Assembly (NCBI RefSeq): GCF_001316265.1
Contig: NZ_BBDN01000004.1
Span: forward strand, 124,001-188,000
Direction: 5' to 3'
From: Vulcanisaeta sp. JCM 16159
Lineage (GTDB): Archaea > Thermoproteota > Thermoprotei > Thermoproteales > Thermocladiaceae
Length of the DNA stretch: 64,000 bases
The notes beneath the pieces were generated by a model. It searched no databases. It had not been told where the DNA came from and saw only the letters and a program-made list of their open reading frames with translations. Position numbers and translations under genes: made by a program. Numbering within the stretch: position 1 is the first letter of the stretch; each line of letters begins with the position of its first letter. This document shows positions 1 through 64,000 of this stretch, piece after piece.

Positions 1-285
1 AACCCAAACCCTACCCCTACTGCCTATCTCCTCGATCTCCCTGAACAAAACATCAATCTTAAGTAACGCGCCCGGCGCTATCATGAGTTTCGTTGTTTCA
101 CTAATGAAGCATGAGGGTAATATCCTAAGCTTCCAAGTCCTCCCATTGTAATTAACCGTGTGGCCGGCATTTATGGAGCCCGTCCTAACGCAAATGCCCG
201 GTTTATCCGCAAGACCTAGGTAGGACACTACCTTGCCCTTACCCTCATCGCCAAACCATCCACCAACAACAACCGTTAGCGGCAC
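1..285 (-). CDS. purA: Adenylosuccinate synthetase, N-terminal part
   Basis: GTP-dependent enzyme that joins IMP and aspartate to give adenylosuccinate in AMP synthesis. Only the first ~95 residues are in the window; the gene runs off base 1. The start of the protein carries the family motif GGWFGDEGKGK, with the catalytic Asp and the GTP loop, followed by NAGH, which contacts IMP. GTG at 285 is the first possible start, because an in-frame TAA lies two codons upstream. It is divergent from purB, the next enzyme of the same pathway, and the two share a ~110-base promoter region. The call is firm despite truncation. Confidence 0.93.
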   Translation of the reverse strand, partial: MPLTVVVGGWFGDEGKGKVVSYLGLADKPGICVRTGSINAGHTVNYNGRTWKLRILPSCFISETTKLMIAPGALLKIDVLFREIEEIGSRGRVWV

Positions 286-395
286 TTTTTAACATATGAT
301 ATTAACACTTATTTAAATATTGCCCCAATAGGCAGGTGTAATACAAGTCATCATTGTTAAATAAGTTTTTTTAAATAACAGTACGAATAGGCACC

Positions 396-1711
396 GTGGG
401 CTACATATCACCGCTGGATGATAGGTACTACGATGAATTAAGGGATTACGCGGCTGCGGTTTCCGAGAGGGCATTCGTTAAGTATAGACTGAGGGTCGAG
501 ATTCTATACCTAGACTTTATAGTTAATGTATTGAGCAGGGTAGGCTTACTGAAGCCCCTTGGCGATGAGGAGAGGATGAGGCTTTTATCATTGAGTTTTA
601 GTGATAATGACTATACACTGTTTAAGGAGATGGAAAATAGGCTTGGTCATGATGTAAAGGCTGTTGAGTACTTATTAAGGGAGAAATTGAGCGGCGTAGG
701 TCTCGGCAATATTACGCACTTGGCGCATTTAGGCTTGACCTCTGAGGATGTGAATAATCTAGCCTTGGGGTCCTCATTAGGATTGCCATTTATAGATACT
801 TAATGCCTGAGTTGGCCATGTTATTGAACGTACTGATGAACCTTATGGAAAAGTACGCCGACCTACCAATGCTTGGGAGGACTCATGGACAGCCAGCAAC
901 ACCAACAACCCTTGGTAAGGAGATTGCATACCACGCCTGCAGGTTAACCTACTGGCTTGGTGTGACCACCGACATTAAGTTGCAGGGCAAAGTTTCAGGA
1001 GCTACCGGCTCAATGGCGAGCTTCCCAATGATTAGCAGGGACATTGATTGGATTGATGAGTTGAGCAGGTTCGTTAGAGAACTTGGCTTCGAACCCGCGA
1101 TAGCCACAACCCAAATATTACCACCCGACTCAGTGGCTCACTTGCTAACGTCCACTGGACTAATGTCCCAGGCACTCATTAACCTAGCCCAGGACCTGTG
1201 GATGTACAACATGCTCGGTTACATACATGTCCGTGGTAAACCAATAGGCTCATCCACAATGCCTCACAAGGTCAATCCAGTGGACCTAGAGAATGCCGAG
1301 GGTAATCTGAAGCTCGGTTCCTCAATACTTATGGAGATAAGTAGGCATATCCAAGTGAGTAGGCTTCAGAGGGATTTAAGTGACTCAACCATTAAGAGGA
1401 ATATTGGGCTTGGTATTGGCCACGTGATCCTTGGGGTAAGGAGGCTGAATGCCGTATTGAGTAGCGTCGACGTTGATGAGGACGCCATAAGCAGGGATTT
1501 AAATGATCATTGGGAGGTGCTCAGTGAGGCTGTCCAGGTTAGGCTTAGGGCATTGGGCATGGCCGACGCCTATGAAAGGGCGCTAGCAATATTCAGGGGG
1601 TCCAGAATGGGTGCGGAGGATTATGGAAGGGCACTGGGTGAATTAGGTGTTAATGATGATACCCTGCGTGCATTGAGCCAGGTAAATACATTGGTTATGC
1701 CAGGGAGTTAA
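396..1711 (+). CDS. purB: Adenylosuccinate lyase (frame broken once)
   Basis: Splits adenylosuccinate to AMP and fumarate, and SAICAR to AICAR, in purine synthesis. The N-terminal part shows SPLDDRYY and LTSEDVNN. The second part shows GRTHGQPATPTT and the fumarase/aspartase superfamily signature GSSTMPHKVNP with its mobile catalytic loop. The frame breaks at the G run 767-770; one extra G would give continuous LALGVLIRIAIYR, so I read it as one gene of ~440 residues, normal for the family. GTG start at 396, divergent from purA. Confidence 0.93.
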
Positions 1712-1713
1712 CC

Positions 1714-1815
1714 ATGAACTGCGTGAACCATTGTAAATACGTGTTGGAGGTAGTTAAGTCCAGGGTAAATTATGAGGTAAATACGATGAAGTCCCTCGGA
1801 TTCCTGGAACAGTAA
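1714..1815 (+). CDS. Possible 33-residue Cys-containing small protein
   Basis: A short open frame starts with ATG three bases after the purB stop. It begins MNCVNHCKYVLEVV (Cys3, Cys7) and is otherwise charged and helical-looking. I do not recognise it. The tight spacing suggests co-transcription with purB, but so short a frame can occur by chance, and it may be the front of a longer gene broken by an indel. Confidence 0.25.
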   Translation: MNCVNHCKYVLEVVKSRVNYEVNTMKSLGFLEQ

Positions 1816-1880
1816 TATTGCTTAACATGTTTAATTAAAATAACTCAGCAATAATTAAAGCCGTTAATGAACATGGTTAT

Positions 1881-2114
1881 GTGCAGAGCAATAAGTATGA
1901 ATTGAGGGAGAGGTTGTTGGGCATTACCGTGAGGGAGTTGGACATGGTGATAGTGGATAATGAGCGTACATTTAGATTGATGATTAAGAGCGATGATGAT
2001 TGCATGCGGTTAATCCTATTGAGTGATGATTATGAAATAATAGAGAGCAAATGCCTAAATGACGTGAGACTAGGCACAGTAATAAGTTTCCTAAAGAGGA
2101 CACTACCATACTAA
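1881..2114 (+). CDS. Hypothetical 77-residue acidic protein
   Basis: Not recognised. It starts with GTG (nearby ATGs are in another frame). The protein is charged, with alternating hydrophobic strands and DDDC / DDYE acidic clusters, and ends in KRTLPY. No Cys motif, membrane span or signal peptide. It ends convergently with the next gene on the other strand, overlapping by 4 bases, which suggests a compact, genuine gene end. Confidence 0.5.
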   Translation: MQSNKYELRERLLGITVRELDMVIVDNERTFRLMIKSDDDCMRLILLSDDYEIIESKCLNDVRLGTVISFLKRTLPY

Positions 2115-2359
2115 ACGAACCACCTCATTATTAATGCCAGGACGAAGCCCACGACCACGGCAATTATCATCGACGGCACAGCCTCAATAGCCCTCCTCAG
2201 CCTCACCCAAAACCTCCTAACCGCACTCGGTCTCCTATAGATAATGAACTCGATGCTCAACGAACTAAGGCTGCCCCTGACATAGTAAGCCCTAACCACA
2301 CCCCTAAACCCTGAATCACGCAAATCCTCCACGAGCCTAACCAAAGCCCTACTAGGCAC
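2111..2359 (-). CDS. Small C-terminally membrane-anchored basic protein
   Basis: Unknown 82-residue protein. The first ~60 residues are rich in Arg (RRPSAVRRFWVRLRR). Residues ~62-80 form one strongly hydrophobic helix (MIIAVVVGFVLALIM), giving a tail-anchored topology with the basic part predicted in the cytoplasm. GTG start at 2359. It overlaps the facing gene by 4 bases. No family recognised. Confidence 0.5.
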   Translation of the reverse strand: MPSRALVRLVEDLRDSGFRGVVRAYYVRGSLSSLSIEFIIYRRPSAVRRFWVRLRRAIEAVPSMIIAVVVGFVLALIMRWFV

Positions 2360-2575
2360 TAATGAAGAAGCAGAAATAACTAATTAATATAAGTTATTCC
2401 CATTAATCGTAAATTACCCGCCACAGCATCTTACACTCATACATAGCGTTGTAAGATTTAATTACTTAGTAAGATTAAAATTTCCGCCTTAATAAATCTA
2501 GTTACTAGATCTGCTATGATCGAGGAAATAAGAATTGGTTTAATATTTATTTTCAATTACTAAAGCATCAAACAT

Positions 2576-3329
2576 TTAACGCCTACTGTAGTCCTTAACG
2601 ACTCTGCCAAAATCAAGTATATAATCAAAAGTCCCATAAACGCACCTAATGATTCTCCTCGGCCCCAACCTATAGAGTGGGTCAATATCACTCCTATTAT
2701 TAAACACCAAGGTGCAAGGACCAGTCCAAACACTCTTCGGAGTCAACCTATGCCTATACCTATCAACCAATTGAATCAGCGGCTCAGCACCATCACCGGC
2801 CGGTGGAATAACCTTAAGGGCAAGCCTAGTGATTGGCAGCGGCTCAATCTTAGTGGGCTCCTCAGGCCTAATAACGGCAGTGACAAGTCTCAAACCCTCA
2901 GGTCTCTCTAGGAATCCATAGACCAAGTCAAAGCTCCTCTTAATATCGAGGACCGCGAATTTTTTAGGTACGCCCCATATCTCCCTGCCTGCGGCCAAAC
3001 CAACGTCACTATTAACGTAGTTATAAGCCGTATAGTACTTCTCCTGACCATCAAGAAGCACCTTAATGTCCACGGCAAACTCATTATAAGGCCCAAGGGT
3101 ACTAAATGGGAATTTAAAAAAACGTGATCACCGCCTCGGTAGGTACTGGGGCCTCAAGGTCCTCAGGGACAACCTCAGCCGCACCCTCCGGATCAGCCTC
3201 AAAGAATACCTGCAAAACCTCGGCATCAGGGAAGTACTGAGGTAGTTTCGCAAAGAGGGGTGTATTACCTGGCATTGACCAGAGGCCCTTAATGGGAAGT
3301 CTACCCTTTACTCTGTCCCTATTCATCAA
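2576..3329 (-). CDS. Acetoacetate decarboxylase family protein (frame broken once)
   Basis: Members of this family decarboxylate acetoacetate or act as aldolase/dehydratase-like enzymes through a Schiff-base lysine. The first part reads MMNRDRVKGRLPI and the second holds GPYNEF, then AAGREIWGVPKK; the adjacent lysines of the PKK motif match the Schiff-base Lys and its neighbour in the Clostridium enzyme. The frame breaks at the A run 3116-3122; six bases instead of seven gives VITFFKFPFSTLGPYNEF. About 250 residues once joined, normal for the family. The true substrate is open. Confidence 0.8.
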
Positions 3330-3382
3330 TTTATTATGCCTTAGTATTAATATTTAATAGTGTTGCTTGTTGATTTTGCTTT

Positions 3383-4332
3383 GTGTCTCTTGATTGGTTT
3401 AGGGCTTTGAGGGATGTTGTTATTAGTAGTCTTAGGGATTCGTGGCTTCCGTTCCCTGTTGATAAGTCAATTTGTACTAAGTGGAGGGAGGGTTTATCCT
3501 TCGATAGTGATGGTAACACCATACTCTATACCTCATGCCTTTACCAACTGGCCCCAGTCATTGAGAGGGCTGTGGCTGAGCTTGAGAGGTTTGGTGTTAC
3601 TAAGGGTGGTGCATTGGCTAGGTTTACGGCCATCGGCGCGAGGGTCCTTGGTAAGGCATTGCTTAGGCCTGATGATGAGGAGCTTGATAGGGCCAATAGG
3701 GTGATTAGGAGCATCTATGGCATGCTCAAGGCCCTGGGCATTAGGTTTAGGGTTTTGGATAACGAGCCCTACAGCGGCGCATTGCTTTATGAGCTTGGCT
3801 TCGTTAATGAGTTTGCGGATTACGCGAGGAGTGTTTATAAGGTCTTTAGGGATAATAACGTGAGTGAGGTAATAACCATCGACCCGCACACGCAGTACAC
3901 GCTCGAGAGACTTTATCCAAGTACGTGCCTGAGTTTAATATTAAGGTTAGGAGTTACCTGGACTATCTGGACCTGGGCAGGGTTAGGGTTAGGGTTGGTG
4001 AGTTTACGATCCATGACTCATGCATATATGCCAGGTATTTGAATAAGTATGACCTGATTAGGGGCTTACTTAGGGGTAAGGCCGATGTTAAGGAGGACCC
4101 GGTAATAACTGGTAGGGACACATCGCACTGTTGTGGTGGGCCTATCGAGTCGACGTACCCCGAGATAGCCGGTAAAGTTGCTAGCAATAGGGTTAGGGAG
4201 TTGGCTAGGCTCTCTAGGAACGTGGTTGTTCAATGCCCAATATGCTACGTGAACTTAAGGAGAGGTGTTAAACTAAGTGGTGTTGAGGTTAATCTCTACG
4301 ACATTGCCGAGGTCATTGAGGTGAGTGGGTGA
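3383..4332 (+). CDS. CCG-domain iron-sulfur protein, GlcF/HdrB-like (frame broken once)
   Basis: Cysteine-rich (CCG) protein of the kind that carries electrons in glycolate/lactate dehydrogenases and heterodisulfide reductase. The C-terminal domain has the full set: HDSC, then CCGGPIES, then CPIC, expected to bind a [4Fe-4S]-type cluster. The N-terminal copy is decayed: it keeps one Cys (YTSCLYQ), but the CCG position reads PYSG and the CxxC position reads DPHT. The frame breaks near 3918; one added base gives LYPKYVPEF. It ends with ATGA overlap onto the ferredoxin-domain gene and is followed by a FAD oxidase, so the three form one dehydrogenase. A paralog lies at 12659-13627. Confidence 0.8.
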
Positions 4333-4334
4333 TG

Positions 4335-4647
4335 ATGAACATTAAGGAGATTCACGAGGAAGTTAAAAAAATGCATGTATTGCGGCTTTTGTGAGTTCCC
4401 ATGCCCAACATTCAATGTCCTACGCAGTAGGGCCTATGGACCCAGGGGTAGGATCAACCTCATTAAGGCGTTGATAGAGAATGGTTTTGGGCAGGGTAAG
4501 GACGTGGGACTTAATAGTGACGTTATTAACCCAATAATGACCTGCCTGCACTGCGCAGCCTGCGATACCCAGTGCCCAGCGGGTATTAGGATTGCGGATG
4601 TAATACATGGTTTCAAGGCAATTATCCTTGAGACAATACTTAAGTAG
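4335..4647 (+). CDS. Two-cluster ferredoxin-domain subunit (split GlcF front half, frame broken once)
   Basis: Ferredoxin-like subunit with two [4Fe-4S] motifs: CMYCGFCEFPCP and CLHCAACDTQCP. In bacterial GlcF/LutA-type proteins this domain is fused to the CCG domain; here it is a separate gene directly after it, so GlcF is split. The frame is broken at the A run 4365-4371; six A give EEVKKCMYCGFC and restore the first Cys of cluster 1. About 104 residues. The start at 4335 (or 4332) overlaps the stop of the CCG gene, indicating translational coupling. Acts with the FAD subunit downstream. Confidence 0.8.
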
Positions 4648-4659
4648 TGGTGATTCGAG

Positions 4660-6072
4660 ATGATAGGCATGTCCCAGAGTAGGGTGATGTGATTAGGGAG
4701 CTTGAGGCCGTGTTTAAGGATAGGCTATTCACTGAGCCGCATATACTGGCCCTATATAGCATGATGCATCCTCGGAGGTTGGTGTTAAACCAATGGCTGT
4801 TGTTCAGCCTGTGAGTGTTGATGAGGTGGTTAAGGTCGTAAAGCTCGCCATTGACCACGGCTTTAAGATTGTGCCTGTCGGCTCATCAACAAGCCTATCC
4901 GGTAATGCAACACCAAAGCTTGAGAATACGGTAATTGTCTCCCTGGAGAGGATGAGCTCGATAATCGAGGTCTCAGACATTGATTGGTACGCGAGGGTTC
5001 AACCCGGCATTAAGGTTGATGAGTTAAACCTGGAGTTGATGGGTTACGGCCTTCAGTGGCCCGTTGATCCGGCATCGTCTAAGTCCGCGACCGTGGGTGG
5101 CGTAATTAGTAACGGCGGTGGTGGGATGCGTGGTGCTAAGTATGGCCCAGCATCTCATTGGGTTCTTGGTCTTGAGGCTGTGATTGGCACAGCCGATATT
5201 GTCAGGATTGGTTGTAGGACGGTTAAGTGTCGCGAGGGCTATAACCTAGTCCAGCTATTTATTGGGTCTGAAGGCACACTGGGTGTAATAACCGAGGCGA
5301 CATTAAGATTAGCACCACTGCCGGAATCCTTCGTGGGTATAATGGCTAGGTTCGGCAACGCGGAATCCCTGGTCGATGCGGTGATTAAGGTTAGGAGAGA
5401 TAGGTTGTGGCCCATGGTTACGGAGTTCGTTGATGATAAGACGGCGCAATTACTCAATTTAGAGCCTAGGTACTATCTGTGGATTGGGGTTGATACCTAC
5501 GCAGGTAGTGAGCAAGGGGTATTGATGAAGCTCAGTAATGCCATTGTATTAAATGGTGGTGAGATTATCGGCAAGGCATTAACATGGCAGGACTTCTCAA
5601 AGTTACTGGAGCCAAGGAAGATGCTGTACTCCGCCCAGTTAAAGGCTGCCTTTGGTGATTACGGCATGGACGCCTTCCTCCTCATTGAGGATATTGCAGT
5701 ACCAATGAGCAAGTTGCCCGAGGCCGTCAGGGAACTCCAGGAACTAAGTAAGAAATACGGCGTTAAGATGATGCTTGGTGGACATATTGGTGATGGTAAT
5801 CTACATCCAGCGATTTGGGCTAGGCGCTCGGATAAGGATGAGGTTGAAAGGGTAATGAGGTTTTTTTTGAGGACGTTGGTAGTCTCGCCATAAGGCTTAA
5901 TGGTACGGTCAGCGCGGAGCACGGTATTGGGACACAGAAGAAGGAGTTGTTAAAGGGGGCAATAGGTAGTAGGAATAATGGTCGTAGTGATTTGGTTATC
6001 GAATTAATGAAAAATATTAGGAGAGCCTTCGATCCTTACGGAATATTTAACCCAGGTAAGATCTTCGACTAG
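4660..6072 (+). CDS. FAD-linked oxidase, GlcD/D-lactate dehydrogenase type (frame broken three times)
   Basis: Flavoprotein subunit that oxidises a 2-hydroxy acid such as glycolate or D-lactate and passes electrons to the iron-sulfur subunits just upstream. The FAD_binding_4 domain shows PVGSSTSLSGNATP and the GGVISNGGGGMRG segment; the C-terminal oxidase domain shows GGHIGDGNLHP and HGIGTQK. Breaks near 4688 and 4763 (each one missing G) and at the T run 5862-5869 (eight, nine expected). Joined, ~470 residues, a normal GlcD length. Substrate cannot be told from sequence. Confidence 0.85.
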
Positions 6073-6151
6073 TTAAATCAACAAAATGAAGCACCTTATG
6101 GGGTTTACAGAATTATTAGGTTTAATTTTACATGTAATCCCAGGATAGTTA

Positions 6152-6474
6152 CTAGCCTACATTGGAGGGCCTTATGGACAATACCTTAACAACATCGCCA
6201 GGGCCAACACCATATAATTCCCTGATACGCCTCGGTATAGTGAATTGCCTAGAGTTCGTATGTCTAGTCCTCAACAATCTAACATTACTCAACTTAATCA
6301 CGAAGCCCTTATACTCAATTTCTATGTCTGCGAATTTCAATTGTGTAATACCCAGGGCCTTAACTAAACTGGCTGGTAACAAGACCTGGTTATTAATATA
6401 AACCTAACCACGAGTGGTAGCGTCGTCACATCAAACCTCCTCATCCTCCTACGTACAGCCACCCTACTGGCCAT
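6152..6474 (-). CDS. AbrB/SpoVT-like DNA-binding protein (frame broken once)
   Basis: Probable swapped-hairpin AbrB protein. The C-terminal half, RQFTIPRRIRELYGVGPGD, is a clear SpoVT-AbrB motif, and VLLPASLVKALGI upstream looks like a second, diverged copy. ATG at 6474 gives MASRVAVRRRMRRF; the frame breaks near 6405, where one added G continues it as VVRVYINNQVLLPASL. About 107 residues. Such proteins act as transcription regulators or as antitoxins, but no toxin gene is adjacent. It sits at the left edge of an AT-rich accessory stretch. Confidence 0.55.
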
Positions 6475-6520
6475 GCCTATCACCGTTCAGTTTCACAGCA
6501 CTACCACACTTAAGCAATGC

Positions 6521-6590
6521 CTCGTGAAACTACCGAGAACCAAAATTGAAAAAAGCACCAACATGCTCGGTGGTAATAGTGGTTTCACGA
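6521..6590. repeat. Imperfect inverted repeat
   Basis: CGTGAAAC (6523-6530) pairs with GTTTCACG (6582-6589), and ACCGAG (6532-6537) pairs with CTCGGT (6566-6571), leaving a 28-base loop and a 10-base bulge. It lies in the gap between the AbrB-like gene and the zinc-ribbon gene. Could be a structured 5' region, an old operator or chance. Confidence 0.3.
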
Positions 6591-6639
6591 TAAAAAGAGA
6601 GGTAAGGAATTTAAATTAGGGATTGAAAAAAGAACAAAA

Positions 6640-6822
6640 ATGGCAAGCAAAGCGATAGGCACAGGAGTATGCCCAAGATGCGGTAGACCAGGGACAGTGG
6701 TAATAAAGGCAGGAAACTACGTGTACATTAAGCACGGAAATACTTGGCACTACATAGGAACAATGGACAAAATAAACCTAAACAAAATACTAATAAAAGA
6801 CGAAAAAAATGAAAGAAAATAG
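6640..6822 (+). CDS. Small zinc-ribbon-like protein
   Basis: 60 residues with one CPRCGRPG knuckle and a conserved-looking YVYIKHGNTWHYIG segment whose two His could complete a C2H2 zinc site. Small proteins of this look are common on crenarchaeal plasmids and viruses and in chromosomal accessory regions; function unknown. A TATA-like TTTAAATT (6609-6616) sits 24-31 bases before the ATG, as expected for a leaderless transcript. It overlaps the next gene by 14 bases. Confidence 0.65.
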   Translation: MASKAIGTGVCPRCGRPGTVVIKAGNYVYIKHGNTWHYIGTMDKINLNKILIKDEKNERK

Positions 6823-7142
6823 TATAAGTCGTAGAAATATTGAAAGACCTAAAGCATTTAATAATAAAATAATGATACTATTAATTGCGTTAGCTATAAT
6901 GGTTACGATGTCTATATCTATTATATTTTTAAGTAGTTATATTGATACATATAAGAAAATCAATGAATCATCGTTATCTTTTTTTGAAGTGTAATATTAC
7001 AAAGCTGAATAATGGTAGTATTTTTGTATATTCGTGCATCAATAATACAAATAATATTATTAGTTATAAATACAATGTTGAATATATAAACAATAATGAC
7101 CTTATAAAGAATAATTTTACTAGTATTGACACCACTAAATGA
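6809..7142 (+). CDS. Single-span membrane protein, AT-rich (frame broken once)
   Basis: About 110 residues: a short basic N-terminus, one transmembrane helix at residues ~21-45 (MILLIALAIMVTMSISIIF), then an outside domain rich in Asn/Ile/Tyr with two Cys and several N-x-S/T sites. The frame breaks at the seven-T run 6979-6985; six T joins SLSFLKCNITKL. The gene is far richer in A/T than its neighbours, suggesting foreign origin. It overlaps the zinc-ribbon gene, so the two are probably co-expressed. No family recognised. Confidence 0.5.
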
Positions 7143-7153
7143 CATTTAGGGTG

Positions 7154-7612
7154 TCATTGTGATATTATAAAGATATAAATTGTTGCGCTAACAGTATATG
7201 GGCTTTCATTGAAAACTACTGCGTACCAAGATCCAGGCCCCGGATTAAAAACATAGGCGGCAGAGCCTCCTGTCGCATAAGCACCGTAACCAGTACTTGT
7301 TTGGGCATTTAATATGCCAATTAGTAGTGTTGCAGAAGATGGTGACCATATTACATAGATTCCTAGTTCTTGCCCTGAATTTAATGTAAATGGACCTATT
7401 AATACACCTGTGTTAGGTGGTAATGTTATTGGGTCTATTCTGTGGGTTGGTGGTAGTGTCTTTAGTTTTAGTGTTGTTACTTCCTTGATTATTGTTACGC
7501 CTGGTGTGTCTGGCTTTATCTTTATTACTTGTATTGCCATTGTTGTTCCTGCCATTAGTGCTACTACGAGTAGCAGCGCGGGTAGTACTAGTGCTAGGGT
7601 TTTCCTCGTCAT
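7154..7612 (-). CDS. Secreted protein with signal peptide
   Basis: 152 residues. Residues 1-27 are a classic signal peptide (MTRKTLALVLPALLLVVALM...), with likely cleavage after TTMA. The mature part is beta-rich, with PPNTGVLIGPF and GPGSWYAVVFN and no cysteines, suggesting an extracellular or surface beta-sandwich. It has a strong leaderless promoter. Its two neighbours on the AT-rich side face it. Not recognised; could be a pilin-like, surface or bacteriocin-like protein. Confidence 0.6.
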   Translation of the reverse strand: MTRKTLALVLPALLLVVALMAGTTMAIQVIKIKPDTPGVTIIKEVTTLKLKTLPPTHRIDPITLPPNTGVLIGPFTLNSGQELGIYVIWSPSSATLLIGILNAQTSTGYGAYATGGSAAYVFNPGPGSWYAVVFNESPYTVSATIYIFIISQ

Positions 7613-7633
7613 AATAATAGACTATATTTAATG

Positions 7634-7641
7634 TTTTTAAA
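7634..7641 (-). promoter_or_regulatory. TATA box of the secreted-protein gene
   Basis: On the minus strand TTTAAAAA lies 22-29 bases before the ATG at 7612, the spacing expected for archaeal leaderless transcription. Confidence 0.6.
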
Positions 7642-7785
7642 TATTGTCTCTGTAGTATTTTGATATACTTTGTTTTTTTTATTTTCTATTTTATTATTTC
7701 AATTTATAAAGAATATTCTTTAGGGATAGAGTATGAGGAATAGATAGGTGTTGATAAGCTGAAAGAATTACTCAATAATGATTAT

Positions 7786-7839
7786 TCAGCACTCGGCAAA
7801 CTCGTCATTTATCTGAACGGCGAGGTCCCTACTCATCAT
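7786..7839 (-). ncRNA. Box C/D guide sRNA
   Basis: Read on the minus strand: box C ATGATGA (7839-7833), 17-base guide, D' CAGA (7815-7812), 3-base spacer, C' ATGACGA (7808-7802), exactly 12-base guide GTTTGCCGAGTG (7801-7790), box D CTGA (7789-7786). This is the archaeal C/D architecture. A TATA-like CTTATAAG (7862-7869) lies 23-30 bases upstream. The D guide would pair with ACTCGGCAAA, and the D' guide with AACGGCGAG; both resemble conserved archaeal 23S rRNA segments as I remember them, predicting two 2'-O-methylations. An open peptide frame on the other strand has no start codon and is probably chance. The rest of the 7613-8024 gap is AT-rich with nothing else visible. Confidence 0.7.
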
Positions 7840-8024
7840 TTAGGTCACTGGCTGTCCAGTCCTTATAAGCCTTGGGTTTCTATATTAATTACTTAATTAT
7901 TCATATAAATATTTATCTATACTATGTAAAAATTTGGATGGAGCTTTACGTATATAATGCATAATATACATAGACCTGTAATAATGCTTATTAATTAGTT
8001 AACTTAATTAGTTTCTAGTGGAGC

Positions 8025-8453
8025 ATGAAGGCAATTGATCTCGTTAGAAAAAGACCCCTGGTTATTACTGAGGATAGGCCGTTTATCGAGGCCGTGGATT
8101 TGATGGCTAAGGAGAATACTGGCTCTGTGGTTGTGGTTGAGGATTTAAATAGTATGAAGTTGCGTGGTATAATAACTGAGCGTGATGTTATTAGGGCCTT
8201 GGCCAATAGGCTCCCGCTTGATACACCCGTTAGTAAGGTTGGTACCATGGGTCCTAGGGTTGTTAGGGCTAGGGTTGATGATTCCATAAGCACTGTCGCC
8301 TCCCTAATGGTTAATTACAGGGTTAGGCATGTTATTGTGGTTGATGATAATGATGTGGTGGTCGGCGTCATCTCCATTAGGGATTTATTGGGTGACTTGG
8401 AGGCTGTTAGGGAGGTTGCGAGGCTTGATAGGTACCCGAAGGTTAGAGAGTGA
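8025..8453 (+). CDS. Two-CBS-domain protein
   Basis: 142 residues forming a pair of CBS domains (~7-62 and ~73-130), a Bateman module that binds adenine nucleotides or SAM. Typical segments are VEDLNSMKLRGIITERDVIRA in the first and GVISIRDLL in the second. No catalytic domain is attached, so it probably senses energy state and acts on a partner protein. ATG start. It ends overlapping the facing MFS gene by 11 bases. Confidence 0.88.
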   Translation: MKAIDLVRKRPLVITEDRPFIEAVDLMAKENTGSVVVVEDLNSMKLRGIITERDVIRALANRLPLDTPVSKVGTMGPRVVRARVDDSISTVASLMVNYRVRHVIVVDDNDVVVGVISIRDLLGDLEAVREVARLDRYPKVRE

Positions 8454-9575
8454 TCTTTAGTATTCTATAAATAAGTGATGAGGTCATTATTAAAATCCCA
8501 GTAATTATCCAACCAAGTATACCGAGGTACTGTATTACGTATCCCATGAACATGCTCATTATTGAGCCTATTATTGATGATACTGTGAATAGGTAACTAG
8601 TGGATTGTGCAATTAGTATTGGGCTGACTAGGTCATGTACAAGGTATAGCGTTAGGAGCAGGATCACCGTGAATATGAAACCTATGACCACTGGAATGAA
8701 TAATTGGACCTTGGTTAACCCCATCGGCATTACAACCACGCCTAGGGCCATGGTTAAGTAAAGCAATACCCTGCGTCTCTCAATCTTTAACGAATGCCTG
8801 AACCTATAGAACAATGGCGTTAGAGCTAGCGGTATCGTTAATTCAACAATACCCAGGTAATTACTTACATTAAGAGTAAGGGGAAGCATGCTAGGTACGT
8901 GCCCCAGGGTATTGAGAAGGCTATGGATAACATCAGCACATCTGGGTTATTCATTACCGCCATTATTGAGACACTCTTAATTATTACCGCGTCCTTCATT
9001 GTGAGCAGTATGAGGATTGCGAGGGCTATGGATACCAAGCCCAGGTATACTGCCACGCTCTGTGTTACCCATATGCTCATTAGCGATGAGAGTAACATGA
9101 GCATTGTTATTGACGATAAATAGACGACTTGGACCCACCTGGTTAATCCTCTGATGCTCCACCAACCAAGTATTAATAGTAGTGACGGTATTAGGTACAG
9201 ACCAAGCCCCATACCCGCCAGGAATCTGAGGAATAGGGCTGTATAATAGCTATTGGTGGTTGAGAATACGAGGGATATGCCATTGAATAATAAACCCAGA
9301 AACATGGAGACCCTATTACCAAGCCTACTGAATAGGAATGTGGCTGGCAACTGCGTTGCCGCGAAGCCGATCATTGCCGTGGCCATGGGAACCACATAAT
9401 ATACAGCATTAAGTGCTATCTTCTTTATCGTCATTACGTTATACATCATGACCGATAGACCTAACCAATTAATCATTACTAATGATAGGCCAGCTATACT
9501 AATACCAAGCACATAATAGGCCCTCTTGATAACTAAGGCATCTAATTCCTCAATGGGCCTATTATTAACTCCCAC
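8443..9575 (-). CDS. MFS permease (frame broken once)
   Basis: Major facilitator superfamily membrane transporter of ~375 residues with about 10-12 hydrophobic helices. The loop FLFSRLGNRVSMFLG between helices 2 and 3 matches the MFS motif A position. The frame breaks at the G run 8880-8883 (plus strand); five instead of four gives FPLTLNVSNYLG. No substrate can be assigned. Stands alone. Confidence 0.8.
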
Positions 9576-9646
9576 GTGAAATCTTTATTAAAACCCCCTT
9601 ATCAAGGTTTCTAATTATTAATAATTAAGGCAAGGGGATGGGGCAT

Positions 9647-11341
9647 TTATGATACATTATTACCCTGCTCATCGAAATCCCTATCTATCCTTACTGATAT
9701 AACGGCCTTGTTCAACTCCTCCTTAATTCTCTCCCTGAATTCGCCGTACTGCTCAAATAACGAACCAAGCTTCTCCTTATACCTCTTAAGCACTAGGTTG
9801 AAGCTACTAACGGCTATGTACTTAATGAGTCTCTTAACAACGAAGTTCTCAACCTTCCTGGTTATTAAGTCACTAAACGACTTCGCCTCCTCAAATGACT
9901 TTATGAACGCCTTAAGAATGAACTCGCGCCTAAGTGGATCATCAAGTAACTTATCCAGTACCGTGAAGTCCCTCTTCCTAAGTGCGCCCATTGGTATGAA
10001 GGGTAGTGGGAACGTGAGGACCCTAAGCTTCTTCAGCCTATCAAGTAATTCAAGGCTCTTTATAACATCGTCATCGGTCTCACCTGGCAGGTTGAGGATT
10101 ATCGTGCCGACAACCACCCAGTGATTATCATTAAGTATCCCAATGGCCTCCTCAACAACGTCTGGGTACTGCTCGGGCTTGTATGGCAATGCCTTACCGG
10201 CCATCAACATTCTCAGTAGTCTAGGTGATCCTGTCTCAATGCCCATTTCAATGAAGTGCCAGGTGCCGCCCTCATTCATGTATTCCGAGACCTCCTTAAC
10301 CATCTTAGGTGCGTACTTAACGACAGCCGCCGTGGTGAAGTCCGTGGTTATTTCATAATCATCTCCATAGGACTTAACTAGCTTATAGGCCTTCTTGGTA
10401 AGGTCTAGAACCTTGTCAGGGTTCGGCTCAATGCCCTTCGCGCCGTATCTAAAGAATTCCTCACTATGGAGTGTTATTTCCTTGAAGCCACCAACCTCAA
10501 TGTTTAGCTTAATTTCCTTGTCAATGTGGCCCTCGAATGGGAATGACCTAATCATGCCGCTAAGCGTTGGCGTGCAGAATTGACAACCCCTACCACAACC
10601 CCTTGTGACCTCAACCATACCGCCAATGGATGGGGTCACGATAGTTGGGACCATATCCACAGGCACTGGCCTATGTGCCACAACCCTATTTGGAACAAGC
10701 TCACCCTTCATTAACTTGTCAAATAATTGAGGCCCATCCTCCTCAAACTCACCTTCATAAACGACATCAATACCGAGCTCACCCTGCTTACCAGTATCAA
10801 TAATTTGCCAACCGGCGGGGCCGCCGACAACGATCTTTACGTGATTTCTATTTTTCTTAATGGCTGGATGATTAATTACTTGAAAGAAGGATTTCGCAAT
10901 ATAGGGTAGGCCCCTGTATGGTAGATCCGCAAGTTTTAAGATCCAGTAAAGGATCCCGGAACCGTAGCTTAACCCCAGTGGGTCCATTACGTAAATACCA
11001 ATTATACGCGTATTTGATCCAATAACCTTATCGAGTTTATAAGGATCGGCAATAATAACATCATTCCTAGTATATCCATGGGCAAGCAGCGCAGCCTCAA
11101 CCTTAGCTAAGCCATAAGGCGCTCTAAAAACCCTGCCATTTCTATCACTCTTGACCCTGAAGAACCTACGGGCGACCCAATCCCTGAAGTAGTTCTCCGG
11201 TATTGCACTTGCGAATCCGACAACGGATGACCCGTGCGTATCACTCATTGTTGCGATTTCACCCGTTAAAACGATTGGGTATCCACCAAATGACACAAAC
11301 CTACTGCATACCTGTAGTAAATAAAAACCCTTCTTCATCAA
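9647..11341 (-). CDS. B12-binding/radical SAM protein, Ta0216-like
   Basis: 564 residues, uninterrupted. The N-terminal ~200 residues resemble a B12-binding-type Rossmann domain, and the centre has the radical-SAM cluster motif CGRGCQFC, with the usual ELTL/IEMGIETGSPRLLRML strand motifs after it. Architecture and length match the archaeal B12-radical SAM group typified by Thermoplasma Ta0216; reaction unknown. The N-terminus MMKKGFYLLQVC may be over-extended. No obvious partner genes; aIF2-beta follows on the same strand upstream. Confidence 0.85.
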   Translation of the reverse strand: MMKKGFYLLQVCSRFVSFGGYPIVLTGEIATMSDTHGSSVVGFASAIPENYFRDWVARRFFRVKSDRNGRVFRAPYGLAKVEAALLAHGYTRNDVIIADPYKLDKVIGSNTRIIGIYVMDPLGLSYGSGILYWILKLADLPYRGLPYIAKSFFQVINHPAIKKNRNHVKIVVGGPAGWQIIDTGKQGELGIDVVYEGEFEEDGPQLFDKLMKGELVPNRVVAHRPVPVDMVPTIVTPSIGGMVEVTRGCGRGCQFCTPTLSGMIRSFPFEGHIDKEIKLNIEVGGFKEITLHSEEFFRYGAKGIEPNPDKVLDLTKKAYKLVKSYGDDYEITTDFTTAAVVKYAPKMVKEVSEYMNEGGTWHFIEMGIETGSPRLLRMLMAGKALPYKPEQYPDVVEEAIGILNDNHWVVVGTIILNLPGETDDDVIKSLELLDRLKKLRVLTFPLPFIPMGALRKRDFTVLDKLLDDPLRREFILKAFIKSFEEAKSFSDLITRKVENFVVKRLIKYIAVSSFNLVLKRYKEKLGSLFEQYGEFRERIKEELNKAVISVRIDRDFDEQGNNVS

Positions 11342-11384
11342 TATAAACTATTGATTACAAGTACTTTAACAGAGAAATTGAAAG

Positions 11385-11810
11385 TTAGCTAATACCCTTC
11401 CTCGGAGTCCTCGCACCGCAGGCGGTACACACGAGTACGTATATCCTGCCGTCCCTCTCAAGGTAGGTATCTATTGAGTGACACACTGGGCACTCAACGT
11501 AGAACTTAATGTACCTCTCATAAACGGCCTCAAGGGTCCTCGGGCTCCTCTCTGCGTATAGGACAAGGGTGTTGCCCTCGATGTTACCTGGCAACGCTAA
11601 TTCCTTGAGGAAGAACCTGGCTATGTGAGTTGGGTCCCTATTAAGTCTCTGGGCCACTTCCCTAAAGTTTTGGATAATGGTCTTCTTGGGCTGAACTTGA
11701 ATGCTCAATCTAGGTATTTCCTGTCTTCTCTGGATTCTTGGCGTTATCAATGTATATGCCTTATCCAGCAACTTCATGTAAAGCTCATCATAATTAACCT
11801 CGCTGGACAT
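11385..11810 (-). CDS. eif2b: Translation initiation factor aIF2 subunit beta
   Basis: Part of the archaeal aIF2 heterotrimer, which brings Met-tRNAi to the small ribosomal subunit. 141 residues: N-terminal helix, alpha-beta core with NFREVAQRLNRDPTHIARFF, and a C-terminal zinc ribbon with CPVC and CTAC. Full length for the family. ATG start at 11810, with an AT-rich upstream gap. Confidence 0.95.
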   Translation of the reverse strand: MSSEVNYDELYMKLLDKAYTLITPRIQRRQEIPRLSIQVQPKKTIIQNFREVAQRLNRDPTHIARFFLKELALPGNIEGNTLVLYAERSPRTLEAVYERYIKFYVECPVCHSIDTYLERDGRIYVLVCTACGARTPRKGIS

Positions 11811-11930
11811 ACCTACATTGAAGAAAACTATTACCTTAATAAATTCTTACCTCGCGATACATTAATTAATATAGTTTATTGAGTCCACGATCAGTCTGGT
11901 TTAAAGTCTCTGTGTTTTAATAAATCATTA

Positions 11931-12584
11931 ATGACCTTACTCGTGATTAAGACCGCCAATAGGCGTGGAATGCTTCACGAAATAACCGGCGTTATTAAGG
12001 ACTATGCAAGCATCGAGTGGGTCTTCGTATCCATACCCTCGGAGACCGAGAGGGTAATAGCCATGAGACTTAGTGACTCCCTACCAATAAGTGCCCTTGA
12101 TAAGCTTAAGAGCATTAACGGAATCTACGACATTTGGGCGAGCCACGAGGCGCCAATGGAGTTGGTGGGCTTTGACAAGGAGATACTCAGGAGCATACTA
12201 ATGCATATGGTTCAGAGTGGTGGTGAGATTCATGCCTTTCTAACGAAGCTTGGCTATGAAATGGGTCTGTCAATGGCAAGTACAATGCTTAGGACTAAGT
12301 ATGAGATACCATCAAATGCCGCAATGAATAAGGTGCTTGAAACAGCGATAAACATGCTCGTGGTTATGAACCTCGTGAGAGGCATTGAAGACATAGTCAT
12401 GAATTCCGATAAGAATGGGTATTCAGTCAACATATCATTATTAGAACCATTCGATCTTGATGCTGGCTTGCCATTTACCAGAGGTTATCTACTTGGACTA
12501 ATGAAAGTACTACTTAAGTGTGATTGTAACCTCGATGCCGTTATAAATAAGACCAGGGTAAACATCTACATTAAAGGGAAATGA
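11931..12584 (+). CDS. ACT-domain protein with unknown C-terminal domain
   Basis: 217 residues. Residues ~1-75 form an ACT domain (KTANRRGMLHEITGVIKDY), a small-ligand, often amino-acid, sensor. The remaining ~140 residues form a helical domain with LGYEMGLSMAS and GLPFTRGYLLGLMK. The same combination occurs in the gene at 29745-30344, so the C-terminal domain is a real conserved unit that I do not recognise. Probably a regulator. A 10-base inverted repeat overlaps the stop codon. Confidence 0.7.
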   Translation: MTLLVIKTANRRGMLHEITGVIKDYASIEWVFVSIPSETERVIAMRLSDSLPISALDKLKSINGIYDIWASHEAPMELVGFDKEILRSILMHMVQSGGEIHAFLTKLGYEMGLSMASTMLRTKYEIPSNAAMNKVLETAINMLVVMNLVRGIEDIVMNSDKNGYSVNISLLEPFDLDAGLPFTRGYLLGLMKVLLKCDCNLDAVINKTRVNIYIKGK

Positions 12585-12600
12585 TTAATTATTAATCATT
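12580..12600. repeat. AT-rich perfect inverted repeat
   Basis: AATGATTAAT and ATTAATCATT flank one central T and include the stop codon of the ACT-domain gene. Could be a regulatory site for the next gene, whose start is ~60 bases on, or a weak hairpin. AT-rich palindromes arise easily by chance. Confidence 0.3.
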
Positions 12601-12658
12601 ATGTGTTGCAATAAATTGTAATTAATGCTTAAATAGACGTTAATAATCCACATTCCTG

Positions 12659-13627
12659 GTGAGTCTTTTTGGAAAGTTGGGTCAAGTCATTAATCGAGAT
12701 AATGAGGGGTAGCCTTAATGCTAATGGTCTACCAATACCAATGGATAAGCCTACTGCAGTGAGTGGGCAAAGGACCTTAACATACCCAGGGGCGGTAGCA
12801 CAATAATCTATACCTCATGCCTATACCAAATGGCGCCCATGATTAATGAGTTAGTGCCATGGATCGAGAAAGTCAGGGGTTCATCATTGAGTACCCTGGC
12901 GAGTGCGGTATCGAGGGTTGGCCTGGGCGGTGTACTATCTAAATTCGCGGGCCTCGTGATAAAGCCCGACAAGTCCGATATTGACAGGGCTAATGGCATA
13001 GTCAGGAATATAGCCAAAGCCTTAATGAAGGCTGGTATTAACTTCGGCTTCCTCTATGAGGACGAACCATACAGCGGCGCACTACTTCATGAAATTGGTG
13101 CTGAAGACGCATTCCTGGAATATTTCGAGAACACGGTACTTAAAACTTTCAGGAAGTACGGAATTAAGAGAGTCATAACAATTGATCCCCATACTCATAA
13201 CGTGTTAGTAAATGTTGCGCCAAACTACTTCAAGCTTGATTTCGAGGTTGTGAGTTACTTGGATCTGATAAAGAATATTAAGGTTAGACCTAGAATAAGT
13301 GGTGATGTGGTCATCCACGACTCATGCCTATACGCAAGGTACTTGAATAAGTATGATGTTTACAGATCAATACTTGATAATGCAGGTATTAAGCACGTGG
13401 AGTCACCCATGATAACTGGGAGGGAGGCGTCAACATGCTGCGGAGGACCACTTGAGTCACTTAGTCCGGAATTATCAAGAAAGATCGCTAAAATTAGGAT
13501 CAACCACTTATCAATGCTATCAAAGACCGTAGTAACAGTATGCCCAATATGCCTAGCAAACCTAGGTAGGAACGCGGAGGGCGCGGTTCAAGTCCTCGAT
13601 ATTAATGAGGTCCTCGAGGTGGAGTAG
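12659..13627 (+). CDS. CCG-domain iron-sulfur protein, second copy (frame broken twice)
   Basis: Paralog of the gene at 3383-4332, with the same plan. The N-terminal CCG domain is decayed (YTSCLYQ kept, then PYSG and DPHT), and the C-terminal one is intact (HDSC, TCCGGPLES, CPIC). Joined starts align: MSLLESWVKSL here against MSLDWFRALRD there. The frame breaks at the T run 12664-12668 (one extra T) and near 12762 (one missing base). Unlike the first copy it has no ferredoxin or FAD subunit beside it, so its partner is unknown; it may serve another dehydrogenase. Confidence 0.75.
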
Positions 13628-13660
13628 TTTTAAATAATTACGTGATTAAAACAATAACCA

Positions 13661-13710
13661 GTGATGACGCGATGGCTGTCCAGACCAATGACGAGTAAGG
13701 TGTTAGCTGA
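13661..13710 (+). ncRNA. Box C/D guide sRNA
   Basis: Box C GTGATGA (13661-13667), 13-base guide, D' CAGA (13681-13684), 3-base spacer CCA, C' ATGACGA (13688-13694), exactly 12-base guide GTAAGGTGTTAG (13695-13706), box D CTGA (13707-13710). The D' and C' boxes are identical to those of the sRNA at 7786-7839. A TATA-like TTTTAAATA (13628-13636) lies ~25 bases upstream. No long terminal stem is visible. The D guide predicts a target CTAACACCTTAC, which I cannot place. Confidence 0.65.
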
Positions 13711-13759
13711 TTACCGTCTAAGAAAGTGTTTTTATTCCGGCTTCACTGCGTAGTTTTTA

Positions 13760-14206
13760 ATGAGCTTCACACCCGTGTATGAGAGGGACCTGGAAGTACC
13801 GATAAAAATAAGTAAGTCTGCCAACGAGGATGCAAGGAAGAAGAGACTCGAGAGGTGGCCCAGGGAGGCCGGCCTATCCGTGCCTCTTGACGACTCAGGC
13901 ACGAGCTTCATGCAGTTGGTTAAGTCCTTCTCCACGGACTACGGCCTGACACCTGGCGAGAGGATTTGGGATGTTAAGGATGTTGGTGGTAAGTACAGCG
14001 TTAATATGGTTTGGAAGTTGATGAGGGGTAATGAGGAGAAGGGTTATGCCAGGGTTACTGGTGAGATACCGTTAACGCCAACCGGTGAGGAGGGTAATAA
14101 CGTTGTTTATACTGCAAGGCTTAAGTATGTGATTGAGATTAGTAATGACGTGCTTAGCGAAAAGGCCACCGCGGAGAACGTGCCTGAGGTTAACCTATTC
14201 GGTTAG
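13760..14206 (+). CDS. Hypothetical 148-residue protein
   Basis: Not recognised. Soluble; a charged N-terminal third (DARKKRLERWPRE), then a segment with alternating strands (NMVWKLMRGNEEKGYARVTGEIPLTP) that suggests a beta-sandwich or barrel. Codon use is like that of neighbouring housekeeping genes, and it has a clean ATG start. It stands between a guide RNA and an M24-family gene on the same strand, with a gap of ~43 bases to the latter. Confidence 0.6.
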   Translation: MSFTPVYERDLEVPIKISKSANEDARKKRLERWPREAGLSVPLDDSGTSFMQLVKSFSTDYGLTPGERIWDVKDVGGKYSVNMVWKLMRGNEEKGYARVTGEIPLTPTGEEGNNVVYTARLKYVIEISNDVLSEKATAENVPEVNLFG

Positions 14207-14249
14207 GCGGGGTAATTCATTAAAATGGCCCAGGGCATCAATAAGATAA

Positions 14250-15440
14250 ATGTATACCGTACCAACCAGGGAATTCGAGAGAAGACTAAACCTACTTCAT
14301 AGTGTTATGGATGAGAAGAAATTGGAGGCTGCGTACATAGTTAATCCGATAAACATTGCCTACTTCATAGGATTCTACTACCTACAGACGGAGAGACCGG
14401 CCGCCGTTGTCATACGTAGGAATGGCGATATTTACCTCTTTGTGCCGCTCCTTGAGAAAGACCATGTGTTGAGCCAGACGAAGCTCGTGAGCAAGATGTA
14501 CACGTATAGGGATTACCCAGGTGAGGTGCACCCAATACGCCTATTCGCTGACTGGCTCAGGGAATTACACCTGGATAGTTCAACCATTGGTTATGATTCA
14601 TTACCAGGTTACGTAAGTTACTGGGGCTATAAGGGGCCAAGTCTAACTGATTTATTGCCTAATGCCAAATTCGTGAATATATCGGATGATATTTACTCCA
14701 TGAGATTAATAAAGAGTGATGCAGAGATCGAGTTGCTCAGGGAGAGTGCCAAGTGGGCGAACCTCGCCCACTCACTGCTTCAGGACTACACGGCACCTGG
14801 CATGTATGACTACGAGATCTCACTAAGGCTTCACTTGACGCCTCCATAATGATGAAGAAGGCCTTGGGCCTGGGTATAAGCCTTTGAGGTCTGAGTACCA
14901 GCCTACGCAGGTTTTAGGGGCCAGGTCGGTGAGCACGGTGCTTACCCGCACTCAATAAGTGTGGAGAGGCCTATCAAGGTTGGTGATGCCTTGGTAACGG
15001 GCGCCACGGCGGACGTTGGCGGTTACATGGCTGAACTCGAAAGGAATCTCTTCGTTGGTAAACCAAGTAATGACGTGATTAAGTACCACGAAATAGCACT
15101 TAAGCTTCAGGATGCAGCGTTAAATGTTCTGAGGCCTGGGGTCAAGGCTTCTGACGTTGATAGGGCCGTTATAAAGACTGCCAAGGAGCTTGGCGTGATC
15201 GAGTACTTACTGCACCATAGTGGGCATGGACTGGGGCTTGAGGGTCATGAGGCGCCGTTCCTTGATGTTGGTGATGAAACAGTACTGAGGCCGGGCATGG
15301 TTGTTACGGTCGAGCCAGGCATATACATAAATGGCCTTGGTGGGTTTAGGCACTCGGATACCGTGGTTATTCACGAGGATTACGTCGAGGTAATAACGTA
15401 TTACCCGAGGGATACCGAGTCATTGGTAGTCGAGATCTAA
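14250..15440 (+). CDS. M24-family (Xaa-Pro dipeptidase/creatinase fold) protein with altered metal ligands
   Basis: Pita-bread fold enzyme of ~395 residues, with a creatinase N-terminal domain followed by the catalytic domain. Three breaks, near 14830, 14863 and 14930, each one missing base, restore PGYKPLRSEYQ and EHGAYPHS. Of the five M24 metal ligands, the first Asp (ADVGGY), the His (HSGHGLGLEGHE) and one Glu (VEPGIY) are present. The second Asp reads Glu (MAELERN) and the last Glu (normally RIEDT) reads Ser (RHSDT). So it may be a non-peptidase member such as a creatinase-like hydrolase. Stands alone. Confidence 0.8.
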
Positions 15441-15481
15441 CCCATTAAGCATATAAAGCCTATTATTAATTAAATTGATGC

Positions 15482-16048
15482 GTGGGTGCTAAGCAATTCC
15501 TAACGTACACGGGCATTATCGCTGCGGTGCTCGCCTGGCTATTCATAGCCATTAGCATTAGCGTTAATCCCTGGTTCATATTTACCAAAAACGCCTTCAG
15601 TGATTTGGGTGGGCCGTACGCGACCGACCCCTGGATTTATAACTATGGATTAATAATAACGTCAATATTCATTGACCTATACTCAATAAATCTATTACTG
15701 GTATCGAGGAATAAGGTTGAGGATTTCGCCTCAGCCTTCGTATTCATTGCAGGGTTATTCCTGGCATTGATAGGGATTTACCACGAGGGGACTAGACCAC
15801 ATGTTTTCGTATCAACCTGGTTCTTCACTCAGATGGATATTGCATTAATCACGTGGGGCATAGGCTCATTAATGGCCAAGGACAGAAGGCTTGGACTGTT
15901 CTCGTTACTTCTCGGCATCATAGCACCATTAATAGCATTAATTGTCCCATGGCCATCGGCAGCCACCGAAGAGGCCTATGGAATAGTGGTGATAGACTTA
16001 TGGGTAGCCCTAATGACATATTTTGATATTAAGCACGTGATTAGGTGA
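15482..16048 (+). CDS. DUF998-family membrane protein
   Basis: 188 residues with about six hydrophobic helices. The loop NAFSDLGGPYATDPWIYNYG after helix 1 is the DUF998 signature. Function unknown. GTG start at 15482; a TATA-like CATATAAAG lies upstream. No operon partners. Confidence 0.8.
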   Translation: MGAKQFLTYTGIIAAVLAWLFIAISISVNPWFIFTKNAFSDLGGPYATDPWIYNYGLIITSIFIDLYSINLLLVSRNKVEDFASAFVFIAGLFLALIGIYHEGTRPHVFVSTWFFTQMDIALITWGIGSLMAKDRRLGLFSLLLGIIAPLIALIVPWPSAATEEAYGIVVIDLWVALMTYFDIKHVIR

Positions 16049-16122
16049 TCATTAAATGTCAAAGCCTGGACTGGAAGAGTAGAGGTAAGATTATTCTTAC
16101 CTCCACTCTGCCTGCCCAACCA

Positions 16123-16664
16123 TCAACCCCTAAATAATTCCGCATTCCACGGCATCCTGGGGATCAACGCCATATAAACAGCCTCTGTATTTAGTATGAC
16201 CCTGTCTATGAACCTCCTGGTTAATGCGCCAATAAGCCCGTACTTCCTGCCTATGTTGGGTTCCCCATAATACCTACTAACAACATCGTTTAACTCAACT
16301 CCCTGCATTACTTCGTTCATGAATTTCCTGGGTATCATAAATCCGGGGCTAAGGCCAAGGGTTACCTTACCGCTTCCATCAATCACTGCCGCAATAGTCA
16401 CATCAAAGCCCTCCTCGAACCCCTTAACCCTGATTATCCCTGCCTCAATACCAACACCAAACTCGGCATTCCTCACGGTATTAATCGCGTACTGAGCCCT
16501 CCTAACTGCCCCATTAATGATCTCATCAAGGCCAATGGTTCGGGGGGTAGGTCGCCAGGTGGTTCGATAGAGACCACGTTGGCCCTAAAGCCAGCGAGCC
16601 TGAATGCCAACTCTGTGCCCCTAACCTTGTTTGGGTTCCTTGAACCAAGGGCTACGAGTATCAC
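16123..16664 (-). CDS. Inosine/xanthosine triphosphatase, DUF84 family (frame broken once)
   Basis: House-cleaning NTPase that hydrolyses ITP and XTP to keep deaminated purines out of nucleic acids. It starts MILVALGSRNPNKVRGTE, the substrate loop of the YjjX/DUF84 family, and later shows GVGIEAGI, the active-site strand. The frame breaks near 16535; one more C gives PLALDEIINGAVRRAQ. About 180 residues once joined, normal length. Confidence 0.88.
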
Positions 16665-16695
16665 AGCGAGTAAAAATAAATCTAGGGGTTATAAG

Positions 16696-16766
16696 GGTTC
16701 TAAATCGTGATGATGCTTAGTCGCCTACCGACAGGTGAAGAATGACTCCAATGCTGAATTAGAACC
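16696..16766 (+). ncRNA. Box C/D guide sRNA with terminal stem
   Basis: Box C GTGATGA (16707-16713), 14-base guide, D' CCGA (16728-16731), 3-base spacer, C' GTGAAGA (16735-16741), exactly 12-base guide ATGACTCCAATG (16742-16753), box D CTGA (16754-16757). The flanks GGTTCTAAAT and ATTAGAACC can pair as the terminal stem. A TATA-like TTATAA (16689-16694) is close upstream. The targets predicted from the guides are not recognised. It fills most of the gap between two minus-strand genes. Confidence 0.68.
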
Positions 16767-16811
16767 TCATAAAAATCTTCAAAAGTCACAGTGAATTTGA
16801 TACGTCATTCC

Positions 16812-17272
16812 TCACTCTATGAATACCGTGGTACCCGCGTACTTACTACCCCTCAATAACTCGAGTCTCCTCGCCAACTTAACCGCAGCCTCCACAGCCC
16901 TCCTCGCGTACTCCTCAGCCCTCTCCAGAGCCTGCATTCTATTAGCTCCAGGACCAATTATCCCCATGCCAACCGGCTTCCTGTGCTCCACGGATAGGTC
17001 CATCAACTTCCTAGCCGTTTGATGAGCCACGACCTCGTCATGCTTGGTCTCACCCTGAATCACGGCGCCTATGGCCGCCACGGCATCAACATCATCCTCT
17101 TAAGCAGTTCATCAATGATTATGGGCATGTCATACGTGCCAGGCACCTTGGCCACGTAGGTAACCTCGGCACCGAGGAATCTGGCGTGTTCAAGGGCCTT
17201 TTGAAGCATTAGGTATGTAACGTCGTAGTTGAACTCCGCAACCACAATCGCGAGTCTAACCCTATCCGCCAT
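16812..17272 (-). CDS. ribH: 6,7-dimethyl-8-ribityllumazine synthase (frame broken once)
   Basis: Penultimate enzyme of riboflavin synthesis, joining 5-amino-6-ribitylaminouracil and dihydroxybutanone phosphate. Family motifs are present: [15 protein letters not shown] for ligand binding, and [12 protein letters not shown] with the catalytic His. One missing G near 17097 splits the gene; restoring it gives [16 protein letters not shown]. About 154 residues, normal. Cytoplasmic, probably an oligomeric shell. Confidence 0.93.
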
Positions 17273-17357
17273 ACGCCATGGTTAGGGCAGGCCAAAATTA
17301 AAGCTTAATCCCGACACCTAACCCTATCACTAATCCTCCTAAGTATTGGATCAGTAA

Positions 17358-18386
17358 TTACATACTCTGATTATTAACCTTCATCACAAATCCATTGTCC
17401 ACAAGCCTCCTGAGTAGCTTCGTAACCTCACCATCACTTATTGACCTACCCTCCCTCAACTCAAGATACCTCTTAACCTCAGACCAGGTGGCGCCCTGCT
17501 TAAGAACGTTAATTACTAGTACATACCTTCTCGAGCCCATGGTCCTAACGAAGTTGCAAAACTCCTCTTCAACAATACCCGAGGCTATGTTCACGGTTTT
17601 ATCAAGAGCCTCAGGCCTTGGGTTGTTGATGTACGTAAGGCCAAATAGCGATAACCAACCGACAATACCGTTCAGTTCATCCACAGCCCTCTCAATCATA
17701 TCCTCGCCAATGGAAACCCCCGCCTTACTAAACCCACGCCTTAAGAAGTCCAGTGATTGCTCACGTGTGAATGGCTTTAACTCTATCACCTTCATGTATC
17801 TGCCATACAGTGGTGAATCAGGATCATTAACTCTCAGGTAATTATAGAGCATGCCAATCTTCGACCCAGCAAATACGAAGGATATGTTCCTCAGATTATC
17901 ATACACGTAGGCAAATACCGGTAACAAATTGAAACCCTCATCTTACTCAATTCCTGCACCTCATCAATTATCACAACCAAGTGCTTACTCTCTGATGATG
18001 CCCAGTCATTAAGGGCATCGAACAATGATGGTATTGATACCTCCCTAGCCAATCCGCTGAACTCAATGGTAAGGCACATTATTGATAAACCCTAACCCTA
18101 CTTAAGAAATCAATCAACCGTCTGCTAATTGGTAATAATTGACTCAAGGACTTCGCAAGCTCACTTAGGAAGTCCCTAATTGTCATGTAGCTCATGCCCT
18201 CAAAACTCCTCGCATCAATGTATACCCTGACCATATCCTTTGTGGCGGCCTTAACAAGCGATGTTTTACCAACACGCCTAAATCCAACCACCAATGTGAC
18301 CGCCCTATTTAATGCCGAAAATCTCAATTGCCTAATCTCAGCTTCCCTATCATACAGCTCACTTGGGTCTTCAGCTGGCCGGTCGA
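17358..18386 (-). CDS. Archaeal AAA+ ATPase, PF01637 type, copy 1 (frame broken twice or more)
   Basis: Predicted signal-transduction-type NTPase of a family expanded in archaea. Walker A is GFRRVGKTS and Walker B with arginine-finger region is VVIIDEVQEL; the C-terminal ~90 residues form a winged helix (REGRSISDGEVTKLLRRLVDNGFV). Breaks lie near 18080 and 17930. The frame is open upstream to a TAG in the palindrome, giving FLDRPAEDPSELYDRE before the visible domain, but no ordinary start codon fits, so the start is unresolved. Directly preceded by a double palindrome, suggesting autoregulation. Paralog at 58455-59542. Confidence 0.85.
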
Positions 18387-18388
18387 GA

Positions 18389-18427
18389 AACTACATACCT
18401 ATGTAGTAACTACATAGGTATGTAGTT
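18389..18427. promoter_or_regulatory. Double palindromic operator at the ATPase promoter
   Basis: Two 18-base units, ACTACATACCTATGTAGT (18390-18407) and ACTACATAGGTATGTAGT (18409-18426), are separated by one A. Each is itself a palindrome around CC/GG, and each is the reverse complement of the other, so the whole 39-base block is one palindrome. On the minus strand a TATA-like TTTATAAC (18426-18433) touches its upstream edge, and the ATPase frame begins at its other edge. This layout fits a repressor site covering the transcription start. Confidence 0.8.
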
Positions 18428-18483
18428 ATAAACCTTGCCACGTTATAAGCGTTTTTTAAAGTCTCAATGACACATTAACTCTA

Positions 18484-19790
18484 GTGCTTGCTTTCTCAAG
18501 GTTATGGATTTGGAGGTACATTAGGGATAAACTGCCCTGGTACTATGAAGTAGCCATTAACAGGAAACCAGCCAAGTACTTAATAGCCACGCGAATACCC
18601 GTTAACGAGAAAATAACCGAGTTAGGCGAGGGTGAGCTGTGGAGGGAGTTCGAGAGGGCCCTAAAGGACTTCCTCGAGTTGTGGCACAGGGTCAGAAATA
18701 ATGAGGTGGATATTAGGAACATGCCCAAGGCATCACCATCACTGCTAGACTTGGTCACCGAAATCACTAGAAGAATGATTAGGCACTGCGAATTCTGTGA
18801 GTGGCATTGTAGGGTCGATAGGATGGGTAACAAACGGCTCGGCGTCTGTATGCTTGACTCCACGAGTAGGGTATCCACATACTTCCACCACCTTGGTGAG
18901 GAGTTACCGCTCCGTGGTGTGATGGGTTCTGGGACTATATTCTTCACGTCCTGCAACTTCCGATGCGCCTTCTGCCAAAATGCTGACATAAGTAGGGACA
19001 GGTTTAATGGTGTTGTAATGAATCCTAGGCAGATAGCTTCGGCAGCGGTTATTCTTAGGCTTGAGGGTGTTCACAATATTAACTGGGTTGGTGGTGAACC
19101 AACGCCACACCTGCACAATATTGTCGAGGCTATAAGACTTATTGCCAGGGATGGCATTAAGGTCCTTGATGAACTGAGTGATGAGGAATACAACGCCGTG
19201 CTCTCGGTTAAGGCAGACTTCATACCCTACAACTTCTCCAGGGATTGGGCGTTCTACGGAAATGAGCTTAATGTGCCCATGTTATGGAATAGTAACTTCT
19301 ACATGACCGTGGATGTCATGAAATTATTAAGAGTCATTGTCGATATTCATATTCCAGATTTTAAATTTTATAGTGATAAGTGTGCATTTAGAATATCAAG
19401 AGTTCCTAGATATTTTGAAATAGTTTCTAGGAATCATAAGCTTGTCTATGATTGGGGTGAGGACATGATAATTAGGCACTTGGTAATGCCCGGGCATGTT
19501 GAGGATGATTCAAAGCCATTGCTTAAGTGGATTGCTGATAACATGCCTGGGGTCTTGGTCAACATTATGGATCAGTACAGGCCCGAGAACGAGACTGATC
19601 CTAACTCACCGAGGTTCAACCCAGAGTTTAGGGAGTTGCTAGGAGGCCAAGTAGGGAGGAGTTGATGGAGGTTTATAGGTACGCAAGGGATTTGGGCCTT
19701 AACTTTGAGTTGATTAGTTTTGAGAAGAAGATAGACATTAGATATCTAGGTGATGAGGATTCATTAATTGAAAGAATAAACGATACCTAA
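18484..19790 (+). CDS. Radical SAM protein, PflX/COG1313-like (frame broken once)
   Basis: About 435 residues. Radical-SAM cluster motif CNFRCAFC at residues ~158-165. Ahead of it, CEFCEWHC and a further Cys form the extra cysteines typical of PflX-type relatives of pyruvate formate-lyase activase. An N-terminal ~95-residue extension has no known domain. The frame breaks near 19641 (one missing T); the tail then reads RRPSREELMEVYRYA. Substrate unknown. The stretch ~19325-19440 is richer in A/T than the rest but encodes the conserved DFKF...NH region. Confidence 0.85.
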
Positions 19791-20155
19791 AGGAGCAATA
19801 GCTCAGTCTCCTTAAGCGTTACCCTGATCGGATTCACCTCAAGCCCAAGAATCTCAAGTGCGGTTACGCCAATCACCATCGTGTCCTCGGTCTCGCCAAA
19901 TATCACAGGTACAACCCTTTTCTTGCCCATGAGCACTAATCCTGCATCACCAACATCACTATCCACATAACCACCAAGCGCCTTAAACCTCCTTCTCCTA
20001 CTCGGTTTTATTCCAAGTTCCTCAAGTATGTCCCTGCGTATGACGGTATAAATCACACCAGTATCTACAATACCATCAACCTCCACGGTCCTCTCTGGCG
20101 CTAATGGATTGAATATGCCAGCCCTAACCTTAACAAAACCCATTAAGGTATTCAT
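19787..20155 (-). CDS. Retropepsin-like aspartic protease family protein (clan AA)
   Basis: 122 residues in a single-domain retropepsin fold: a VDTG motif (catalytic Asp) at ~31-34, a central beta region, and IGVTALEILGLEV near the end, matching the family's second conserved strand. As a monomer it would need to dimerise to make a protease site. ATG at 20155. It overlaps the end of the facing radical-SAM gene by 4 bases. Role unknown. Two diverged relatives without the Asp are at 55966-56406 and 59757-60173. Confidence 0.75.
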   Translation of the reverse strand: MNTLMGFVKVRAGIFNPLAPERTVEVDGIVDTGVIYTVIRRDILEELGIKPSRRRRFKALGGYVDSDVGDAGLVLMGKKRVVPVIFGETEDTMVIGVTALEILGLEVNPIRVTLKETELLLL

Positions 20156-20232
20156 AATTACCTTAAATTAAATAGTTTTAATCATGAAGTATAACATGCG
20201 CGCTTAAGTCGGTGTTTGGTGGTGATTGATTT

Positions 20233-21315
20233 TTAATCAACGACACCCTCCTCAGTGATCCTAAACGTAACCTCCCTCTCAGGGTGGTATGGTGAGTCGA
20301 AGATCTTGGCAATCCTGACATTCTCCTTACCCTTCCTTAACCAAACCCTATATGTGGCTCCGTGAGCAATCACATTACCGCCAGCAGGCTTAAGCGGGTT
20401 TCCGAAGAATACGTCTGGCTGCGCAACCACTTGGTTTGTGACGACGACGGCTACGTTGTATATATCCGCAATCCTAAGTAACTGGGCAATGTGGTGGTTA
20501 AGCTTCTGTTGTCTCTCGCTAGGTTCTCCCTGCCCGGATACTCACTCCTGAAGTGAGCCACTAATGAGTCAATGACTATCAGACCGATGTTATCCTTCTC
20601 AATGATCTTCTTGCTCTCCTCAATAATCATCATTTGGTGATCACTGTTGTAAGCCCTGGCATAGAGAATATTCTTGAGAGCTCCTGTGGATCTAAACCCC
20701 TGTACTTAGCCATCTGCATTATCCTCTCAGGCCTGAAGGTGTTCTCGGTATCGACATACAACGCCTTAGCATTTAAGCCGCCCCTATCCTCGGGTAATTG
20801 AACCATAATACTCAATTGATGACAGAGCTGGGTCTTACCACTTCCAAACTCGCCAACAAGCTCCGTAATTGCCTTGGTCTCAATACCACCACCAAGCAAC
20901 TCATCAAGTGCCCTAACACCGGTGCTAATTCTCTTAATGCCCCTCCTCTTCTCGTAAAGCTCGTAGGCGGTTATGAATGGCGTCAAGCAATGAGCTTCTG
21001 GGCAGCGGCGATGATCTGCTTAGCCCTATCCTCGCTACCAAGTATCTCGGCAAGCTCCTTAACGCTTGCGAAGGCCACGTCCCTAGCCGTGTTATAACCA
21101 GCCTCCCTAAGCTTCTGAGCCGTGACCCTGCCAACACCCTCGATTTCCTCGACATCGATCACTGGATAACCGCCGCTGACGGTTGCCGTAACAACAGCAC
21201 CCTTCTCACCGCTTTCCTCCTCTGTATCCTCAACTTCCTCATCGGGTTCCTCCTCCCTTTCCTCCTCAACTTCCTGCTCCTGCACCTTCTTTTTCCCCTT
21301 TGGCATACTCCTCAC
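20233..21315 (-). CDS. radA: DNA repair and recombination protein RadA (frame broken three times)
   Basis: Archaeal RecA/Rad51 recombinase that forms ATP-dependent filaments for strand exchange. An acidic Glu-rich N-terminal tail is followed by a helix-hairpin-helix domain ([18 protein letters not shown]). Walker A is GEFGSGKT and Walker B is IGLIVIDS; loop L2 includes TNQVVAQPD and the end reads [10 protein letters not shown]. Single missing bases near 20986, 20678 and 20523. About 360 residues. Because RadA is essential for archaeal recombination, the breaks are very likely sequence errors. Confidence 0.95.
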
Positions 21316-21371
21316 TTGAAAATAAATGGTTATTACTTAAAAAACTAAGCAGTGATGAGTAATGAAATTCA

Positions 21372-21995
21372 TCAAAGACCAGCCTTAATCCTAAGCCAAA
21401 CGCCTAGGCAGGTCTCACGCCAAAGCCTATTAACTTCATTGCCATTACCCTCAACAACACGCTTTAATATACCTAATACGTCGCTGTCACTAACGATGGG
21501 CTTCACATAGGCTATGTCATCATCGTAACCACACGTCGCCTTCAACAACCTATCAACAGCCCGCCTACCAATGAGTCTCCTTAACTCATCCCACGTATAG
21601 CCCACATAGCCTAGTGATCTGTAGAGTCTGTTGGCAAGTTCATTACCAAGCCATGTCGTCACTATATAAACATCAGAATCAACTGCGCAAACCTCCTCTA
21701 TCGTACTCATCAATACCTTACCAATACCCTGGTTTCTGCATCCTTCAACTACGGCTATGTAGTAAATAACGCATAGTCTAACGGAACCAACGTTGATCTT
21801 ATAATAAACGGTAGCACCCACGCTGGAATCATTAATTACTGCCAACGCCACTGAGCCCACGCCGTAATCAACAACCGCCCTCGCATACCTATAAGCCGAA
21901 CCAAAGAATTCCCTCAAAATTAACTCAGCGGAATTCATTAATTCCCTACCACCGATAAATACTGTAATTGGATCATTACAATTCATCATAAACAC
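21372..21995 (-). CDS. GNAT-family N-acetyltransferase
   Basis: 207 residues. The acetyl-CoA binding motif A reads VEGCRNQGIGKVLM, with the preceding strand CVIYYIAV. The ANRLYRSLGYVGYTWDEL segment is the typical motif B region. The C-terminal ~70 residues are helical and unlike other GNATs I know. Substrate unknown. Starts MFMMNCND; one of the inner ATGs may be the true start. Confidence 0.8.
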   Translation of the reverse strand: MFMMNCNDPITVFIGGRELMNSAELILREFFGSAYRYARAVVDYGVGSVALAVINDSSVGATVYYKINVGSVRLCVIYYIAVVEGCRNQGIGKVLMSTIEEVCAVDSDVYIVTTWLGNELANRLYRSLGYVGYTWDELRRLIGRRAVDRLLKATCGYDDDIAYVKPIVSDSDVLGILKRVVEGNGNEVNRLWRETCLGVWLRIKAGL

Positions 21996-22042
21996 CTTAA
22001 CTAATAATTAGGATTAATCAATTTAGAACTGAATCGCTGCGA

Positions 22043-22572
22043 TTATACCCTCCTACCACGCCTACCTCCAGGTGGTCTAATGGTATCCGTCGGTATTGGT
22101 GTCACATCCTCTATACGGCCAATTATTAAGCCAGCCCTGGCCAAGGCCTAATGGCTGCCGCGGCACCGGGACCCGGCGTCTTCGGGCCATATCCACCCGG
22201 CGCCTTAACCTTTATGTGCACTGCATTAATGCCCCTACTCAATGCTATTTGGGCGGCCTTGTAGGCGGCCATCATTGCCGCATACGGGCTTGGCTTATCC
22301 CTATCAGCCTTAACCACTTGCCCACCGCTAACCCTAGCAACGGTCTCCGCACCTGTTAAATCGGTGATTATTATTATCGTATTATTATAACTGGAGTAAA
22401 CGTAGGCAACGCCCCACCTAAGCTTCCTAGCACCGCTGATCTGCGTCGGCTTTATCTCAGGCAACTGTGTCGATTGCGGTGCTGACTGCGTCGGCTGCGT
22501 CTCCCCCTGAACTTCCTCAACCGACTTCTCTGTGTTTTCCTGTGACATTCGGTGATTGGCATTTTCACTCAT
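22043..22572 (-). CDS. rps11: Small ribosomal subunit protein uS11 (frame broken once)
   Basis: Ribosomal protein of the 30S platform. The core reads [22 protein letters not shown] and [18 protein letters not shown]. The frame breaks near 22148; one more G gives [14 protein letters not shown] and the expected end [10 protein letters not shown] with the stop at 22043. The N-terminal ~45 residues are an acidic, Gln/Thr/Pro-rich extension absent from most relatives, and translation may start at the inner ATG 22548. Confidence 0.95.
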
Positions 22573-22595
22573 TTTATAAATTTTCTCGCCATTGA

Positions 22596-23329
22596 CTAAT
22601 GATTACTCCTCATGCTCTCTACAATGCTCGTTAAGTGACTCGTGCCAACCCTAAACCTCATGGGGTCAGGTTCCCTCTCGGCAGTCCTCATTAAATCAAG
22701 TACTTGGCGATAAGTCCTGACGCCACCCGCGACCTTAATACCAATCCTTGGATTATACTTTCTAGACAGCTCGGCCATTAATCTTACATTCTCGACTTGA
22801 GCGCCGGTCTTATTACCGAGCTTCTCCGCGTAATCCCTCTCCTCAAACCCTGTGCTTGTCTTAATGAAGTCAGCGCCGGACTGCATCACAATCCTATACA
22901 ACTCGAGCTTCTCCTCCTTCGTTGTGTAGGCGTCCTCAACAATGATCTTGATGACCTTACCTTCTCTATGGGCGGTCTCGACCACGGTGTTTATGTCATG
23001 CTCAACCTCATCCCAAAGCCCAGACTTAACAAGGCCCATTGGAGCCACGATATCAAGCTCATCAGCATACTGCGAGTAACGTTTAATGGCGTCCACCCTA
23101 GCTCAGTGGTGCCGGCACCAAATGGAAAATCAACCACTGCAACTACCCTGAAGGTATACCCCTTACGTGCCATGTACTCCCTGGCGTACCTAAGGAATAC
23201 TGGGTTAATTGCTATTGCGTATGCACCGTATCTGGCCGTATCCTCGATTAGGACGTCGATATCCTTGGTTGAACCGTAGGGCTTTAAGTACGTGTTATCC
23301 ACAAGACCTATTACGTTTACACTGGCCAT
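22596..23329 (-). CDS. deoC: Deoxyribose-phosphate aldolase (frame broken once)
   Basis: Cleaves 2-deoxyribose-5-phosphate to acetaldehyde and glyceraldehyde-3-phosphate. The Schiff-base lysine lies in DFIKTSTGF and the second active-site lysine in IKVAGGVRT; the start shows [11 protein letters not shown]. One missing base near 23098 splits it; restoring it gives [16 protein letters not shown]. About 245 residues, the family norm. It is upstream of rps11 on the same strand, with ~24 bases between. Confidence 0.93.
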
Positions 23330-23411
23330 ATTAATTTAGTTATTGGATTAAACCCATTAATACATTATTACCTGAAATACTTATTAAATTTTCATTAATA
23401 TAGGAACTGCC

Positions 23412-24591
23412 ATGAGTGAACCAACCATTAGGTCTATTAGGGTCTTGACTGTTATGGGGAATTTCGAATGGCCCATTGTGAAGGTTGAGCTTAGTAATGG
23501 ACTTGTTGGTTATGGGGAGTGCCATAGGGGCCCGGGCATTAAGGAGGTTTTGAGGAGGGCTGAGGAGTTGATTAGGGGTAAGGAGGTTAATGTTGAGTAC
23601 CTGCTTAGGCTCATTAGGAAGCACATACCGAATTCTGAGTGGGGCGTGGTTAATAATGCAATTAGTGGATTGGAGACAGCGCTTTGGGATTTGAAGGGTA
23701 AGTTAACGGGTCTCCCTGTTTATGAATTACTTGGCGGTAGGGTTAGGGACAGGGTCGCTGTTTACGCGGACCTGCATGCCGGCGCTGGCATTACTGAGAC
23801 TGGCGGTAGGAGGTGGTTGAGTTGGCCAGTACTGAGGTTGCTATAACGTTGAGAATTACGTGAAGAGGGCCAGGGAGGCCATGAACATGGGGTTCAGGTA
23901 CATTAAGTTTGATGTTGATGTGCCGGAGGTCATGGTGGAGACCGAGTTCGATAGGACCTTCGGCATGAGGGTTGTTAAGTTCGTGACCTCGTTCATAGGC
24001 GGCGTTAGGGATGCCGTTAAGTACGATGTGGACATCATGATTGATGGGCACTGGGCATTCAGCGTGCCCACGGCTCTAGCCATAGCCAGGGAATTGGCGA
24101 AATACGATGTTTTCTGGTTTGAGGATCCGGTACCGCCCGAGAACATCGATGCGATGAGGGAGGTCAGGCTTAAGTCACCGGTGCCCATAGCCACCGGCGA
24201 GAAGTTGTATAGGCTTTCGCAGTTTAGGGAGTTGATTGAGAAGGGGGCTACGGACATTATACACCTGATGTGCAGAGGCTCGGTGGTTTACTCGAGATGA
24301 AGAAGATAGCCTACCTAGCCGAGGAGTACTACGTACCGGTGGCGATACACAACATCTCAAGTCCAATAGGGACCATGGCAAATGCCACGTGGCAGCACCA
24401 TAGGGGACTTCATAGCCATTGAGTGGCATGCCATTGACTTGCCCTGGTGGCCTGACATGGTTAAGGAGGGCATGATCATAAAGGAGGGCTACATAACACC
24501 ACCAAAAAGGCCTGGCATTGGGGTTGAACTAAACGAAAGGGTGGCTGCTGAACACGCGAAAGATCCGAATGAGATTAAGGAATTCCTTTAG
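23412..24591 (+). CDS. Enolase-superfamily sugar-acid dehydratase-like protein (heavily frame-broken)
   Basis: Member of the mandelate racemase/muconate lactonizing group, probably a sugar-acid dehydratase. N-terminal capping domain (GLVGYGECHRGPG), then the barrel domain with metal-ligand positions in DGHWAF, FEDPVPPEN and TGEKLY, and a His in AIHNISSPIG. At least five breaks (near 23810, 23848, 24262, 24380 and 24395), all single missing bases. About 393 residues joined. Gluconate or galactonate dehydratase of a branched Entner-Doudoroff route is possible, but the substrate is not settled. Confidence 0.8.
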
Positions 24592-24622
24592 GATTAAAAA
24601 GACAGTTATGTTCAATACCTAA

Positions 24623-24673
24623 GTGATGAGAGAGCCCCGAGCATTGAATCGATGAAGAGATAGAACCGGCTGA
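24623..24673 (+). ncRNA. Possible box C/D guide sRNA
   Basis: Box C GTGATGA (24623-24629), 14-base guide, D'-like TTGA (24644-24647), C'-like CGATGA (24650-24655), 14-base guide, box D CTGA (24670-24673). Internal boxes are poor, no terminal stem is seen, and it abuts the stop of the facing eL14 gene, so this is weaker than the other three. Confidence 0.33.
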
Positions 24674-24985
24674 TCATTGCTGTTGTGTTGGTATCATGGA
24701 AAGCTTAGGCTTTATGACTTGCTTCATGTAATCTACCAAATTAGCCTCCTCAAGCGCCTTGAGAACCTCCTCATCACTGGCCCCCTTCTTAATGTTTATC
24801 TTGTACTCCGTTGGTTCGATATGCTTAACATTAACGACCCTCCTCTTAACGCCCGTTAGGGACTTGGGCCCCGTTATTATTACGAAGTTCTCATCCTTAA
24901 TATCCACAATGACGCACTTCCTACCAGCCTCCCTACCAGCAACCTTCACGCAAACCCTACCAATGTCGAAGACCCTAGGCATCAA
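24674..24985 (-). CDS. rpl14e: Large ribosomal subunit protein eL14
   Basis: Archaeal/eukaryotic ribosomal protein with a KOW/SH3-like barrel: FDIGRVCVKVAGREAGRKC, VIITGPKSLTGVKRR and the HIEPTEYKI segment. 103 residues, normal for archaeal L14e. The start is MMPRVFDIG, the second Met being equally likely. TATA-like sequence upstream in an AT-rich gap. Confidence 0.93.
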   Translation of the reverse strand: MMPRVFDIGRVCVKVAGREAGRKCVIVDIKDENFVIITGPKSLTGVKRRVVNVKHIEPTEYKINIKKGASDEEVLKALEEANLVDYMKQVIKPKLSMIPTQQQ

Positions 24986-25095
24986 GCACGGGTAGTGTAA
25001 GGCTTTATAAGCATTTCATACCTATTCCCTTGCTCTTAATGATATATAAAATATATACTAATACTCCTTATAAATAAATTTAACTTTTAACAATT

Positions 25096-25947
25096 ATGGT
25101 TGTTCAAGAAGCCCTAGAGAAGTATAAACGTTATTCAAGCGATTTAATGGATATACTTAGATTAAGGACTAAGCCCATTGGCGTGGCACTAATAGATAGG
25201 GACTTGGATCAACTAGGCATTAGTGCATTACGCCCTAGTAAGCATTTCCATAGGAAACTAACCTTTTGTCAAATGGCGGCTGCCGCTAGATATTATGGCA
25301 TGGGCATGGCAGCCACCCTCGAGGACATGGCATGCCCTGGCGAAATAATAATATTTGGATTTGCAGAGCCCCCGGACTACTTCCTTGATGGCAGCCTTAG
25401 CTATGGCCTTTACACGAGAACTAAGGAGGCCGGTAAGGCACTTGATACTAGTTTACCAAGGCTCCCTGCGGGTAAGTATAAGGCGTTGTTAACGATGCCC
25501 CTGGACAACATTATTTATGAGCCCCAGGTTGTGATGATTTACGGGACGCCGGGTCAAATGGTTAAGTTGGTCACGGCCTACGTATACGTCAGTGGTGAGA
25601 AGGTTACACTGAGTGCCAGTGGTAAGGCCGGCTCGGACACCGCCGTCGTTGAAACCCTACTTACCGGCAAGCCCAGGCTTGCGCTACCCGGCTATGGCGA
25701 TAGGATCGTTGGGCATGTGGAGGATTACGAAATGCTCTTTGTTACGCCAGCAGGTATGCTTGGTGATATTATCGATGCCCTTAAAGAACAGAGCAGGACT
25801 AACTTCATTGTTTACCCACCAATGCCGAGCATATTTTACAGGGTTGACTTTGGTTCCATACCTGTAATCGGGCATTTGTATGATAGGTTCCTTAAGGAGA
25901 TCGATGAGAAGATGATGAGGGAGAGGGGTGGTACCAATGGAGAATGA
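25096..25947 (+). CDS. DUF169-family protein
   Basis: 283 residues. Hallmarks of DUF169 are LRLRTKPIGVAL near the start, CQMAAAARYYG (Cys ~60), and DMACPGEIIIFGF, with a conserved second Cys. Function unknown; the two conserved cysteines suggest redox or metal chemistry. First gene of a three-gene operon: it overlaps the C_GCAxxG_C_C gene, which overlaps a flavin disulfide reductase. A TATA-like TTATAAAT lies ~25-30 bases before the ATG. Confidence 0.85.
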   Translation: MVVQEALEKYKRYSSDLMDILRLRTKPIGVALIDRDLDQLGISALRPSKHFHRKLTFCQMAAAARYYGMGMAATLEDMACPGEIIIFGFAEPPDYFLDGSLSYGLYTRTKEAGKALDTSLPRLPAGKYKALLTMPLDNIIYEPQVVMIYGTPGQMVKLVTAYVYVSGEKVTLSASGKAGSDTAVVETLLTGKPRLALPGYGDRIVGHVEDYEMLFVTPAGMLGDIIDALKEQSRTNFIVYPPMPSIFYRVDFGSIPVIGHLYDRFLKEIDEKMMRERGGTNGE

Positions 25948-26428
25948 AAAACTCGAGCAATTAATTAAAAATGCTAAGGAAAGGGCTACTCAATTACTTA
26001 TTGAAACTGAGAACTGTGCGTATTCACCCTTCGTAGCCTTACTTGAGGCCTTAAACATTAAGGCATCGCCAGAGTTACTGGCAGTATCGATAGGCTTTGC
26101 CGGTGGCTTAAGCGGTTCTGGACACCTCTGCGGTGCCCTGTGGGCCTCCGTAGCTGCCGTGAACATTTACATGAAGAGAAGGATAGATGAGGAAAGGGGC
26201 GGTAGGCAAGCAGGTGAATCATTTATAGCATACCACGCAGAACTTCATAATAAGGTTACGAACATCTACAAACAATTCGTGAATATGTTCGGATCACCAA
26301 ATTGCAAGGACCTAAACCCAAAATTCGACCTAGTATCGCCTGAGCAGAGGAAGAAGTGCACGGTTATTGTTAGGAAGTCCGTGGAGATAACCCTAAGGTC
26401 AATATTGGGTGGTTCTAATGAGCGTTGA
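25937..26428 (+). CDS. C_GCAxxG_C_C family putative redox protein
   Basis: About 163 residues starting MENEKLEQL. The spaced cysteine pattern is present: NCAYSP, then GGLSGSGHLCGALWAS, then PNCKDL and KKCTVI. The family (PF09719) is predicted to be redox-active from its conserved cysteines. The start lies inside the DUF169 gene (11-base overlap) and the stop overlaps the reductase gene by 11 bases, strongly suggesting that all three act together, with the flavoenzyme as likely electron donor. Confidence 0.85.
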   Translation: MENEKLEQLIKNAKERATQLLIETENCAYSPFVALLEALNIKASPELLAVSIGFAGGLSGSGHLCGALWASVAAVNIYMKRRIDEERGGRQAGESFIAYHAELHNKVTNIYKQFVNMFGSPNCKDLNPKFDLVSPEQRKKCTVIVRKSVEITLRSILGGSNER

Positions 26429-27839
26429 GATCACAGGCAGGGAGGCTGAGGGCACAAGGTGGGACCTCGTAGTCATCGGCTCAGGAACCGCGGGTGCTGA
26501 CGCCGCCGTGCGTGCTGCACAATTGGGACTTAAGGTCCTACTCATAGAGAGGAATAGGGATAGGCCTGGCGGGACTTGCGTAAATGTTGGTTGTGTGCCA
26601 ACGAAGAAGTTGTTATATTTAGCTGATCATTACCATGAACTAAGTAAGTACTTAGTCAATGAAGGCTTGATCATCGATGCAAAGTTAGACGTGAAGGCTA
26701 TGTTTAGGGCTAAGGATCAGTTAATCAGTCAGATAATTGCTTGGTATACATTTAGGGTATTTCCGAGTTGGGGTATTAAGATGCTATTTGGCGAGGCTCG
26801 GTTGGCATCGCCAAACTCCGTTAAGGTTGGAGATTCAGTGATTGAGACCAAGAATGTGTTAATAGCGACTGGCTCTAGGCCTAAGGTGCCGCCAATAAGG
26901 GGTGTGGAGGAGGGATTGAGGAGGGGCTTCGTTATAACTAGTGATGATTTCTTCTCCCTTGATTCAATACCTGATAGTATATTGATCATAGGTGGTGGGG
27001 CAATAGGTGTTGAGTTAGGGACGCTATTGCATAAGCTTGGTTCTAAGGTCATTATTGTCGAGATCATGGATAGATTATTACCAACATTTGCAGACGCTGA
27101 ATTAGGTAATTATCTTGCCAATAGGGTCATGAGGGAGATGTACGGGGTCGACGTTAGAGTAGGTACATCCGTAACAGAGGTAGACCCTGATAATAGGCTT
27201 GTTCGTTTATCGAGTGGTGAGGCAGTTAAGGTTGACAAGGTCCTGGTTGCTGTTGGGAGGGTGCCGAATACCGAGGGACTTAATCTTGAGGGTGTCGGTG
27301 TTGAGGTTAAGAATGGCGCCATCATGGTCGATGACCACTCCAGGACTAACGTACCAAGCATCTACGCAGCTGGTGATGTGACTGGTAAGTATATGCTGGC
27401 CAGTGTAGCTAAGGTTCAGGGTATTGTGGCTGCCGAGAACGTGGCAGGCATAAACTCAAGGATTGATTATAACCTGGTGCCCATGGTTGTTTTCTCAGAC
27501 CCTGAGGTGGCCTCTGTCGGTATTGCGGCAAGCAAGGATGATCCCAAGTACATGGTTACTAAGATGCCGAATACCATAAACTATAGGGCTATTGCATATA
27601 ATAAGCCTTATGGCTGGACAAAGATTGTAATTGAGAGAGGTAGTAAGAGGGTTGTTGGTTTTCACATGATTGGCCCATGGGCATCCGAAATCGTTAACAC
27701 GGCCGTAATAGCCATTAAGAATGGATTAACACTTGATGAAGTAAAGGAACTCGTATTCTCACACCCTGTTTTCACAGAACTTCTTATAGATGCCATGGAA
27801 CTAGCCTCAGGGAGTAATGTATACTTACCCAAGAGGTAA
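26418..27839 (+). CDS. Class I pyridine nucleotide-disulfide oxidoreductase (Lpd/MerA-like)
   Basis: 473 residues, uninterrupted. FAD motif VVIGSGTAGADAAV, redox disulfide GGTCVNVGCVPTKK, NAD(P) motif LIIGGGAIGVELG, second FAD motif IYAAGDV, and the C-terminal dimerisation domain ending with HPVFTE, whose His-Glu pair assists the disulfide. No MerA heavy-metal N-terminal domain, and no lipoyl-complex genes nearby, so it probably reduces the C_GCAxxG_C_C partner or a small disulfide. ATG at 26418 within the preceding gene. Confidence 0.9.
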   Translation: MSVEITGREAEGTRWDLVVIGSGTAGADAAVRAAQLGLKVLLIERNRDRPGGTCVNVGCVPTKKLLYLADHYHELSKYLVNEGLIIDAKLDVKAMFRAKDQLISQIIAWYTFRVFPSWGIKMLFGEARLASPNSVKVGDSVIETKNVLIATGSRPKVPPIRGVEEGLRRGFVITSDDFFSLDSIPDSILIIGGGAIGVELGTLLHKLGSKVIIVEIMDRLLPTFADAELGNYLANRVMREMYGVDVRVGTSVTEVDPDNRLVRLSSGEAVKVDKVLVAVGRVPNTEGLNLEGVGVEVKNGAIMVDDHSRTNVPSIYAAGDVTGKYMLASVAKVQGIVAAENVAGINSRIDYNLVPMVVFSDPEVASVGIAASKDDPKYMVTKMPNTINYRAIAYNKPYGWTKIVIERGSKRVVGFHMIGPWASEIVNTAVIAIKNGLTLDEVKELVFSHPVFTELLIDAMELASGSNVYLPKR

Positions 27840-28000
27840 AGGGATAGATCGATGAAATAATGAGAAATTATACTGCCCTAATTCCGTGAAGAACCATTAT
27901 CGTGAAGTAATATTTATAGTAAAATATAGCTATATCTAATATATTATATATATTATTTAATACTAGTATTTAAAAGTTTTTTTTACGAGCGAAAGAAATC

Positions 28001-29741
28001 ATGAAAAAATTAAGGCTTAGGAGAAGTAATGTAAAAGAGCAGAGGCAGCAGGAACAGAAAGAAATAAGAGAAATAAGTGGATTTAGAGATTATCCATTAA
28101 CGGTCGACAAGATACTTACCTGGGCCTCATACTCTTTCCCAAATAATGAGATTGTTTATTGGCCCCCTGGTGGCTCCAGGACGTCGGTCACCTTCACGCA
28201 GTTCGCGGATAGGGCTCGTAGGGTGGCCGCGGCGCTAATGGACTTAGGTCTACAACCAGGCAAGCCATGGGAATTCGGCTCTAAGGTCGCGGTTATGGAA
28301 TGGGATACGCTTAGGTACGTTGATTTGTTCTATGCAGTACCGTCGATTGGCGCTACGTTATTTACAGTGAACATTAGGTTGGCGCCGCATGAAATAATGT
28401 ACATTATGAATACTGCGAAACCAGATGTTTTAATTATAAATATTGACGACTTCGAATTATTCATAAAACCAATCCTCGACAATATAAAGACAATAAAGCT
28501 CGTTATTTACATGAGTGATAGGGGTAAGGAGCCAAGCCAGGACTACGGAGTTAGGATGATACCCTACGAGGACCTCCTCAAGCACGAACCACTGAGGAAT
28601 TCCCAGAAATAGATGAAAGAACACCGGCAACGATGCTATTCACCTCAGGTACTACGGGTCCGCCAAAGGGTGTTTACTTCACGCACAGGCAATTGCTGCT
28701 CCATGCCATGCTGTAACGATAGCCCTAAGCTACCCACCCTATAATGTTGGTGTTAAGGATGTTTCCATGCCATTAATACCGCTCTTCCATGTGCATGGTT
28801 GGGGCACGCCATACGTTGTCATGCTTTCGGGCACCAGGAAGTACGTATTACCAGGTAGGTATGACTGGGGGCACATACTTAAGCTCATTCATGAGGAGGG
28901 GGTCACGTACACAGGTGGTGTGCCAACGATACTATACATCCTACTTACACACCCTGACTCGCAGAAGTATGACTTGAAGGGCTTAAGGTTTGGTAATGGT
29001 GGTTCGGCAATGCCCGAGGGCCTCTATAATGCGGCAAAAGCTAGGGGCATGATCATAGCCTCCGGCTATGGCATGACAGAGACGGCGCCAGTACTAACAA
29101 TGGCCTACTTAAGACCTGAACACTTGGATCTTTCTGAGGACGAGAAAAAGCAATTAGTACTTAGGACCGGCCTTCCAATACCCCTTGTCCTGTTACGTGT
29201 TGTTGATGAGCAGGATAGGGATGTGCCGAGGGACGGTAAGACAATGGGAGAGCTGGCGGTTTGGGCACCATGGGTAGCTAAGGAGTATTTGAATGATCCT
29301 GAGAAGACTAGGAATGCGTGGCGCAATGGCTGGTTCCATACAGGGGACGTGGCTGTTTGGCTTCCAGATGGTTATGTGGTAATTGTTGATAGGCTTAAGG
29401 ATGTTATCAAAAGTGGCGGAGAATGGATATCAAGTGTTAAGTTAGAGAGCATCATTAGTACTTATCCTGCTGTTGGTGAGGTTGCTGTTGTTGGTGTTCC
29501 GCACCCGAAGTGGGGTGAGAGGCCGGTGGCCATTGTGGTTCCAAAGCCAGGCCAAAGAATCACGGAAGACGAAATCAAAAACCACCTAATGAAATTCGTC
29601 GAAAAAGGAGAAATACCAAAATGGTGGCTACCAGACAAGATCGTCATTGTTGAGGCAGAATTGCCGAAGACGAGTACCGGCAAGATAGATAAGAAGGTAC
29701 TCAGGGATAGATTTAAGGATGAACTTACATCAGCTACGTAA
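28001..29741 (+). CDS. Long-chain type acyl-CoA synthetase (frame broken twice)
   Basis: Adenylate-forming enzyme that activates a fatty acid with ATP and CoA. AMP-binding signature TSGTTGPPKG, then GYGMTETAPV (motif A5), GWFHTGD, the hinge DRLKDVIKSGGEW, and the C-terminal TSTGKIDKK with the catalytic Lys. Breaks near 28583 and 28713, each one missing base. About 580 residues, normal. A basic N-terminal ~25 residues. Probably works with the acyl-CoA dehydrogenase at 61378-62604. Confidence 0.9.
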
Positions 29742-29744
29742 GGG

Positions 29745-30344
29745 CTAACACGTAATCACTATATCACGATAAAACCCATCCCTCTCAATTCTTGCGCAAT
29801 ATCTAGTACTTCCCGAGACCTCAAATAAGCCCTTAATTATTCCCCTGGTCAATGGCATTCCAACATCCTCGTCAAAGGCCCTTGATATGGAGACCACGAT
29901 TTTACTTGACATGAACTGCACACTGGCTAGCGCTATGACTCCAAGTGCCGTGAGTATTTCCAATGAGGTATAGAGAGCAACCCTAACGTCATTCCTTGAA
30001 TTTAGTACGCACCTCATTAACTCCTTACCATATTCATAACCAAGGCGCTCAATTAACTCGGGTTCCCTCTCCATGACATAGAAAACTAAAGCCTTCATAA
30101 AATTCTCCCGAACAAGACCAAGTATTGTAAACGGTAGGTCTATTACGCTTACCGTGTTTACCCCATCAACATTACCAACATTATTTACCAATTCATTATT
30201 TACCTTACCATCAATCTCAATGAGAATAGCATAATTATTACCCACGATATTCCTTATGTTTAAATTTTGGGACCTAATTATACTGGTAATGTCATTAAGT
30301 AGCCCTGGCCTATCCTTCGAAATACTTACCAGTAACCAAACCAT
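29745..30344 (-). CDS. ACT-domain protein with unknown C-terminal domain, second copy
   Basis: About 200 residues starting at ATG 30344 (MVWLLVSISKDRPGLLNDI); the frame is open further upstream but that part looks non-coding. ACT domain at ~1-75, then the same helical domain as in the gene at 11931-12584: LGYEYGKELM and GMPLTRGIIKGLFE align with LGYEMGLSMA and GLPFTRGYLLGLMK. Probably a ligand-responsive regulator. A TATA-like GTATTTAT lies very close to the start, which makes the exact start uncertain. Confidence 0.7.
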   Translation of the reverse strand: MVWLLVSISKDRPGLLNDITSIIRSQNLNIRNIVGNNYAILIEIDGKVNNELVNNVGNVDGVNTVSVIDLPFTILGLVRENFMKALVFYVMEREPELIERLGYEYGKELMRCVLNSRNDVRVALYTSLEILTALGVIALASVQFMSSKIVVSISRAFDEDVGMPLTRGIIKGLFEVSGSTRYCARIERDGFYRDIVITC

Positions 30345-30421
30345 GAGATAAATACCTAAGCATGGACTTAAAGGCATTACTAATTCGATGGCATAATTAT
30401 GAAAATTAAAAAAACGAACAA

Positions 30422-31018
30422 TCAAATACCGTAACTTTGCCTAATAATTCTAAGTTCCTGCATTACCTTACTAAGCACCGGCTCACCAACACCCCTAAGT
30501 ACATCAATACTCGGCGGCCTTAGGCAGAGCTTGAATTCGATGGGTGCATTTATGCTAAGATTACTTAGGCACCGAGCCATCCTATACCAATTACTCGATT
30601 CGTAAATACCGCACTTAATTGCGGCGAGGAGAAACATTAATTCTTTAAGAGATTTACACACCATAATCTCATCATCACTATTAAGGAAGATGAATTCCCT
30701 CTCGTCTATCATTCCCAACTCATTTCTAATGGTTAAATCAACATCAATGTCTAGGGGATTACCATAGATTAACTTGCCAGTCTTAATTACATAGACGAAG
30801 AATAGGGTGTTACGTGGCCTCCTAAAAACCTGCAAGTCCACATTATCCCCTATCCTGGGTATCTCCTTAGGTAATTCTTCTATGAATACCGCAATATCGA
30901 CATCACCACCACTACAGTCAAGTGATCCGCCGTATACGTATATCGCATATGCACTCCTAAACCTATTAATCACCTCATTAATTACGTCCTTAGGTATACA
31001 ATTCACATTGACATGCAT
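30422..31018 (-). CDS. MNT-type nucleotidyltransferase-domain protein
   Basis: 198 residues. The polymerase-beta-like nucleotidyltransferase core reads VYGGSLDCSGGDVDIAVF, giving the GS...DxD pattern with a third acidic position likely in VDLQVF. The C-terminal half is helical (KELMFLLAAIKCGIY), resembling HEPN-like helices. Such proteins act as antitoxins of HEPN toxins or as standalone AMP-transferases; here the partner may be the fused C-terminal part. Starts MHVNVNCIPK. Confidence 0.7.
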   Translation of the reverse strand: MHVNVNCIPKDVINEVINRFRSAYAIYVYGGSLDCSGGDVDIAVFIEELPKEIPRIGDNVDLQVFRRPRNTLFFVYVIKTGKLIYGNPLDIDVDLTIRNELGMIDEREFIFLNSDDEIMVCKSLKELMFLLAAIKCGIYESSNWYRMARCLSNLSINAPIEFKLCLRPPSIDVLRGVGEPVLSKVMQELRIIRQSYGI

Positions 31019-31345
31019 GATTTAACACTTAATAAATTAGGTGCATAATTGATTGCAGAAATGCCATATTAAGTCTATTTAACATGTGGTCTAACAAGCC
31101 ATTATACCAAATATACTAAAACATAATCAAGGACATTGCTGAAACAATGCATGTTGAGATCACAATGATGTCTAATGATGTATCACACGAACCGATGCAT
31201 CATGGCCTTAAGCAAAGTCATGAGAAATTGGAATAAGCATAAACCTAGGTGATGGTAAATTCACATTGATTAACAGAACAACGGACTTTTGAGTATAGGG
31301 AAATATTTAAAAACTAAGTTATTAATCAATAATAAGTGATTTATT
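31019..31345. other. Intergenic gap
   Basis: 327 bases between divergently transcribed genes. AT-rich, with two near-copies of AATGATGT at 31164-31181 and scattered CATCAT/ATGATG, but I could not build a convincing box C/D RNA or hairpin. The right end has a TATA-like ATATTTAAAAA (31301-31311), a likely promoter for the methyltransferase gene. Confidence 0.4.
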
Positions 31346-32040
31346 GTGTTTGAGGCTGGCAAGTACGATTCCTGGTTTTTGAGGAATAATTATGTGCTTG
31401 AGTCTGAGGTTTTACTGCTTAAGTACATGCTTGAGCCAAGCCCCGGTAGGGCCTTGAGTGTTGGTTGCGGCTCTGGGCTCTTTGAGTTCATTCTCAGGAC
31501 TAGGTATGGTATTGTGATTAGTGACTGTGTTGAGCCCAGTCCAGCCATGGCTGAGGTGGCTAGGGCTAGGGGGTTAAACGTTAGGATTGGCTATGCTGAG
31601 GAGCTTCCATTCGAGGACTCCACATTCGACACAGTGATACTTAATGGGGTTCTCGACTACGTTAAGGATGATGTTAAGGCCGTTAGGGAGGCCCATAGGG
31701 TGCTTAAGCCGGGCGGCCACGTCGTGGTTGCTGACGTAATTGCTGAGGGGTCCTATGGACTACTTTATAAGTTGGCTGAGTTGCTTGGTTCCTGGGATGA
31801 GCAGTACATAGCCAGGGTTAGGTCGCCTAACCCATACCCAATTGAGTATGTTAGGCAGGCAAGGTGGCACACGGTTGATGAGATTAGGAGGCTTCTCGAG
31901 GACGCGGGCTTCGTGATAGTTAAGGTCGCCCAAACACTGACCAGGCACCCTAGGTACTCCAATGAATCCGTTGAGTACCAATTGATGGGTATGATAGGGG
32001 TGACTACGTGGCATTCAAGGGATGGAAACCGCACTTGTAA
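31346..32040 (+). CDS. Class I SAM-dependent methyltransferase (frame broken once)
   Basis: About 230 residues. SAM motif I is ALSVGCGSGLFE, the acidic strand-2 residue is in CVEPSP, and motif Post-I/II follows as AEELPFEDSTFDTVILNG; AHRVLKPGGH is the usual UbiE-like segment. Near 31988 one missing G breaks the frame; the corrected tail is GYDRGDYVAFKGWKPHL with a stop at 32038-32040, which leaves room for the eL37 promoter. Substrate unknown. Confidence 0.8.
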
Positions 32041-32108
32041 TGAGTATGGCGACAGGGAGTATTGGTGGCGGCAAAAGTTAAAAACCACTAAAACTAACAG
32101 GGCTCAGT

Positions 32109-32296
32109 ATGGTTAAGGGTACGCCGAGCTTTGGCAAGATGAACAATGGTTGGACGCACATTAGATGCCTAGATGCGGTAGGCACGCTTACAACCCAGTG
32201 AAGGGCTACTGCGCAGCTTGCGGTTGGGGTAGGTCAAAGAGGATTAGGCGTTACTCATGGCAGAACAAGAAGGTCAATAAAGTTAGGGTTCGATAA
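32109..32296 (+). CDS. rpl37e: Large ribosomal subunit protein eL37 (frame broken once)
   Basis: 62-residue zinc-ribbon ribosomal protein, easily missed because one base is missing near 32168. ATG gives [20 protein letters not shown]; after the break it reads [20 protein letters not shown] and ends KKVNKVRVR. The CxxC...CxxC zinc site and the GTPSFGK start are diagnostic of L37e. The upstream gene is a methyltransferase, and the facing gene ends 2 bases downstream. Confidence 0.92.
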
Positions 32297-32297
32297 C

Positions 32298-33254
32298 TCA
32301 ATCCCCGCCCTCATCCTTAACCCTCCTAAACCGCTCAAGATAATCCTTAGGCGGCGGCTCCCTCGCGTATAATTCCCTCCTCATCGCCTCTAGTAACTCA
32401 TCCTCACGGTTTAGCAACCCCGCGTAGGTAATCACGGATATCCCCAACCTACCCGCCTCCTCAAACAACTGCCTAAACGTGTTCCTCCAGTTAAGGTCCC
32501 TTAACGTGTGATGAGCAATGACTAACCTATTGAGGAACCCAGCCCTTAGTATCACCATGAGACTACTCAAGGCATTGCTCACGTAATCCCCACCAAAGCC
32601 CCTCCTCGATAAGTACAGAGGTGGTCCACCAACTATTAGTGTCCGTGGCTTCATCATCATTACGTAATCAACAGCCAATCGCGAGATAGGCCCCTCTACA
32701 TCGGGCATGAACATCAATGACTCATCACCCTCAATGATTGTTATCGCCACGACCCTACCCGTCTTTGTATTATCCTCGCCATGAGGTAATGATTGTGACA
32801 CTATAAGCTTCGTGGAACCCACGGTAAATTCCTTACCATCCGCAAATACCAAGTTCTTCACGATATTCTCAATGGCCTTCCTTAAGCCATAGTACCTTTT
32901 TCTTTGGCTCCAATTCTCGTCATTAGGTGACTTCATTAGTACTACCTTATTGCTGTATATTTTCCTGAAACTATCGTTTGTGGTACCCATGTAAATGCTT
33001 GGATAAGGCACGGTAAAGTGGTCCCTGTGGTAGTGGCTTATGAATACGTACTCCGACTCCTCAGCGTACTTCTCCAGGATACTCCTCAACGCCCTAACCC
33101 TCTCTAGTTCACGAGGGTGCGGTGGTAGTCCGTACCTGTTTGGTGATAGGCTAATTCCTGGGTCTAGAAGTATTGAAAGGTCCTTAGTCTTTACAAACAT
33201 TGCCATTGACCTGACCCCAAGGCTCTCCTCGGCTATTGGTACTAATTCCATCAC
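32298..33254 (-). CDS. UPF0282 metallo-beta-lactamase-fold protein
   Basis: 318 residues, intact. MBL metal motif HYHRDHF, followed by SLPHGED and FMPDVEGP; a C-terminal His in AHHTLRD completes a metal site. It matches the archaeal UPF0282 family, whose members look like nucleases or hydrolases; no function is established to my knowledge. ATG start MMELVPIAEES. Confidence 0.87.
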   Translation of the reverse strand: MMELVPIAEESLGVRSMAMFVKTKDLSILLDPGISLSPNRYGLPPHPRELERVRALRSILEKYAEESEYVFISHYHRDHFTVPYPSIYMGTTNDSFRKIYSNKVVLMKSPNDENWSQRKRYYGLRKAIENIVKNLVFADGKEFTVGSTKLIVSQSLPHGEDNTKTGRVVAITIIEGDESLMFMPDVEGPISRLAVDYVMMMKPRTLIVGGPPLYLSRRGFGGDYVSNALSSLMVILRAGFLNRLVIAHHTLRDLNWRNTFRQLFEEAGRLGISVITYAGLLNREDELLEAMRRELYAREPPPKDYLERFRRVKDEGGD

Positions 33255-33304
33255 TTAATTCCTGCATGTAAGATTTATAACATCTCTAGTTTAGCGCTAG
33301 CCTA

Positions 33305-33916
33305 GTGGATGGCATTAAACTCGGCTTTGTGGGTAAGTCATCCACCTGGAATTTATTGAGGAAATTGGTCTTTCCCGAACATGTAGCGTTAAAGTACGTG
33401 AGTAATGAGGAGGATTGCCTAGGGCTTGACCTAGTCATTGTGGAGAGGTACATGGCCGACTTAGTTCGTTGCCCCAAGGTATTGGTGCTAGGTGATTCTA
33501 ATATTGATGGATTGATTGAGACCGTGATCAGCGGACTAAAAATTAATGAGTTGAATATTGGTATTGATATTGGTAATTCCAGGTGTGGTATTATAATTCT
33601 TGCAAATGATGTGCCGGTAGTCCACGTAACGCTTAGTTTCGCAAGGCTCGTTAGAATGATAAGGAGGTTAGCCAAGAGATCAAGTATTAACTTAGTTATT
33701 GGTATTAGTCCTGGTGTTTCAGCACTTGTTAGGGATCTCATGGAGTCCCTGAATGACGTAAATGTTAGGGTTAGGATCATTAACGAAGATTTGGCATATG
33801 AGAAGAAGAGCGTGTTCAAGTCCAGGTATCCTTACCTAACACTGGATGAACTTGATGGGCTTGTTTACGCATTTACAGGCCTTGTCATGAATACTCCGAA
33901 TAATGGCCCAGCTTAG
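33305..33916 (+). CDS. Hypothetical protein with possible RNase H-like fold
   Basis: 203 residues. The middle shows IGIDIGNSRCGIIILANDVPV, which looks like the first beta-hairpin of an RNase H/ASKHA-type fold with its acidic residue, followed by a helix and NLVIGISPG as a second strand; LDELDGLVYAFTGLVM could hold the last acidic residue. This resembles YqgF/RuvC-like layouts, but I cannot assign a family. GTG start; divergent from the MBL gene. Confidence 0.55.
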   Translation: MDGIKLGFVGKSSTWNLLRKLVFPEHVALKYVSNEEDCLGLDLVIVERYMADLVRCPKVLVLGDSNIDGLIETVISGLKINELNIGIDIGNSRCGIIILANDVPVVHVTLSFARLVRMIRRLAKRSSINLVIGISPGVSALVRDLMESLNDVNVRVRIINEDLAYEKKSVFKSRYPYLTLDELDGLVYAFTGLVMNTPNNGPA

Positions 33917-34027
33917 TTTTAATACTCGAATATTATATACATATTACCTATATAATCCTCGTAGAATATCATTAATATAATGTGTACAATGATGGTAATT
34001 CTTATAAAACATTTACTATGGTGAATT

Positions 34028-34189
34028 ATGATGCCGATAATAATCAAGTGCCATTCATGCGGTTTCACCTTCTATAGTGATCAACAGCTCAAGAGCGTTG
34101 ATGAGGTACTCAGGCAATGGGGTTATAGATGCCCCGTTTGTTTAAGTCCACTAAGTAAAATGCCAATCACCATGCATGTTAAAGGATAA
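34028..34189 (+). CDS. 53-residue zinc-ribbon protein
   Basis: Starts MMPIIIKCHSCGFTFYS and carries a second knuckle CPVC 33 residues later, so C-x2-C...C-x2-C is complete and would bind one zinc. Small standalone zinc ribbons like this are common in crenarchaea and are often linked to transcription or translation; function unknown. TATA-like sequence upstream; the next gene on the same strand starts ~56 bases later. Confidence 0.65.
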   Translation: MMPIIIKCHSCGFTFYSDQQLKSVDEVLRQWGYRCPVCLSPLSKMPITMHVKG

Positions 34190-34245
34190 GTTATCAAAGC
34201 AATCTGCACTAAAATTAAAATAATCCGCTAATTGTGCCTTTAGGC

Positions 34246-35312
34246 ATGGTTATTAAGGCATGGTTTGATGCATTAACGGCTAAGCAGGCCAGGATGGCGG
34301 CAATACTAAGTATTGAGGGTAAGAAAAGGGGTATAGACGTCATAATAACATGTAGGAAGTACGACTATGTGGAGGAGGTTTTAAATGCGTTTGGCCTACG
34401 CTACGAGTGCGTTGGGTATCATGGTGAAAGTACCAGGGAGAAGTTATTAAGGGGCATTGAGAGACAACTTGCGTTACTCGATGTTGTTAGGGATTTTGAT
34501 GTTCATATTTCACTGACATCGCCAGACGCCGTTAGGGTGGCCTTCGGACTTGGTAAGCCAATAATAGCACTTACCGATACTGCCCACTCATACTTCGTTA
34601 ATAAATTAACACTGCCGTTGGCAAATACGGTAATAGTTCCATCAGCAATACCAATGAGTGAGTGGGCTCGTTACATACCCAGTGCCGAGATTGATAAGGT
34701 TAGGGCATTTGATGGGGTTTTTGAACTCATGTGGATTAACAGGTTTAAACCAAGTGGTGACTCCATTAATAGGCTGGGGCTTAAGAGTAAGGAATTTGCT
34801 GTAATTAGGTTTGAGGAGTCCAGGGCTTCCTACTATGACTATGGTGATAAGTCACGCCTACTGATTAAGATGACAAGGAACATACTTGAGAACGGCTATT
34901 ACGTAGTCATGTTCCCGAGGTATCCCCACCAGGAAGAATTAATAAGGACTGAACTCGGTCTCTTCCTTAAGCTTGGTAAATTAATAGTACCAAGGAATAC
35001 GATGCTCGACGGCCTTGACCTAGCGTGGCATGCAAGGCTTGTGATTACGGGTGGTTCCACAATGGCGCATGAGGCAGCATTATTAGGCATACCCGCCATT
35101 AGCTATTTCCCACAGCATTACTACATAGATGATTACTTAATGGGTAAGGGATTACCACTCTACAGGTGCGTTGCTGAGGATTGCCTAGGCATTCTTAATT
35201 CAATACTCAAGCAGATACGGCCTATGTTGATACAAATCCCATAATAAGTAAGATGGAGGATCCGACGGAGCTTATTATCAACGAGACCAAGAGACTCGTG
35301 AATGAAAAATAA
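34246..35312 (+). CDS. DUF354 glycosyltransferase-like protein (frame broken once)
   Basis: About 355 residues. The start MVIKAWFDALTAKQARM is the DUF354 hallmark; GGSTMAHEAALLGIPAISYF is the nucleotide-sugar binding region shared with UDP-GlcNAc 2-epimerase/GT-B enzymes. The frame breaks near 35223 (one missing T); the true tail runs PYVDTNPIISK...RLVNEK with a stop at 35310-35312. ATG 34246 is preferred over GTG 34234 because family members begin at this point. First gene of a probable glycan operon with the epimerase and GPT genes. Confidence 0.82.
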
Positions 35313-35360
35313 TGAGTCAGTAGGTAATTATTATAAAGCGATTTTATGGACGGTGATTCA

Positions 35361-36234
35361 ATGAGAATCTTAATAACTGGTTCCTCAGGATTCCTAGGGA
35401 AAAACCTAGTTAATTGCATGAGCTAGAGGCCACGATGCAAGAGCCTCGATATTACCAAGGCGGAAACCACGGATACGTAATCGACATAACAAAAAGAGAT
35501 GATGTACTTAGGCTTTCTAAGGAGGGCTTTGACGCGGTTATTCACCTAGCTGCTTATCCAAACCCGAGGACCTTTACTAACGCGGGCGCACTAAGGGTCT
35601 TGATGTAAATGTTGTCGGTACCATAAACACGCTAGAACTTGCAAGAACCTTAAATGCCAGGTTTCTACTCTTTTCCACATCCAATGTGTATGGCAAACCC
35701 ACTAAGTTACCCGTTACTGAGGATGACCCATTAAGGCCCTTTGAGGGTTATGGATGGAGTAAGGTCGCCGCCGAGGCCGTCTCCATGTCCTATCAAGTGG
35801 TGCATGGCGTCCCCGTGACCGTATTCAGACTGTGGAAGCCTATGGTCCCTACGATAACGGTGTTGTCGGCATATTCATAAGCAAGGCGTTGAAGAATGAG
35901 GACTTGGTGGTTAATAATGGTGGTGTTGATACCACGGACTTCCTATACGTTGAGGACTTGTGCGAAGCCGTGGAACTAGCCTTAGGAAGGATGAGGCAGT
36001 TGGTCAAGCCTTCAATATTGGGCTTGGTGTTGAGACGTCAATACTTGACCTAGCTAAGGCAATAATTAAGTTGGTTGGTTCGAGTTCTAGGATTAATGTA
36101 CAACCAAGAACCTCTGAACCATTTAGGAGCTATCCAGACATTAGTAAAGCCATGAGGATCCTCGCTTCAAGCCTAAATATGACCTGGTGAGTGGATTGAA
36201 AGCTACCATTGACTGGTTCAGGCGAAACCTATGA
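35361..36234 (+). CDS. NAD-dependent nucleotide-sugar epimerase/dehydratase (heavily frame-broken)
   Basis: Short-chain dehydrogenase of the GalE/RmlB group. Cofactor motif MRILITGSSGFLGKN, then FDAVIHLAAYPNP, the Ser/Thr strand LLFSTSNVYG and the catalytic YGWSK. Five breaks (near 35412, 35592, 35836, 35982 and 36170), all repairable by one base, give ~290 residues ending LKATIDWFRRNL. The stop overlaps the GPT start as ATGA, so translation is coupled. Probably makes a nucleotide sugar for the adjacent lipid-linked pathway. Confidence 0.83.
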
Positions 36235-37193
36235 TTATTAATGATGATTACGTGTTAATTGCCATCATATCCTTCATAGTCTCATTAATTACTGTATACC
36301 TAATATCCAGGTTAAGGAACCCAAGGTTACTGGCACCTGATGCCCATAAACCATATAGGGTATTGGTGCCTAAGATTGGTGGGGTGGCAATACTGATAGC
36401 CATGGGTGCGGTTACGATAATGGCATACTTAATCAATGACACAAGATTGGTTGCTCTTGGTCTCGTGACTTTAACCGTGGGTTTGATAGGACTCGCCGAT
36501 GATTTAAAGGGGCTACCTGTCAGTGTTAGGGTTTTCCTGCCACTGGTTCCGGCATTGATAATACCCGTGGTCGTCCACGGCTACATATACATACTCCTCA
36601 TCGGCCACGTGCATAACTTCTTCGTAGTAGCGTTTCTCTCAATGCTCGCGGTCACGGTAATGGCCAACGCCGTCAATATGCTCGATGTAATGAATGGTAT
36701 AGTCCCTGTATCAACACTAATGATACTAACCGTCAGTGGAGCCATCTCGTACATGGCTGGTTTCGGTTATGCCTTGCCAGCTACATTAATACTCGTACTC
36801 ACGGTACTACCACTAGCCGTATTTAATTGGTACCCTGCCAAGGTCTTTAACGGCAACGTCGGTAGTTACGCACTTGGGGCAATGATGGGCGCATTCATGG
36901 TACTTTATAATGCGGGGACCCAGGGCGTGATATCGGCGCTGCCATACATAATAAATGGCTTCCTAATAGTCATAACAGCAAGGGGCTTCAGGCCCAGGGA
37001 AACCCTGAAGAGACCTGTCATTGTAAATGACGGAGTGATACATGCAAACAGGACTCCGGGCTCACCGACAACGCTAGTCAAGTTAATCGTTATGAAAAAG
37101 CCGAAGACTGAGAGGGAGATCGTACGCGACATACTACTATTATTTCTAGTTACAAGTATTGCATCACTTTCACTACTAGTGGTTGTTATTTAA
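36231..37193 (+). CDS. GPT/MraY-family polyprenyl-phosphate sugar-1-phosphate transferase
   Basis: Integral membrane enzyme that moves a sugar-1-phosphate from a UDP-sugar to a dolichyl-phosphate-type carrier, the first step of N-glycan or surface-polysaccharide assembly. 320 residues, about ten helices. Family motifs: LADDLKG (Asp-Asp), NMLDVMNG, and FNWYPAKVFNGNVGS with the DNA/GDxGS-like loop. An HANRTPGSPTT segment lies near the C-terminal end. It overlaps the epimerase gene. N-glycosylation is expected in this group of archaea. Confidence 0.87.
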   Translation: MIINDDYVLIAIISFIVSLITVYLISRLRNPRLLAPDAHKPYRVLVPKIGGVAILIAMGAVTIMAYLINDTRLVALGLVTLTVGLIGLADDLKGLPVSVRVFLPLVPALIIPVVVHGYIYILLIGHVHNFFVVAFLSMLAVTVMANAVNMLDVMNGIVPVSTLMILTVSGAISYMAGFGYALPATLILVLTVLPLAVFNWYPAKVFNGNVGSYALGAMMGAFMVLYNAGTQGVISALPYIINGFLIVITARGFRPRETLKRPVIVNDGVIHANRTPGSPTTLVKLIVMKKPKTEREIVRDILLLFLVTSIASLSLLVVVI

Positions 37194-37195
37194 CG

Positions 37196-37408
37196 TCACC
37201 TAACCACAACGGCCTTTCTCACGCTTATATCCGAGCCCTTAGCAATGTAGATACTCTTCGTATTACTTAATTCTTTAAGAACGCCGAGATAGAACGTAGC
37301 CTCCATGAAGTCCGTTTGCTCCTCGAGACTCCTCGGCTTCCTCCTCCTAACCATGTTCACAAAATCCTCAATACTCATGCCATACTTATGCTCTAAATCC
37401 CTAATCAT
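37196..37408 (-). CDS. Hypothetical 70-residue helical protein
   Basis: Begins MIRDLEHKYGMSIEDFVNMV and continues with RRRKPRSLEEQTDFMEATF: a highly charged two-helix protein resembling small antitoxin-like or coiled-coil proteins. Its ATG overlaps the stop of the upstream Cys-rich gene (ATGA), so the two form a translationally coupled pair. No family recognised. Confidence 0.5.
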   Translation of the reverse strand: MIRDLEHKYGMSIEDFVNMVRRRKPRSLEEQTDFMEATFYLGVLKELSNTKSIYIAKGSDISVRKAVVVR

Positions 37409-37629
37409 AACCCTAAACGTCTCAGCCTATATTCACCATAATCGTTAATACACGGCGGTGGGCTCAACCCAACCTGCCTCGTTAGGTTAACTAAGTATGG
37501 ACACGTTGCCGGGTCCCTACCGGCTGGACAATGCTCCTGGCAAACAACCATTGCGTACCTCAAAATCCTCTCTAAAATACTTAGTGGCATTACTACGTAT
37601 TCCTCCTCAGGGTCAAGCCTAGCCTCCAT
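37405..37629 (-). CDS. Hypothetical Cys-rich 74-residue protein
   Basis: Acidic start MEARLDPEEEYVVMPLSIL, then CQEHCPAGRDPATCPYL and a further Cys in SPPPCIND: four Cys spaced as a possible metal or iron-sulfur site. Not recognised. Coupled to the gene at 37196-37408 by a 4-base overlap. It sits between the glycan operon (convergent) and hutI. Confidence 0.5.
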   Translation of the reverse strand: MEARLDPEEEYVVMPLSILERILRYAMVVCQEHCPAGRDPATCPYLVNLTRQVGLSPPPCINDYGEYRLRRLGL

Positions 37630-37672
37630 TGATGATCATTAATAAGCCCTAAATACACAATAAATAAAGCTT

Positions 37673-38923
37673 TCAAGCACATTCTTTATTAATCACGACA
37701 CCCATTAGTGTTGACTCGAGTATTGCACCTCTCTTAATAATGGTTAATACCTTATTACTACTCAACTCATAACTCAACCATCTGTAGTTGGGCACGTTCC
37801 AAACAACTATGTCCGCCAAATAACCAGGTTGTAAAATGCCCCTGTCTCGAAGGCCCAAGCTATATGTCGCATTCACCGTGGCCGCCATCAAGACTTCAAG
37901 GGGGGTCATGCCGAGTAGGTACGTGGCTAATTCCATTACGTACTGCATGTTTAAGGACCAGGAGTTAGGGCTAAAGTCGGTACCGAGCGCCATGGGCACA
38001 CCCGCACTTCTTAGTGCCTTTACCGGCGGTCTCTTACTACTCATTAGTGAGAGTACGGTCACGGGCAATAGAGTCGCCACCGAACCCCTCTCGGCAATTA
38101 ACTTAGCGTTCTGCTCGGGTAGGTTCAATAAGTGATCAAGCGATGTAATATTAAACTCCTTAACTAAGTCGCTACACCCAATATAGGCTATTTCATCAGC
38201 GTGAAGCCTTAAACCAAAGCCCCTCCTCGATGCTTCCCTAAGGATGTCCCTGGTTTCTTGCACCGTAAAAGCCCCCTCATCACAGAACACGTCTATGAAC
38301 CTCGCTAGGTCCTTCGCATAATCAAGAGAACCTATTATCGCGTTAACATACTCCTTCCTATCCATGTCCCTTGGTGGTACGTGAATTAGGTATGTCGGTA
38401 CGACATCAACGGGCGCGTTTGCCGCTGAGTCATTGATTATCCTGAGAAGCCTAATTTCCTGGTTTGGGTCAATTCCATAACCACTCTTGACCTCTATCGT
38501 GGTTGTGCCGTACTTCGCAACCTCAAATAACCTACTAAGTAAGATTCTCCTAAGCTCTTCATCCGTTGCACCAACCGTGGCGCTAACAGTCCTGTAGATA
38601 CCGCCGCCCCTCCTGAGTATTTCCTCGTACGGTACACCCTCAAGCTTAAGCTCAAGCTCATCCTCCCTGGAACCAGCAAAGAGGAGGTGCGTGTGCGGGT
38701 CCACGAGTCCGGCCGTTACTAGGGATTCCTCGGCAGGTATTCTGCACTTGCCCTCATACTTCCTGCTGATGGAGCTCCACGATCCAACGTCTATTATCTT
38801 ATCACCATCAACGGCGATACCCGCGTCCTCGATAATTAATACCGGGTCTCCGTACCTCCAGGGCATTGATTTAGCAGTAACCACTTGCCTGATTGGGCCT
38901 ATGAGTAGGGAGACCTTGCCCAT
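37673..38923 (-). CDS. hutI: Imidazolonepropionase
   Basis: Third step of histidine degradation: opens 4-imidazolone-5-propionate to N-formimino-glutamate. 416 residues of amidohydrolase fold, intact. Metal motif DPHTHLLFAGSRE, later RLHADE with the metal His/Glu region, and GTDFSPNS with the metal Asp. LVTAGLVDPHTH and GYGID are HutI-typical. Start ATG 38923, 18 bases from the divergent gltX start; its TATA-like TTTTTAAAC (minus strand, about 38942-38950) lies inside the first gltX codons. Works with hutH and hutU elsewhere in the window. Confidence 0.93.
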   Translation of the reverse strand: MGKVSLLIGPIRQVVTAKSMPWRYGDPVLIIEDAGIAVDGDKIIDVGSWSSISRKYEGKCRIPAEESLVTAGLVDPHTHLLFAGSREDELELKLEGVPYEEILRRGGGIYRTVSATVGATDEELRRILLSRLFEVAKYGTTTIEVKSGYGIDPNQEIRLLRIINDSAANAPVDVVPTYLIHVPPRDMDRKEYVNAIIGSLDYAKDLARFIDVFCDEGAFTVQETRDILREASRRGFGLRLHADEIAYIGCSDLVKEFNITSLDHLLNLPEQNAKLIAERGSVATLLPVTVLSLMSSKRPPVKALRSAGVPMALGTDFSPNSWSLNMQYVMELATYLLGMTPLEVLMAATVNATYSLGLRDRGILQPGYLADIVVWNVPNYRWLSYELSSNKVLTIIKRGAILESTLMGVVINKECA

Positions 38924-38941
38924 AATGCGGCTGTTTAGTGT

Positions 38942-40741
38942 ATGTTTAAAAAGATTCCATTTTTAACTAATGGCGTGTCCGTGGATAGGGATAAGATTAG
39001 GGATATTGCCCTAAAGCATGCATTGATTAACGCCGTAAAGTTTAATGGAAAGGCTAGCATGAACGCGGTAATTTCTAAGGTATTTGCCGAGGACCCATCA
39101 CTTAGGTCCATGGCCAAGGAGGTCGCTCAAGTCGTTAAGGAGGTCATTGATTACGTGAACTCCCTAAGCATTGACGAACAAAGAAACCTACTATTGAGTA
39201 AATGGCCCGAGGCACTTGGAGAGAGGAAGGTTGAGTCCTATAGGAAGGGGATTGAGGACCTACCGCCACTGCCTAATGATAGTAAGTATGAAGTGATGAC
39301 CTTAAGGTTTGCGCCGAACCCGGACTTCGTACTTCACCTGGGCAGTGCTAGGCCGGCTATCATAAATTACGCATATAAATTAAAGTATGAGGGATTGGGT
39401 AAGAAGGTGAAGTTCATACTTAGGTTTGAGGATACCGACCCAAGGACGAAGAGACCACTTCCTGAGGCTTATGAAGCGATTAAGGAGGACTTGAGGTGGC
39501 TCGGTATTAAGTGGGATGAGGAGTACGTACAGTCGGATAGGATGGGGATTTATTACGAAATTGCTAAGAAGATCCTTGAAAGAGGTGGTGCTTACGTTGC
39601 TGCTAAGGGTAGTGATTGTACACCTGATGATTGGAAGAGGTCTAAGGTAACTGGTAAACCATGTAAGAATAGGGATGCCGACCCAAGCATTAACCTTGAG
39701 CTCTTCGATAGGATGCTTGAGGGGCGTTATAAGGAGGGTGAGGCCGTCATGGTAATAAAAACCAACCTACAACACCCAGACCCAAGCGTTAGGGATTGGG
39801 TTGCCATGAGGATCATAGACACGACTAAGTATCCGCACCCAAGGGTTGGTTCCAGGTATATTGTTTGGCCTACGTATAACTTCTCCGTGTCCATTGATGA
39901 CCACCTAATGGGTATAACGCATATACTAAGGGCCCAGGAACACTCAGTGAACACGACCAAGCAATCCTTCGTCTACACACACATGGGTTGGGAGCAACCC
40001 GAGGCTATACACTTCGGTAGGCTTAAAATCGTTGGTATGACCTTGAGCAAGACGAAGTTGAAGGCATTAGGTATCAAGTGGGATGACATTAGATTACCGA
40101 CCCTCGCGGGCCTTAGGAACAGGGGAATTCAGCCAGAGGCTATTTGGAATATAATACTCCAGGTCGGTATTAAGCCCACAGATGCGACTATATCCTCAGC
40201 CAACCTATTTGCTGAGAATAGGAAAATTATTGAGCCGAGGGCGAATAGGTACATGGCCGTGATTGATCCCGTCAAGGTAATTATTGAGGGCGTCAATGAG
40301 GAATTAACGGCTAGACTACCAATGCACCCATCATTCCCTGATCGCGGGTTTAGGGAAATAACTCTTAAGTCAATTGATAGTAAAGTAACGGTATTTATAA
40401 GTAAGTTAGATTATGAAAAGGCGGGCATAGGCTCGGTAATCCGCTTAATGGAACTTATGAACATTGAAGTAATTAATAAGGATGGAAACACCCTAATAGC
40501 GCGAATACATAGTAAGGATCTTGAGAGTGCCAAGAGGGTGAATGCACCAATAATACAATGGGTACCACCCGATGGGTTGTCAATAAGGGTTGTAAGGCCT
40601 GAGAATCTAAGGCTTATTAATGATGTGGGACTTGCTGAGCCAGCTGTGGAGCAAGTTACCAGTGGTGAGATCGTGCAGTTTATGAGGTATGGCTTCGTAA
40701 AGAAGATAGAGCGTGATAGGTTTGTCTACGTCCACGATTAG
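38942..40741 (+). CDS. gltX: Glutamyl-tRNA synthetase, archaeal type
   Basis: Class I synthetase charging tRNA-Glu (and, where Asn/Gln amidation is used, tRNA-Gln). 599 residues, uninterrupted. HIGH-type motif is HLGS at ~131-134 after [27 protein letters not shown] binds the substrate; the KMSKS-type motif is LSKTK at ~368. The C-terminal beta-barrel domain is of the GlnRS/archaeal GluRS type. Start [11 protein letters not shown] at 38942. Confidence 0.95.
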
Positions 40742-40847
40742 TATCATCAGTAGTATTTATAGTAAATCAGATCTTTACGTGAGGCCCCTCGAGGTATTAG
40801 CGCTTAATGTTTTTAATTAATTTGCTAAGTAATACGGTCTGGTCCTC

Positions 40848-41936
40848 ATGAGGGTATTATATAGGTGTTCAAGGTGTGGATACATAACTGAGGCATCGTC
40901 ATGGATCTGGAAATGCCCTAAATGCGGCGGCCCACTTGACCTTGTTATTGATGGATTAAGGCTTACTCTCAATGAGCGTAGAGACCTGTGGAGATTCTCC
41001 AGCGTCATACCCGCAAGGCCGCTGGCTAGTCTAGGTGAAGGCTTCACACCTCTAATTAAGGCTGACTTCCTGGGAAGCAATACTTACCTGAAGCTTGAGT
41101 ACCTTAATCCAACTGGCTCATTTAAAGATAGGGGTTCTGCCGTTGCTGTATCAAAGGCGTTGGAATTCGGTGTTAGGACTGTGATTGAGGATTCAAGCGG
41201 CAATGCTGGGATATCCATAGCGGCCTATGCGGCCGCTGCCGGCATTAAGGCTAGGATATATGTGCCCAAGGATGCACCCGAGGGTAAGAAGAGCCTTATA
41301 AAGTCATTAGGGGCTGAATTAATTGAGGCTCCTTCCAGGGCCGAGGCCAGTAAGATGGCTGTTGAGTCCGTGGGACCTAACGAGGCTTATATCGGGCATG
41401 CATGGAATCCTTGGTTTATACAGGGTACAAAGATCTTGGCATATGAATTACTTGATCAGCTTGGGCACATACCTAGTGCCATAGTTTTTCCCGCATCGGC
41501 AGGTACATTACTTCTTGGCTTATGGGTTGGCTTCAATGAGCTGATTAGTCTCAATATCGTTAATAAGATCCCGCGACTTTACGCCATTCAAGCCCAGGGT
41601 TTTGCTAGTCTTTATGAGAGGATGCATGGTGGGAATTCAGGAGAGCCAACAAAACTCGCAGATGCACTTAGGGTGTCTAATCCACCAAGACTTGAGCAGA
41701 TGGTTAGCGCAATAAGGGACAGTAAAGGCGATGTGTTAGTGGTGACTGATGATGAACTTCTACAATCATGGAAGTCATTGTTAAGGAGGGGGATTATTGT
41801 TGAGCCGAGCAGTGCAATAGCCCTTTCAGGTTACATAAAGTTATTAAACACTAGCTATTTAAGTAAGGATGAGGATGTTGTAATAATTCTAACGGGTAGT
41901 GGGTTAAAGTATATAGATATAATGAGCAAAATATAG
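40848..41936 (+). CDS. thrC: Threonine synthase-like PLP enzyme
   Basis: Converts O-phosphohomoserine to threonine. 362 residues with an N-terminal zinc ribbon (Cys7, Cys10, Cys23, Cys26). The PLP lysine is in GSFKDRGSAV (~K92), with EDSSGNAGIS and the phosphate loop FPASAGTLLLG following. Intact. The N-terminal ribbon is usual in archaeal threonine synthases; a related beta-replacement enzyme cannot be excluded. Confidence 0.85.
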   Translation: MRVLYRCSRCGYITEASSWIWKCPKCGGPLDLVIDGLRLTLNERRDLWRFSSVIPARPLASLGEGFTPLIKADFLGSNTYLKLEYLNPTGSFKDRGSAVAVSKALEFGVRTVIEDSSGNAGISIAAYAAAAGIKARIYVPKDAPEGKKSLIKSLGAELIEAPSRAEASKMAVESVGPNEAYIGHAWNPWFIQGTKILAYELLDQLGHIPSAIVFPASAGTLLLGLWVGFNELISLNIVNKIPRLYAIQAQGFASLYERMHGGNSGEPTKLADALRVSNPPRLEQMVSAIRDSKGDVLVVTDDELLQSWKSLLRRGIIVEPSSAIALSGYIKLLNTSYLSKDEDVVIILTGSGLKYIDIMSKI

Positions 41937-41990
41937 CAAATATATTCAACAAGAGAAACACTTATAAATATTCACTATCTATTGCGTACC

Positions 41991-43171
41991 GTGAGGATCT
42001 CAATAAAAAGCAATGCATTCCCTGGATCGGCAATTAGAGGCGTAAATGAGGAGGTTGTTAAGCTCGAGAGATCGGGCATTAGAGTTTATAGCTTCCACAT
42101 TGGTCAACCTGGTCTTCCACCCAGTAGGGAGTTACTTCTTGAGTTTACGAATAAACTCCTCGAGAAACCCTTCGAATACAGCATGTACACACCAAGTAGC
42201 GGCATTAATGAGTTGAGAGAAGCAATAGCGGAGGATTACACGAAGTACTCAGGAATTAAGATAAGTAGTGGAAATGTCTCAGTCACTGCTGGGTCAGCCG
42301 AGGCAATCCTTGCCACGTTCATGACAATAATTGATAACGGTGATGAGGTAATACTCTTCGACCCAACATACCTAATGTATGAGCCTGTCATTAATTACCT
42401 GGGTGGTAGGGTCATTAGGGTTAGGGCTAGAGAGGAGCTTGGTTGGGAGCCAAGTGAGGAGGATATTAAGGCCGTGATGAGTAGGAGGGTTAAGGCAATA
42501 ATAGCCGTTAATCCTGACAACCCAACAGGTAGGGTCTTAAGTGAATCCATGATTAAGTTACTGGTTGACTTAGCACGTGATTACGATGCGTTCCTCATAT
42601 ATGATGAGGCCTATAGGCATCTTTACTATGATGCTCTCATACCTACGCCATTAAGTACAGCCTTGAGAATGTAATTGCGCTGAACACGTTCTCCAAGGAT
42701 CCAGCAATGCCTGGTTGGAGGTTGGGTTATGTGGTTGCACATGAAGAATTCATAAAGATATTTAACAGGGTTAAGCAGTATACGAACTTAAACCCACCAA
42801 CGCCAGCCCAATATGCAGGCCTTATGTACCTTAAGAATTACAAGGAAAAGTACCTGAGTGAGACTGTGCCTATCTATAAATCGAGGATGGAGACCATGTA
42901 CAAAGCCATTAGGGAGTACCTGCCCGAGACAATCGTTGTGAAGCCAAGGGCTGGTTTGTTCATGTTTCCAAACTTAGAACCATACTTAAGAAGGCTTAAT
43001 ACGAATGATGCGGACTTTGTAATGAAATTGCTGAGGCAATGTCACGTTGCCGCGGTACCGGGTTCGGCCTTTGGAGAGGGCGGTAAGAATCACCTAAGGT
43101 TAACGTTTGCGAAAGAGAATGAGGAGGCAATAAGGGAGGGAATAAGGGCGCTTAGTCAATGTCTTTCATAA
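41991..43171 (+). CDS. Class I/II aminotransferase (frame broken once)
   Basis: PLP-dependent transaminase, aspartate/alanine aminotransferase group, ~390 residues. SAEAILATFMTI for the PLP phosphate, NPDNPTGRVLS, YDEAYRHLYY, then the PLP lysine in NTFSKDPAMPGWRLGY; the substrate-binding Arg is in HLRLTFA near the end. One missing base near 42667 splits it. A TATA-like CTTATAAAT (41961-41969) fits a leaderless start at GTG 41991 better than TTG 41982. Amino-donor specificity open. Confidence 0.87.
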
Positions 43172-44171
43172 ACTCTCTCATTCTCAAGTATTTCTTTTAA
43201 TTTCTCCACGTCAATGTGGCTGCCGGTTATTACGGCAACCACGTTATAAATAACGCCCCGTTCAAGTCTCTTAAGTAAGTCGCCATTTATTACGGGCCCA
43301 ATGGCTATGGCGCCGGCTCCCTCGGCAACGACATGCTCATACTTCAATAAAAGGTATATAGCCTCATGATATCTTCCTCATTAACAAGGAACACATCATT
43401 TAAGTAACGCCTTATGTACTCAAAGGGTATCTCGCCAGGTCTTGAGGCAAGTCCATCGGCTATCGTCTTAATGTCGCTTAGCACCACGGGCTTACCCTCC
43501 TTAAGGGATAGTACATAAAACGGCGCACTCTCGGGTTGAACTCCGTAAACCTTCACACCCGGCTTAACATGCCTCATTAGGTAGGAAACTCCAGCAGGTA
43601 AGGCGCCACCACCAAGCGGTATGAGTATGGCATCGACACTGGGTAGATCCTCAAGTATCTCAAGCCCAATGGTTGCGTGGCCAGCAATTATGTAATGGTC
43701 ATTAAAGGTATGCACAAGCTTAATCCTTGGATTACCCGAGACAATCTCGAGAGCCCTTTTCTCGGCCTCTACATAAGACCTACCATACTTAATAACCTCA
43801 GCGCCATACCTCTCCATATCCTCAACCTTAGACTTAGGCGTCGTCTCTGGGACAACCACCGTGGCCTTAACCCTCAGTACATTGGCTACATATGCCAATG
43901 CAACTGCGTGATTTCCCGTGGATACCGTTAGGAAGTGTTCATAACCCTCACGCATATACCTATGTATGGCGAAGAACACACCCCTAACCTTGAAGCTACC
44001 ACTCCTCTGTAGATTCTCCAGCTTCAGGTAAACGTTAAGGCCATTGCTTGATAGGAATTCCGACCTATACAATGGTGTCCTAATCACGTAACCTAACGAT
44101 TCTGTCCTCCTAATGAAATCCCAAGCTTCCTGAATAAGAAACATTAAGTCGATGGAACCAGCAACACTCAT
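43156..44171 (-). CDS. Threonine/serine dehydratase-like PLP enzyme (frame broken once)
   Basis: Fold-type II enzyme that deaminates Thr or Ser to the 2-oxo acid (or racemises Ser/Thr). ~337 residues; PLP lysine in SGSFKVRGV, then STGNHAVALAY, and the phosphate loop LGGGALPAG. One missing base near 43352 splits off the tail, LLLKYEHVVAEGAGAIAIG, which is conserved. No C-terminal ACT regulatory domain, so it is the catabolic short form. Its 3' end overlaps the facing aminotransferase gene by 16 bases. Confidence 0.87.
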
Positions 44172-44236
44172 GTAGATGCCCGTTAATTAAACATGAACAA
44201 AACATAATTAATTTTTACCTTAAATCTCAGTGCCAT

Positions 44237-46078
44237 TTACTTTTTCATTTCCTCCATTATCTGATCTACGGCCTTCGTCCTAAACGCACTATAGACAGCC
44301 CAGTAGTGGAATATTAGCGTGACTATTGCTGCAATTATTGTATCTATTGGGAATATTATCACCTTATGTAAACCAAAGGAACCATAGTAGGAGATCAACG
44401 TAATTACGATCATATACGTTGGCAACCAAACACCAGCCTGAACTCCCTCCTTAGGTAGTCACTACCTAGTCTGTAAAGCACGGCCATACTAACGTATATC
44501 AGTACTGCAGTGACAACGACATACACCAGAAAACCTACATCATTATATACCTTTAAACCCTTGGTCAAGCTGTAGAAGTAGGAGAATGACAAGGCTATGC
44601 CTACGGCGTCAATAAGCCCCAGTGACAATGATATTGGGAGACTTACATTCAGTCTCTTGTACGCGTAATAACCAAAGTAAATAGGCAAACCCACAAAGAC
44701 TGCCAAGAAGAACTTAGACACCGTGCTAAAACCTGACCAGTAAATAACCAGGGACGCCGCAAGCGTAGCCAACGGGGCCAGGACCGGCATGGCCCATAAC
44801 CTAAATGGGCGCGGAAGATCAGGCGCTGTCCTCCTCAACGCTTGTACGGCTATTCCGCCAACAACCATGTAGGTGAGTACCCTACCGACAGTGGTGAATG
44901 ACACTATGGACTGCCACGTCGGGAATGGCAATAGGTATAGGGCGCCGAGTACTGCTATGGTTACTAGGGACCACTTGGGTACCCTGGTACGGCTTAGTGC
45001 TAGGAACCAGGATGGTAAATAACCATCCGCTGAAATACCATAGAGAGACCTGGTTGCGCCACCGGTGGATACAAATCCCGTACCTGCTGGCGAAACGACG
45101 GCATCTGTCAGGAACACTATTAACCAAGCCGTTAAGAATGCCGCTGCGGCAGGAATAACGTACCTTAGGGACTCTAGTAATTGCGCTATTGGCGCCTTGG
45201 ATATTGAGGATGTTCTTAATGCTGACCAGGCACCCTCCTTGATATCAATTACATTCCAATGGATCGCGCCTATAAAGCAAGCTCAAGCAGGATATATATC
45301 GTCATTGCAATTAATATTGCACTTATGACCGCAAAGGGAATATCCTTACTGGGATTCCTGCCCTCACCACCATATTCAATGGCCTGCCTAAAACCGAGGT
45401 AAGCAAACAAAACACCTCCGGCGGGCATTGCGTAAAACACCGCTGCCCAACCCGTGTATGGCGCAGTGCCGCTTGTAGGTATGAAACCACCCCCTGCAGT
45501 GAAGTTGGCGGGATTGAAGGCTAAAGCTATCATTATTATTGCCGTTATTGAGGGTATCAGTAGCTTCCACCAACCAACACCATAAACAACATCACCGACC
45601 GCCTTAACGCCTATATAATTCACATAGACAAATAGCGCCAGGAATAAGTAGCAATTACGTAACCAAGTACTGTCAAGGTGCCGGTAGATGTATTGTATAG
45701 TTGCGGAAAGAAGAAGGATAGGTATCTAGTTGCCGTTAGAGCCTCGGTGGGAGGCACCGCCGTTATTGCCAGGAAGTACGACCAACCAAGTAGGAAACCC
45801 GCAAAGCCACCAAATACGTAGTGCGGGTACCTAACGAGGGCACCTGACTTCGGTATTGCGGATGCGATCTCGGCATTGGCAATTGCTATGAGCAGTATTA
45901 TTATTCCGGCTATTACCCAAGACAATAGGGCAGCGCCTCCTGCATATGATGCAGCATACATGGGCGCAAACAACCAACCAGCACCTATTATTTCACCAAT
46001 CGAGAGAAACAATAACCTACGTCTATCCAAAGCCTTGCGTAGTTCTTTATCAGTCCTAATGCCGAAATCCTCGGCCAT
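44237..46078 (-). CDS. APC-family amino acid permease (frame broken four times)
   Basis: Integral membrane amino-acid transporter, ~610 residues, ~12 helices or more. Helix 1 has the APC unwound-glycine motif IGEIIGAGWLFAP; FAYLGFRQAIEYGGEGRNPSKDIPFAV is the conserved helix 6-loop region. Breaks near 45640, 45290, 45130 and 44420. The last 60 residues hold two further hydrophobic helices. It lies next to hutH, divergent, across a 349-base gap, so it may import histidine or glutamate, but substrate cannot be read from sequence. Confidence 0.85.
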
Positions 46079-46427
46079 ACTATTCTAAATTATCCTGCTA
46101 ATTTATAAATTTTACAATATGTAGTATATATTTTAATCCTATATTATTGCTAGTATTTATATAGTACTAAATCTCATACTTAAAAGACCAAACATGCAAA
46201 GATCTACGTGAATAATTAATTAAAAGAAGTCTATAACATAATAAATATTAATAAAATATCATAAAACGTCCGCTATTTAATGCTTTATAGCAAATAATAA
46301 GGTCCATGCAGATGATCTTTACGGATTTGAAAAATAACTGGGCAATAGATCTATTAAGTATTTTAGGATTTTTAAATAACTATATTGAGGAAAATAAATT
46401 AATATTCTACATTTTAATTTTACCCGT
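46079..46427. promoter_or_regulatory. AT-rich divergent promoter region between permease and hutH
   Basis: 349 bases of very AT-rich DNA. On the minus strand TTTATAAAT (~46100-46108) is ~22-30 bases before the permease ATG. On the plus side TTTAATTTT is near the hutH start. No clear palindrome or guide RNA found; a shared regulator of permease and hutH could bind here. Confidence 0.45.
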
Positions 46428-47922
46428 ATGGTCATAAATATCGGATCCGGCGCAAGCTAACTTTAACGGAAATAATAGGGGTCTCCAGGAATTATGATAA
46501 AGTTATAGTAAATGGTAATGCATTAAGTGCAATAGATCGGTCTCGGAGGATCCTTGAGGAGCTTATTCATGGCGATGTAAGGATCTATGGTGTTAATACG
46601 GGACTTGGTGACCTATATAACGTTACTGTCAACCCTGAGGATGTAGCTAAGTACTCACTGGAGATGCTCATTGATCATTCAACGGGTGTTGGTGATTATG
46701 CACCTGATGACTGGGTTCGGGCAACAATGCTCATTAGGCACATCAATTATCCCTGGGATATAGCGGTGTTAGGGATATCGTTGTAAACAGGTTAGTTGAT
46801 TTTCTAAACATGAGAATAACGCCGTTAGTCCCTAGGTACGGCTCAGTGGGCGCCTCAGGAGACCTAGCGCCGCTGGCTCACATTGCATTAGCATTATTAG
46901 GTAGGGGCATGGTGAGGTACCAAGGTAAAATAATGTCTAGTGCTGAGGCCCTTAAGTTGGCTGGGCTTGATGAGTTAAGGCTTAGTTATAAGGAGGCGTT
47001 ATCGCTAATTAATGGGACAAGTTATAGCACTGCCGTAGCCTCATTGGGTATTTGGGACACCTACCGATTATTACGGGCTGCAATAGCCGTTATGGCGTTA
47101 ATGATTGAGGCGTCACGGGCAAGTACGGCACCGTTAGGCATTGAGGTAAATACCACTAAATTACATAAGGGTGAACTCGAGGTTGCAAGGGTCATTAGTG
47201 AATTAATAATTGATAGTAAGAACGTGAACACCAGCGGTAGGACCCAGGACCCATACTCAATAAGGTGCATACCCCAGGTACTTGGTTCGGTACTTGACGC
47301 GCTTAATTGGGCATTACATAATGTATTGAATGAGGCCAATTCTGTGAGTGATAATCCAATAATAATTAATAATAGTGTTTACTCAACCTGTCACTTCCAC
47401 GGTCAATACATAGCCTTATCAACGGACTTACTTAATATGTCCCTTGCTGTTCTCGGCAATTTAATCGATAGACAAATCGCTCAATTACTTAGGAAGGAAA
47501 TTAATGGCGTTAGTAATTACTTAACTAGTGGTCCTTGGCGTGTCGGTTTAATGCTAACCCAATATACGGCCGCCGCATTATCGGCAAGGCTTAGGGAGTT
47601 ATCAACACCATCCACCGTACAGAACATACCAACCAGTGGTTTTCAGGAGGATGTTAACTCAATGAGTGCGAACTCGGCGATAAAGCTTCATGAAGTGAAC
47701 TCATTAATTGCGCAGTTAATAGCCATACTCGCCTACGACGCCTACGTAGTGGCCAGCGCTAATAATGCATGCGAAAATTGCGGCAAAGTGACCGCCCACG
47801 TATATGGCATTATTAGTAAGTACGTGGCGGGTACTCAATCACATAGTGAGGCAACAACGAGGTTGATGAGTGCGATTGATGAGCTTTCAAGTCTCGTAAG
47901 CCTAAGGATTAATCCATCGTAA
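46428..47922 (+). CDS. hutH: Histidine ammonia-lyase (frame broken twice)
   Basis: First step of histidine catabolism: non-oxidative deamination to trans-urocanate. The self-formed MIO cofactor comes from Ala-Ser-Gly at ~142-144 in GSVGASGDLAPLAH, the same position as in bacterial HAL. YGVNTGLGDLYN near the start and QDPYSIRCIPQV, SDNPI and FHGQY further on are all family motifs. Single missing bases near 46460 and 46753. About 498 residues. The start at ATG 46428 overlaps no other gene; the end overlaps rpiA by 14 bases (convergent). Confidence 0.93.
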
Positions 47923-48610
47923 CCGTAGACCCATCAAGCCTACCAATTATCACCCTGGAAACCCTCTTACCACTAAATACGCCAACCTCAACAACACCCG
48001 GCACCTCCCTGATTACCCTCTCCAAATCCTCAACATTAACTCCAGCCCTGGGCATGTAATCAATTATGTAATTGCCATTATCAGTCACCACAGGCCCCCT
48101 CTTACCACCACCAAACCTAAGCTCGGCCGTACCGCCAAGCTCCTCTAACCTCGCCTTAACTATGGTCCAGGCAAAGGGTATTACCTCAATAGGTATTGGG
48201 TGCTTACTCGGTATTGAATCAAACACCTTGGACTCATCAACGATTACCACGAACTCCCTAGCCCAATAATCAATTATCTTCTCCCTGGTCAGGGCGGCAC
48301 CACCACCCTTAATCAGGTTCTTCCTCCTATCAACCTCATCAGCACCGTCAACAGCCACATCGACATGGTCAACCTGCCAGGGATAACGTAATAAATTAGC
48401 AAGACCTAGTCTCACCACCTCGATCTCGGTCTCTGTAGATGTTGGCACCAAAACCACATTATTAACGTCACCATTAATTATTAACTTATAAAGTTCCCTT
48501 AGAAAGACCATTGCCGTGGATCCGGTACCAACACCAATGACATAACCACTCCTAACGTACTTAAGGGCCTCCTTGGCCGCGGCCTCCCTCGCTATATCAA
48601 CACCACTCAC
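47909..48610 (-). CDS. rpiA: Ribose-5-phosphate isomerase A
   Basis: Interconverts ribose-5-phosphate and ribulose-5-phosphate. 233 residues, intact. Motifs VIGVGTGSTA, DVAVDGADEVD (catalytic Asp region), LIKGGGAALTREKI and VIVDESK all match RpiA. In archaea this supplies PRPP together with the RuMP route. Upstream neighbour on the same strand is folP, 25 bases away. Confidence 0.95.
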   Translation of the reverse strand: MSGVDIAREAAAKEALKYVRSGYVIGVGTGSTAMVFLRELYKLIINGDVNNVVLVPTSTETEIEVVRLGLANLLRYPWQVDHVDVAVDGADEVDRRKNLIKGGGAALTREKIIDYWAREFVVIVDESKVFDSIPSKHPIPIEVIPFAWTIVKARLEELGGTAELRFGGGKRGPVVTDNGNYIIDYMPRAGVNVEDLERVIREVPGVVEVGVFSGKRVSRVIIGRLDGSTVTMD

Positions 48611-48634
48611 GTCATCTGTAATTAACCAATAAAT

Positions 48635-49606
48635 TTAATGATTACCTGAATTAACAATTCTAACCAACTCCTCATTGCACCTAGTTGGGTCCTTGTTAAG
48701 GCATAGTCTAAGGGCCTCGGCAACCCTAACGGCATCCCTACTCTCACCAACATTGTGTGTCCTAACGGCATCAGCGCCCATGAGCACGGCAATGGCCTCG
48801 GCAGATACGGATGCGAACAACCTCTCCTCAGGTGATGCCCTCCTACGCATCAGCCTCTCAAGGAATGACTTTCTCGAAATACCAACAAGAACAGGCCTAT
48901 TTAACTCACTCCTTATCCTATTAATATTCATTATAATTATTGAGTCCCAGGAATACCATGGTAAGTACCATCACCACGTATGTAATCGCCCCTTAACGGC
49001 TCACCACCAGTGAATATTGGATCCATACCCAGCGGAGGCCACGCACCGATACCAGGATCAATAACAATACTATCCTCATTAATGCCATTACTCAATACAA
49101 TCTCCAAGCTCTCCCTCAGGCACCTATGGTCCTGCTGATAGGATCGCTGCCCTGACTTGGCCTTCTCTCTCTTGCCATGATGATCACTGATGCCTGGTGA
49201 TTAGATATCACGCGGGCCATATCACCATCGCCCTTTAACCCAGTGACGTCATTAATAACGTCAGCACCCGCGTTCAACGCCTCCTCAGCAACCCTAGACC
49301 TAAATGTATCGACGGATATCGTTAATTCAGGAAACTCCCTCCTCAGGGCCTTAATCACTGGCAACACCCTACTCACCTCCTCATCAACACTAATCACGGT
49401 CTTATTATACGGCGCCGTGGACATTCCACCAACATCGATTATGTCAACACCGCCGGAGACCATGGCTTCGGCAGCCTTGAGTGCATCATCAACCGTCCTC
49501 CTCACCGAGCCCTTAAAGAACGACTCAGGCTAACATTAATAACCCCGACCAACCTAACGGGTTCACCATCCCCAACCCAAACACGGCCAAGCCTAGCCCT
49601 CGGCAT
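48635..49606 (-). CDS. folP: Dihydropteroate synthase family protein (frame broken three times)
   Basis: TIM-barrel pterin-binding enzyme that joins a pterin and p-aminobenzoate or an analogue. Signature GVINVSPESFFKGS after an N-terminal start MPRARLGRVWVG, then DIIDVGGMSTAP, ISVDTFRSRVAE, ADVINDVTG, VIDPGIGAW and VLVGISRKSF. Breaks near 49530, 49120 and 48985 are single missing bases. About 325 residues. In archaea such proteins serve modified-folate synthesis; the exact aryl substrate is open. Confidence 0.85.
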
Positions 49607-49660
49607 GCTTAATTCCCTCAGTGAGCAAGGCTTATTATGTCCTAGATTTAAGGATTAGTG

Positions 49661-50086
49661 ATGGATCTATCATTGGATGAGCAAATACTCATTTTAATTA
49701 GGGAAAGAGGCCCATTGACTGCTGAGGAAATAGCTTACTATCTAAGGAGGGATATTAAGGAGATTGCTGAGGAACTTCAGTACCTTGAGCATGATAAATT
49801 GATTACGAGGGTTAAGAGGGGCTTTATACTCAAGAAAGAGGCCTTTGACTTAACGCCAACAGGCCTTGAGGAGGCCCAAAAGGCCTATGAGAAGCTGAAA
49901 AGTATTTCGGAAAGAATAATCAGCCAAATAAATAACATGAGTGATGAGGAGCTTGAGGAAGTACTTAACCAATACGTTTCGATAATGCCACTAATAATAC
50001 TCCTAAACCTAATACCGCTCGAACTATTGATGCTAATGGGCCTTGACATATTGCTGATAGGGCCAGTAATAATTCACGGCCATTAA
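49661..50086 (+). CDS. Winged-helix protein with C-terminal membrane segment
   Basis: About 141 residues. Residues ~4-70 form a winged helix (EQILILIRERGPLTAEEIAYYL... LITRVKRGFILKK), followed by a coiled-coil-like helix and, from ~110, two closely spaced hydrophobic stretches (IMPLIILLNLIPLELLMLMG). Probably a membrane-attached transcription regulator. Its stop overlaps the facing exchanger gene by 4 bases. Target unknown. Confidence 0.65.
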   Translation: MDLSLDEQILILIRERGPLTAEEIAYYLRRDIKEIAEELQYLEHDKLITRVKRGFILKKEAFDLTPTGLEEAQKAYEKLKSISERIISQINNMSDEELEEVLNQYVSIMPLIILLNLIPLELLMLMGLDILLIGPVIIHGH

Positions 50087-51084
50087 ATACCACGCATTAA
50101 AATGAGCATGTAGATTATATAACCAAGAAGCCCAATCACCGCCACGTCCCAGGTAAGCCTCCCCTTAACTACGTGGTAAAGCATTATAGAGGATACGGCC
50201 TCAACCACGATAACACTAATTAAAGCCTCAATATCCAAAGACCACCTAGTGACGATCAAGGCTATGGCTGGGTACACGGTTGAGTAAAGAACCTTCTCGC
50301 CAATTAACGCGGCAATAGCATAGTATCGCGCCCTCTCAAGGTCCATATAGCCGCGGTTATTGACTCAGGCAGTACCGTAGCCGTAGGCACGATTATTATC
50401 GATAAACCCATTACATTAAGCATGAGACTACGTGATAGGTCGATTATTCCCTCAACCATAACCCTAGAACCCACAAATAGTAGAGCTACGGAAATAGCAA
50501 GCTGAGTTGCGAGTAAAAGCTGTTCTCTAAGCCTTGATGTTCTAATGATCCTGAGCATGTAAAGTCCCTCGTAATCCTCAATAGCCAAGCCCTGCCTAAC
50601 CCTCATTACATAAATATATAATAGGTAAATCACAAGTAGAAAAACCGCTATTACTAACCTAACCTGGGGTGAATTCATGAAAGCTGGTAGGAGAACCGTA
50701 GGGAAAAAACGCTACGACCACGATGAATGGCGCCACCAATACCCTATCAACCTCAAGAACCATGTCACTCCTGTAGTGCAGGTAAAACCCAATGATGGCG
50801 ATAACAAAGATTATTGGGTATATTATAGTAGATACCACAAAGGGTTCCCCAATTACCGTACCCACGGCAACATCTTCACCAGAGACATTACCATAAAGCA
50901 GAAGGGCAACTAGAAACACTACAAGCTCAGGGAAGGATGTTAGAATTGGTGATAATACTGCACCAACGAAGGAAGCACCAACCCTATACCTGGAACTTAC
51001 GTACTCCATGGTATTGGTAAAGAACCAACTACCAATAAGCACAGAAATAAATCCTCCAATAATATCCAAAGTAATTGTTAGCAC
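50083..51084 (-). CDS. Sodium/calcium exchanger-like (CaCA) membrane protein (frame broken twice)
   Basis: Cation antiporter of ~330 residues and about ten helices. Alpha-1 repeat: [22 protein letters not shown]; alpha-2: [21 protein letters not shown]. Each keeps the key Glu, but both repeats lack the standard G-TSxPE spacing, so the ion may differ. Breaks at the T run near 50690 (one extra base) and near 50312 (one missing). Start GTG 51084 chosen because the frame upstream runs antisense into the superoxide dismutase gene. Confidence 0.75.
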
Positions 51085-51151
51085 CCCACTATCCCAAATT
51101 AAAATAATGCAAAAACAACATTTAATAAGCCCAATCCTAACAAGGTCTTTG

Positions 51152-51781
51152 ATGAGTCTTCCCGCAACACTCTTCAAAAGATACGAACTACCACCACTAC
51201 CATATTCAATAAATGCCCTTGAACCCCACATAAGTGGTCAGGTAATTGACATACACTATAACGGGCACCACAAGGGCTACGTAAACGGAGCCAACGCAAC
51301 CATCGAGAGGCTAGAGAAGATCGTTAAGGGGGAGGTAACGAGCTACGACATACAGGGACTACTGAGGAACCTATTCTTCAATATAAACGGTCACAAACTC
51401 CACACACTTTATTGGCACTCAATGGCACCACCAGGCAAGGGAGGAGGAACACCAGGCGGCTACCTAGGCGACCTAATAAATAAGCAATTCGGAAGCTTCG
51501 AAAAGTTCAAGGCACTCTTCATGGAGGTCATGAGGTCACTGCCGGGCTGTGGATGGACCGTGCTATATTACGACCCAGAAACTGGAAACCTAGAATTCAC
51601 AACCTTCGAAAACCACTACAACCAACACATCGCCGAGTTACCAGTCCTCCTAATAGTCGATGAATTCGAACATGCTTATTACCTCCAATATAAGAATAAC
51701 AGGAATGGCTACATAGATGCCATTTGGAATGTGCTGAATTGGGAGGAGGCCGAAAATAGACTTAGGAAGTACATGAAGTAA
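51152..51781 (+). CDS. sod: Superoxide dismutase, Fe/Mn family
   Basis: Detoxifies superoxide in the cytoplasm. 209 residues, intact. Metal ligands: His in [13 protein letters not shown], His in [13 protein letters not shown], Asp and His in [13 protein letters not shown]. Matches crenarchaeal Fe-SOD in length and the extended N-terminus [23 protein letters not shown] at 51152. The divergent exchanger gene starts 68 bases away. Confidence 0.95.
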
Positions 51782-51849
51782 TACACAACAGAGTAAGGAT
51801 CATCAAAATAAACCTTATTTTATTATCTATTTCCCTAATTACCATAAAA

Positions 51850-52743
51850 TCATGCCTTATGAACCCACACTGCATTAATTATTATTGCTGATGCAAGCAT
51901 GCTCGTCACATCATTGATGTCGAATGGCGGCGTGACCTCGACGACGTCGAAAATCTTAGGCGTTAATCTAGTGCTTAGCTCACGGATGAGCTTATTGCTT
52001 CTCTTGATGTAAAGCCTCCAGGTGATGGGCTATTAACGCCTGGTGCGAAGGCTGGGTCAACAACGTCGAGATTGATGCTTAGGTGAACCATCCTATTACC
52101 AACGTTATTCATGACCTCGTTAACCACGCATCAATGCCCATGGAATCAACCTGGTCAATGGTATACACATTAACACCCAATTTCTTAGCCTCATTAAACA
52201 GGTAGGGCGCGTTTGAGTGGGGCCTAACACCTATTATGGCTATGTAAGCGTCAGGGTCAACACCCCTAATCCACCTAATAACCTGCCCGCTCGTCAAGCC
52301 CTCAGTAACAACCTAACATCGGGGTGAGCATCAAGCAGGACATAGGCTAAGCCACCGCCAACAGCCTTCCTCAAGCCCCTAAAGGCCGCGTAGGACGTCG
52401 TACTATCACCACCAATCACGATTAACTCCCTAACGAGGCCTAGGGCCTCGCTAACCGTCTCCTCAACCCTACGCCAAGTCTCATTATGATCACCAACAAC
52501 CACATCAACATCACCAAGATCAACAATAGAAACATTACTGAAGACGTATGGTGAGGAGTATAGCCAGGACCTAATCCTGGAGGGGGCAAGCCTAGAGCCG
52601 GGCCTTGTACCAACAGCCCCATCCCAGGGAACACCGAGAACACCAACATCACCACCGACCCAACCTCTCCTAATAACCTCGCCAATCCTGACATCACCAG
52701 GATCCTTAATGAACTTATACATGGACTCCCTAACAAACCGCAT
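51850..52743 (-). CDS. Ureohydrolase (arginase/agmatinase/formiminoglutamase) family protein with altered metal site (frame broken three times)
   Basis: Arginase-fold protein, ~300 residues. Motif DAHPD (three ligands) is intact and VVEVTPP holds the usual Glu, but the GGDHS motif reads GGDST (His lost) and the SxDxDxxDP motif reads SINLDVVDP (first Asp is Asn). So one of the two Mn sites is incomplete. Breaks near 52313, 52118 and 51992. In this window it lies between hutH and hutU and could be the formiminoglutamase (HutG) step, or an inactive relative. ATG 52743 fits a TATA-like CTTTTAAT ~30 bases upstream. Confidence 0.75.
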
Positions 52744-52820
52744 ACAAAAATCAAGCAATGCCAATAGTATTAAAAGTACTACATCACGAACTAAACCCTA
52801 AGAACCTCAACACTTATCCT

Positions 52821-52936
52821 CTAAATAACAATATGAGGTGGGAACCACTTATTCAAGCTGTTTAAAACCTCAACAGCCCTAGCATGCTCCCTAGAATCCT
52901 CAACTATATAAAAATCAATGCATTAGTATCAATCAC
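52821..52936 (-). pseudogene. vapC remnant (truncated PIN-domain toxin)
   Basis: GTG overlaps the vapB stop, as in intact vapBC pairs, and the frame begins VIDTNALIF with the first PIN acidic residue. A missing T near 52907 restores YIVEDSREHARAVEVLNSL, but the frame ends after ~39 residues (~130 expected), and the ureohydrolase gene follows at once. The central and C-terminal acidic residues of the active site are gone, so no active toxin can be made. Confidence 0.6.
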
Positions 52937-53168
52937 CGCCTCCAACATTCCTCATCAAACCCTCCTCAATGAGCCTGTTAATATCATCAATCGTTAACTC
53001 CCTACCCAACCTAATCATTGGTATCTCCTGAACAACCTTCTTAAGGATAATACGACCACCATCAACCTCAACACTCAGCAAATCGCCAACCTTAATATCA
53101 AGTCTCTCCCTAATGCCCGCGGGTATCGTAACCTGAAAATTCCTAGTAACCTTAACCAAGGTCTTCAT
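52929..53168 (-). CDS. AbrB-family antitoxin (VapB-like)
   Basis: 79 residues. SpoVT-AbrB DNA-binding motif KVTRNFQVTIPAGIRERLDIKVGDLLSV at residues 6-33 (shown here in part), then a C-terminal toxin-binding tail EIPMIRLGRELTIDDINRLIEEG. Normally represses its own operon and neutralises a PIN RNase; here the toxin gene is truncated, so it is an orphan antitoxin. Start ATG 53168 with AT-rich promoter upstream. Confidence 0.8.
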   Translation of the reverse strand: MKTLVKVTRNFQVTIPAGIRERLDIKVGDLLSVEVDGGRIILKKVVQEIPMIRLGRELTIDDINRLIEEGLMRNVGGGD

Positions 53169-53419
53169 AATAAACTAAATAATTACCTCTATAAAAGCAT
53201 TAAAGGCATTTCTACTAAGTTAAAAATAAAGCTCGAGAATATTTCCGCATACTCTTAACTTCCTTACAATTAATTTATAATTATTATTATAACTCTAAGA
53301 ATTTTTATCAATAATTTAGTTAATCTAGTTATAACTTTTAAATATTATTCCACATATAAATATTATAAGTAAGTGCAACAAGTCTTATTTTTGACATTTA
53401 CGAATAGGCCTCGATAAAT

Positions 53420-54900
53420 ATGGCGACCCAGGCAACGGCAAAGATTGATTGGTCATCACTATGGAAGAAGGAGGATTGGTGGGCACTTTGGATTGGCCTC
53501 CTTATATTCTTTCTATCACTACCTGGTTATTATGGCATCTACCTCCTTGGTTGGGTGCCTAGGTCTCAGCGCCATGGCTGGACCCATCAAAAAGTATTAT
53601 AATTGTTGGACAGACATTAACAATGACCAAGTCATATCCATGCTTAAACCCATTACTTAGCGTTCTCTTTCTCTACTTATTCCTATTAGCAATTTTAACA
53701 TTCGCAGCATGGTTAATGGGCCATAACGTCAAGAGGTTTATGGCTGGCTTCACAATAATGTTCATACTAACCTTTGGTTTCTGGTGGATATTTGGATACG
53801 CCTACTTCAACGCTACGCCTGATCAATACGCGAAGCTTCGCATTACCTGGTCAATACCCGTGGGGGCAGACGGCATATTAATATACCTACTACTCGTGGG
53901 CCTATTCATATCTAACGTAGTATTTTACAGGAAGTTACCGGCGGTCTTAGAGACCGGGGCCAGGACTGAGTGGTATATAAAGACTGCCATAGTCCTCCTG
54001 GGAGCCTTAGTCGGCGCTTCATCGTTAAGGTACATATCATTAGCCGTTGGTCTCGTCGAAAGATCGCTGATCGCTATCATCGCTGCTTACTTAATTTACT
54101 GGCCAATCTCATACCTAGTATCCTATAAGGTGTTTAAATTAGATAATAAGTGGGCAGCAACACTTGCATCGGGCGTTAGTATATGCGGTGTATCCGCGGC
54201 CATAGCCACAGCCGCCGCAATAGGAGCTCCATCGATTGTGCCGGCCACCGTGGCATCAATAATTGTGCTATTCGCAGCGGTGGAGCTGGTGATACTGCCA
54301 TTCGTGGCTGCTACGTTCTTAAAGTGGACGCCATACGCGGCCGGTGCCTGGATGGGCCTATCCGTTAAGACCGATGGTGCGGCTGCGGCAAGCGGTGCCT
54401 TGACCGACGCCCTAATTAGCGCCCAGCCGGGCCTTGCCATTTATAAGACTTGGGTATTAACAACGGCAGTCATGACTAAGGTATTTATTGATATATGGAT
54501 TGGACTATGGGCATTCATATTAGCCGTAATATGGGTGACCAAAGTTGAAAGAAGACCTGGAGAAAGAGTTCCCATGATCCAGATTTGGTTTAGGTTTCCA
54601 AAGTTCGTACTTGGCTACTTAGCCACGTGGTTAATACTATGGGGCATAGGCTTCGCCGTGGGCGCGGTCACGGCATCTAAGTTCATGACTGGCGGCATAA
54701 CACCGCAGACTGAACTATTTAGGTACTTCTTCTTCGCCCTAACCTTCATGTCAATAGGGCTAACGACCAGGTTCAAGACACTCGCTGAGATAAAGGCTGG
54801 GCGTATGATAGCCGCATACGTAGTATCACTAACAATCATAATACTAATAGCCCTAGGCCTATCAATAGCCTTCTTCGCAGGCTTACCACCACCCAAGTAA
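53420..54900 (+). CDS. UPF0324/YeiH-type membrane transporter (frame broken once)
   Basis: About 490 residues and eleven or more helices. Family signature: GVSICGVSAAIATAAAIGAPS, then VFIDIWIGLWAFILA and LTFMSIGLTTRFKTLAEIK near the end. The family is sometimes called putative sulfate exporter, though the substrate is unproven. It carries an N-terminal extension with an aromatic-rich helix (WWALWIGLLIFFLSLPGYYG) that most YeiH proteins lack. One missing base near 53562. A 250-base AT-rich upstream region, no gene seen there. Confidence 0.8.
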
Positions 54901-54906
54901 AAGGTG

Positions 54907-55980
54907 ATGAACAATAACAAATCTTAAAATTAAAACCAATTTTAATTCCCTCCCACGAATAGCGCAGATTGAGGTATCAACATCATGTAATGCATCATGC
55001 ATTTACTGCCCAAGGACAATACTAAGGAGTGAGTGGATTTCAAGGCTCATGGACTTAGGGCTATACCGTAAAGTGATAAGGGAGTTACTAAGTATGGGAT
55101 CTATAAATTACGTGCATTTACAGGGATGGGGCGAACCACTTCTACATCCAAACCTTATGGATATGATCAACGAGATTCGGGGAAAGGTGGACTTTGGCCT
55201 AACAACAAATGGACTATTATTGAATGAGCATTATTCAAGTAGGTTAATTTCACTGGGAATTAACGTCATAGCCATAACCTTTGCAGGAGCTGAACCCTCA
55301 ACACATAACGCCATAAGGATTGGCTGCGACTTTGGTACTCTCGTTAAAAACGTAGGAGGCTCATTAAGGTTAGAGAAAGATTAAGGAGCAGTACTAAGGT
55401 GATTGCGAGTTACATCGCATTATCTATGAATATTCATGAATTACCTGATTTCATCGAGCTCTGCCATAAATTAGGCATTGATGAGGTGGTTATTGATAAC
55501 CTATCGTACGTATTAAATGAGAGTATGTTTGCATGGAGAACCTTTGCTGACCCCTTTGAACGGGAACCACGAACCTTCAAACGCATAATAAACATCACGC
55601 TAGAGAGAGCTAGGGAGTTAGGCATCAGGGTATTCGCCTACCCACTGAGTTGCTGGGAGCTCATTGAATGTCCGGAAAGACCCACTGAGAGTATATTCAT
55701 AAACGTCAATGGCGACGTCTCACCATGCGTCTTCCTGAATCTACTAGTCAGGGGTAACGATATACCGCGGTGTTTTATGGGTAGGTGCTTCAAAACGAGG
55801 AAGGTGATTTTTGGGAATGTAAGTAATGAAGGCATTATTGGTATATGGGATAGTAAGGATTATAGGGATTTTAGGTCTAAATTCATTAGAAGGAAGTTCC
55901 AGGGACTTACTGTGGACTATAATATCGATCTAATGCCACCGAGTCAATGCATCACGTGTTATAGACTATACGGTATTTAA
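54907..55980 (+). CDS. Radical SAM/SPASM-type protein (frame broken twice)
   Basis: About 355 residues. Radical-SAM motif CNASCIYC near residue 27, then the usual GWGEPLLHPNL (GGEP motif) and GLTTNGLLL. The C-terminal third has a SPASM-like cysteine set: YPLSCWELIECP, DVSPCVF, CFMGRC and CITC. The start (ATG 54907) needs one base removed near 54918; a second break lies near 55352. SPASM enzymes often modify peptides or help cofactor synthesis; no peptide gene is apparent. Starts 7 bases after the YeiH-type gene, so probably co-transcribed. Confidence 0.8.
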
Positions 55981-56406
55981 CGCATTACCAATACTATGGT
56001 TTATAACTCCTCCTGGCCTTACCGTTGGGATCACCACCATCAATTCTCCAAACACCATTCCTAAAATCCCCAAAATAATGCCCAGGGAACCAGTAAGATA
56101 ATCGCCAATTAAAACCTCACGCTCAACATCGGAAACAACTGCGTCAGAAAGCACAGGTGACGTTTCATAATCATCCCCAAGTATTGACGCGTAGATCGAC
56201 GAAGGCAGTATATACAGCCTAGTTGGGCCGGCCACAGTACCGAATAACTGGATCCTACCCTCGATTAAGACCTTATCCCACAACCCAAGGCGCCTGGCCA
56301 AATTCACCGGTAACAATATCTGCGGTGTATTACTTTCAAACCACTATTAACAAGGGCTATCACGACCTCCTCCCTCCCTCGTCCTCAACCTTACCTGAAT
56401 CCTCAC
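55966..56406 (-). CDS. Pseudo-retropepsin (Asp to Asn) protein (frame broken twice)
   Basis: About 147 residues with a retropepsin-like layout: LVNSGFESNTPQILLPVNLA takes the place of the DTG-containing strand, and EVLIGDYLTGSLGIIL matches the second conserved strand. The catalytic Asp is Asn, so protease activity is not expected. A C-terminal hydrophobic stretch (LGIILGILGMVFGELMVVI) follows. Breaks near 56375 and 56337. GTG 56406 is the likely start; a 35-residue open frame upstream (from GTG 56467) overlaps it. Paralog at 59757-60173; it overlaps the SPASM gene end by 15 bases. Confidence 0.6.
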
Positions 56407-56575
56407 CGCCAAGCTCAATCACACACGGATGCTTATAGGCAGGGTAAAGCCTACCAATCCTATTCACAATAATTAATTTAATAACCAAGTATGAAAACTT
56501 GATTGATCAGTTCTATGTTTTATCATTACGGAAAAACAAAAATACAACAAATTAATAACTCGCACTTAGATCAAC

Positions 56576-58343
56576 ATGTCGGTTCCCCAAAAGTACAGAG
56601 GCAGACCCATTGAGGAATTGATCTCGGCCGGTTATTATGACCCTGAGACCAGGACCGTCCACGCCATCACCGGCACAGAGCTTCATGTACGTAGCCGTGA
56701 CTGGCAGCTTGAGGGTCCACTACGTATGCTCTTCCATGTGCTTGATCCCGCGGTTGCTAAGGACCCAAAGAACCTAGTTGTCTATGGTGGTACGGGTAAG
56801 GCTGCTCGCTCGTGGGATGACTTCGAGGCTATCGTGGATTCCCTACTCACGATGGATAGCGAGGACACACTGGTGATACAGAGCGGCCAGCCCGTGGCCA
56901 TTTGGAGACTCAGCAAGCACACACCGAGGGTCTTAATGAGCAATGCCATGCTAGTACCCAAGTGGGCCGACTGGAAGATATTCTGGGAACTCGAGGCCAA
57001 GGGATTGATAAGCTTCCACCAGATGACGGCCGGTTGTTGGGCATACATTGGTACCCAGGGCATTCTCCAGGGGACCTATGAAACAATTGGGGCAGCCGCA
57101 GATAGGCACTTCGGCGGCTCGCTAGAGGGTAAGTTAGTGGTTAGTGCAGGGCTTGGCAACATGGGTGGTGCGCAGCCACTGGCCATCAAGATGCTTGGTG
57201 GCGTGGCCCTGATAGCGGATGTTGATAAGAGGATGATTCAGAGGATGATAGACACAGGCTACCTTGATACGTGGACGGATAGTCTGGACAAGGCCGTAGA
57301 CATGGCACTCGACGCCAAGGAGAGGAGACAGGCAACAAGCATTGGTGTTCTCGCTAATGCCGTGGATCTCCTCGAGAAATTGGTTAAGGAGAATATAGTC
57401 CCCGACATACTCACAGACCAGACGCCCGCTCACGATCCATTGTCCTATGTACCCAGGGATTTACCGTGGAACAGGCAGAGCAATTAAGGAAGAGCGATCC
57501 GGAGAAGTACATACTATTGGCTAAGGAGACTATGAAGAAGCACGTGCAATTAATGCTCCAGTTACAGGCTAGGGGCGCCGTAACCTTCGAGTACGGCAAC
57601 AACCTCAGGAAGCAGGCATATGATGCCGGCGTCGAGGATGCATTCAAGATACCCGGTCAAATGGAGTATATGAGACCATTGTTTGAGGAGGGCCGTGGAC
57701 CATTCAGGTGGACAAGCCTAGTCGGTGATCCAAACGACATATACAAACTTGATGACGTATTAATAACATTGTTCGAGAAGAAGAACCCAAGACTTGTTAG
57801 GTGGATTAGGAATGCTCATCAGTACGTGAAGTTCCAGGGACTACCTGCTAGAGTCGTTTACCTAGGCTATGGAGAGAGGGCACTATTTGGTAAGATCGTT
57901 AGTGAGATGGTTAGGAAGGGCGAGCTGAGTGGGCCAATATGGTTCGGCAGAGACCACCTGGACAGTGGTTCTGTTGCGTCGCCTATAGGGAGACTGAGGG
58001 CATGCTTGACGGCTCAGACGCAATCGGGGACTGGCCAATACTGAACTACGCGCTAAACACAGCCGCTGGCGCAACCTGGACTTGCTTCCACCATGGCGGT
58101 GGTACGGGCATCGGCTTTAGTATTCATGCTGGCTTTGGCATGGTTGTTGATGGTACTGAGCTTGCCGAGGAGAAGGCCCTTAGGGTATTCACTGTTGATC
58201 CTGGCTCTGGTGTTGTTAGGCATGCCCACGCCGGCTACCCGAAGTCCCTAATGGTTGCTAGGGAGAGGGGTGTTAGGATACCAATCATTGATAAGCTTGA
58301 GGAGAAGAGTAGGCGTGTGATTGAGGAGGCGTATAGAGGGTAG
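56576..58343 (+). CDS. hutU: Urocanate hydratase (frame broken twice)
   Basis: Second step of histidine catabolism: urocanate to imidazolonepropionate with tightly bound [35 protein letters not shown] and the Rossmann loop [14 protein letters not shown] are diagnostic; [16 protein letters not shown] near the end is also conserved. Missing bases near 57467 (one A) and 57987. About 590 residues. An extra base near the stop would extend it to 58425 ([19 protein letters not shown]), so the C-terminus is uncertain. hutI and hutH lie ~18 and ~9 kb away. Confidence 0.93.
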
Positions 58344-58454
58344 GATTAGTAGGTTCACGTATGAGAGGGTTAAGAGGGACCTTGAGGAGTATGAGGCGAG
58401 GAAGCAAAACTATAGAAATACTTAATTACGGCCCCATGATAAGGCATTTCGCGG

Positions 58455-59542
58455 TTAAACCTGGCTGAATTTCATCCTTACTATTGGGTCTACTATCTCG
58501 TATTCACCGTGAGAGACCCTACTTATTATGTTCATTTTCATGAGGTTGTTTAATACTCTTTCGATTTCGCCTGGTGCAACATACTTATTGAGTCTTAGTG
58601 TTATGTATTCCCTAATTTCGTTAAATCGCTTCTTACCCCTGGCTATTGCCTCAAGTACTAATCCATAGTACGTGGATCTACCCAATAATGACCTTAGTTC
58701 ATCATTAACGAGTTGCATGGCTCTCCTATATATTTCGTTGATGTTTGTTATTCCGCGTATCCTGCGTTGCCGTAGTACGTTAACCAACCAACAATGCCGT
58801 TAAGCTTATCGACAGCATCAAGTATTTCGTTCATTGTTATCTCGATTCCGTATTGCCTAAAGCCTGTTATTAGGAATTGAATTGATGCGTCTTTATTGAA
58901 TGGGGCTATTGTTAATTCATCGATGAATCTTCCATAAAGTGGTGACTTGGGGTTTTCGAGCCCTAGGAAGTCGTGTAGTACTCCAACTTCGGAGCCTGTT
59001 AATATCACCTTAATATTGCTTAGGTTATCGTATGTATAGGCAAGTATTTGTGTGAGGTCGACCTTGCCAAACCCCTTTAACATCCTAAGTATTTGGGCCT
59101 CGTCTATCGCTACTACTAATTGGTCTAAGTTTTTGGATAAGGCATTTAGTAAGTCTGTCAAGTAAACGCTCCTCCAATCAACCTCAATATTAAGTTCAAT
59201 GCCGCTACCGAATATGTTTATGCCTCGAATAATCTTCGCGATATTCCTAATGGTGTTCTCAAGGCGCCACTTAATGGATAACTCAGTTAGGCAATTCGAT
59301 ATTAATTGGTAGAACCTTCTTTTCGTGAAGTCATTCTCAAGAGCCCTAGCGTCAATGTAGCAATACGGTATGTTTGCTTCATTTAGGGCGACCCTAAGTA
59401 CCGATGTCTTGCCGACACGCCTAATTCCGTATATTGCGAGGAACCTTGACCTACCCCTTATGAAATTTAGGATACTATCCACCTCGTTGTCTCTTCCGAA
59501 GAGGTCCTCCCTCCTCGTTTTTGGCTCTATATCGAATAACAT
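58455..59542 (-). CDS. Archaeal AAA+ ATPase, PF01637 type, copy 2 (frame broken once)
   Basis: About 362 residues. Begins MLFDIEPKTRREDLFGRDNEV, the family's typical start; Walker A GIRRVGKTS, Walker B VVAIDEAQIL, sensor-like VILTGSEVG, then the C-terminal winged helix (DUF234-like) ending EIVDPIVRMKFSQV. Break near 58755, one missing base. Role unknown; relatives are thought to be regulators or mobile-element-like. It has a perfect palindrome between its TATA box and start codon, as does the paralog at 17358-18386. Confidence 0.88.
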
Positions 59543-59550
59543 GGAATACT

Positions 59551-59577
59551 CACCCCTGTGTATTATACACAGGGGTG
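59551..59577. promoter_or_regulatory. Palindromic operator at the second ATPase promoter
   Basis: Perfect 13-base arms CACCCCTGTGTAT and ATACACAGGGGTG around one T. On the minus strand a TATA-like ATTTAAG (59579-59585) lies directly upstream, and the ATPase ATG (59542) is 9 bases downstream. So the site covers the expected transcription start and would block it when bound. Confidence 0.8.
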
Positions 59578-59644
59578 CTTAAATCCCTGACTTAAATGGA
59601 TCAGTTTTAAATATCCTCATTTAGTACTACCTTGGTGCAGGTAG

Positions 59645-59797
59645 ATGAGCGGTAAGAGGGAGCTTTCCAAGCTTGAGGTTAAGGGCTTCGTTGGTTATAT
59701 TAGGTACATTGCTTATTTAGGGACTTATGATGAGTATGTCAAGGGCTTGAGGAGGAATGACCACCTGGTTAAGGATCGTAATGAGAAGGGAGAATAA
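59645..59797 (+). CDS. Possible 50-residue protein upstream of the pseudo-retropepsin
   Basis: ATG frame MSGKRELSKLEVKGFVGYIR..., basic and Tyr-rich, with a 41-base overlap into the next gene. It may be a small partner, or a chance frame. A similar small overlapping frame precedes the other pseudo-retropepsin at 56406, though their sequences do not look alike. Not recognised. Confidence 0.35.
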   Translation: MSGKRELSKLEVKGFVGYIRYIAYLGTYDEYVKGLRRNDHLVKDRNEKGE

Positions 59798-60173
59798 CGA
59801 AGTCATCACATGCGCCCTAGCCAATACTGGATTTGAGGGTTTAGGACCTGATATACTAATGCCTATCAACGTTGCCCAGAGGCTTGGGCTTAACCTATCG
59901 GGTGGTACTGAGGTTTATGCCATACGTACGGCCTCAGGGGTTGCCCCAATATATCGTTTTAGGGAGAGTGTCAGTGTTAGGGTGTTGGTTAACGATAGGG
60001 ATACGCCTATCGTTAGGTTAATGCCCATTGTTTCTGAGTCCGTGGATTACGTAATCCTTAGTGATAAGGCTTTAACGGAGTTAGGCATAGTGATTATTGA
60101 TGCGAGTAATGGCATTTGGTGCTTTAGGGATGAGTTAGGAAGGGTCTTTAGGACCTCATGCACGCCTGATTAG
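59757..60173 (+). CDS. Pseudo-retropepsin (Asp to Asn) protein
   Basis: 138 residues, intact. CALANTGFEGLGPDILMPIN aligns with LVNSGFESNTPQILLPVN of the gene at 55966-56406 and with the VDTG strand of the clan AA protein at 19787-20155, but has Asn for the catalytic Asp. VDYVILSDKALTELGIVI matches the second conserved strand. The C-terminus has two Cys (WCFRDE, TSCTPD). Probably a binding rather than cutting protein. Its stop overlaps the facing VIT1-type gene by 4 bases. Confidence 0.62.
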   Translation: MTTWLRIVMRRENNEVITCALANTGFEGLGPDILMPINVAQRLGLNLSGGTEVYAIRTASGVAPIYRFRESVSVRVLVNDRDTPIVRLMPIVSESVDYVILSDKALTELGIVIIDASNGIWCFRDELGRVFRTSCTPD

Positions 60174-61310
60174 GTTATTGCTATGTGCAGTAGTTGGTGT
60201 GCTATTGTGCCTATCGTGTATGTGGCTGCGGCTGCGCCTAGGGATAGTGCTATGTTCATGGCCATTGTATGGGCTATGCGGCCGCTCCCTGATATTGCCG
60301 TTAATAGGCGCTTATGGCTTGTGCAAGGGCCACGAGCACTATTGATACGTATAATGAGCCTACATTCCCAATTACGTGGCCGAGCGGTGGGAATGGCGCA
60401 ATGACGAGTAATGCGCCTATTAGGTAGAATATGCCTGTGTATAGGGCTGACCTTCCAGGGCTCTCGAGTGCCTCCTCCGACAGTCCCACCTCGCTCATCT
60501 CAGTTATTTTCTTACTAATGTTTATGTCTGTTGATAGGCTAGGGGCTATCTCGCTGGCTGTCTTCTCGTCAATGCCCATCTTATTTAGGGCATCCTTAAC
60601 TCTCTTCGTCCTGTCCTCCATGTCGAGGTTCTCAAGCTCTATGTCTATTTTCGATAACATGGTTTCCCTAATGTCCCTCTGGGCCTTTGTTGACATGTAG
60701 CTCCCACGGCCATTGAAAGCGTGCCCGCAGTACCAACTATTAAACCGGCTAGTGTTATGAGCATCGGGTCAGCGACGACGGGCGCCAAACCAGCCACTGC
60801 CGCTAGCACCTCCACTAGCCCATCACTCATTCCGTACATGGCATCCCTAATATTATCGATGAAAGCCTCGAACCTTGACTCCTCCTCCTTAAATACTTCC
60901 TCATGGGAAACCTCATCAAGTAATATCTCCCTGAGCCTATCGGTATACGGCCCAAGTGCCTTTCTCCTAACCATCTCGCCGTACCTCCTGATCGCCTCAA
61001 CCTCGGCGCTCTCCCTCAATTTAACTAGGAACCCCAGCCCAAATAACCTCCTGATTAGTACCGAGTATATTACCGAGAATTTAGAGGGCTTTACGTTACT
61101 AACATCAATGCCCACTTGGCTTGCGATGTTTTTCCAGAACTCTGCGTGGCCGGTCTCGTACTGCGATAACTTAAGTAGTTCTTCTCTTAATTTGCTGTTG
61201 TTCTCAATTCTGGCTAAGGCTGCGTAGATCTCGGCATCCGTTAGCTCATCCCTATAATTCTCAACGATCTCATCCCTGCTAAGTCTGAGCTCCATCATAA
61301 TCCTACGCAA
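60170..61310 (-). CDS. Rubrerythrin-VIT1 fusion, iron/manganese transporter-like (frame broken twice)
   Basis: About 375 residues. The N-terminal ~135 residues are a ferritin-like domain with ExxH-type ligands (ELTDAEIYAAL, QYETGHAEFW, EVEAIRRYGE, DEVSHEEVF). A VIT1/CCC1 membrane domain follows, beginning with DAMYGMSDGLVEVLAAVAGL and showing the long cytoplasmic helical insertion (KRVKDALNKMGID). Breaks near 60697 and 60312. This domain order is that of MbfA-type ferrous-ion exporters. The last helices end ...AHQLLHIAIT. Confidence 0.85.
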
Positions 61311-61377
61311 GTACCTGCCTATTAAAAATCTATATTCTAGGATAATTTATAAAAGCAAGATTGAGGCTAACCATCGT

Positions 61378-62604
61378 ATGGTATTCCCACTGGATAGTCT
61401 CCAGGACTATCAATTAATGTTTAAGCCGGAGCATGAAATGCTTAGGAAGAGCGTTAGGGAGTTTCTCGAGAGGGAGGTGGCGCCGCATGCGCTTGAGTTT
61501 GATGATAGGGATGAGGTACCCAGGGAAATACTGAGGAAGCTGGGTGAGCAGGGCTTATGGGGCATTGGGATTGACGAGAGCCTTGGCGGGCAAGGCGCGA
61601 TACCGTATCTGCCGTGATATTAATGGAGGAGTTGAGCAGGGTAGCACCGCCCTTGGCCGTTATCCGCGGTACCAATGACTTGTTCGTGACACCATTACTC
61701 CTATTTGGTAGTGATGAGTTGAAGAGGAAGTATGTACCGCCAATAGCCAGGGGTGAGGCCTTTGGTGCTCATGCCATGACGGAGCCATGCTGTGGATCGG
61801 ATGTTGCGGGCATTCAGACGAGGGCTGTTAAGAAGGGTGATAGGTGGGTTATTAATGGTAGGAAGATCTTCATTAGTAATGCTGACATTGCTGACTACAT
61901 CATGGTCTTCGCAAGGACTAGTGAGCCGCAGCCCAATAGGCGTTGGTTTGGAATAACAGCTTCATTGTTGAGAAGGGGACGCCAGGCCTCAAGATTGGTG
62001 CTAAATTCGAGAAGAGGGGTTTGAGGGGTAGCCATGCAATGGAGGTTATTTTTGATGATGTCGAGGTTCCTGATGCGAATAGGGTTGGTGAGGTTGGCAT
62101 GGGCTTCATAATAGCCATGGAGACTTACGACAGGACCAGGGTTGGAGTTGCGGCCCAGGCACTCGGCATGGCGCAGGCGCCTTTGAGAAGGCATTCCAGT
62201 ACTCACTGCAGCGTACGGCCTTTGGTCAGTACCTGGCTAGCTTCGAGGCTATTCAATTCAGCCTTGCCGAGATGATGGCGGAGTTGATGACCGCCAGGTA
62301 CCTGGTATACCTGGCCGCATACTTGGCTGACCAGGGTAGGGAGGAGTTCAAGTACGTGGCTAGTTTAGCGAAGTTCTACACCACGGAGGTTGCCGAGAAG
62401 ATAGTGTCCAAGGCTATCGATGTACATGGAGGCGTCGGCGTCATCCATGAGACTGGCATTGAGAGGTTCCTTAGGGATGTTAAGATAACGGAGATTTACG
62501 AGGGCGCGAACAACATTCAGAGACTTGTGGCCTTTAGGCAGTTGGTGAGGACTCTGATGAAGAAGGGCATTGTAAGTCAAGATATTGCCAAGTCAATAAC
62601 CTAA
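61378..62604 (+). CDS. Acyl-CoA dehydrogenase (frame broken three times or more)
   Basis: FAD enzyme of beta-oxidation. N-terminal helices (HEMLRKSVREFLEREVAPHA), middle motif AMTEPCCGSDVAG, then GLRGSHAMEVIFDDVEVP, and the C-terminal domain with the catalytic Glu in ITEIYEGANNIQR. Breaks near 61608, 61962 and 62180. About 410 residues. It could act on acyl-CoA made by the synthetase at 28001-29741. Its 3' end overlaps the facing nitrilase gene by 4 bases. Confidence 0.9.
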
Positions 62605-63395
62605 GTATCAACGATATTGACTAAAATATTACTTATTAAGAACTCATTTCTTAAGTCGTTAATGTAGCCCCTTCTAGACCGCGCATACTCTATTTCATCA
62701 TGATCGATTATTGCTGTAAATACACCCTCAATCCCGAGATCGATGACTAACCTGTATTCACCATTTGGTGATGCCACAAAGCTGCCGCCGAGTACGTCAC
62801 GTCCATCTGGGTATTTATACCCAGTGCCCATGGCCGAGGCGAAATATGTCGAGTTCTCAAAGGCTCTTACAAGACCTAGGCTTCTCCATAGGGACACCCT
62901 ATCAACACTTATACTGCTTGGGTTGGCCACTAGGTCTACTTCGTGCTTAGCCAATAGCCTGGTTAGCTCGGGATACATAGCATCAACGCATATTATACAG
63001 CTAACTCGCCAGTCGTTCATTTTAATAATGCCAAGCCTATTGCCATTACTTATTCCTATCCTCTCGCCCGTTGCCCTGGATGGATAGATCTTCTCTGAAT
63101 AATTGATAAGCCCCTTTTCATTGACCATGGGGCATATACTCACGTTCTTATTATTGATGCTAACGTAGGCCGCACCACCAATTATTAAGGCACCTACCTC
63201 ATTGGCGAGCTCCCTGAGTAGGCTAACGTACTCGTTGAATTCCTCATTACTGAATATCCTTATTCCAATCCAATTCTCAGGCAGAATTATTAGGTCGGTT
63301 GTTACGTCCCTAATCCTAGACCTTAACCATTCAATGCCCTCGTTATAATTATTAAATCTCCTAGTCTGGGCAATGGTCACCCTGAGACTGCGCAT
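62601..63395 (-). CDS. Carbon-nitrogen hydrolase (nitrilase superfamily)
   Basis: 264 residues, intact. Catalytic triad visible: Glu in LPENWIG, Lys in SEKIYPS, Cys in ICVDAMYPE. Amidase-like; could hydrolyse omega-amides or N-carbamoyl compounds, substrate unknown. Starts ATG 63395 two bases after the elp3 stop, so it is the second gene of an elp3 transcript. Confidence 0.85.
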   Translation of the reverse strand: MRSLRVTIAQTRRFNNYNEGIEWLRSRIRDVTTDLIILPENWIGIRIFSNEEFNEYVSLLRELANEVGALIIGGAAYVSINNKNVSICPMVNEKGLINYSEKIYPSRATGERIGISNGNRLGIIKMNDWRVSCIICVDAMYPELTRLLAKHEVDLVANPSSISVDRVSLWRSLGLVRAFENSTYFASAMGTGYKYPDGRDVLGGSFVASPNGEYRLVIDLGIEGVFTAIIDHDEIEYARSRRGYINDLRNEFLISNILVNIVDT

Positions 63396-63397
63396 AA

Positions 63398-64000
63398 TTA
63401 ACCCGTTACTAGGTCCTCATTGCTCAAAAAGACCTCGTTAATATTATGCTCGGATAATACTGACCTTCTAAGGTCCTTAAACATGTAGAGACTACCTGGG
63501 TACTTCCTATAACCAAGCCTCCTATAGTACTCTCTAACGCCCACGCCCGATATAACGAACATCCTATAGGCATTGAATTCCTCAAGGCTATGTGCTCGGC
63601 CCTCGCCATCAACGCCCTACCAATACCACGGTGCTGCCACCAGAATAGGTCCGTCGCCCTACTACCAATTGGTAGCTCAGGCCCATAAACATGCAACTCC
63701 CTAATTAGGCTGCCCTACCAATCCTAATCTCAGGCCTATGCGCATTATTGCTTGGTATCCTAAGTCTCAGTATTCCATAGAGTGTGTCGTCATCATCGAT
63801 CGCCTCCAGGAAGATCTCATGGCCGCCGGATGCCTCATAATCAATCCTATTAATCATTAACTTCCTGGGCATTGGCACTAGGCCCTTCTTTACGTACTTA
63901 TGGCCAACCTCACGGCACCTAATCTCCACGCATTTAAGGCCTAGCCTCTCCATGTCACTAAGCACGACCTCCCTCATATTACCTATCTTCGGACCATCAA
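63398..64000 (-). CDS. elp3: Elp3 tRNA U34 modification enzyme, C-terminal part (frame broken twice)
   Basis: Radical SAM/acetyltransferase enzyme that puts a carboxymethyl-type group on wobble uridine 34. Only the C-terminal ~200 residues are in the window; the radical-SAM half lies past base 64000. Seen: [24 protein letters not shown], then the GNAT domain with ELHVYG and [14 protein letters not shown], and the tail [14 protein letters not shown]. Breaks near 63706 and 63590, each one missing base. The stop TAA is at 63398-63400. Confidence 0.9.

Follow-up and report, generated by a model that had tools for sequence, protein, structure and literature searches.

Private twin-palindrome elements at the start codons of SSO1545-type archaeal ATPase genes as probable self-repression operators

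Comparison of sequences across archaeal genomes makes it very probable that ATPases of the SSO1545-type family bind at, and regulate, the genes that encode them, and the explanation that accounts best for the data, which we regard as probable, is that each ATPase binds a private operator at its own gene and represses itself. The candidate operator consists of two tandem 18-bp palindromic units extending from the AT-rich TATA region to the start codon. The single site described in an earlier note on the window (i.e. the whole stretch of 64,000 nucleotides analysed here, from a Vulcanisaeta-like genome that is 63% complete) is one instance of this family-wide system.

That note had reported two 18-base palindromes, reverse complements of each other, one base apart and abutting a TATA box, and this description proved exact at positions 18389-18427, which form a perfect inverted repeat with 19-nt arms. 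On the forward strand, positions 18390-18407 read ACTACATACCTATGTAGT and positions 18409-18426 read ACTACATAGGTATGTAGT; both units are individually palindromic as well as being mutual reverse complements. In minus-strand order the region reads GGTTTATA-ACTACATACCTATGTAGT-T-ACTACATAGGT[ATG]TAGT-TTCTCGACCGG. The double palindrome occupies the whole gap from the TATA box to the ATPase ATG, the last half-site holding the ATG itself. What the earlier note had missed is that this ATG lies inside the second unit, that a TAG comes next and that the ATPase frame is broken by indels. The features of the region are as follows.

17358 to 18396, minus strand: ATPase gene, with ATPase_2 (PF01637) and C-terminal winged helix (PF21100) domains; TAG at codon 2 and indels in the assembly
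17373 to 17534, minus strand: C-terminal winged helix, MCM_C-like (PF21100), from the profile match and an intact ortholog
17388 to 17438, minus strand: predicted recognition helix, SDGEVTKLLRRLVDNGF, whose initial Ser-Asp covary with half-site positions 4 and 2
18390 to 18407, minus strand: putative operator unit 2, on the start-codon side, reading ACTACATAGGTATGTAGT and including the ATG
18391 to 18393, minus strand: TAG as codon 2 of the window ATPase, from the window sequence
18394 to 18396, minus strand: start codon ATG, homologous to that of the ATPase in relatives, from comparison with orthologs
18408, no strand: linker of 1 nt between units 1 and 2 (unit period 19 bp)
18409 to 18426, minus strand: putative operator unit 1, on the TATA side, reading ACTACATACCTATGTAGT
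18427 to 18432, minus strand: putative TATA box TTTATA of the ATPase promoter, abutting unit 1 (AT-rich peak of the family at -45 to -36)
18484 to 19665, plus strand: radical SAM protein (PF04055), divergent neighbour in Vulcanisaeta, whose membership in the operator system is not implied

The view that such a site is far from chance was borne out by its conservation across genomes and by shuffling: both units are exact, while dinucleotide shuffles average 0.56 matches even at ≤3 mismatches. In the window genome (2.25 Mb), just one further site was found at ≤2 mismatches, and it carries 2 mismatches.

As for the wider family, 130 ATPase relatives with their upstream DNA were gathered over the Thermoproteota and 129 of them were scored, the element being called by a threshold on the palindrome or tandem score, with 265 ORFs of the same phylum as controls. 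An equivalent element is present in 90% of the 129 family genes vs. 6% of the control ORFs (Mann-Whitney p below 1e-32 for the palindrome and for the tandem scores). It was found in none of 26 genes of a sister PF01637 subfamily (REVEFVDR-type), and an element common to the whole PF01637 superfamily was rejected on this count. The element also occurs in Thermococcus, Bathyarchaeota, Thaumarchaeota and one Asgard MAG.

In nearly all of these relatives the architecture is that of the window: two tandem 18-bp palindromic units from the AT-rich TATA region to the start codon, with a modal period of 19 bp (73/103 scorable cases), a median span of -37 to -1 and an AT-rich peak at -45 to -36. The unit sequences of paralogs differ, examples being ACTTCTAGGGGTAGAAGT, AGTATCAGGGGTGATACT, ACTGGTGGTACCACCAGT and ACTTGGGGTACCCCAAGT. 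Half-sites follow the form A-C/G-T-NNNN, in which A-C/G-T is a common anchor and the inner part is variable; at positions 4-6, genes differ almost at random from one another (1.55-2.0 bits), yet identity within one gene is 75-87%, the inner sequence being consistent among the four half-sites of an element. The unit spacer is often a G run on the coding strand in both units, and the palindrome symmetry is broken in a constant direction. At nine loci (L084, L085, L086, L087, L091, L096, L103, L104 and L081), CTG, ACG, GCC or ATA stands where a start is expected, and unusual start codons may be used in family members lacking ATG, GTG or TTG beside the operator.

The core of the site, TATGTAGT-N-ACTACATA, was scanned in 45 genomes of the order and then in 398 Thermoproteota genomes, which gave 15 exact matches; 14 of these fall at the starts of ATPase orthologs or remnants. 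Orthologs in relatives do carry the site upstream, and it is kept across several archaeal families although the flanking genes differ. Intact ATPase orthologs of 360-363 aa are found in G015, G026, G028, G035, G040 and G042, while remnants still bearing the site include those of G018, G017, G031, G032, a partial duplicate in G040 and G324 (G016 and G017 are genomes of the same genus as the window). Since the ATPase genes of the window, G017, G018 and G020 are broken and the site is retained in each, the site outlives the gene.

Several of these remnants deserve description. In G018 (L008, position 1501 region), the ATPase is internally deleted and exactly one 19-bp unit is lost, which suggests recombination between the tandem units. 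G040 has a second copy of the promoter with about 26 ATPase codons (L033, G040:C1:119390), 38 kb from L029 (G040:C1:81345), and the remainder of the gene is absent there. In G324 (L031/L081), which belongs to another class, the perfect 39-bp element is identical and a few hundred inserted bases split the winged helix.

The elements are also private to their genes. Within single genomes, core sharing was seen in 0 of 50 paralog pairs, a count from which one locus fetched twice had been removed. Scans of 27 genomes for two operator types, at a tolerance of 1-2 mismatches, placed all exact matches at the cognate ATPase, another family member or a fragment; the five unrelated matches are all single and imperfect. 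The genome of SSO1545, whose protein is identical to that of L092 (100% match to 2FNA), contains exactly two operator matches, both at the start codon/promoter of SSO1545 itself. The search for further sites proposed in the earlier note thus revealed no crowd of copies at unrelated genes, be it in the window genome, the 398 genomes or the 27-genome scans. A general regulator motif was rejected by these scans, the lone unrelated exact core, and the sole one without an adjoining family ATPase, being L032 (G327:C8:33557).

Concerning the protein, intact orthologs match PF01637 with 62.6 and 53.3 bits (cut-off 33.2), the window fragment alone reaching 20.9 bits, under that cut-off. The winged helix that the earlier note placed at the end of the ATPase is recovered in the window fragment by PF21100 (48.7 bits vs. 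a cut-off of 27), the orthologs scoring 53.5 and 47.0. An AlphaFold model of the ortholog L215 (pLDDT 89.6) superimposes on 2fna_A with a TM of 0.90-0.92, and by its domains and modelled fold the ATPase is a member of the ATPase_2/SSO1545-type archaeal family with the 2FNA fold. The next-best structural matches are the Orc1/Cdc6 proteins 1fnn, 2qby and 2v1u (11-17% identity, TM about 0.4-0.55); no Orc/Cdc6 Pfam match was obtained in the orthologs, and close sequence kinship was rejected in favour of a structural likeness. Matches to nSTAND families are weak: nSTAND1 scores 29.8 vs. a cut-off of 27.1 in one ortholog and falls under it in the other, and nSTAND6 is under its cut-off. No sensor repeat region was seen. 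A viral or plasmid origin was rejected, IMG/VR contigs and plasmids containing no relatives.

The gene of the window is a damaged allele. Codon 2 is TTG, TCG or GCG in orthologs (ATGGCG in G015, ATGTCG in G016, ATGTTG in the others) and TAG in the window, and it is because of this TAG that the second unit is perfectly palindromic in the window allele. Besides the TAG, three indels interrupt the frame between 17358 and 18330 on the minus strand, two of them in G runs. With its ATG-TAG and indels the allele may be dead, i.e. a pseudogene, although the indels, some being in G runs, may be assembly errors; as several other genes of the window are also split, the damage is probably in part assembly error. 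Substitutions on the window branch number 12/3/22 at codon positions 1/2/3, and as they favour third positions, the gene was constrained until recently or still is.

A link between operator and protein emerged from partial rank correlations of operator distance with protein segments, controlled for the remainder of the protein. The correlation peaks at 0.40 for a segment of 15 residues close to the C-terminus, EGREISDAELTRLLK, and is about 0.1 elsewhere; this segment is the recognition helix of the winged helix, and a second covariation peak falls on the initial part of the winged-helix region. In single-column tests, residue 321/base 2 and residue 320/base 4 outrank all other column-base pairs, and in the L215 model both residues open helix 3 of the winged helix. 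The rules can be read directly: D321 goes with C2 (60 D321 genes, few exceptions) and N, S or K at 321 with G2 (25 genes), while N320 goes with T4 (23/23), D320 with G4 (15/15) and T320 with A4 (12/12). Such raw covariation is inflated by shared ancestry and the raw counts were not relied on alone.

The rules were applied to 39 held-out named loci with <85% identity to the training set (some up to 83% identical). They are correct in 33/36 cases for residue 321 and 15/15 for residue 320, vs. 18 and 6 for majority guesses, figures that are slightly pessimistic at some loci (L215 and several orthologs) where the 18-mer register was misassigned. Among held-out loci with <60% identity, they hold in 15/17 and 4/4. 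At L286 (Pyrodictiaceae), which combines D320 and N321 in a way new to the training set, the predicted AGTG is present. Phylogeny was controlled by independent pairs drawn from a tree of the ATPase domain (132 genes), an analysis redone with more loci after a first version with too few contrasts: for residue 321/base 2, 7/7 independent pairs are concordant (p 0.016), whereas the base-4 contrasts point in the same direction and are underpowered, significance among independent pairs being limited to residue 321.

Binding of the ATPase to its own promoter, as guessed earlier, thus gains comparative support from three sides, namely a site that follows the ATPase, private sites of paralogs and coevolution with the recognition helix. 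A plausible mechanism would have the ATPase sit as paired dimers on the twin 18-bp palindromes that separate its TATA box from its start codon, the N-terminus of the recognition helix reading the anchor A-C/G-T and the gene-specific inner sequence. Once bound, the protein would occupy the initiation region, sterically preventing the transcription complex from assembling or escaping; the net effect would be self-repression, possibly released by the ATP or ligand state, and unlike inner sequences would insulate paralogs of the same genome from each other. The position of the element, beyond the TATA box and reaching the start codon, speaks for repression rather than activation.

The same sequence signs would be expected from activation or from binding for another purpose. 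The ATPase might bind its own operator as an activator or dual switch, for instance one sensing a trigger like the STAND protein MalT, an option that we consider improbable. It draws on the weak nSTAND matches of the ATPase module, on the cooperative assembly that tandem sites could allow and on the fact that the STAND proteins IniR and MalT activate promoters (PMC5760070), but a protein bound downstream of the TATA box and up to the start codon would obstruct initiation, and no upstream activator-like sites were seen. An mRNA hairpin governing translation across the start codon is very unlikely: the palindromes do overlap that codon and the inverted arms could pair, but the operator sequences of paralogs track the recognition helix of a DNA-binding domain, the two direct copies are 19 bp apart and begin at the TATA box, so that part of the element would lie upstream of a leaderless or short-leader transcript start, and an Rfam search gave no match, whereby an RNA element was rejected. 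Slightly less credible still is ownership of the palindromes by a separate host regulator or mobile-element mechanism; the truncated second copy in G040 and the persistence of sites at pseudogenes would suit it, but the gene-specific operator tracks the recognition helix of the gene's own product, and viral contigs and plasmids hold no relatives. Finally, short AT-rich palindromes form easily, but chance or low complexity is practically negligible as an explanation, being already refuted by conservation across genomes and opposed by the shuffles, the rarity of the site, the controls, the agreement within genes and the 0/26 of the sister subfamily.

Self-repression by the ATPase through a dedicated operator would be an already-known kind of regulation. 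Orc1/Cdc6 initiators, which likewise join an AAA+ ATPase to a winged helix, bind inverted repeats; they use common origin boxes, unlike the private sites that paralogs here carry at their start codons. Type II antitoxins, like other autoregulatory repressors, also bind their own promoters, as would the ATPases, and their paralogs need specific operators; the antitoxin MazE6 has an 18-bp operator (PMC9477884). The present system differs in being a single-gene ATPase with no toxin-antitoxin pair, and in its fixed twin units and readable residue-base rule. STAND regulators (MalT, IniR) would resemble it in joining a STAND-like ATPase module to a DNA-binding domain (PMC5760070), but here no repeat sensor domain was seen and the targets found are the own promoters only. 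The closest relatives are the archaeal Walker-type ATPases SSO1545 (PDB 2FNA) and PABY2304 (PDB 2QEN), of the same family and full-length fold, and SSO1545 (L092) itself has a twin palindrome, ACTTCTGGGGGTAGAAGT twice, directly upstream of its start. In the open-access literature searched, no DNA target is reported for SSO1545 or PABY2304, nor are palindromic promoters in this ATPase family or a private, predictable operator for each paralog.

Family ATPases are numerous in archaea, and the two solved structures were deposited merely as 'conserved hypothetical protein' and 'Walker-type ATPase'. If each ATPase reads its private promoter, this regulation is directly testable with existing proteins, e.g. 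SSO1545. We lean, with less assurance than for self-repression, towards a broader reading in which these ATPases form an insulated set of self-addressed proteins, every paralog having a private twin-palindrome operator and a matching helix, and in which the residue-base code predicts operator from protein and vice versa. If each ATPase does read its private promoter, the family would supply a large number of naturally orthogonal repressor-operator pairs from heat-loving organisms. It would also document in nature how winged-helix specificity changes while the anchor contacts are kept, and serve as a clean model for operator-regulator coevolution among paralogs. New paralogs may persist perhaps only when operator and helix diverge together, a requirement that would explain the lineage-specific expansion of paralogs.

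Follow-up and report, generated by a model that had tools for sequence, protein, structure and literature searches.

A perfect palindrome of 27 bp, CACCCCTGTGTAT-T-ATACACAGGGGTG, lies at 59551-59577 of the window (the whole 64-kb stretch of DNA analysed), all 13 bases of one arm being complementary to the 13 of the other around a single central base. An 8-nt gap separates it from the start codon (ATG at 59542, minus strand) of a PF01637 ATPase gene, and a TTTAA box (59579-59583) is directly upstream of it. The original prediction, that arms of 13 bases around one base stand between the TATA box and a PF01637 start codon, thus describes the site correctly. The features of this locus, and of a sister locus at 18.4 kb, are as follows.

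59551..59577, no strand assigned: perfect palindrome of 27 bp (13+1+13), forming the inner part of two putative operator units set head to head (sequence, simulation, orthologue conservation)
59547..59563, minus strand: start-proximal putative operator unit ATACACAGGGGTGAGTA, in minus-strand letters (two-unit fit of orthologues)
59565..59581, minus strand: start-distal putative operator unit TAAGCACCCCTGTGTAT, in minus-strand letters, abutting and overlapping the TATA box (two-unit fit; family TATA/BRE profile)
59579..59583, minus strand: TATA-like box, TTTAA within GGGATTTAAGC (sequence; family-wide positional profile)
58748..59542, minus strand: PF01637 (ATPase_2) AAA+ ATPase, SSO1545-like, N-terminal 264 aa up to a frame break (profile match, homology)
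58455..58787, minus strand: winged-helix C terminus of this ATPase, continued in the next frame; PF21100-like but below cut-off (profile; orthologue L185)
58542..58577, minus strand: predicted recognition helix A-P-G-E-I-E-R-V-L-N-N-L, with A-P-G at alignment positions 323-325 (structure model of L185, covariation)
18389..18427, no strand assigned: putative sister operator, a 39-bp perfect palindrome ACTACATACCTATGTAGT-T-ACTACATAGGTATGTAGT made of two units 19 bp apart (sequence, two-unit fit)
17358..18419, minus strand: second ATPase of the subfamily, interrupted (profile match, alignment)

The ATPase open reading frame matches PF01637 over residues 15-249 (E = 6e-17; 62.6 bits vs a curated cut-off of 33.2). 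Its frame is broken near 58.76 kb, leaving the AAA part at 58748-59542 and the winged helix at 58455-58787, while the orthologue L185 is a single intact open frame of 363 aa. The break is likely to be a sequencing or assembly error, because many genes in the same assembly are broken alike. Neighbouring long genes at 56576-58343 and 61378-62604, which look like a urocanate hydratase and an acyl-CoA dehydrogenase, are split into overlapping frames, indicating indel errors in this assembly (63% completeness). A winged helix with a recognition helix is recognizable in the C-terminal part from its sub-threshold likeness to PF21100 and from the L185 structure model. This model, made from a single sequence, is poor for the whole protein and confident for the winged helix alone, in which helices at 308-319 and 325-337 and a two-strand wing are predicted with pLDDT of 70-86. 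The nearest named relatives of the window genome are V. distributa JCM 11217 (93% protein identity) and JCM 11216 (91%).

The window protein is homologous to the members of a subfamily profile (A1) and belongs, with all the operator-bearing genes described below, to the SSO1545-like subfamily of PF01637, whose proteins consist of an AAA+ domain followed by a C-terminal winged helix. The subfamily includes PDB entries 2FNA (SSO1545 itself) and 2QEN (a euryarchaeal member). Profile A1 covers residues 1-358 of 2FNA (E = 4.5e-120) and 1-356 of 2QEN (E = 5e-99), C-terminal domain included, so that the solved proteins share both sequence family and AAA+/winged-helix layout with the window protein. 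Their annotations go no further than 'conserved hypothetical protein' and 'Walker-type ATPase', and the literature searched yielded no operator, DNA target or function for them. Matches to A1 occurred in 99 of 200 sampled Thermoproteota genomes and, in a separate count, in 30 of 31 genomes of one family; phage matches to the subfamily numbered zero. Outside Thermoproteota the search for the operator led to one weak bacterial plasmid homologue, from Sulfurimonas, without the paired element. This distant homologue (L302; Sulfurimonas paralvinellae plasmid NZ_CP041407.1) lies near an integrase and has one small inverted repeat, TCAATACTTTTTATTGA, upstream.

The 27-bp palindrome is real and not a product of chance. 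Palindromes with arms of at least 13 bp occur twice in the 64-kb window (arms of 19 bp at 18389 and of 13 bp at 59551), both upstream of PF01637 ATPases, and none occurred in 300 windows simulated with a first-order Markov model. The palindrome at 18389 is composed of two ACTACATA-SS-TATGTAGT units 19 bp apart. The two sites had been said to differ wholly in sequence while sharing one design; their letters do differ, and both turn out to be pairs of the same kind of unit. In the second ATPase gene (17358-18419) a TAG directly follows the aligned ATG and there are several frameshifts, attributable to decay or to sequencing error; its 39-bp operator is still perfect. Its recognition helix, ISDGEVTKLL, has Asp at position 324, as predicted from its ACT half-site by the code described below.

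The element of the window gene is kept in the orthologues of five other Vulcanisaeta genomes, whose proteins are 74 to 93% identical to that of the window, and the site has been retained while the flanking DNA has diverged. In Vulcanisaeta sp. JCM 14467 (L083/L187; protein identity 74-75%) all 27 bases are identical and the palindrome is perfect with arms of 17 bp. Elsewhere there is one mismatch in two orthologues, two in L081 and small indels in L186. The JCM 14467 orthologue L083 reveals the full head-to-head form, TAAACACCCCTGTGTAT-A-ATACACAGGGGTGTTTA, in which ATACACAGGGGTGTTTA is the start-proximal unit (fit 18.3, inverted match 17/17), and it is on this orthologue that the locus was found to fit the pattern of two ~17-bp units between TATA box and start codon at a spacing of 17-20 bp.

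Allowing up to three mismatches, the 27-bp site was present in 6 of 41 related genomes, once in each, and in five of the six it precedes the orthologue of the window ATPase. In the sixth (G023, L164, C53:19800-21800) the promoter and approximately the first 11 codons are left and the ATPase is gone. The ATPase gene has also been lost from G005 (L350, C33 near 27520-27554), where approximately the first 11 codons remain behind an operator, TAAACACCCCTGAGT-GCTGT-ACTCAGGGGTGTTTA, carrying the same letter change in both arms. Further bound promoters were sought in whole genomes with the window operator alone. A regulon of this operator was rejected, the 27-bp site being unique in each genome. Single-unit matches (two mismatches) were commoner than those of a reversed control; they are taken as background because they are equally frequent in two related genomes whose best homologue is < 40% identical.

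The palindrome is a special case of a wider two-unit rule, which emerged from the upstream regions of homologues 38 to 93% identical to the window protein (~240 regions from close to 100 genomes). The family promoter runs from a TATA box through a unit of ~17-18 bp, a junction of 1-2 bp (the sequence across it is often AGT-W-ACT) and a second unit to the start codon, the two units lying 17-20 bp apart. The units are imperfect inverted repeats whose core is often rich in G and whose sequence differs between paralogues; examples are ACTTCTAGGGGTAGAAGT twice, AGTATCAGGGGTGATAC twice, AGTTCCGGTGCGGAACT twice, and ACTGGTAGTACTACCAGT with ACTGGTGGTGGTACCAGT. At L108, L112, L116 and L118 (G002 and G008) the G-runs of the operator core are longer than in relatives (GGGGGGG), probably through homopolymer length errors. 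Among 103 well-fitted non-redundant genes the units were arranged in tandem in 78 and head to head in 8, with 17 either or ambiguous, and spacing was 19 bp in 51 and 18 bp in 25. The perfect palindrome, first taken for the common design, is therefore a minority form; perfect palindromes with 13-bp arms were found in just 8 of 139 upstream regions, and paired units replace them as the rule. One G+C-rich palindrome with 13-bp arms, CGCCCCGTGGGGT-AG-ACCCCACGGGGCG, occurs in a G+C-rich stretch of G007 (L166:4201-4228) that does not precede an ATPase.

The paired units are specific to the subfamily. Strong direct or inverted repeats were detected in 75% of 139 non-redundant ATPase upstream regions vs 1.4% of those of 417 other genes of G007, a complete Vulcanisaeta genome, and 0.1% of shuffled sequence. 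The rule thus survives the comparison that had been suggested for it, of whether palindromes are equally common before other genes. Autocorrelation of base identity peaked at a lag of 19 (0.467 vs 0.275 in controls). A two-unit score of at least 12 was reached by 102 of 151 subfamily genes vs 7 of the 417 other genes, and by 0 of 26 high-scoring PF01637 genes outside the subfamily (best score 8.2). The proposal that each PF01637 ATPase has a private operator accordingly holds for the SSO1545-like subfamily and was rejected for PF01637 as a whole, since the top-scoring members outside the subfamily are without the element. A gene-blind scan of 400 kb of G007 gave a single site with a score of at least 16, situated at the start of a family member (G007:244005-244961).

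Variation in the units follows variation in the winged helix of the adjacent gene. In 64 ATPases of < 60% identity, each of the 362 protein positions was set against the bases of the half-site, numbered from its outer edge towards the core. Position 324 was the best of the 362 for half-site base 2 (z = 12.0; next column 5.2), position 325 was the best for base 5 (8.3; next 7.6, at position 323) and position 323 was second for base 4. In the structure model, these three positions form the start of the recognition helix (predicted helix 3, 325-337). Across 166 genes, base 2 was C with Asp at position 324 (94/101), G with Asn (17/17) or Lys (7/9) and T with Ala (3/3); base 5 was G with Lys at position 325 (20/24) and C with Ser (40/51). 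Asp 324 occurs in most of the family, hence base 2 carries limited information, and few genes populate the part of the code to which the window gene belongs (Pro/Leu at 324, base T). High scores in single tests were also obtained for some columns of the AAA domain (e.g. 148 for base 4), indicating residual phylogeny, with ancestry incompletely removed.

Ancestry was addressed in three further comparisons. With a tree built from the AAA domain only, independent pairs differing at position 324 comprised 12 concordant, none reversed and 5 uninformative, and pairs picked by C vs G in the DNA comprised 9 concordant, none reversed and 2 uninformative (concordance being read by eye from the pair list). 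In 4,940 pairs with AAA identity < 42%, operator similarity correlated with the helix start at r = 0.23, vs 0.03 with the AAA domain and 0.05 with the rest of the winged helix. Reassigning operators at random between the paralogues within each genome (131 genes in 43 genomes) reproduced the observed link in 0 of 2000 shuffles (z = 11.2-11.7).

The code was first spotted by eye and then tried on newly fetched Sulfolobaceae genes, 39 of which are < 70% identical to any earlier gene; the register of the half-site was chosen blind to C or G. In this held-out set Asp went with C in 26 of 28 genes and Asn with G in 3/3, while base 4 was G in 10/10 genes with Asp-Asp-Lys and in 0/28 of all others. 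Cut to 60% identity the set contains just 14 genes (Asp-C 9/10, Asn-G 1/1), so fewer independent cases support the code than the raw counts suggest. That operator and winged helix co-evolve, as had been supposed, is supported by this covariation, drawn from ~240 upstream regions and mapping to the recognition helix.

Computation establishes the architecture, specificity and conservation of the paired units and their covariation with residues 323-325, and these comparisons strongly suggest that each promoter is bound by the winged helix of its own ATPase. With a probability of roughly 0.8, the palindrome at 59551 is an operator of the adjacent gene through which that ATPase acts as an autorepressor kept apart from its paralogues. 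Each half-unit would be contacted by a single recognition helix through its N-terminal end (positions 323-325). The bound pair would block TBP/TFB or RNA polymerase, repressing the gene, and the strength of binding would depend on the oligomeric state, as governed by the AAA+ module. Since paralogues differ in unit letters and recognition-helix residues, each would control its own gene alone, in genomes with up to a dozen or more of them. The stoichiometry, nucleotide control and completeness of insulation that this scheme entails are presumptive.

Repression is suggested by where the units lie. In the family-wide base profile, unit 1 begins at the end of the TATA box and is preceded by an A-rich BRE-like stretch (-10 to -8) and a TTTWTA box (-6 to -1). 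Applying the usual archaeal TATA-to-start distance places the transcription start near the junction between the units, so the pair, which stretches from TATA box to start codon across the expected start of transcription, covers the region that polymerase must occupy. The ATPase might instead bind its own promoter as an activator, or both activate and repress according to nucleotide state, as AAA+/STAND regulators such as MalT are activators of transcription. However, binding downstream of the TATA box and before the start codon usually prevents initiation in archaea, and known archaeal activators mostly bind upstream of BRE; activation is therefore an unlikely reading, if one to be taken seriously.

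Autoregulation is deduced from sequence and archaea are rich in winged helix-turn-helix regulators, so the units might be operators for other dedicated transcription factors, different for each ATPase, with the ATPase's winged helix serving another role. A separate regulator, however, would not produce the covariation of operator letters with the ATPase's own recognition helix, which is seen both across clades and within genomes, making this explanation improbable. Still less credible is an RNA element, in which the inverted repeats would form hairpins in the 5' UTR controlling translation or stability. The start-proximal unit may indeed be transcribed, ending as it does at the start codon, but unit 1 abuts the TATA box and is mostly upstream of the expected transcription start, yet shares its sequence with unit 2, and the letters covary with the recognition residues of the winged helix, not just with one another inside the stems. 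The patchy, expanded distribution of the family and the two loci that lost the gene and kept the promoter (L164, L350) might suggest the ends or insertion targets of a mobile element accompanying a mobile ATPase gene, a notion dismissed since each genome has a single copy of the element, the 3' end of the gene lacks a further one, and the register with TATA box and start codon is fixed.

Extended from the window gene, autorepression through a private operator would make this a Thermoproteota-wide AAA+ family with a one-to-one decodable address, in which residues 323-325 specify a two-unit operator found solely before the protein's own gene and the self-regulating circuits of one genome, numbering up to a dozen or more, are insulated from one another; on balance we lean towards this generalization. 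SSO1545-type ATPases are expanded in many Thermoproteota and have two solved structures without a stated function. The operators provide a concrete handle on what these proteins bind and show how a large paralogue family could avoid crosstalk. A residue-to-base code of such simplicity can be tested on a single mutant protein and a single mutant promoter, and the family may be a natural source of orthogonal pairs of regulator and operator from hyperthermophiles.

CI repressors of lambdoid phages, each with its own operator and recognition helix, regulate their own promoters and ignore those of relatives. They are alike in working to the system proposed here and are not homologous to it; unlike CI, the proteins here are AAA+ ATPases with a winged helix, present as many paralogues in one archaeal genome, with a two-unit operator running from TATA box to start codon. 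In the LacI- and CRP-type families, too, natural variation reveals a code linking residues to bases. Those proteins mostly control other genes, whereas the sole recognised site seen for the window operator precedes the ATPase itself. Orc1/Cdc6 combines AAA+ with a winged helix contacting dyad elements that have a G-rich string; the likeness is an analogy only, the element here being a promoter operator with a private sequence. IniR of mycobacteria, whose AAA+ domain is predicted to be SSO1545-like, binds DNA and regulates a promoter (PMC5760070). It differs in having only 15% identity in the AAA domain and a LuxR-like DNA-binding domain rather than the winged helix of the subfamily (PMC5760070). 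No description of these operators was found in the open-licence literature searched, although earlier notice in subscription journals is possible.

In a side branch from Sulfolobaceae (L336-L340) the recognition helix has the form DW(S/N/V)FxH, and the start is preceded by a conserved element resembling CTATATTAGTWACTAATATGG(C)TAT. This element fits the two-unit design poorly and is possibly a variant operator.
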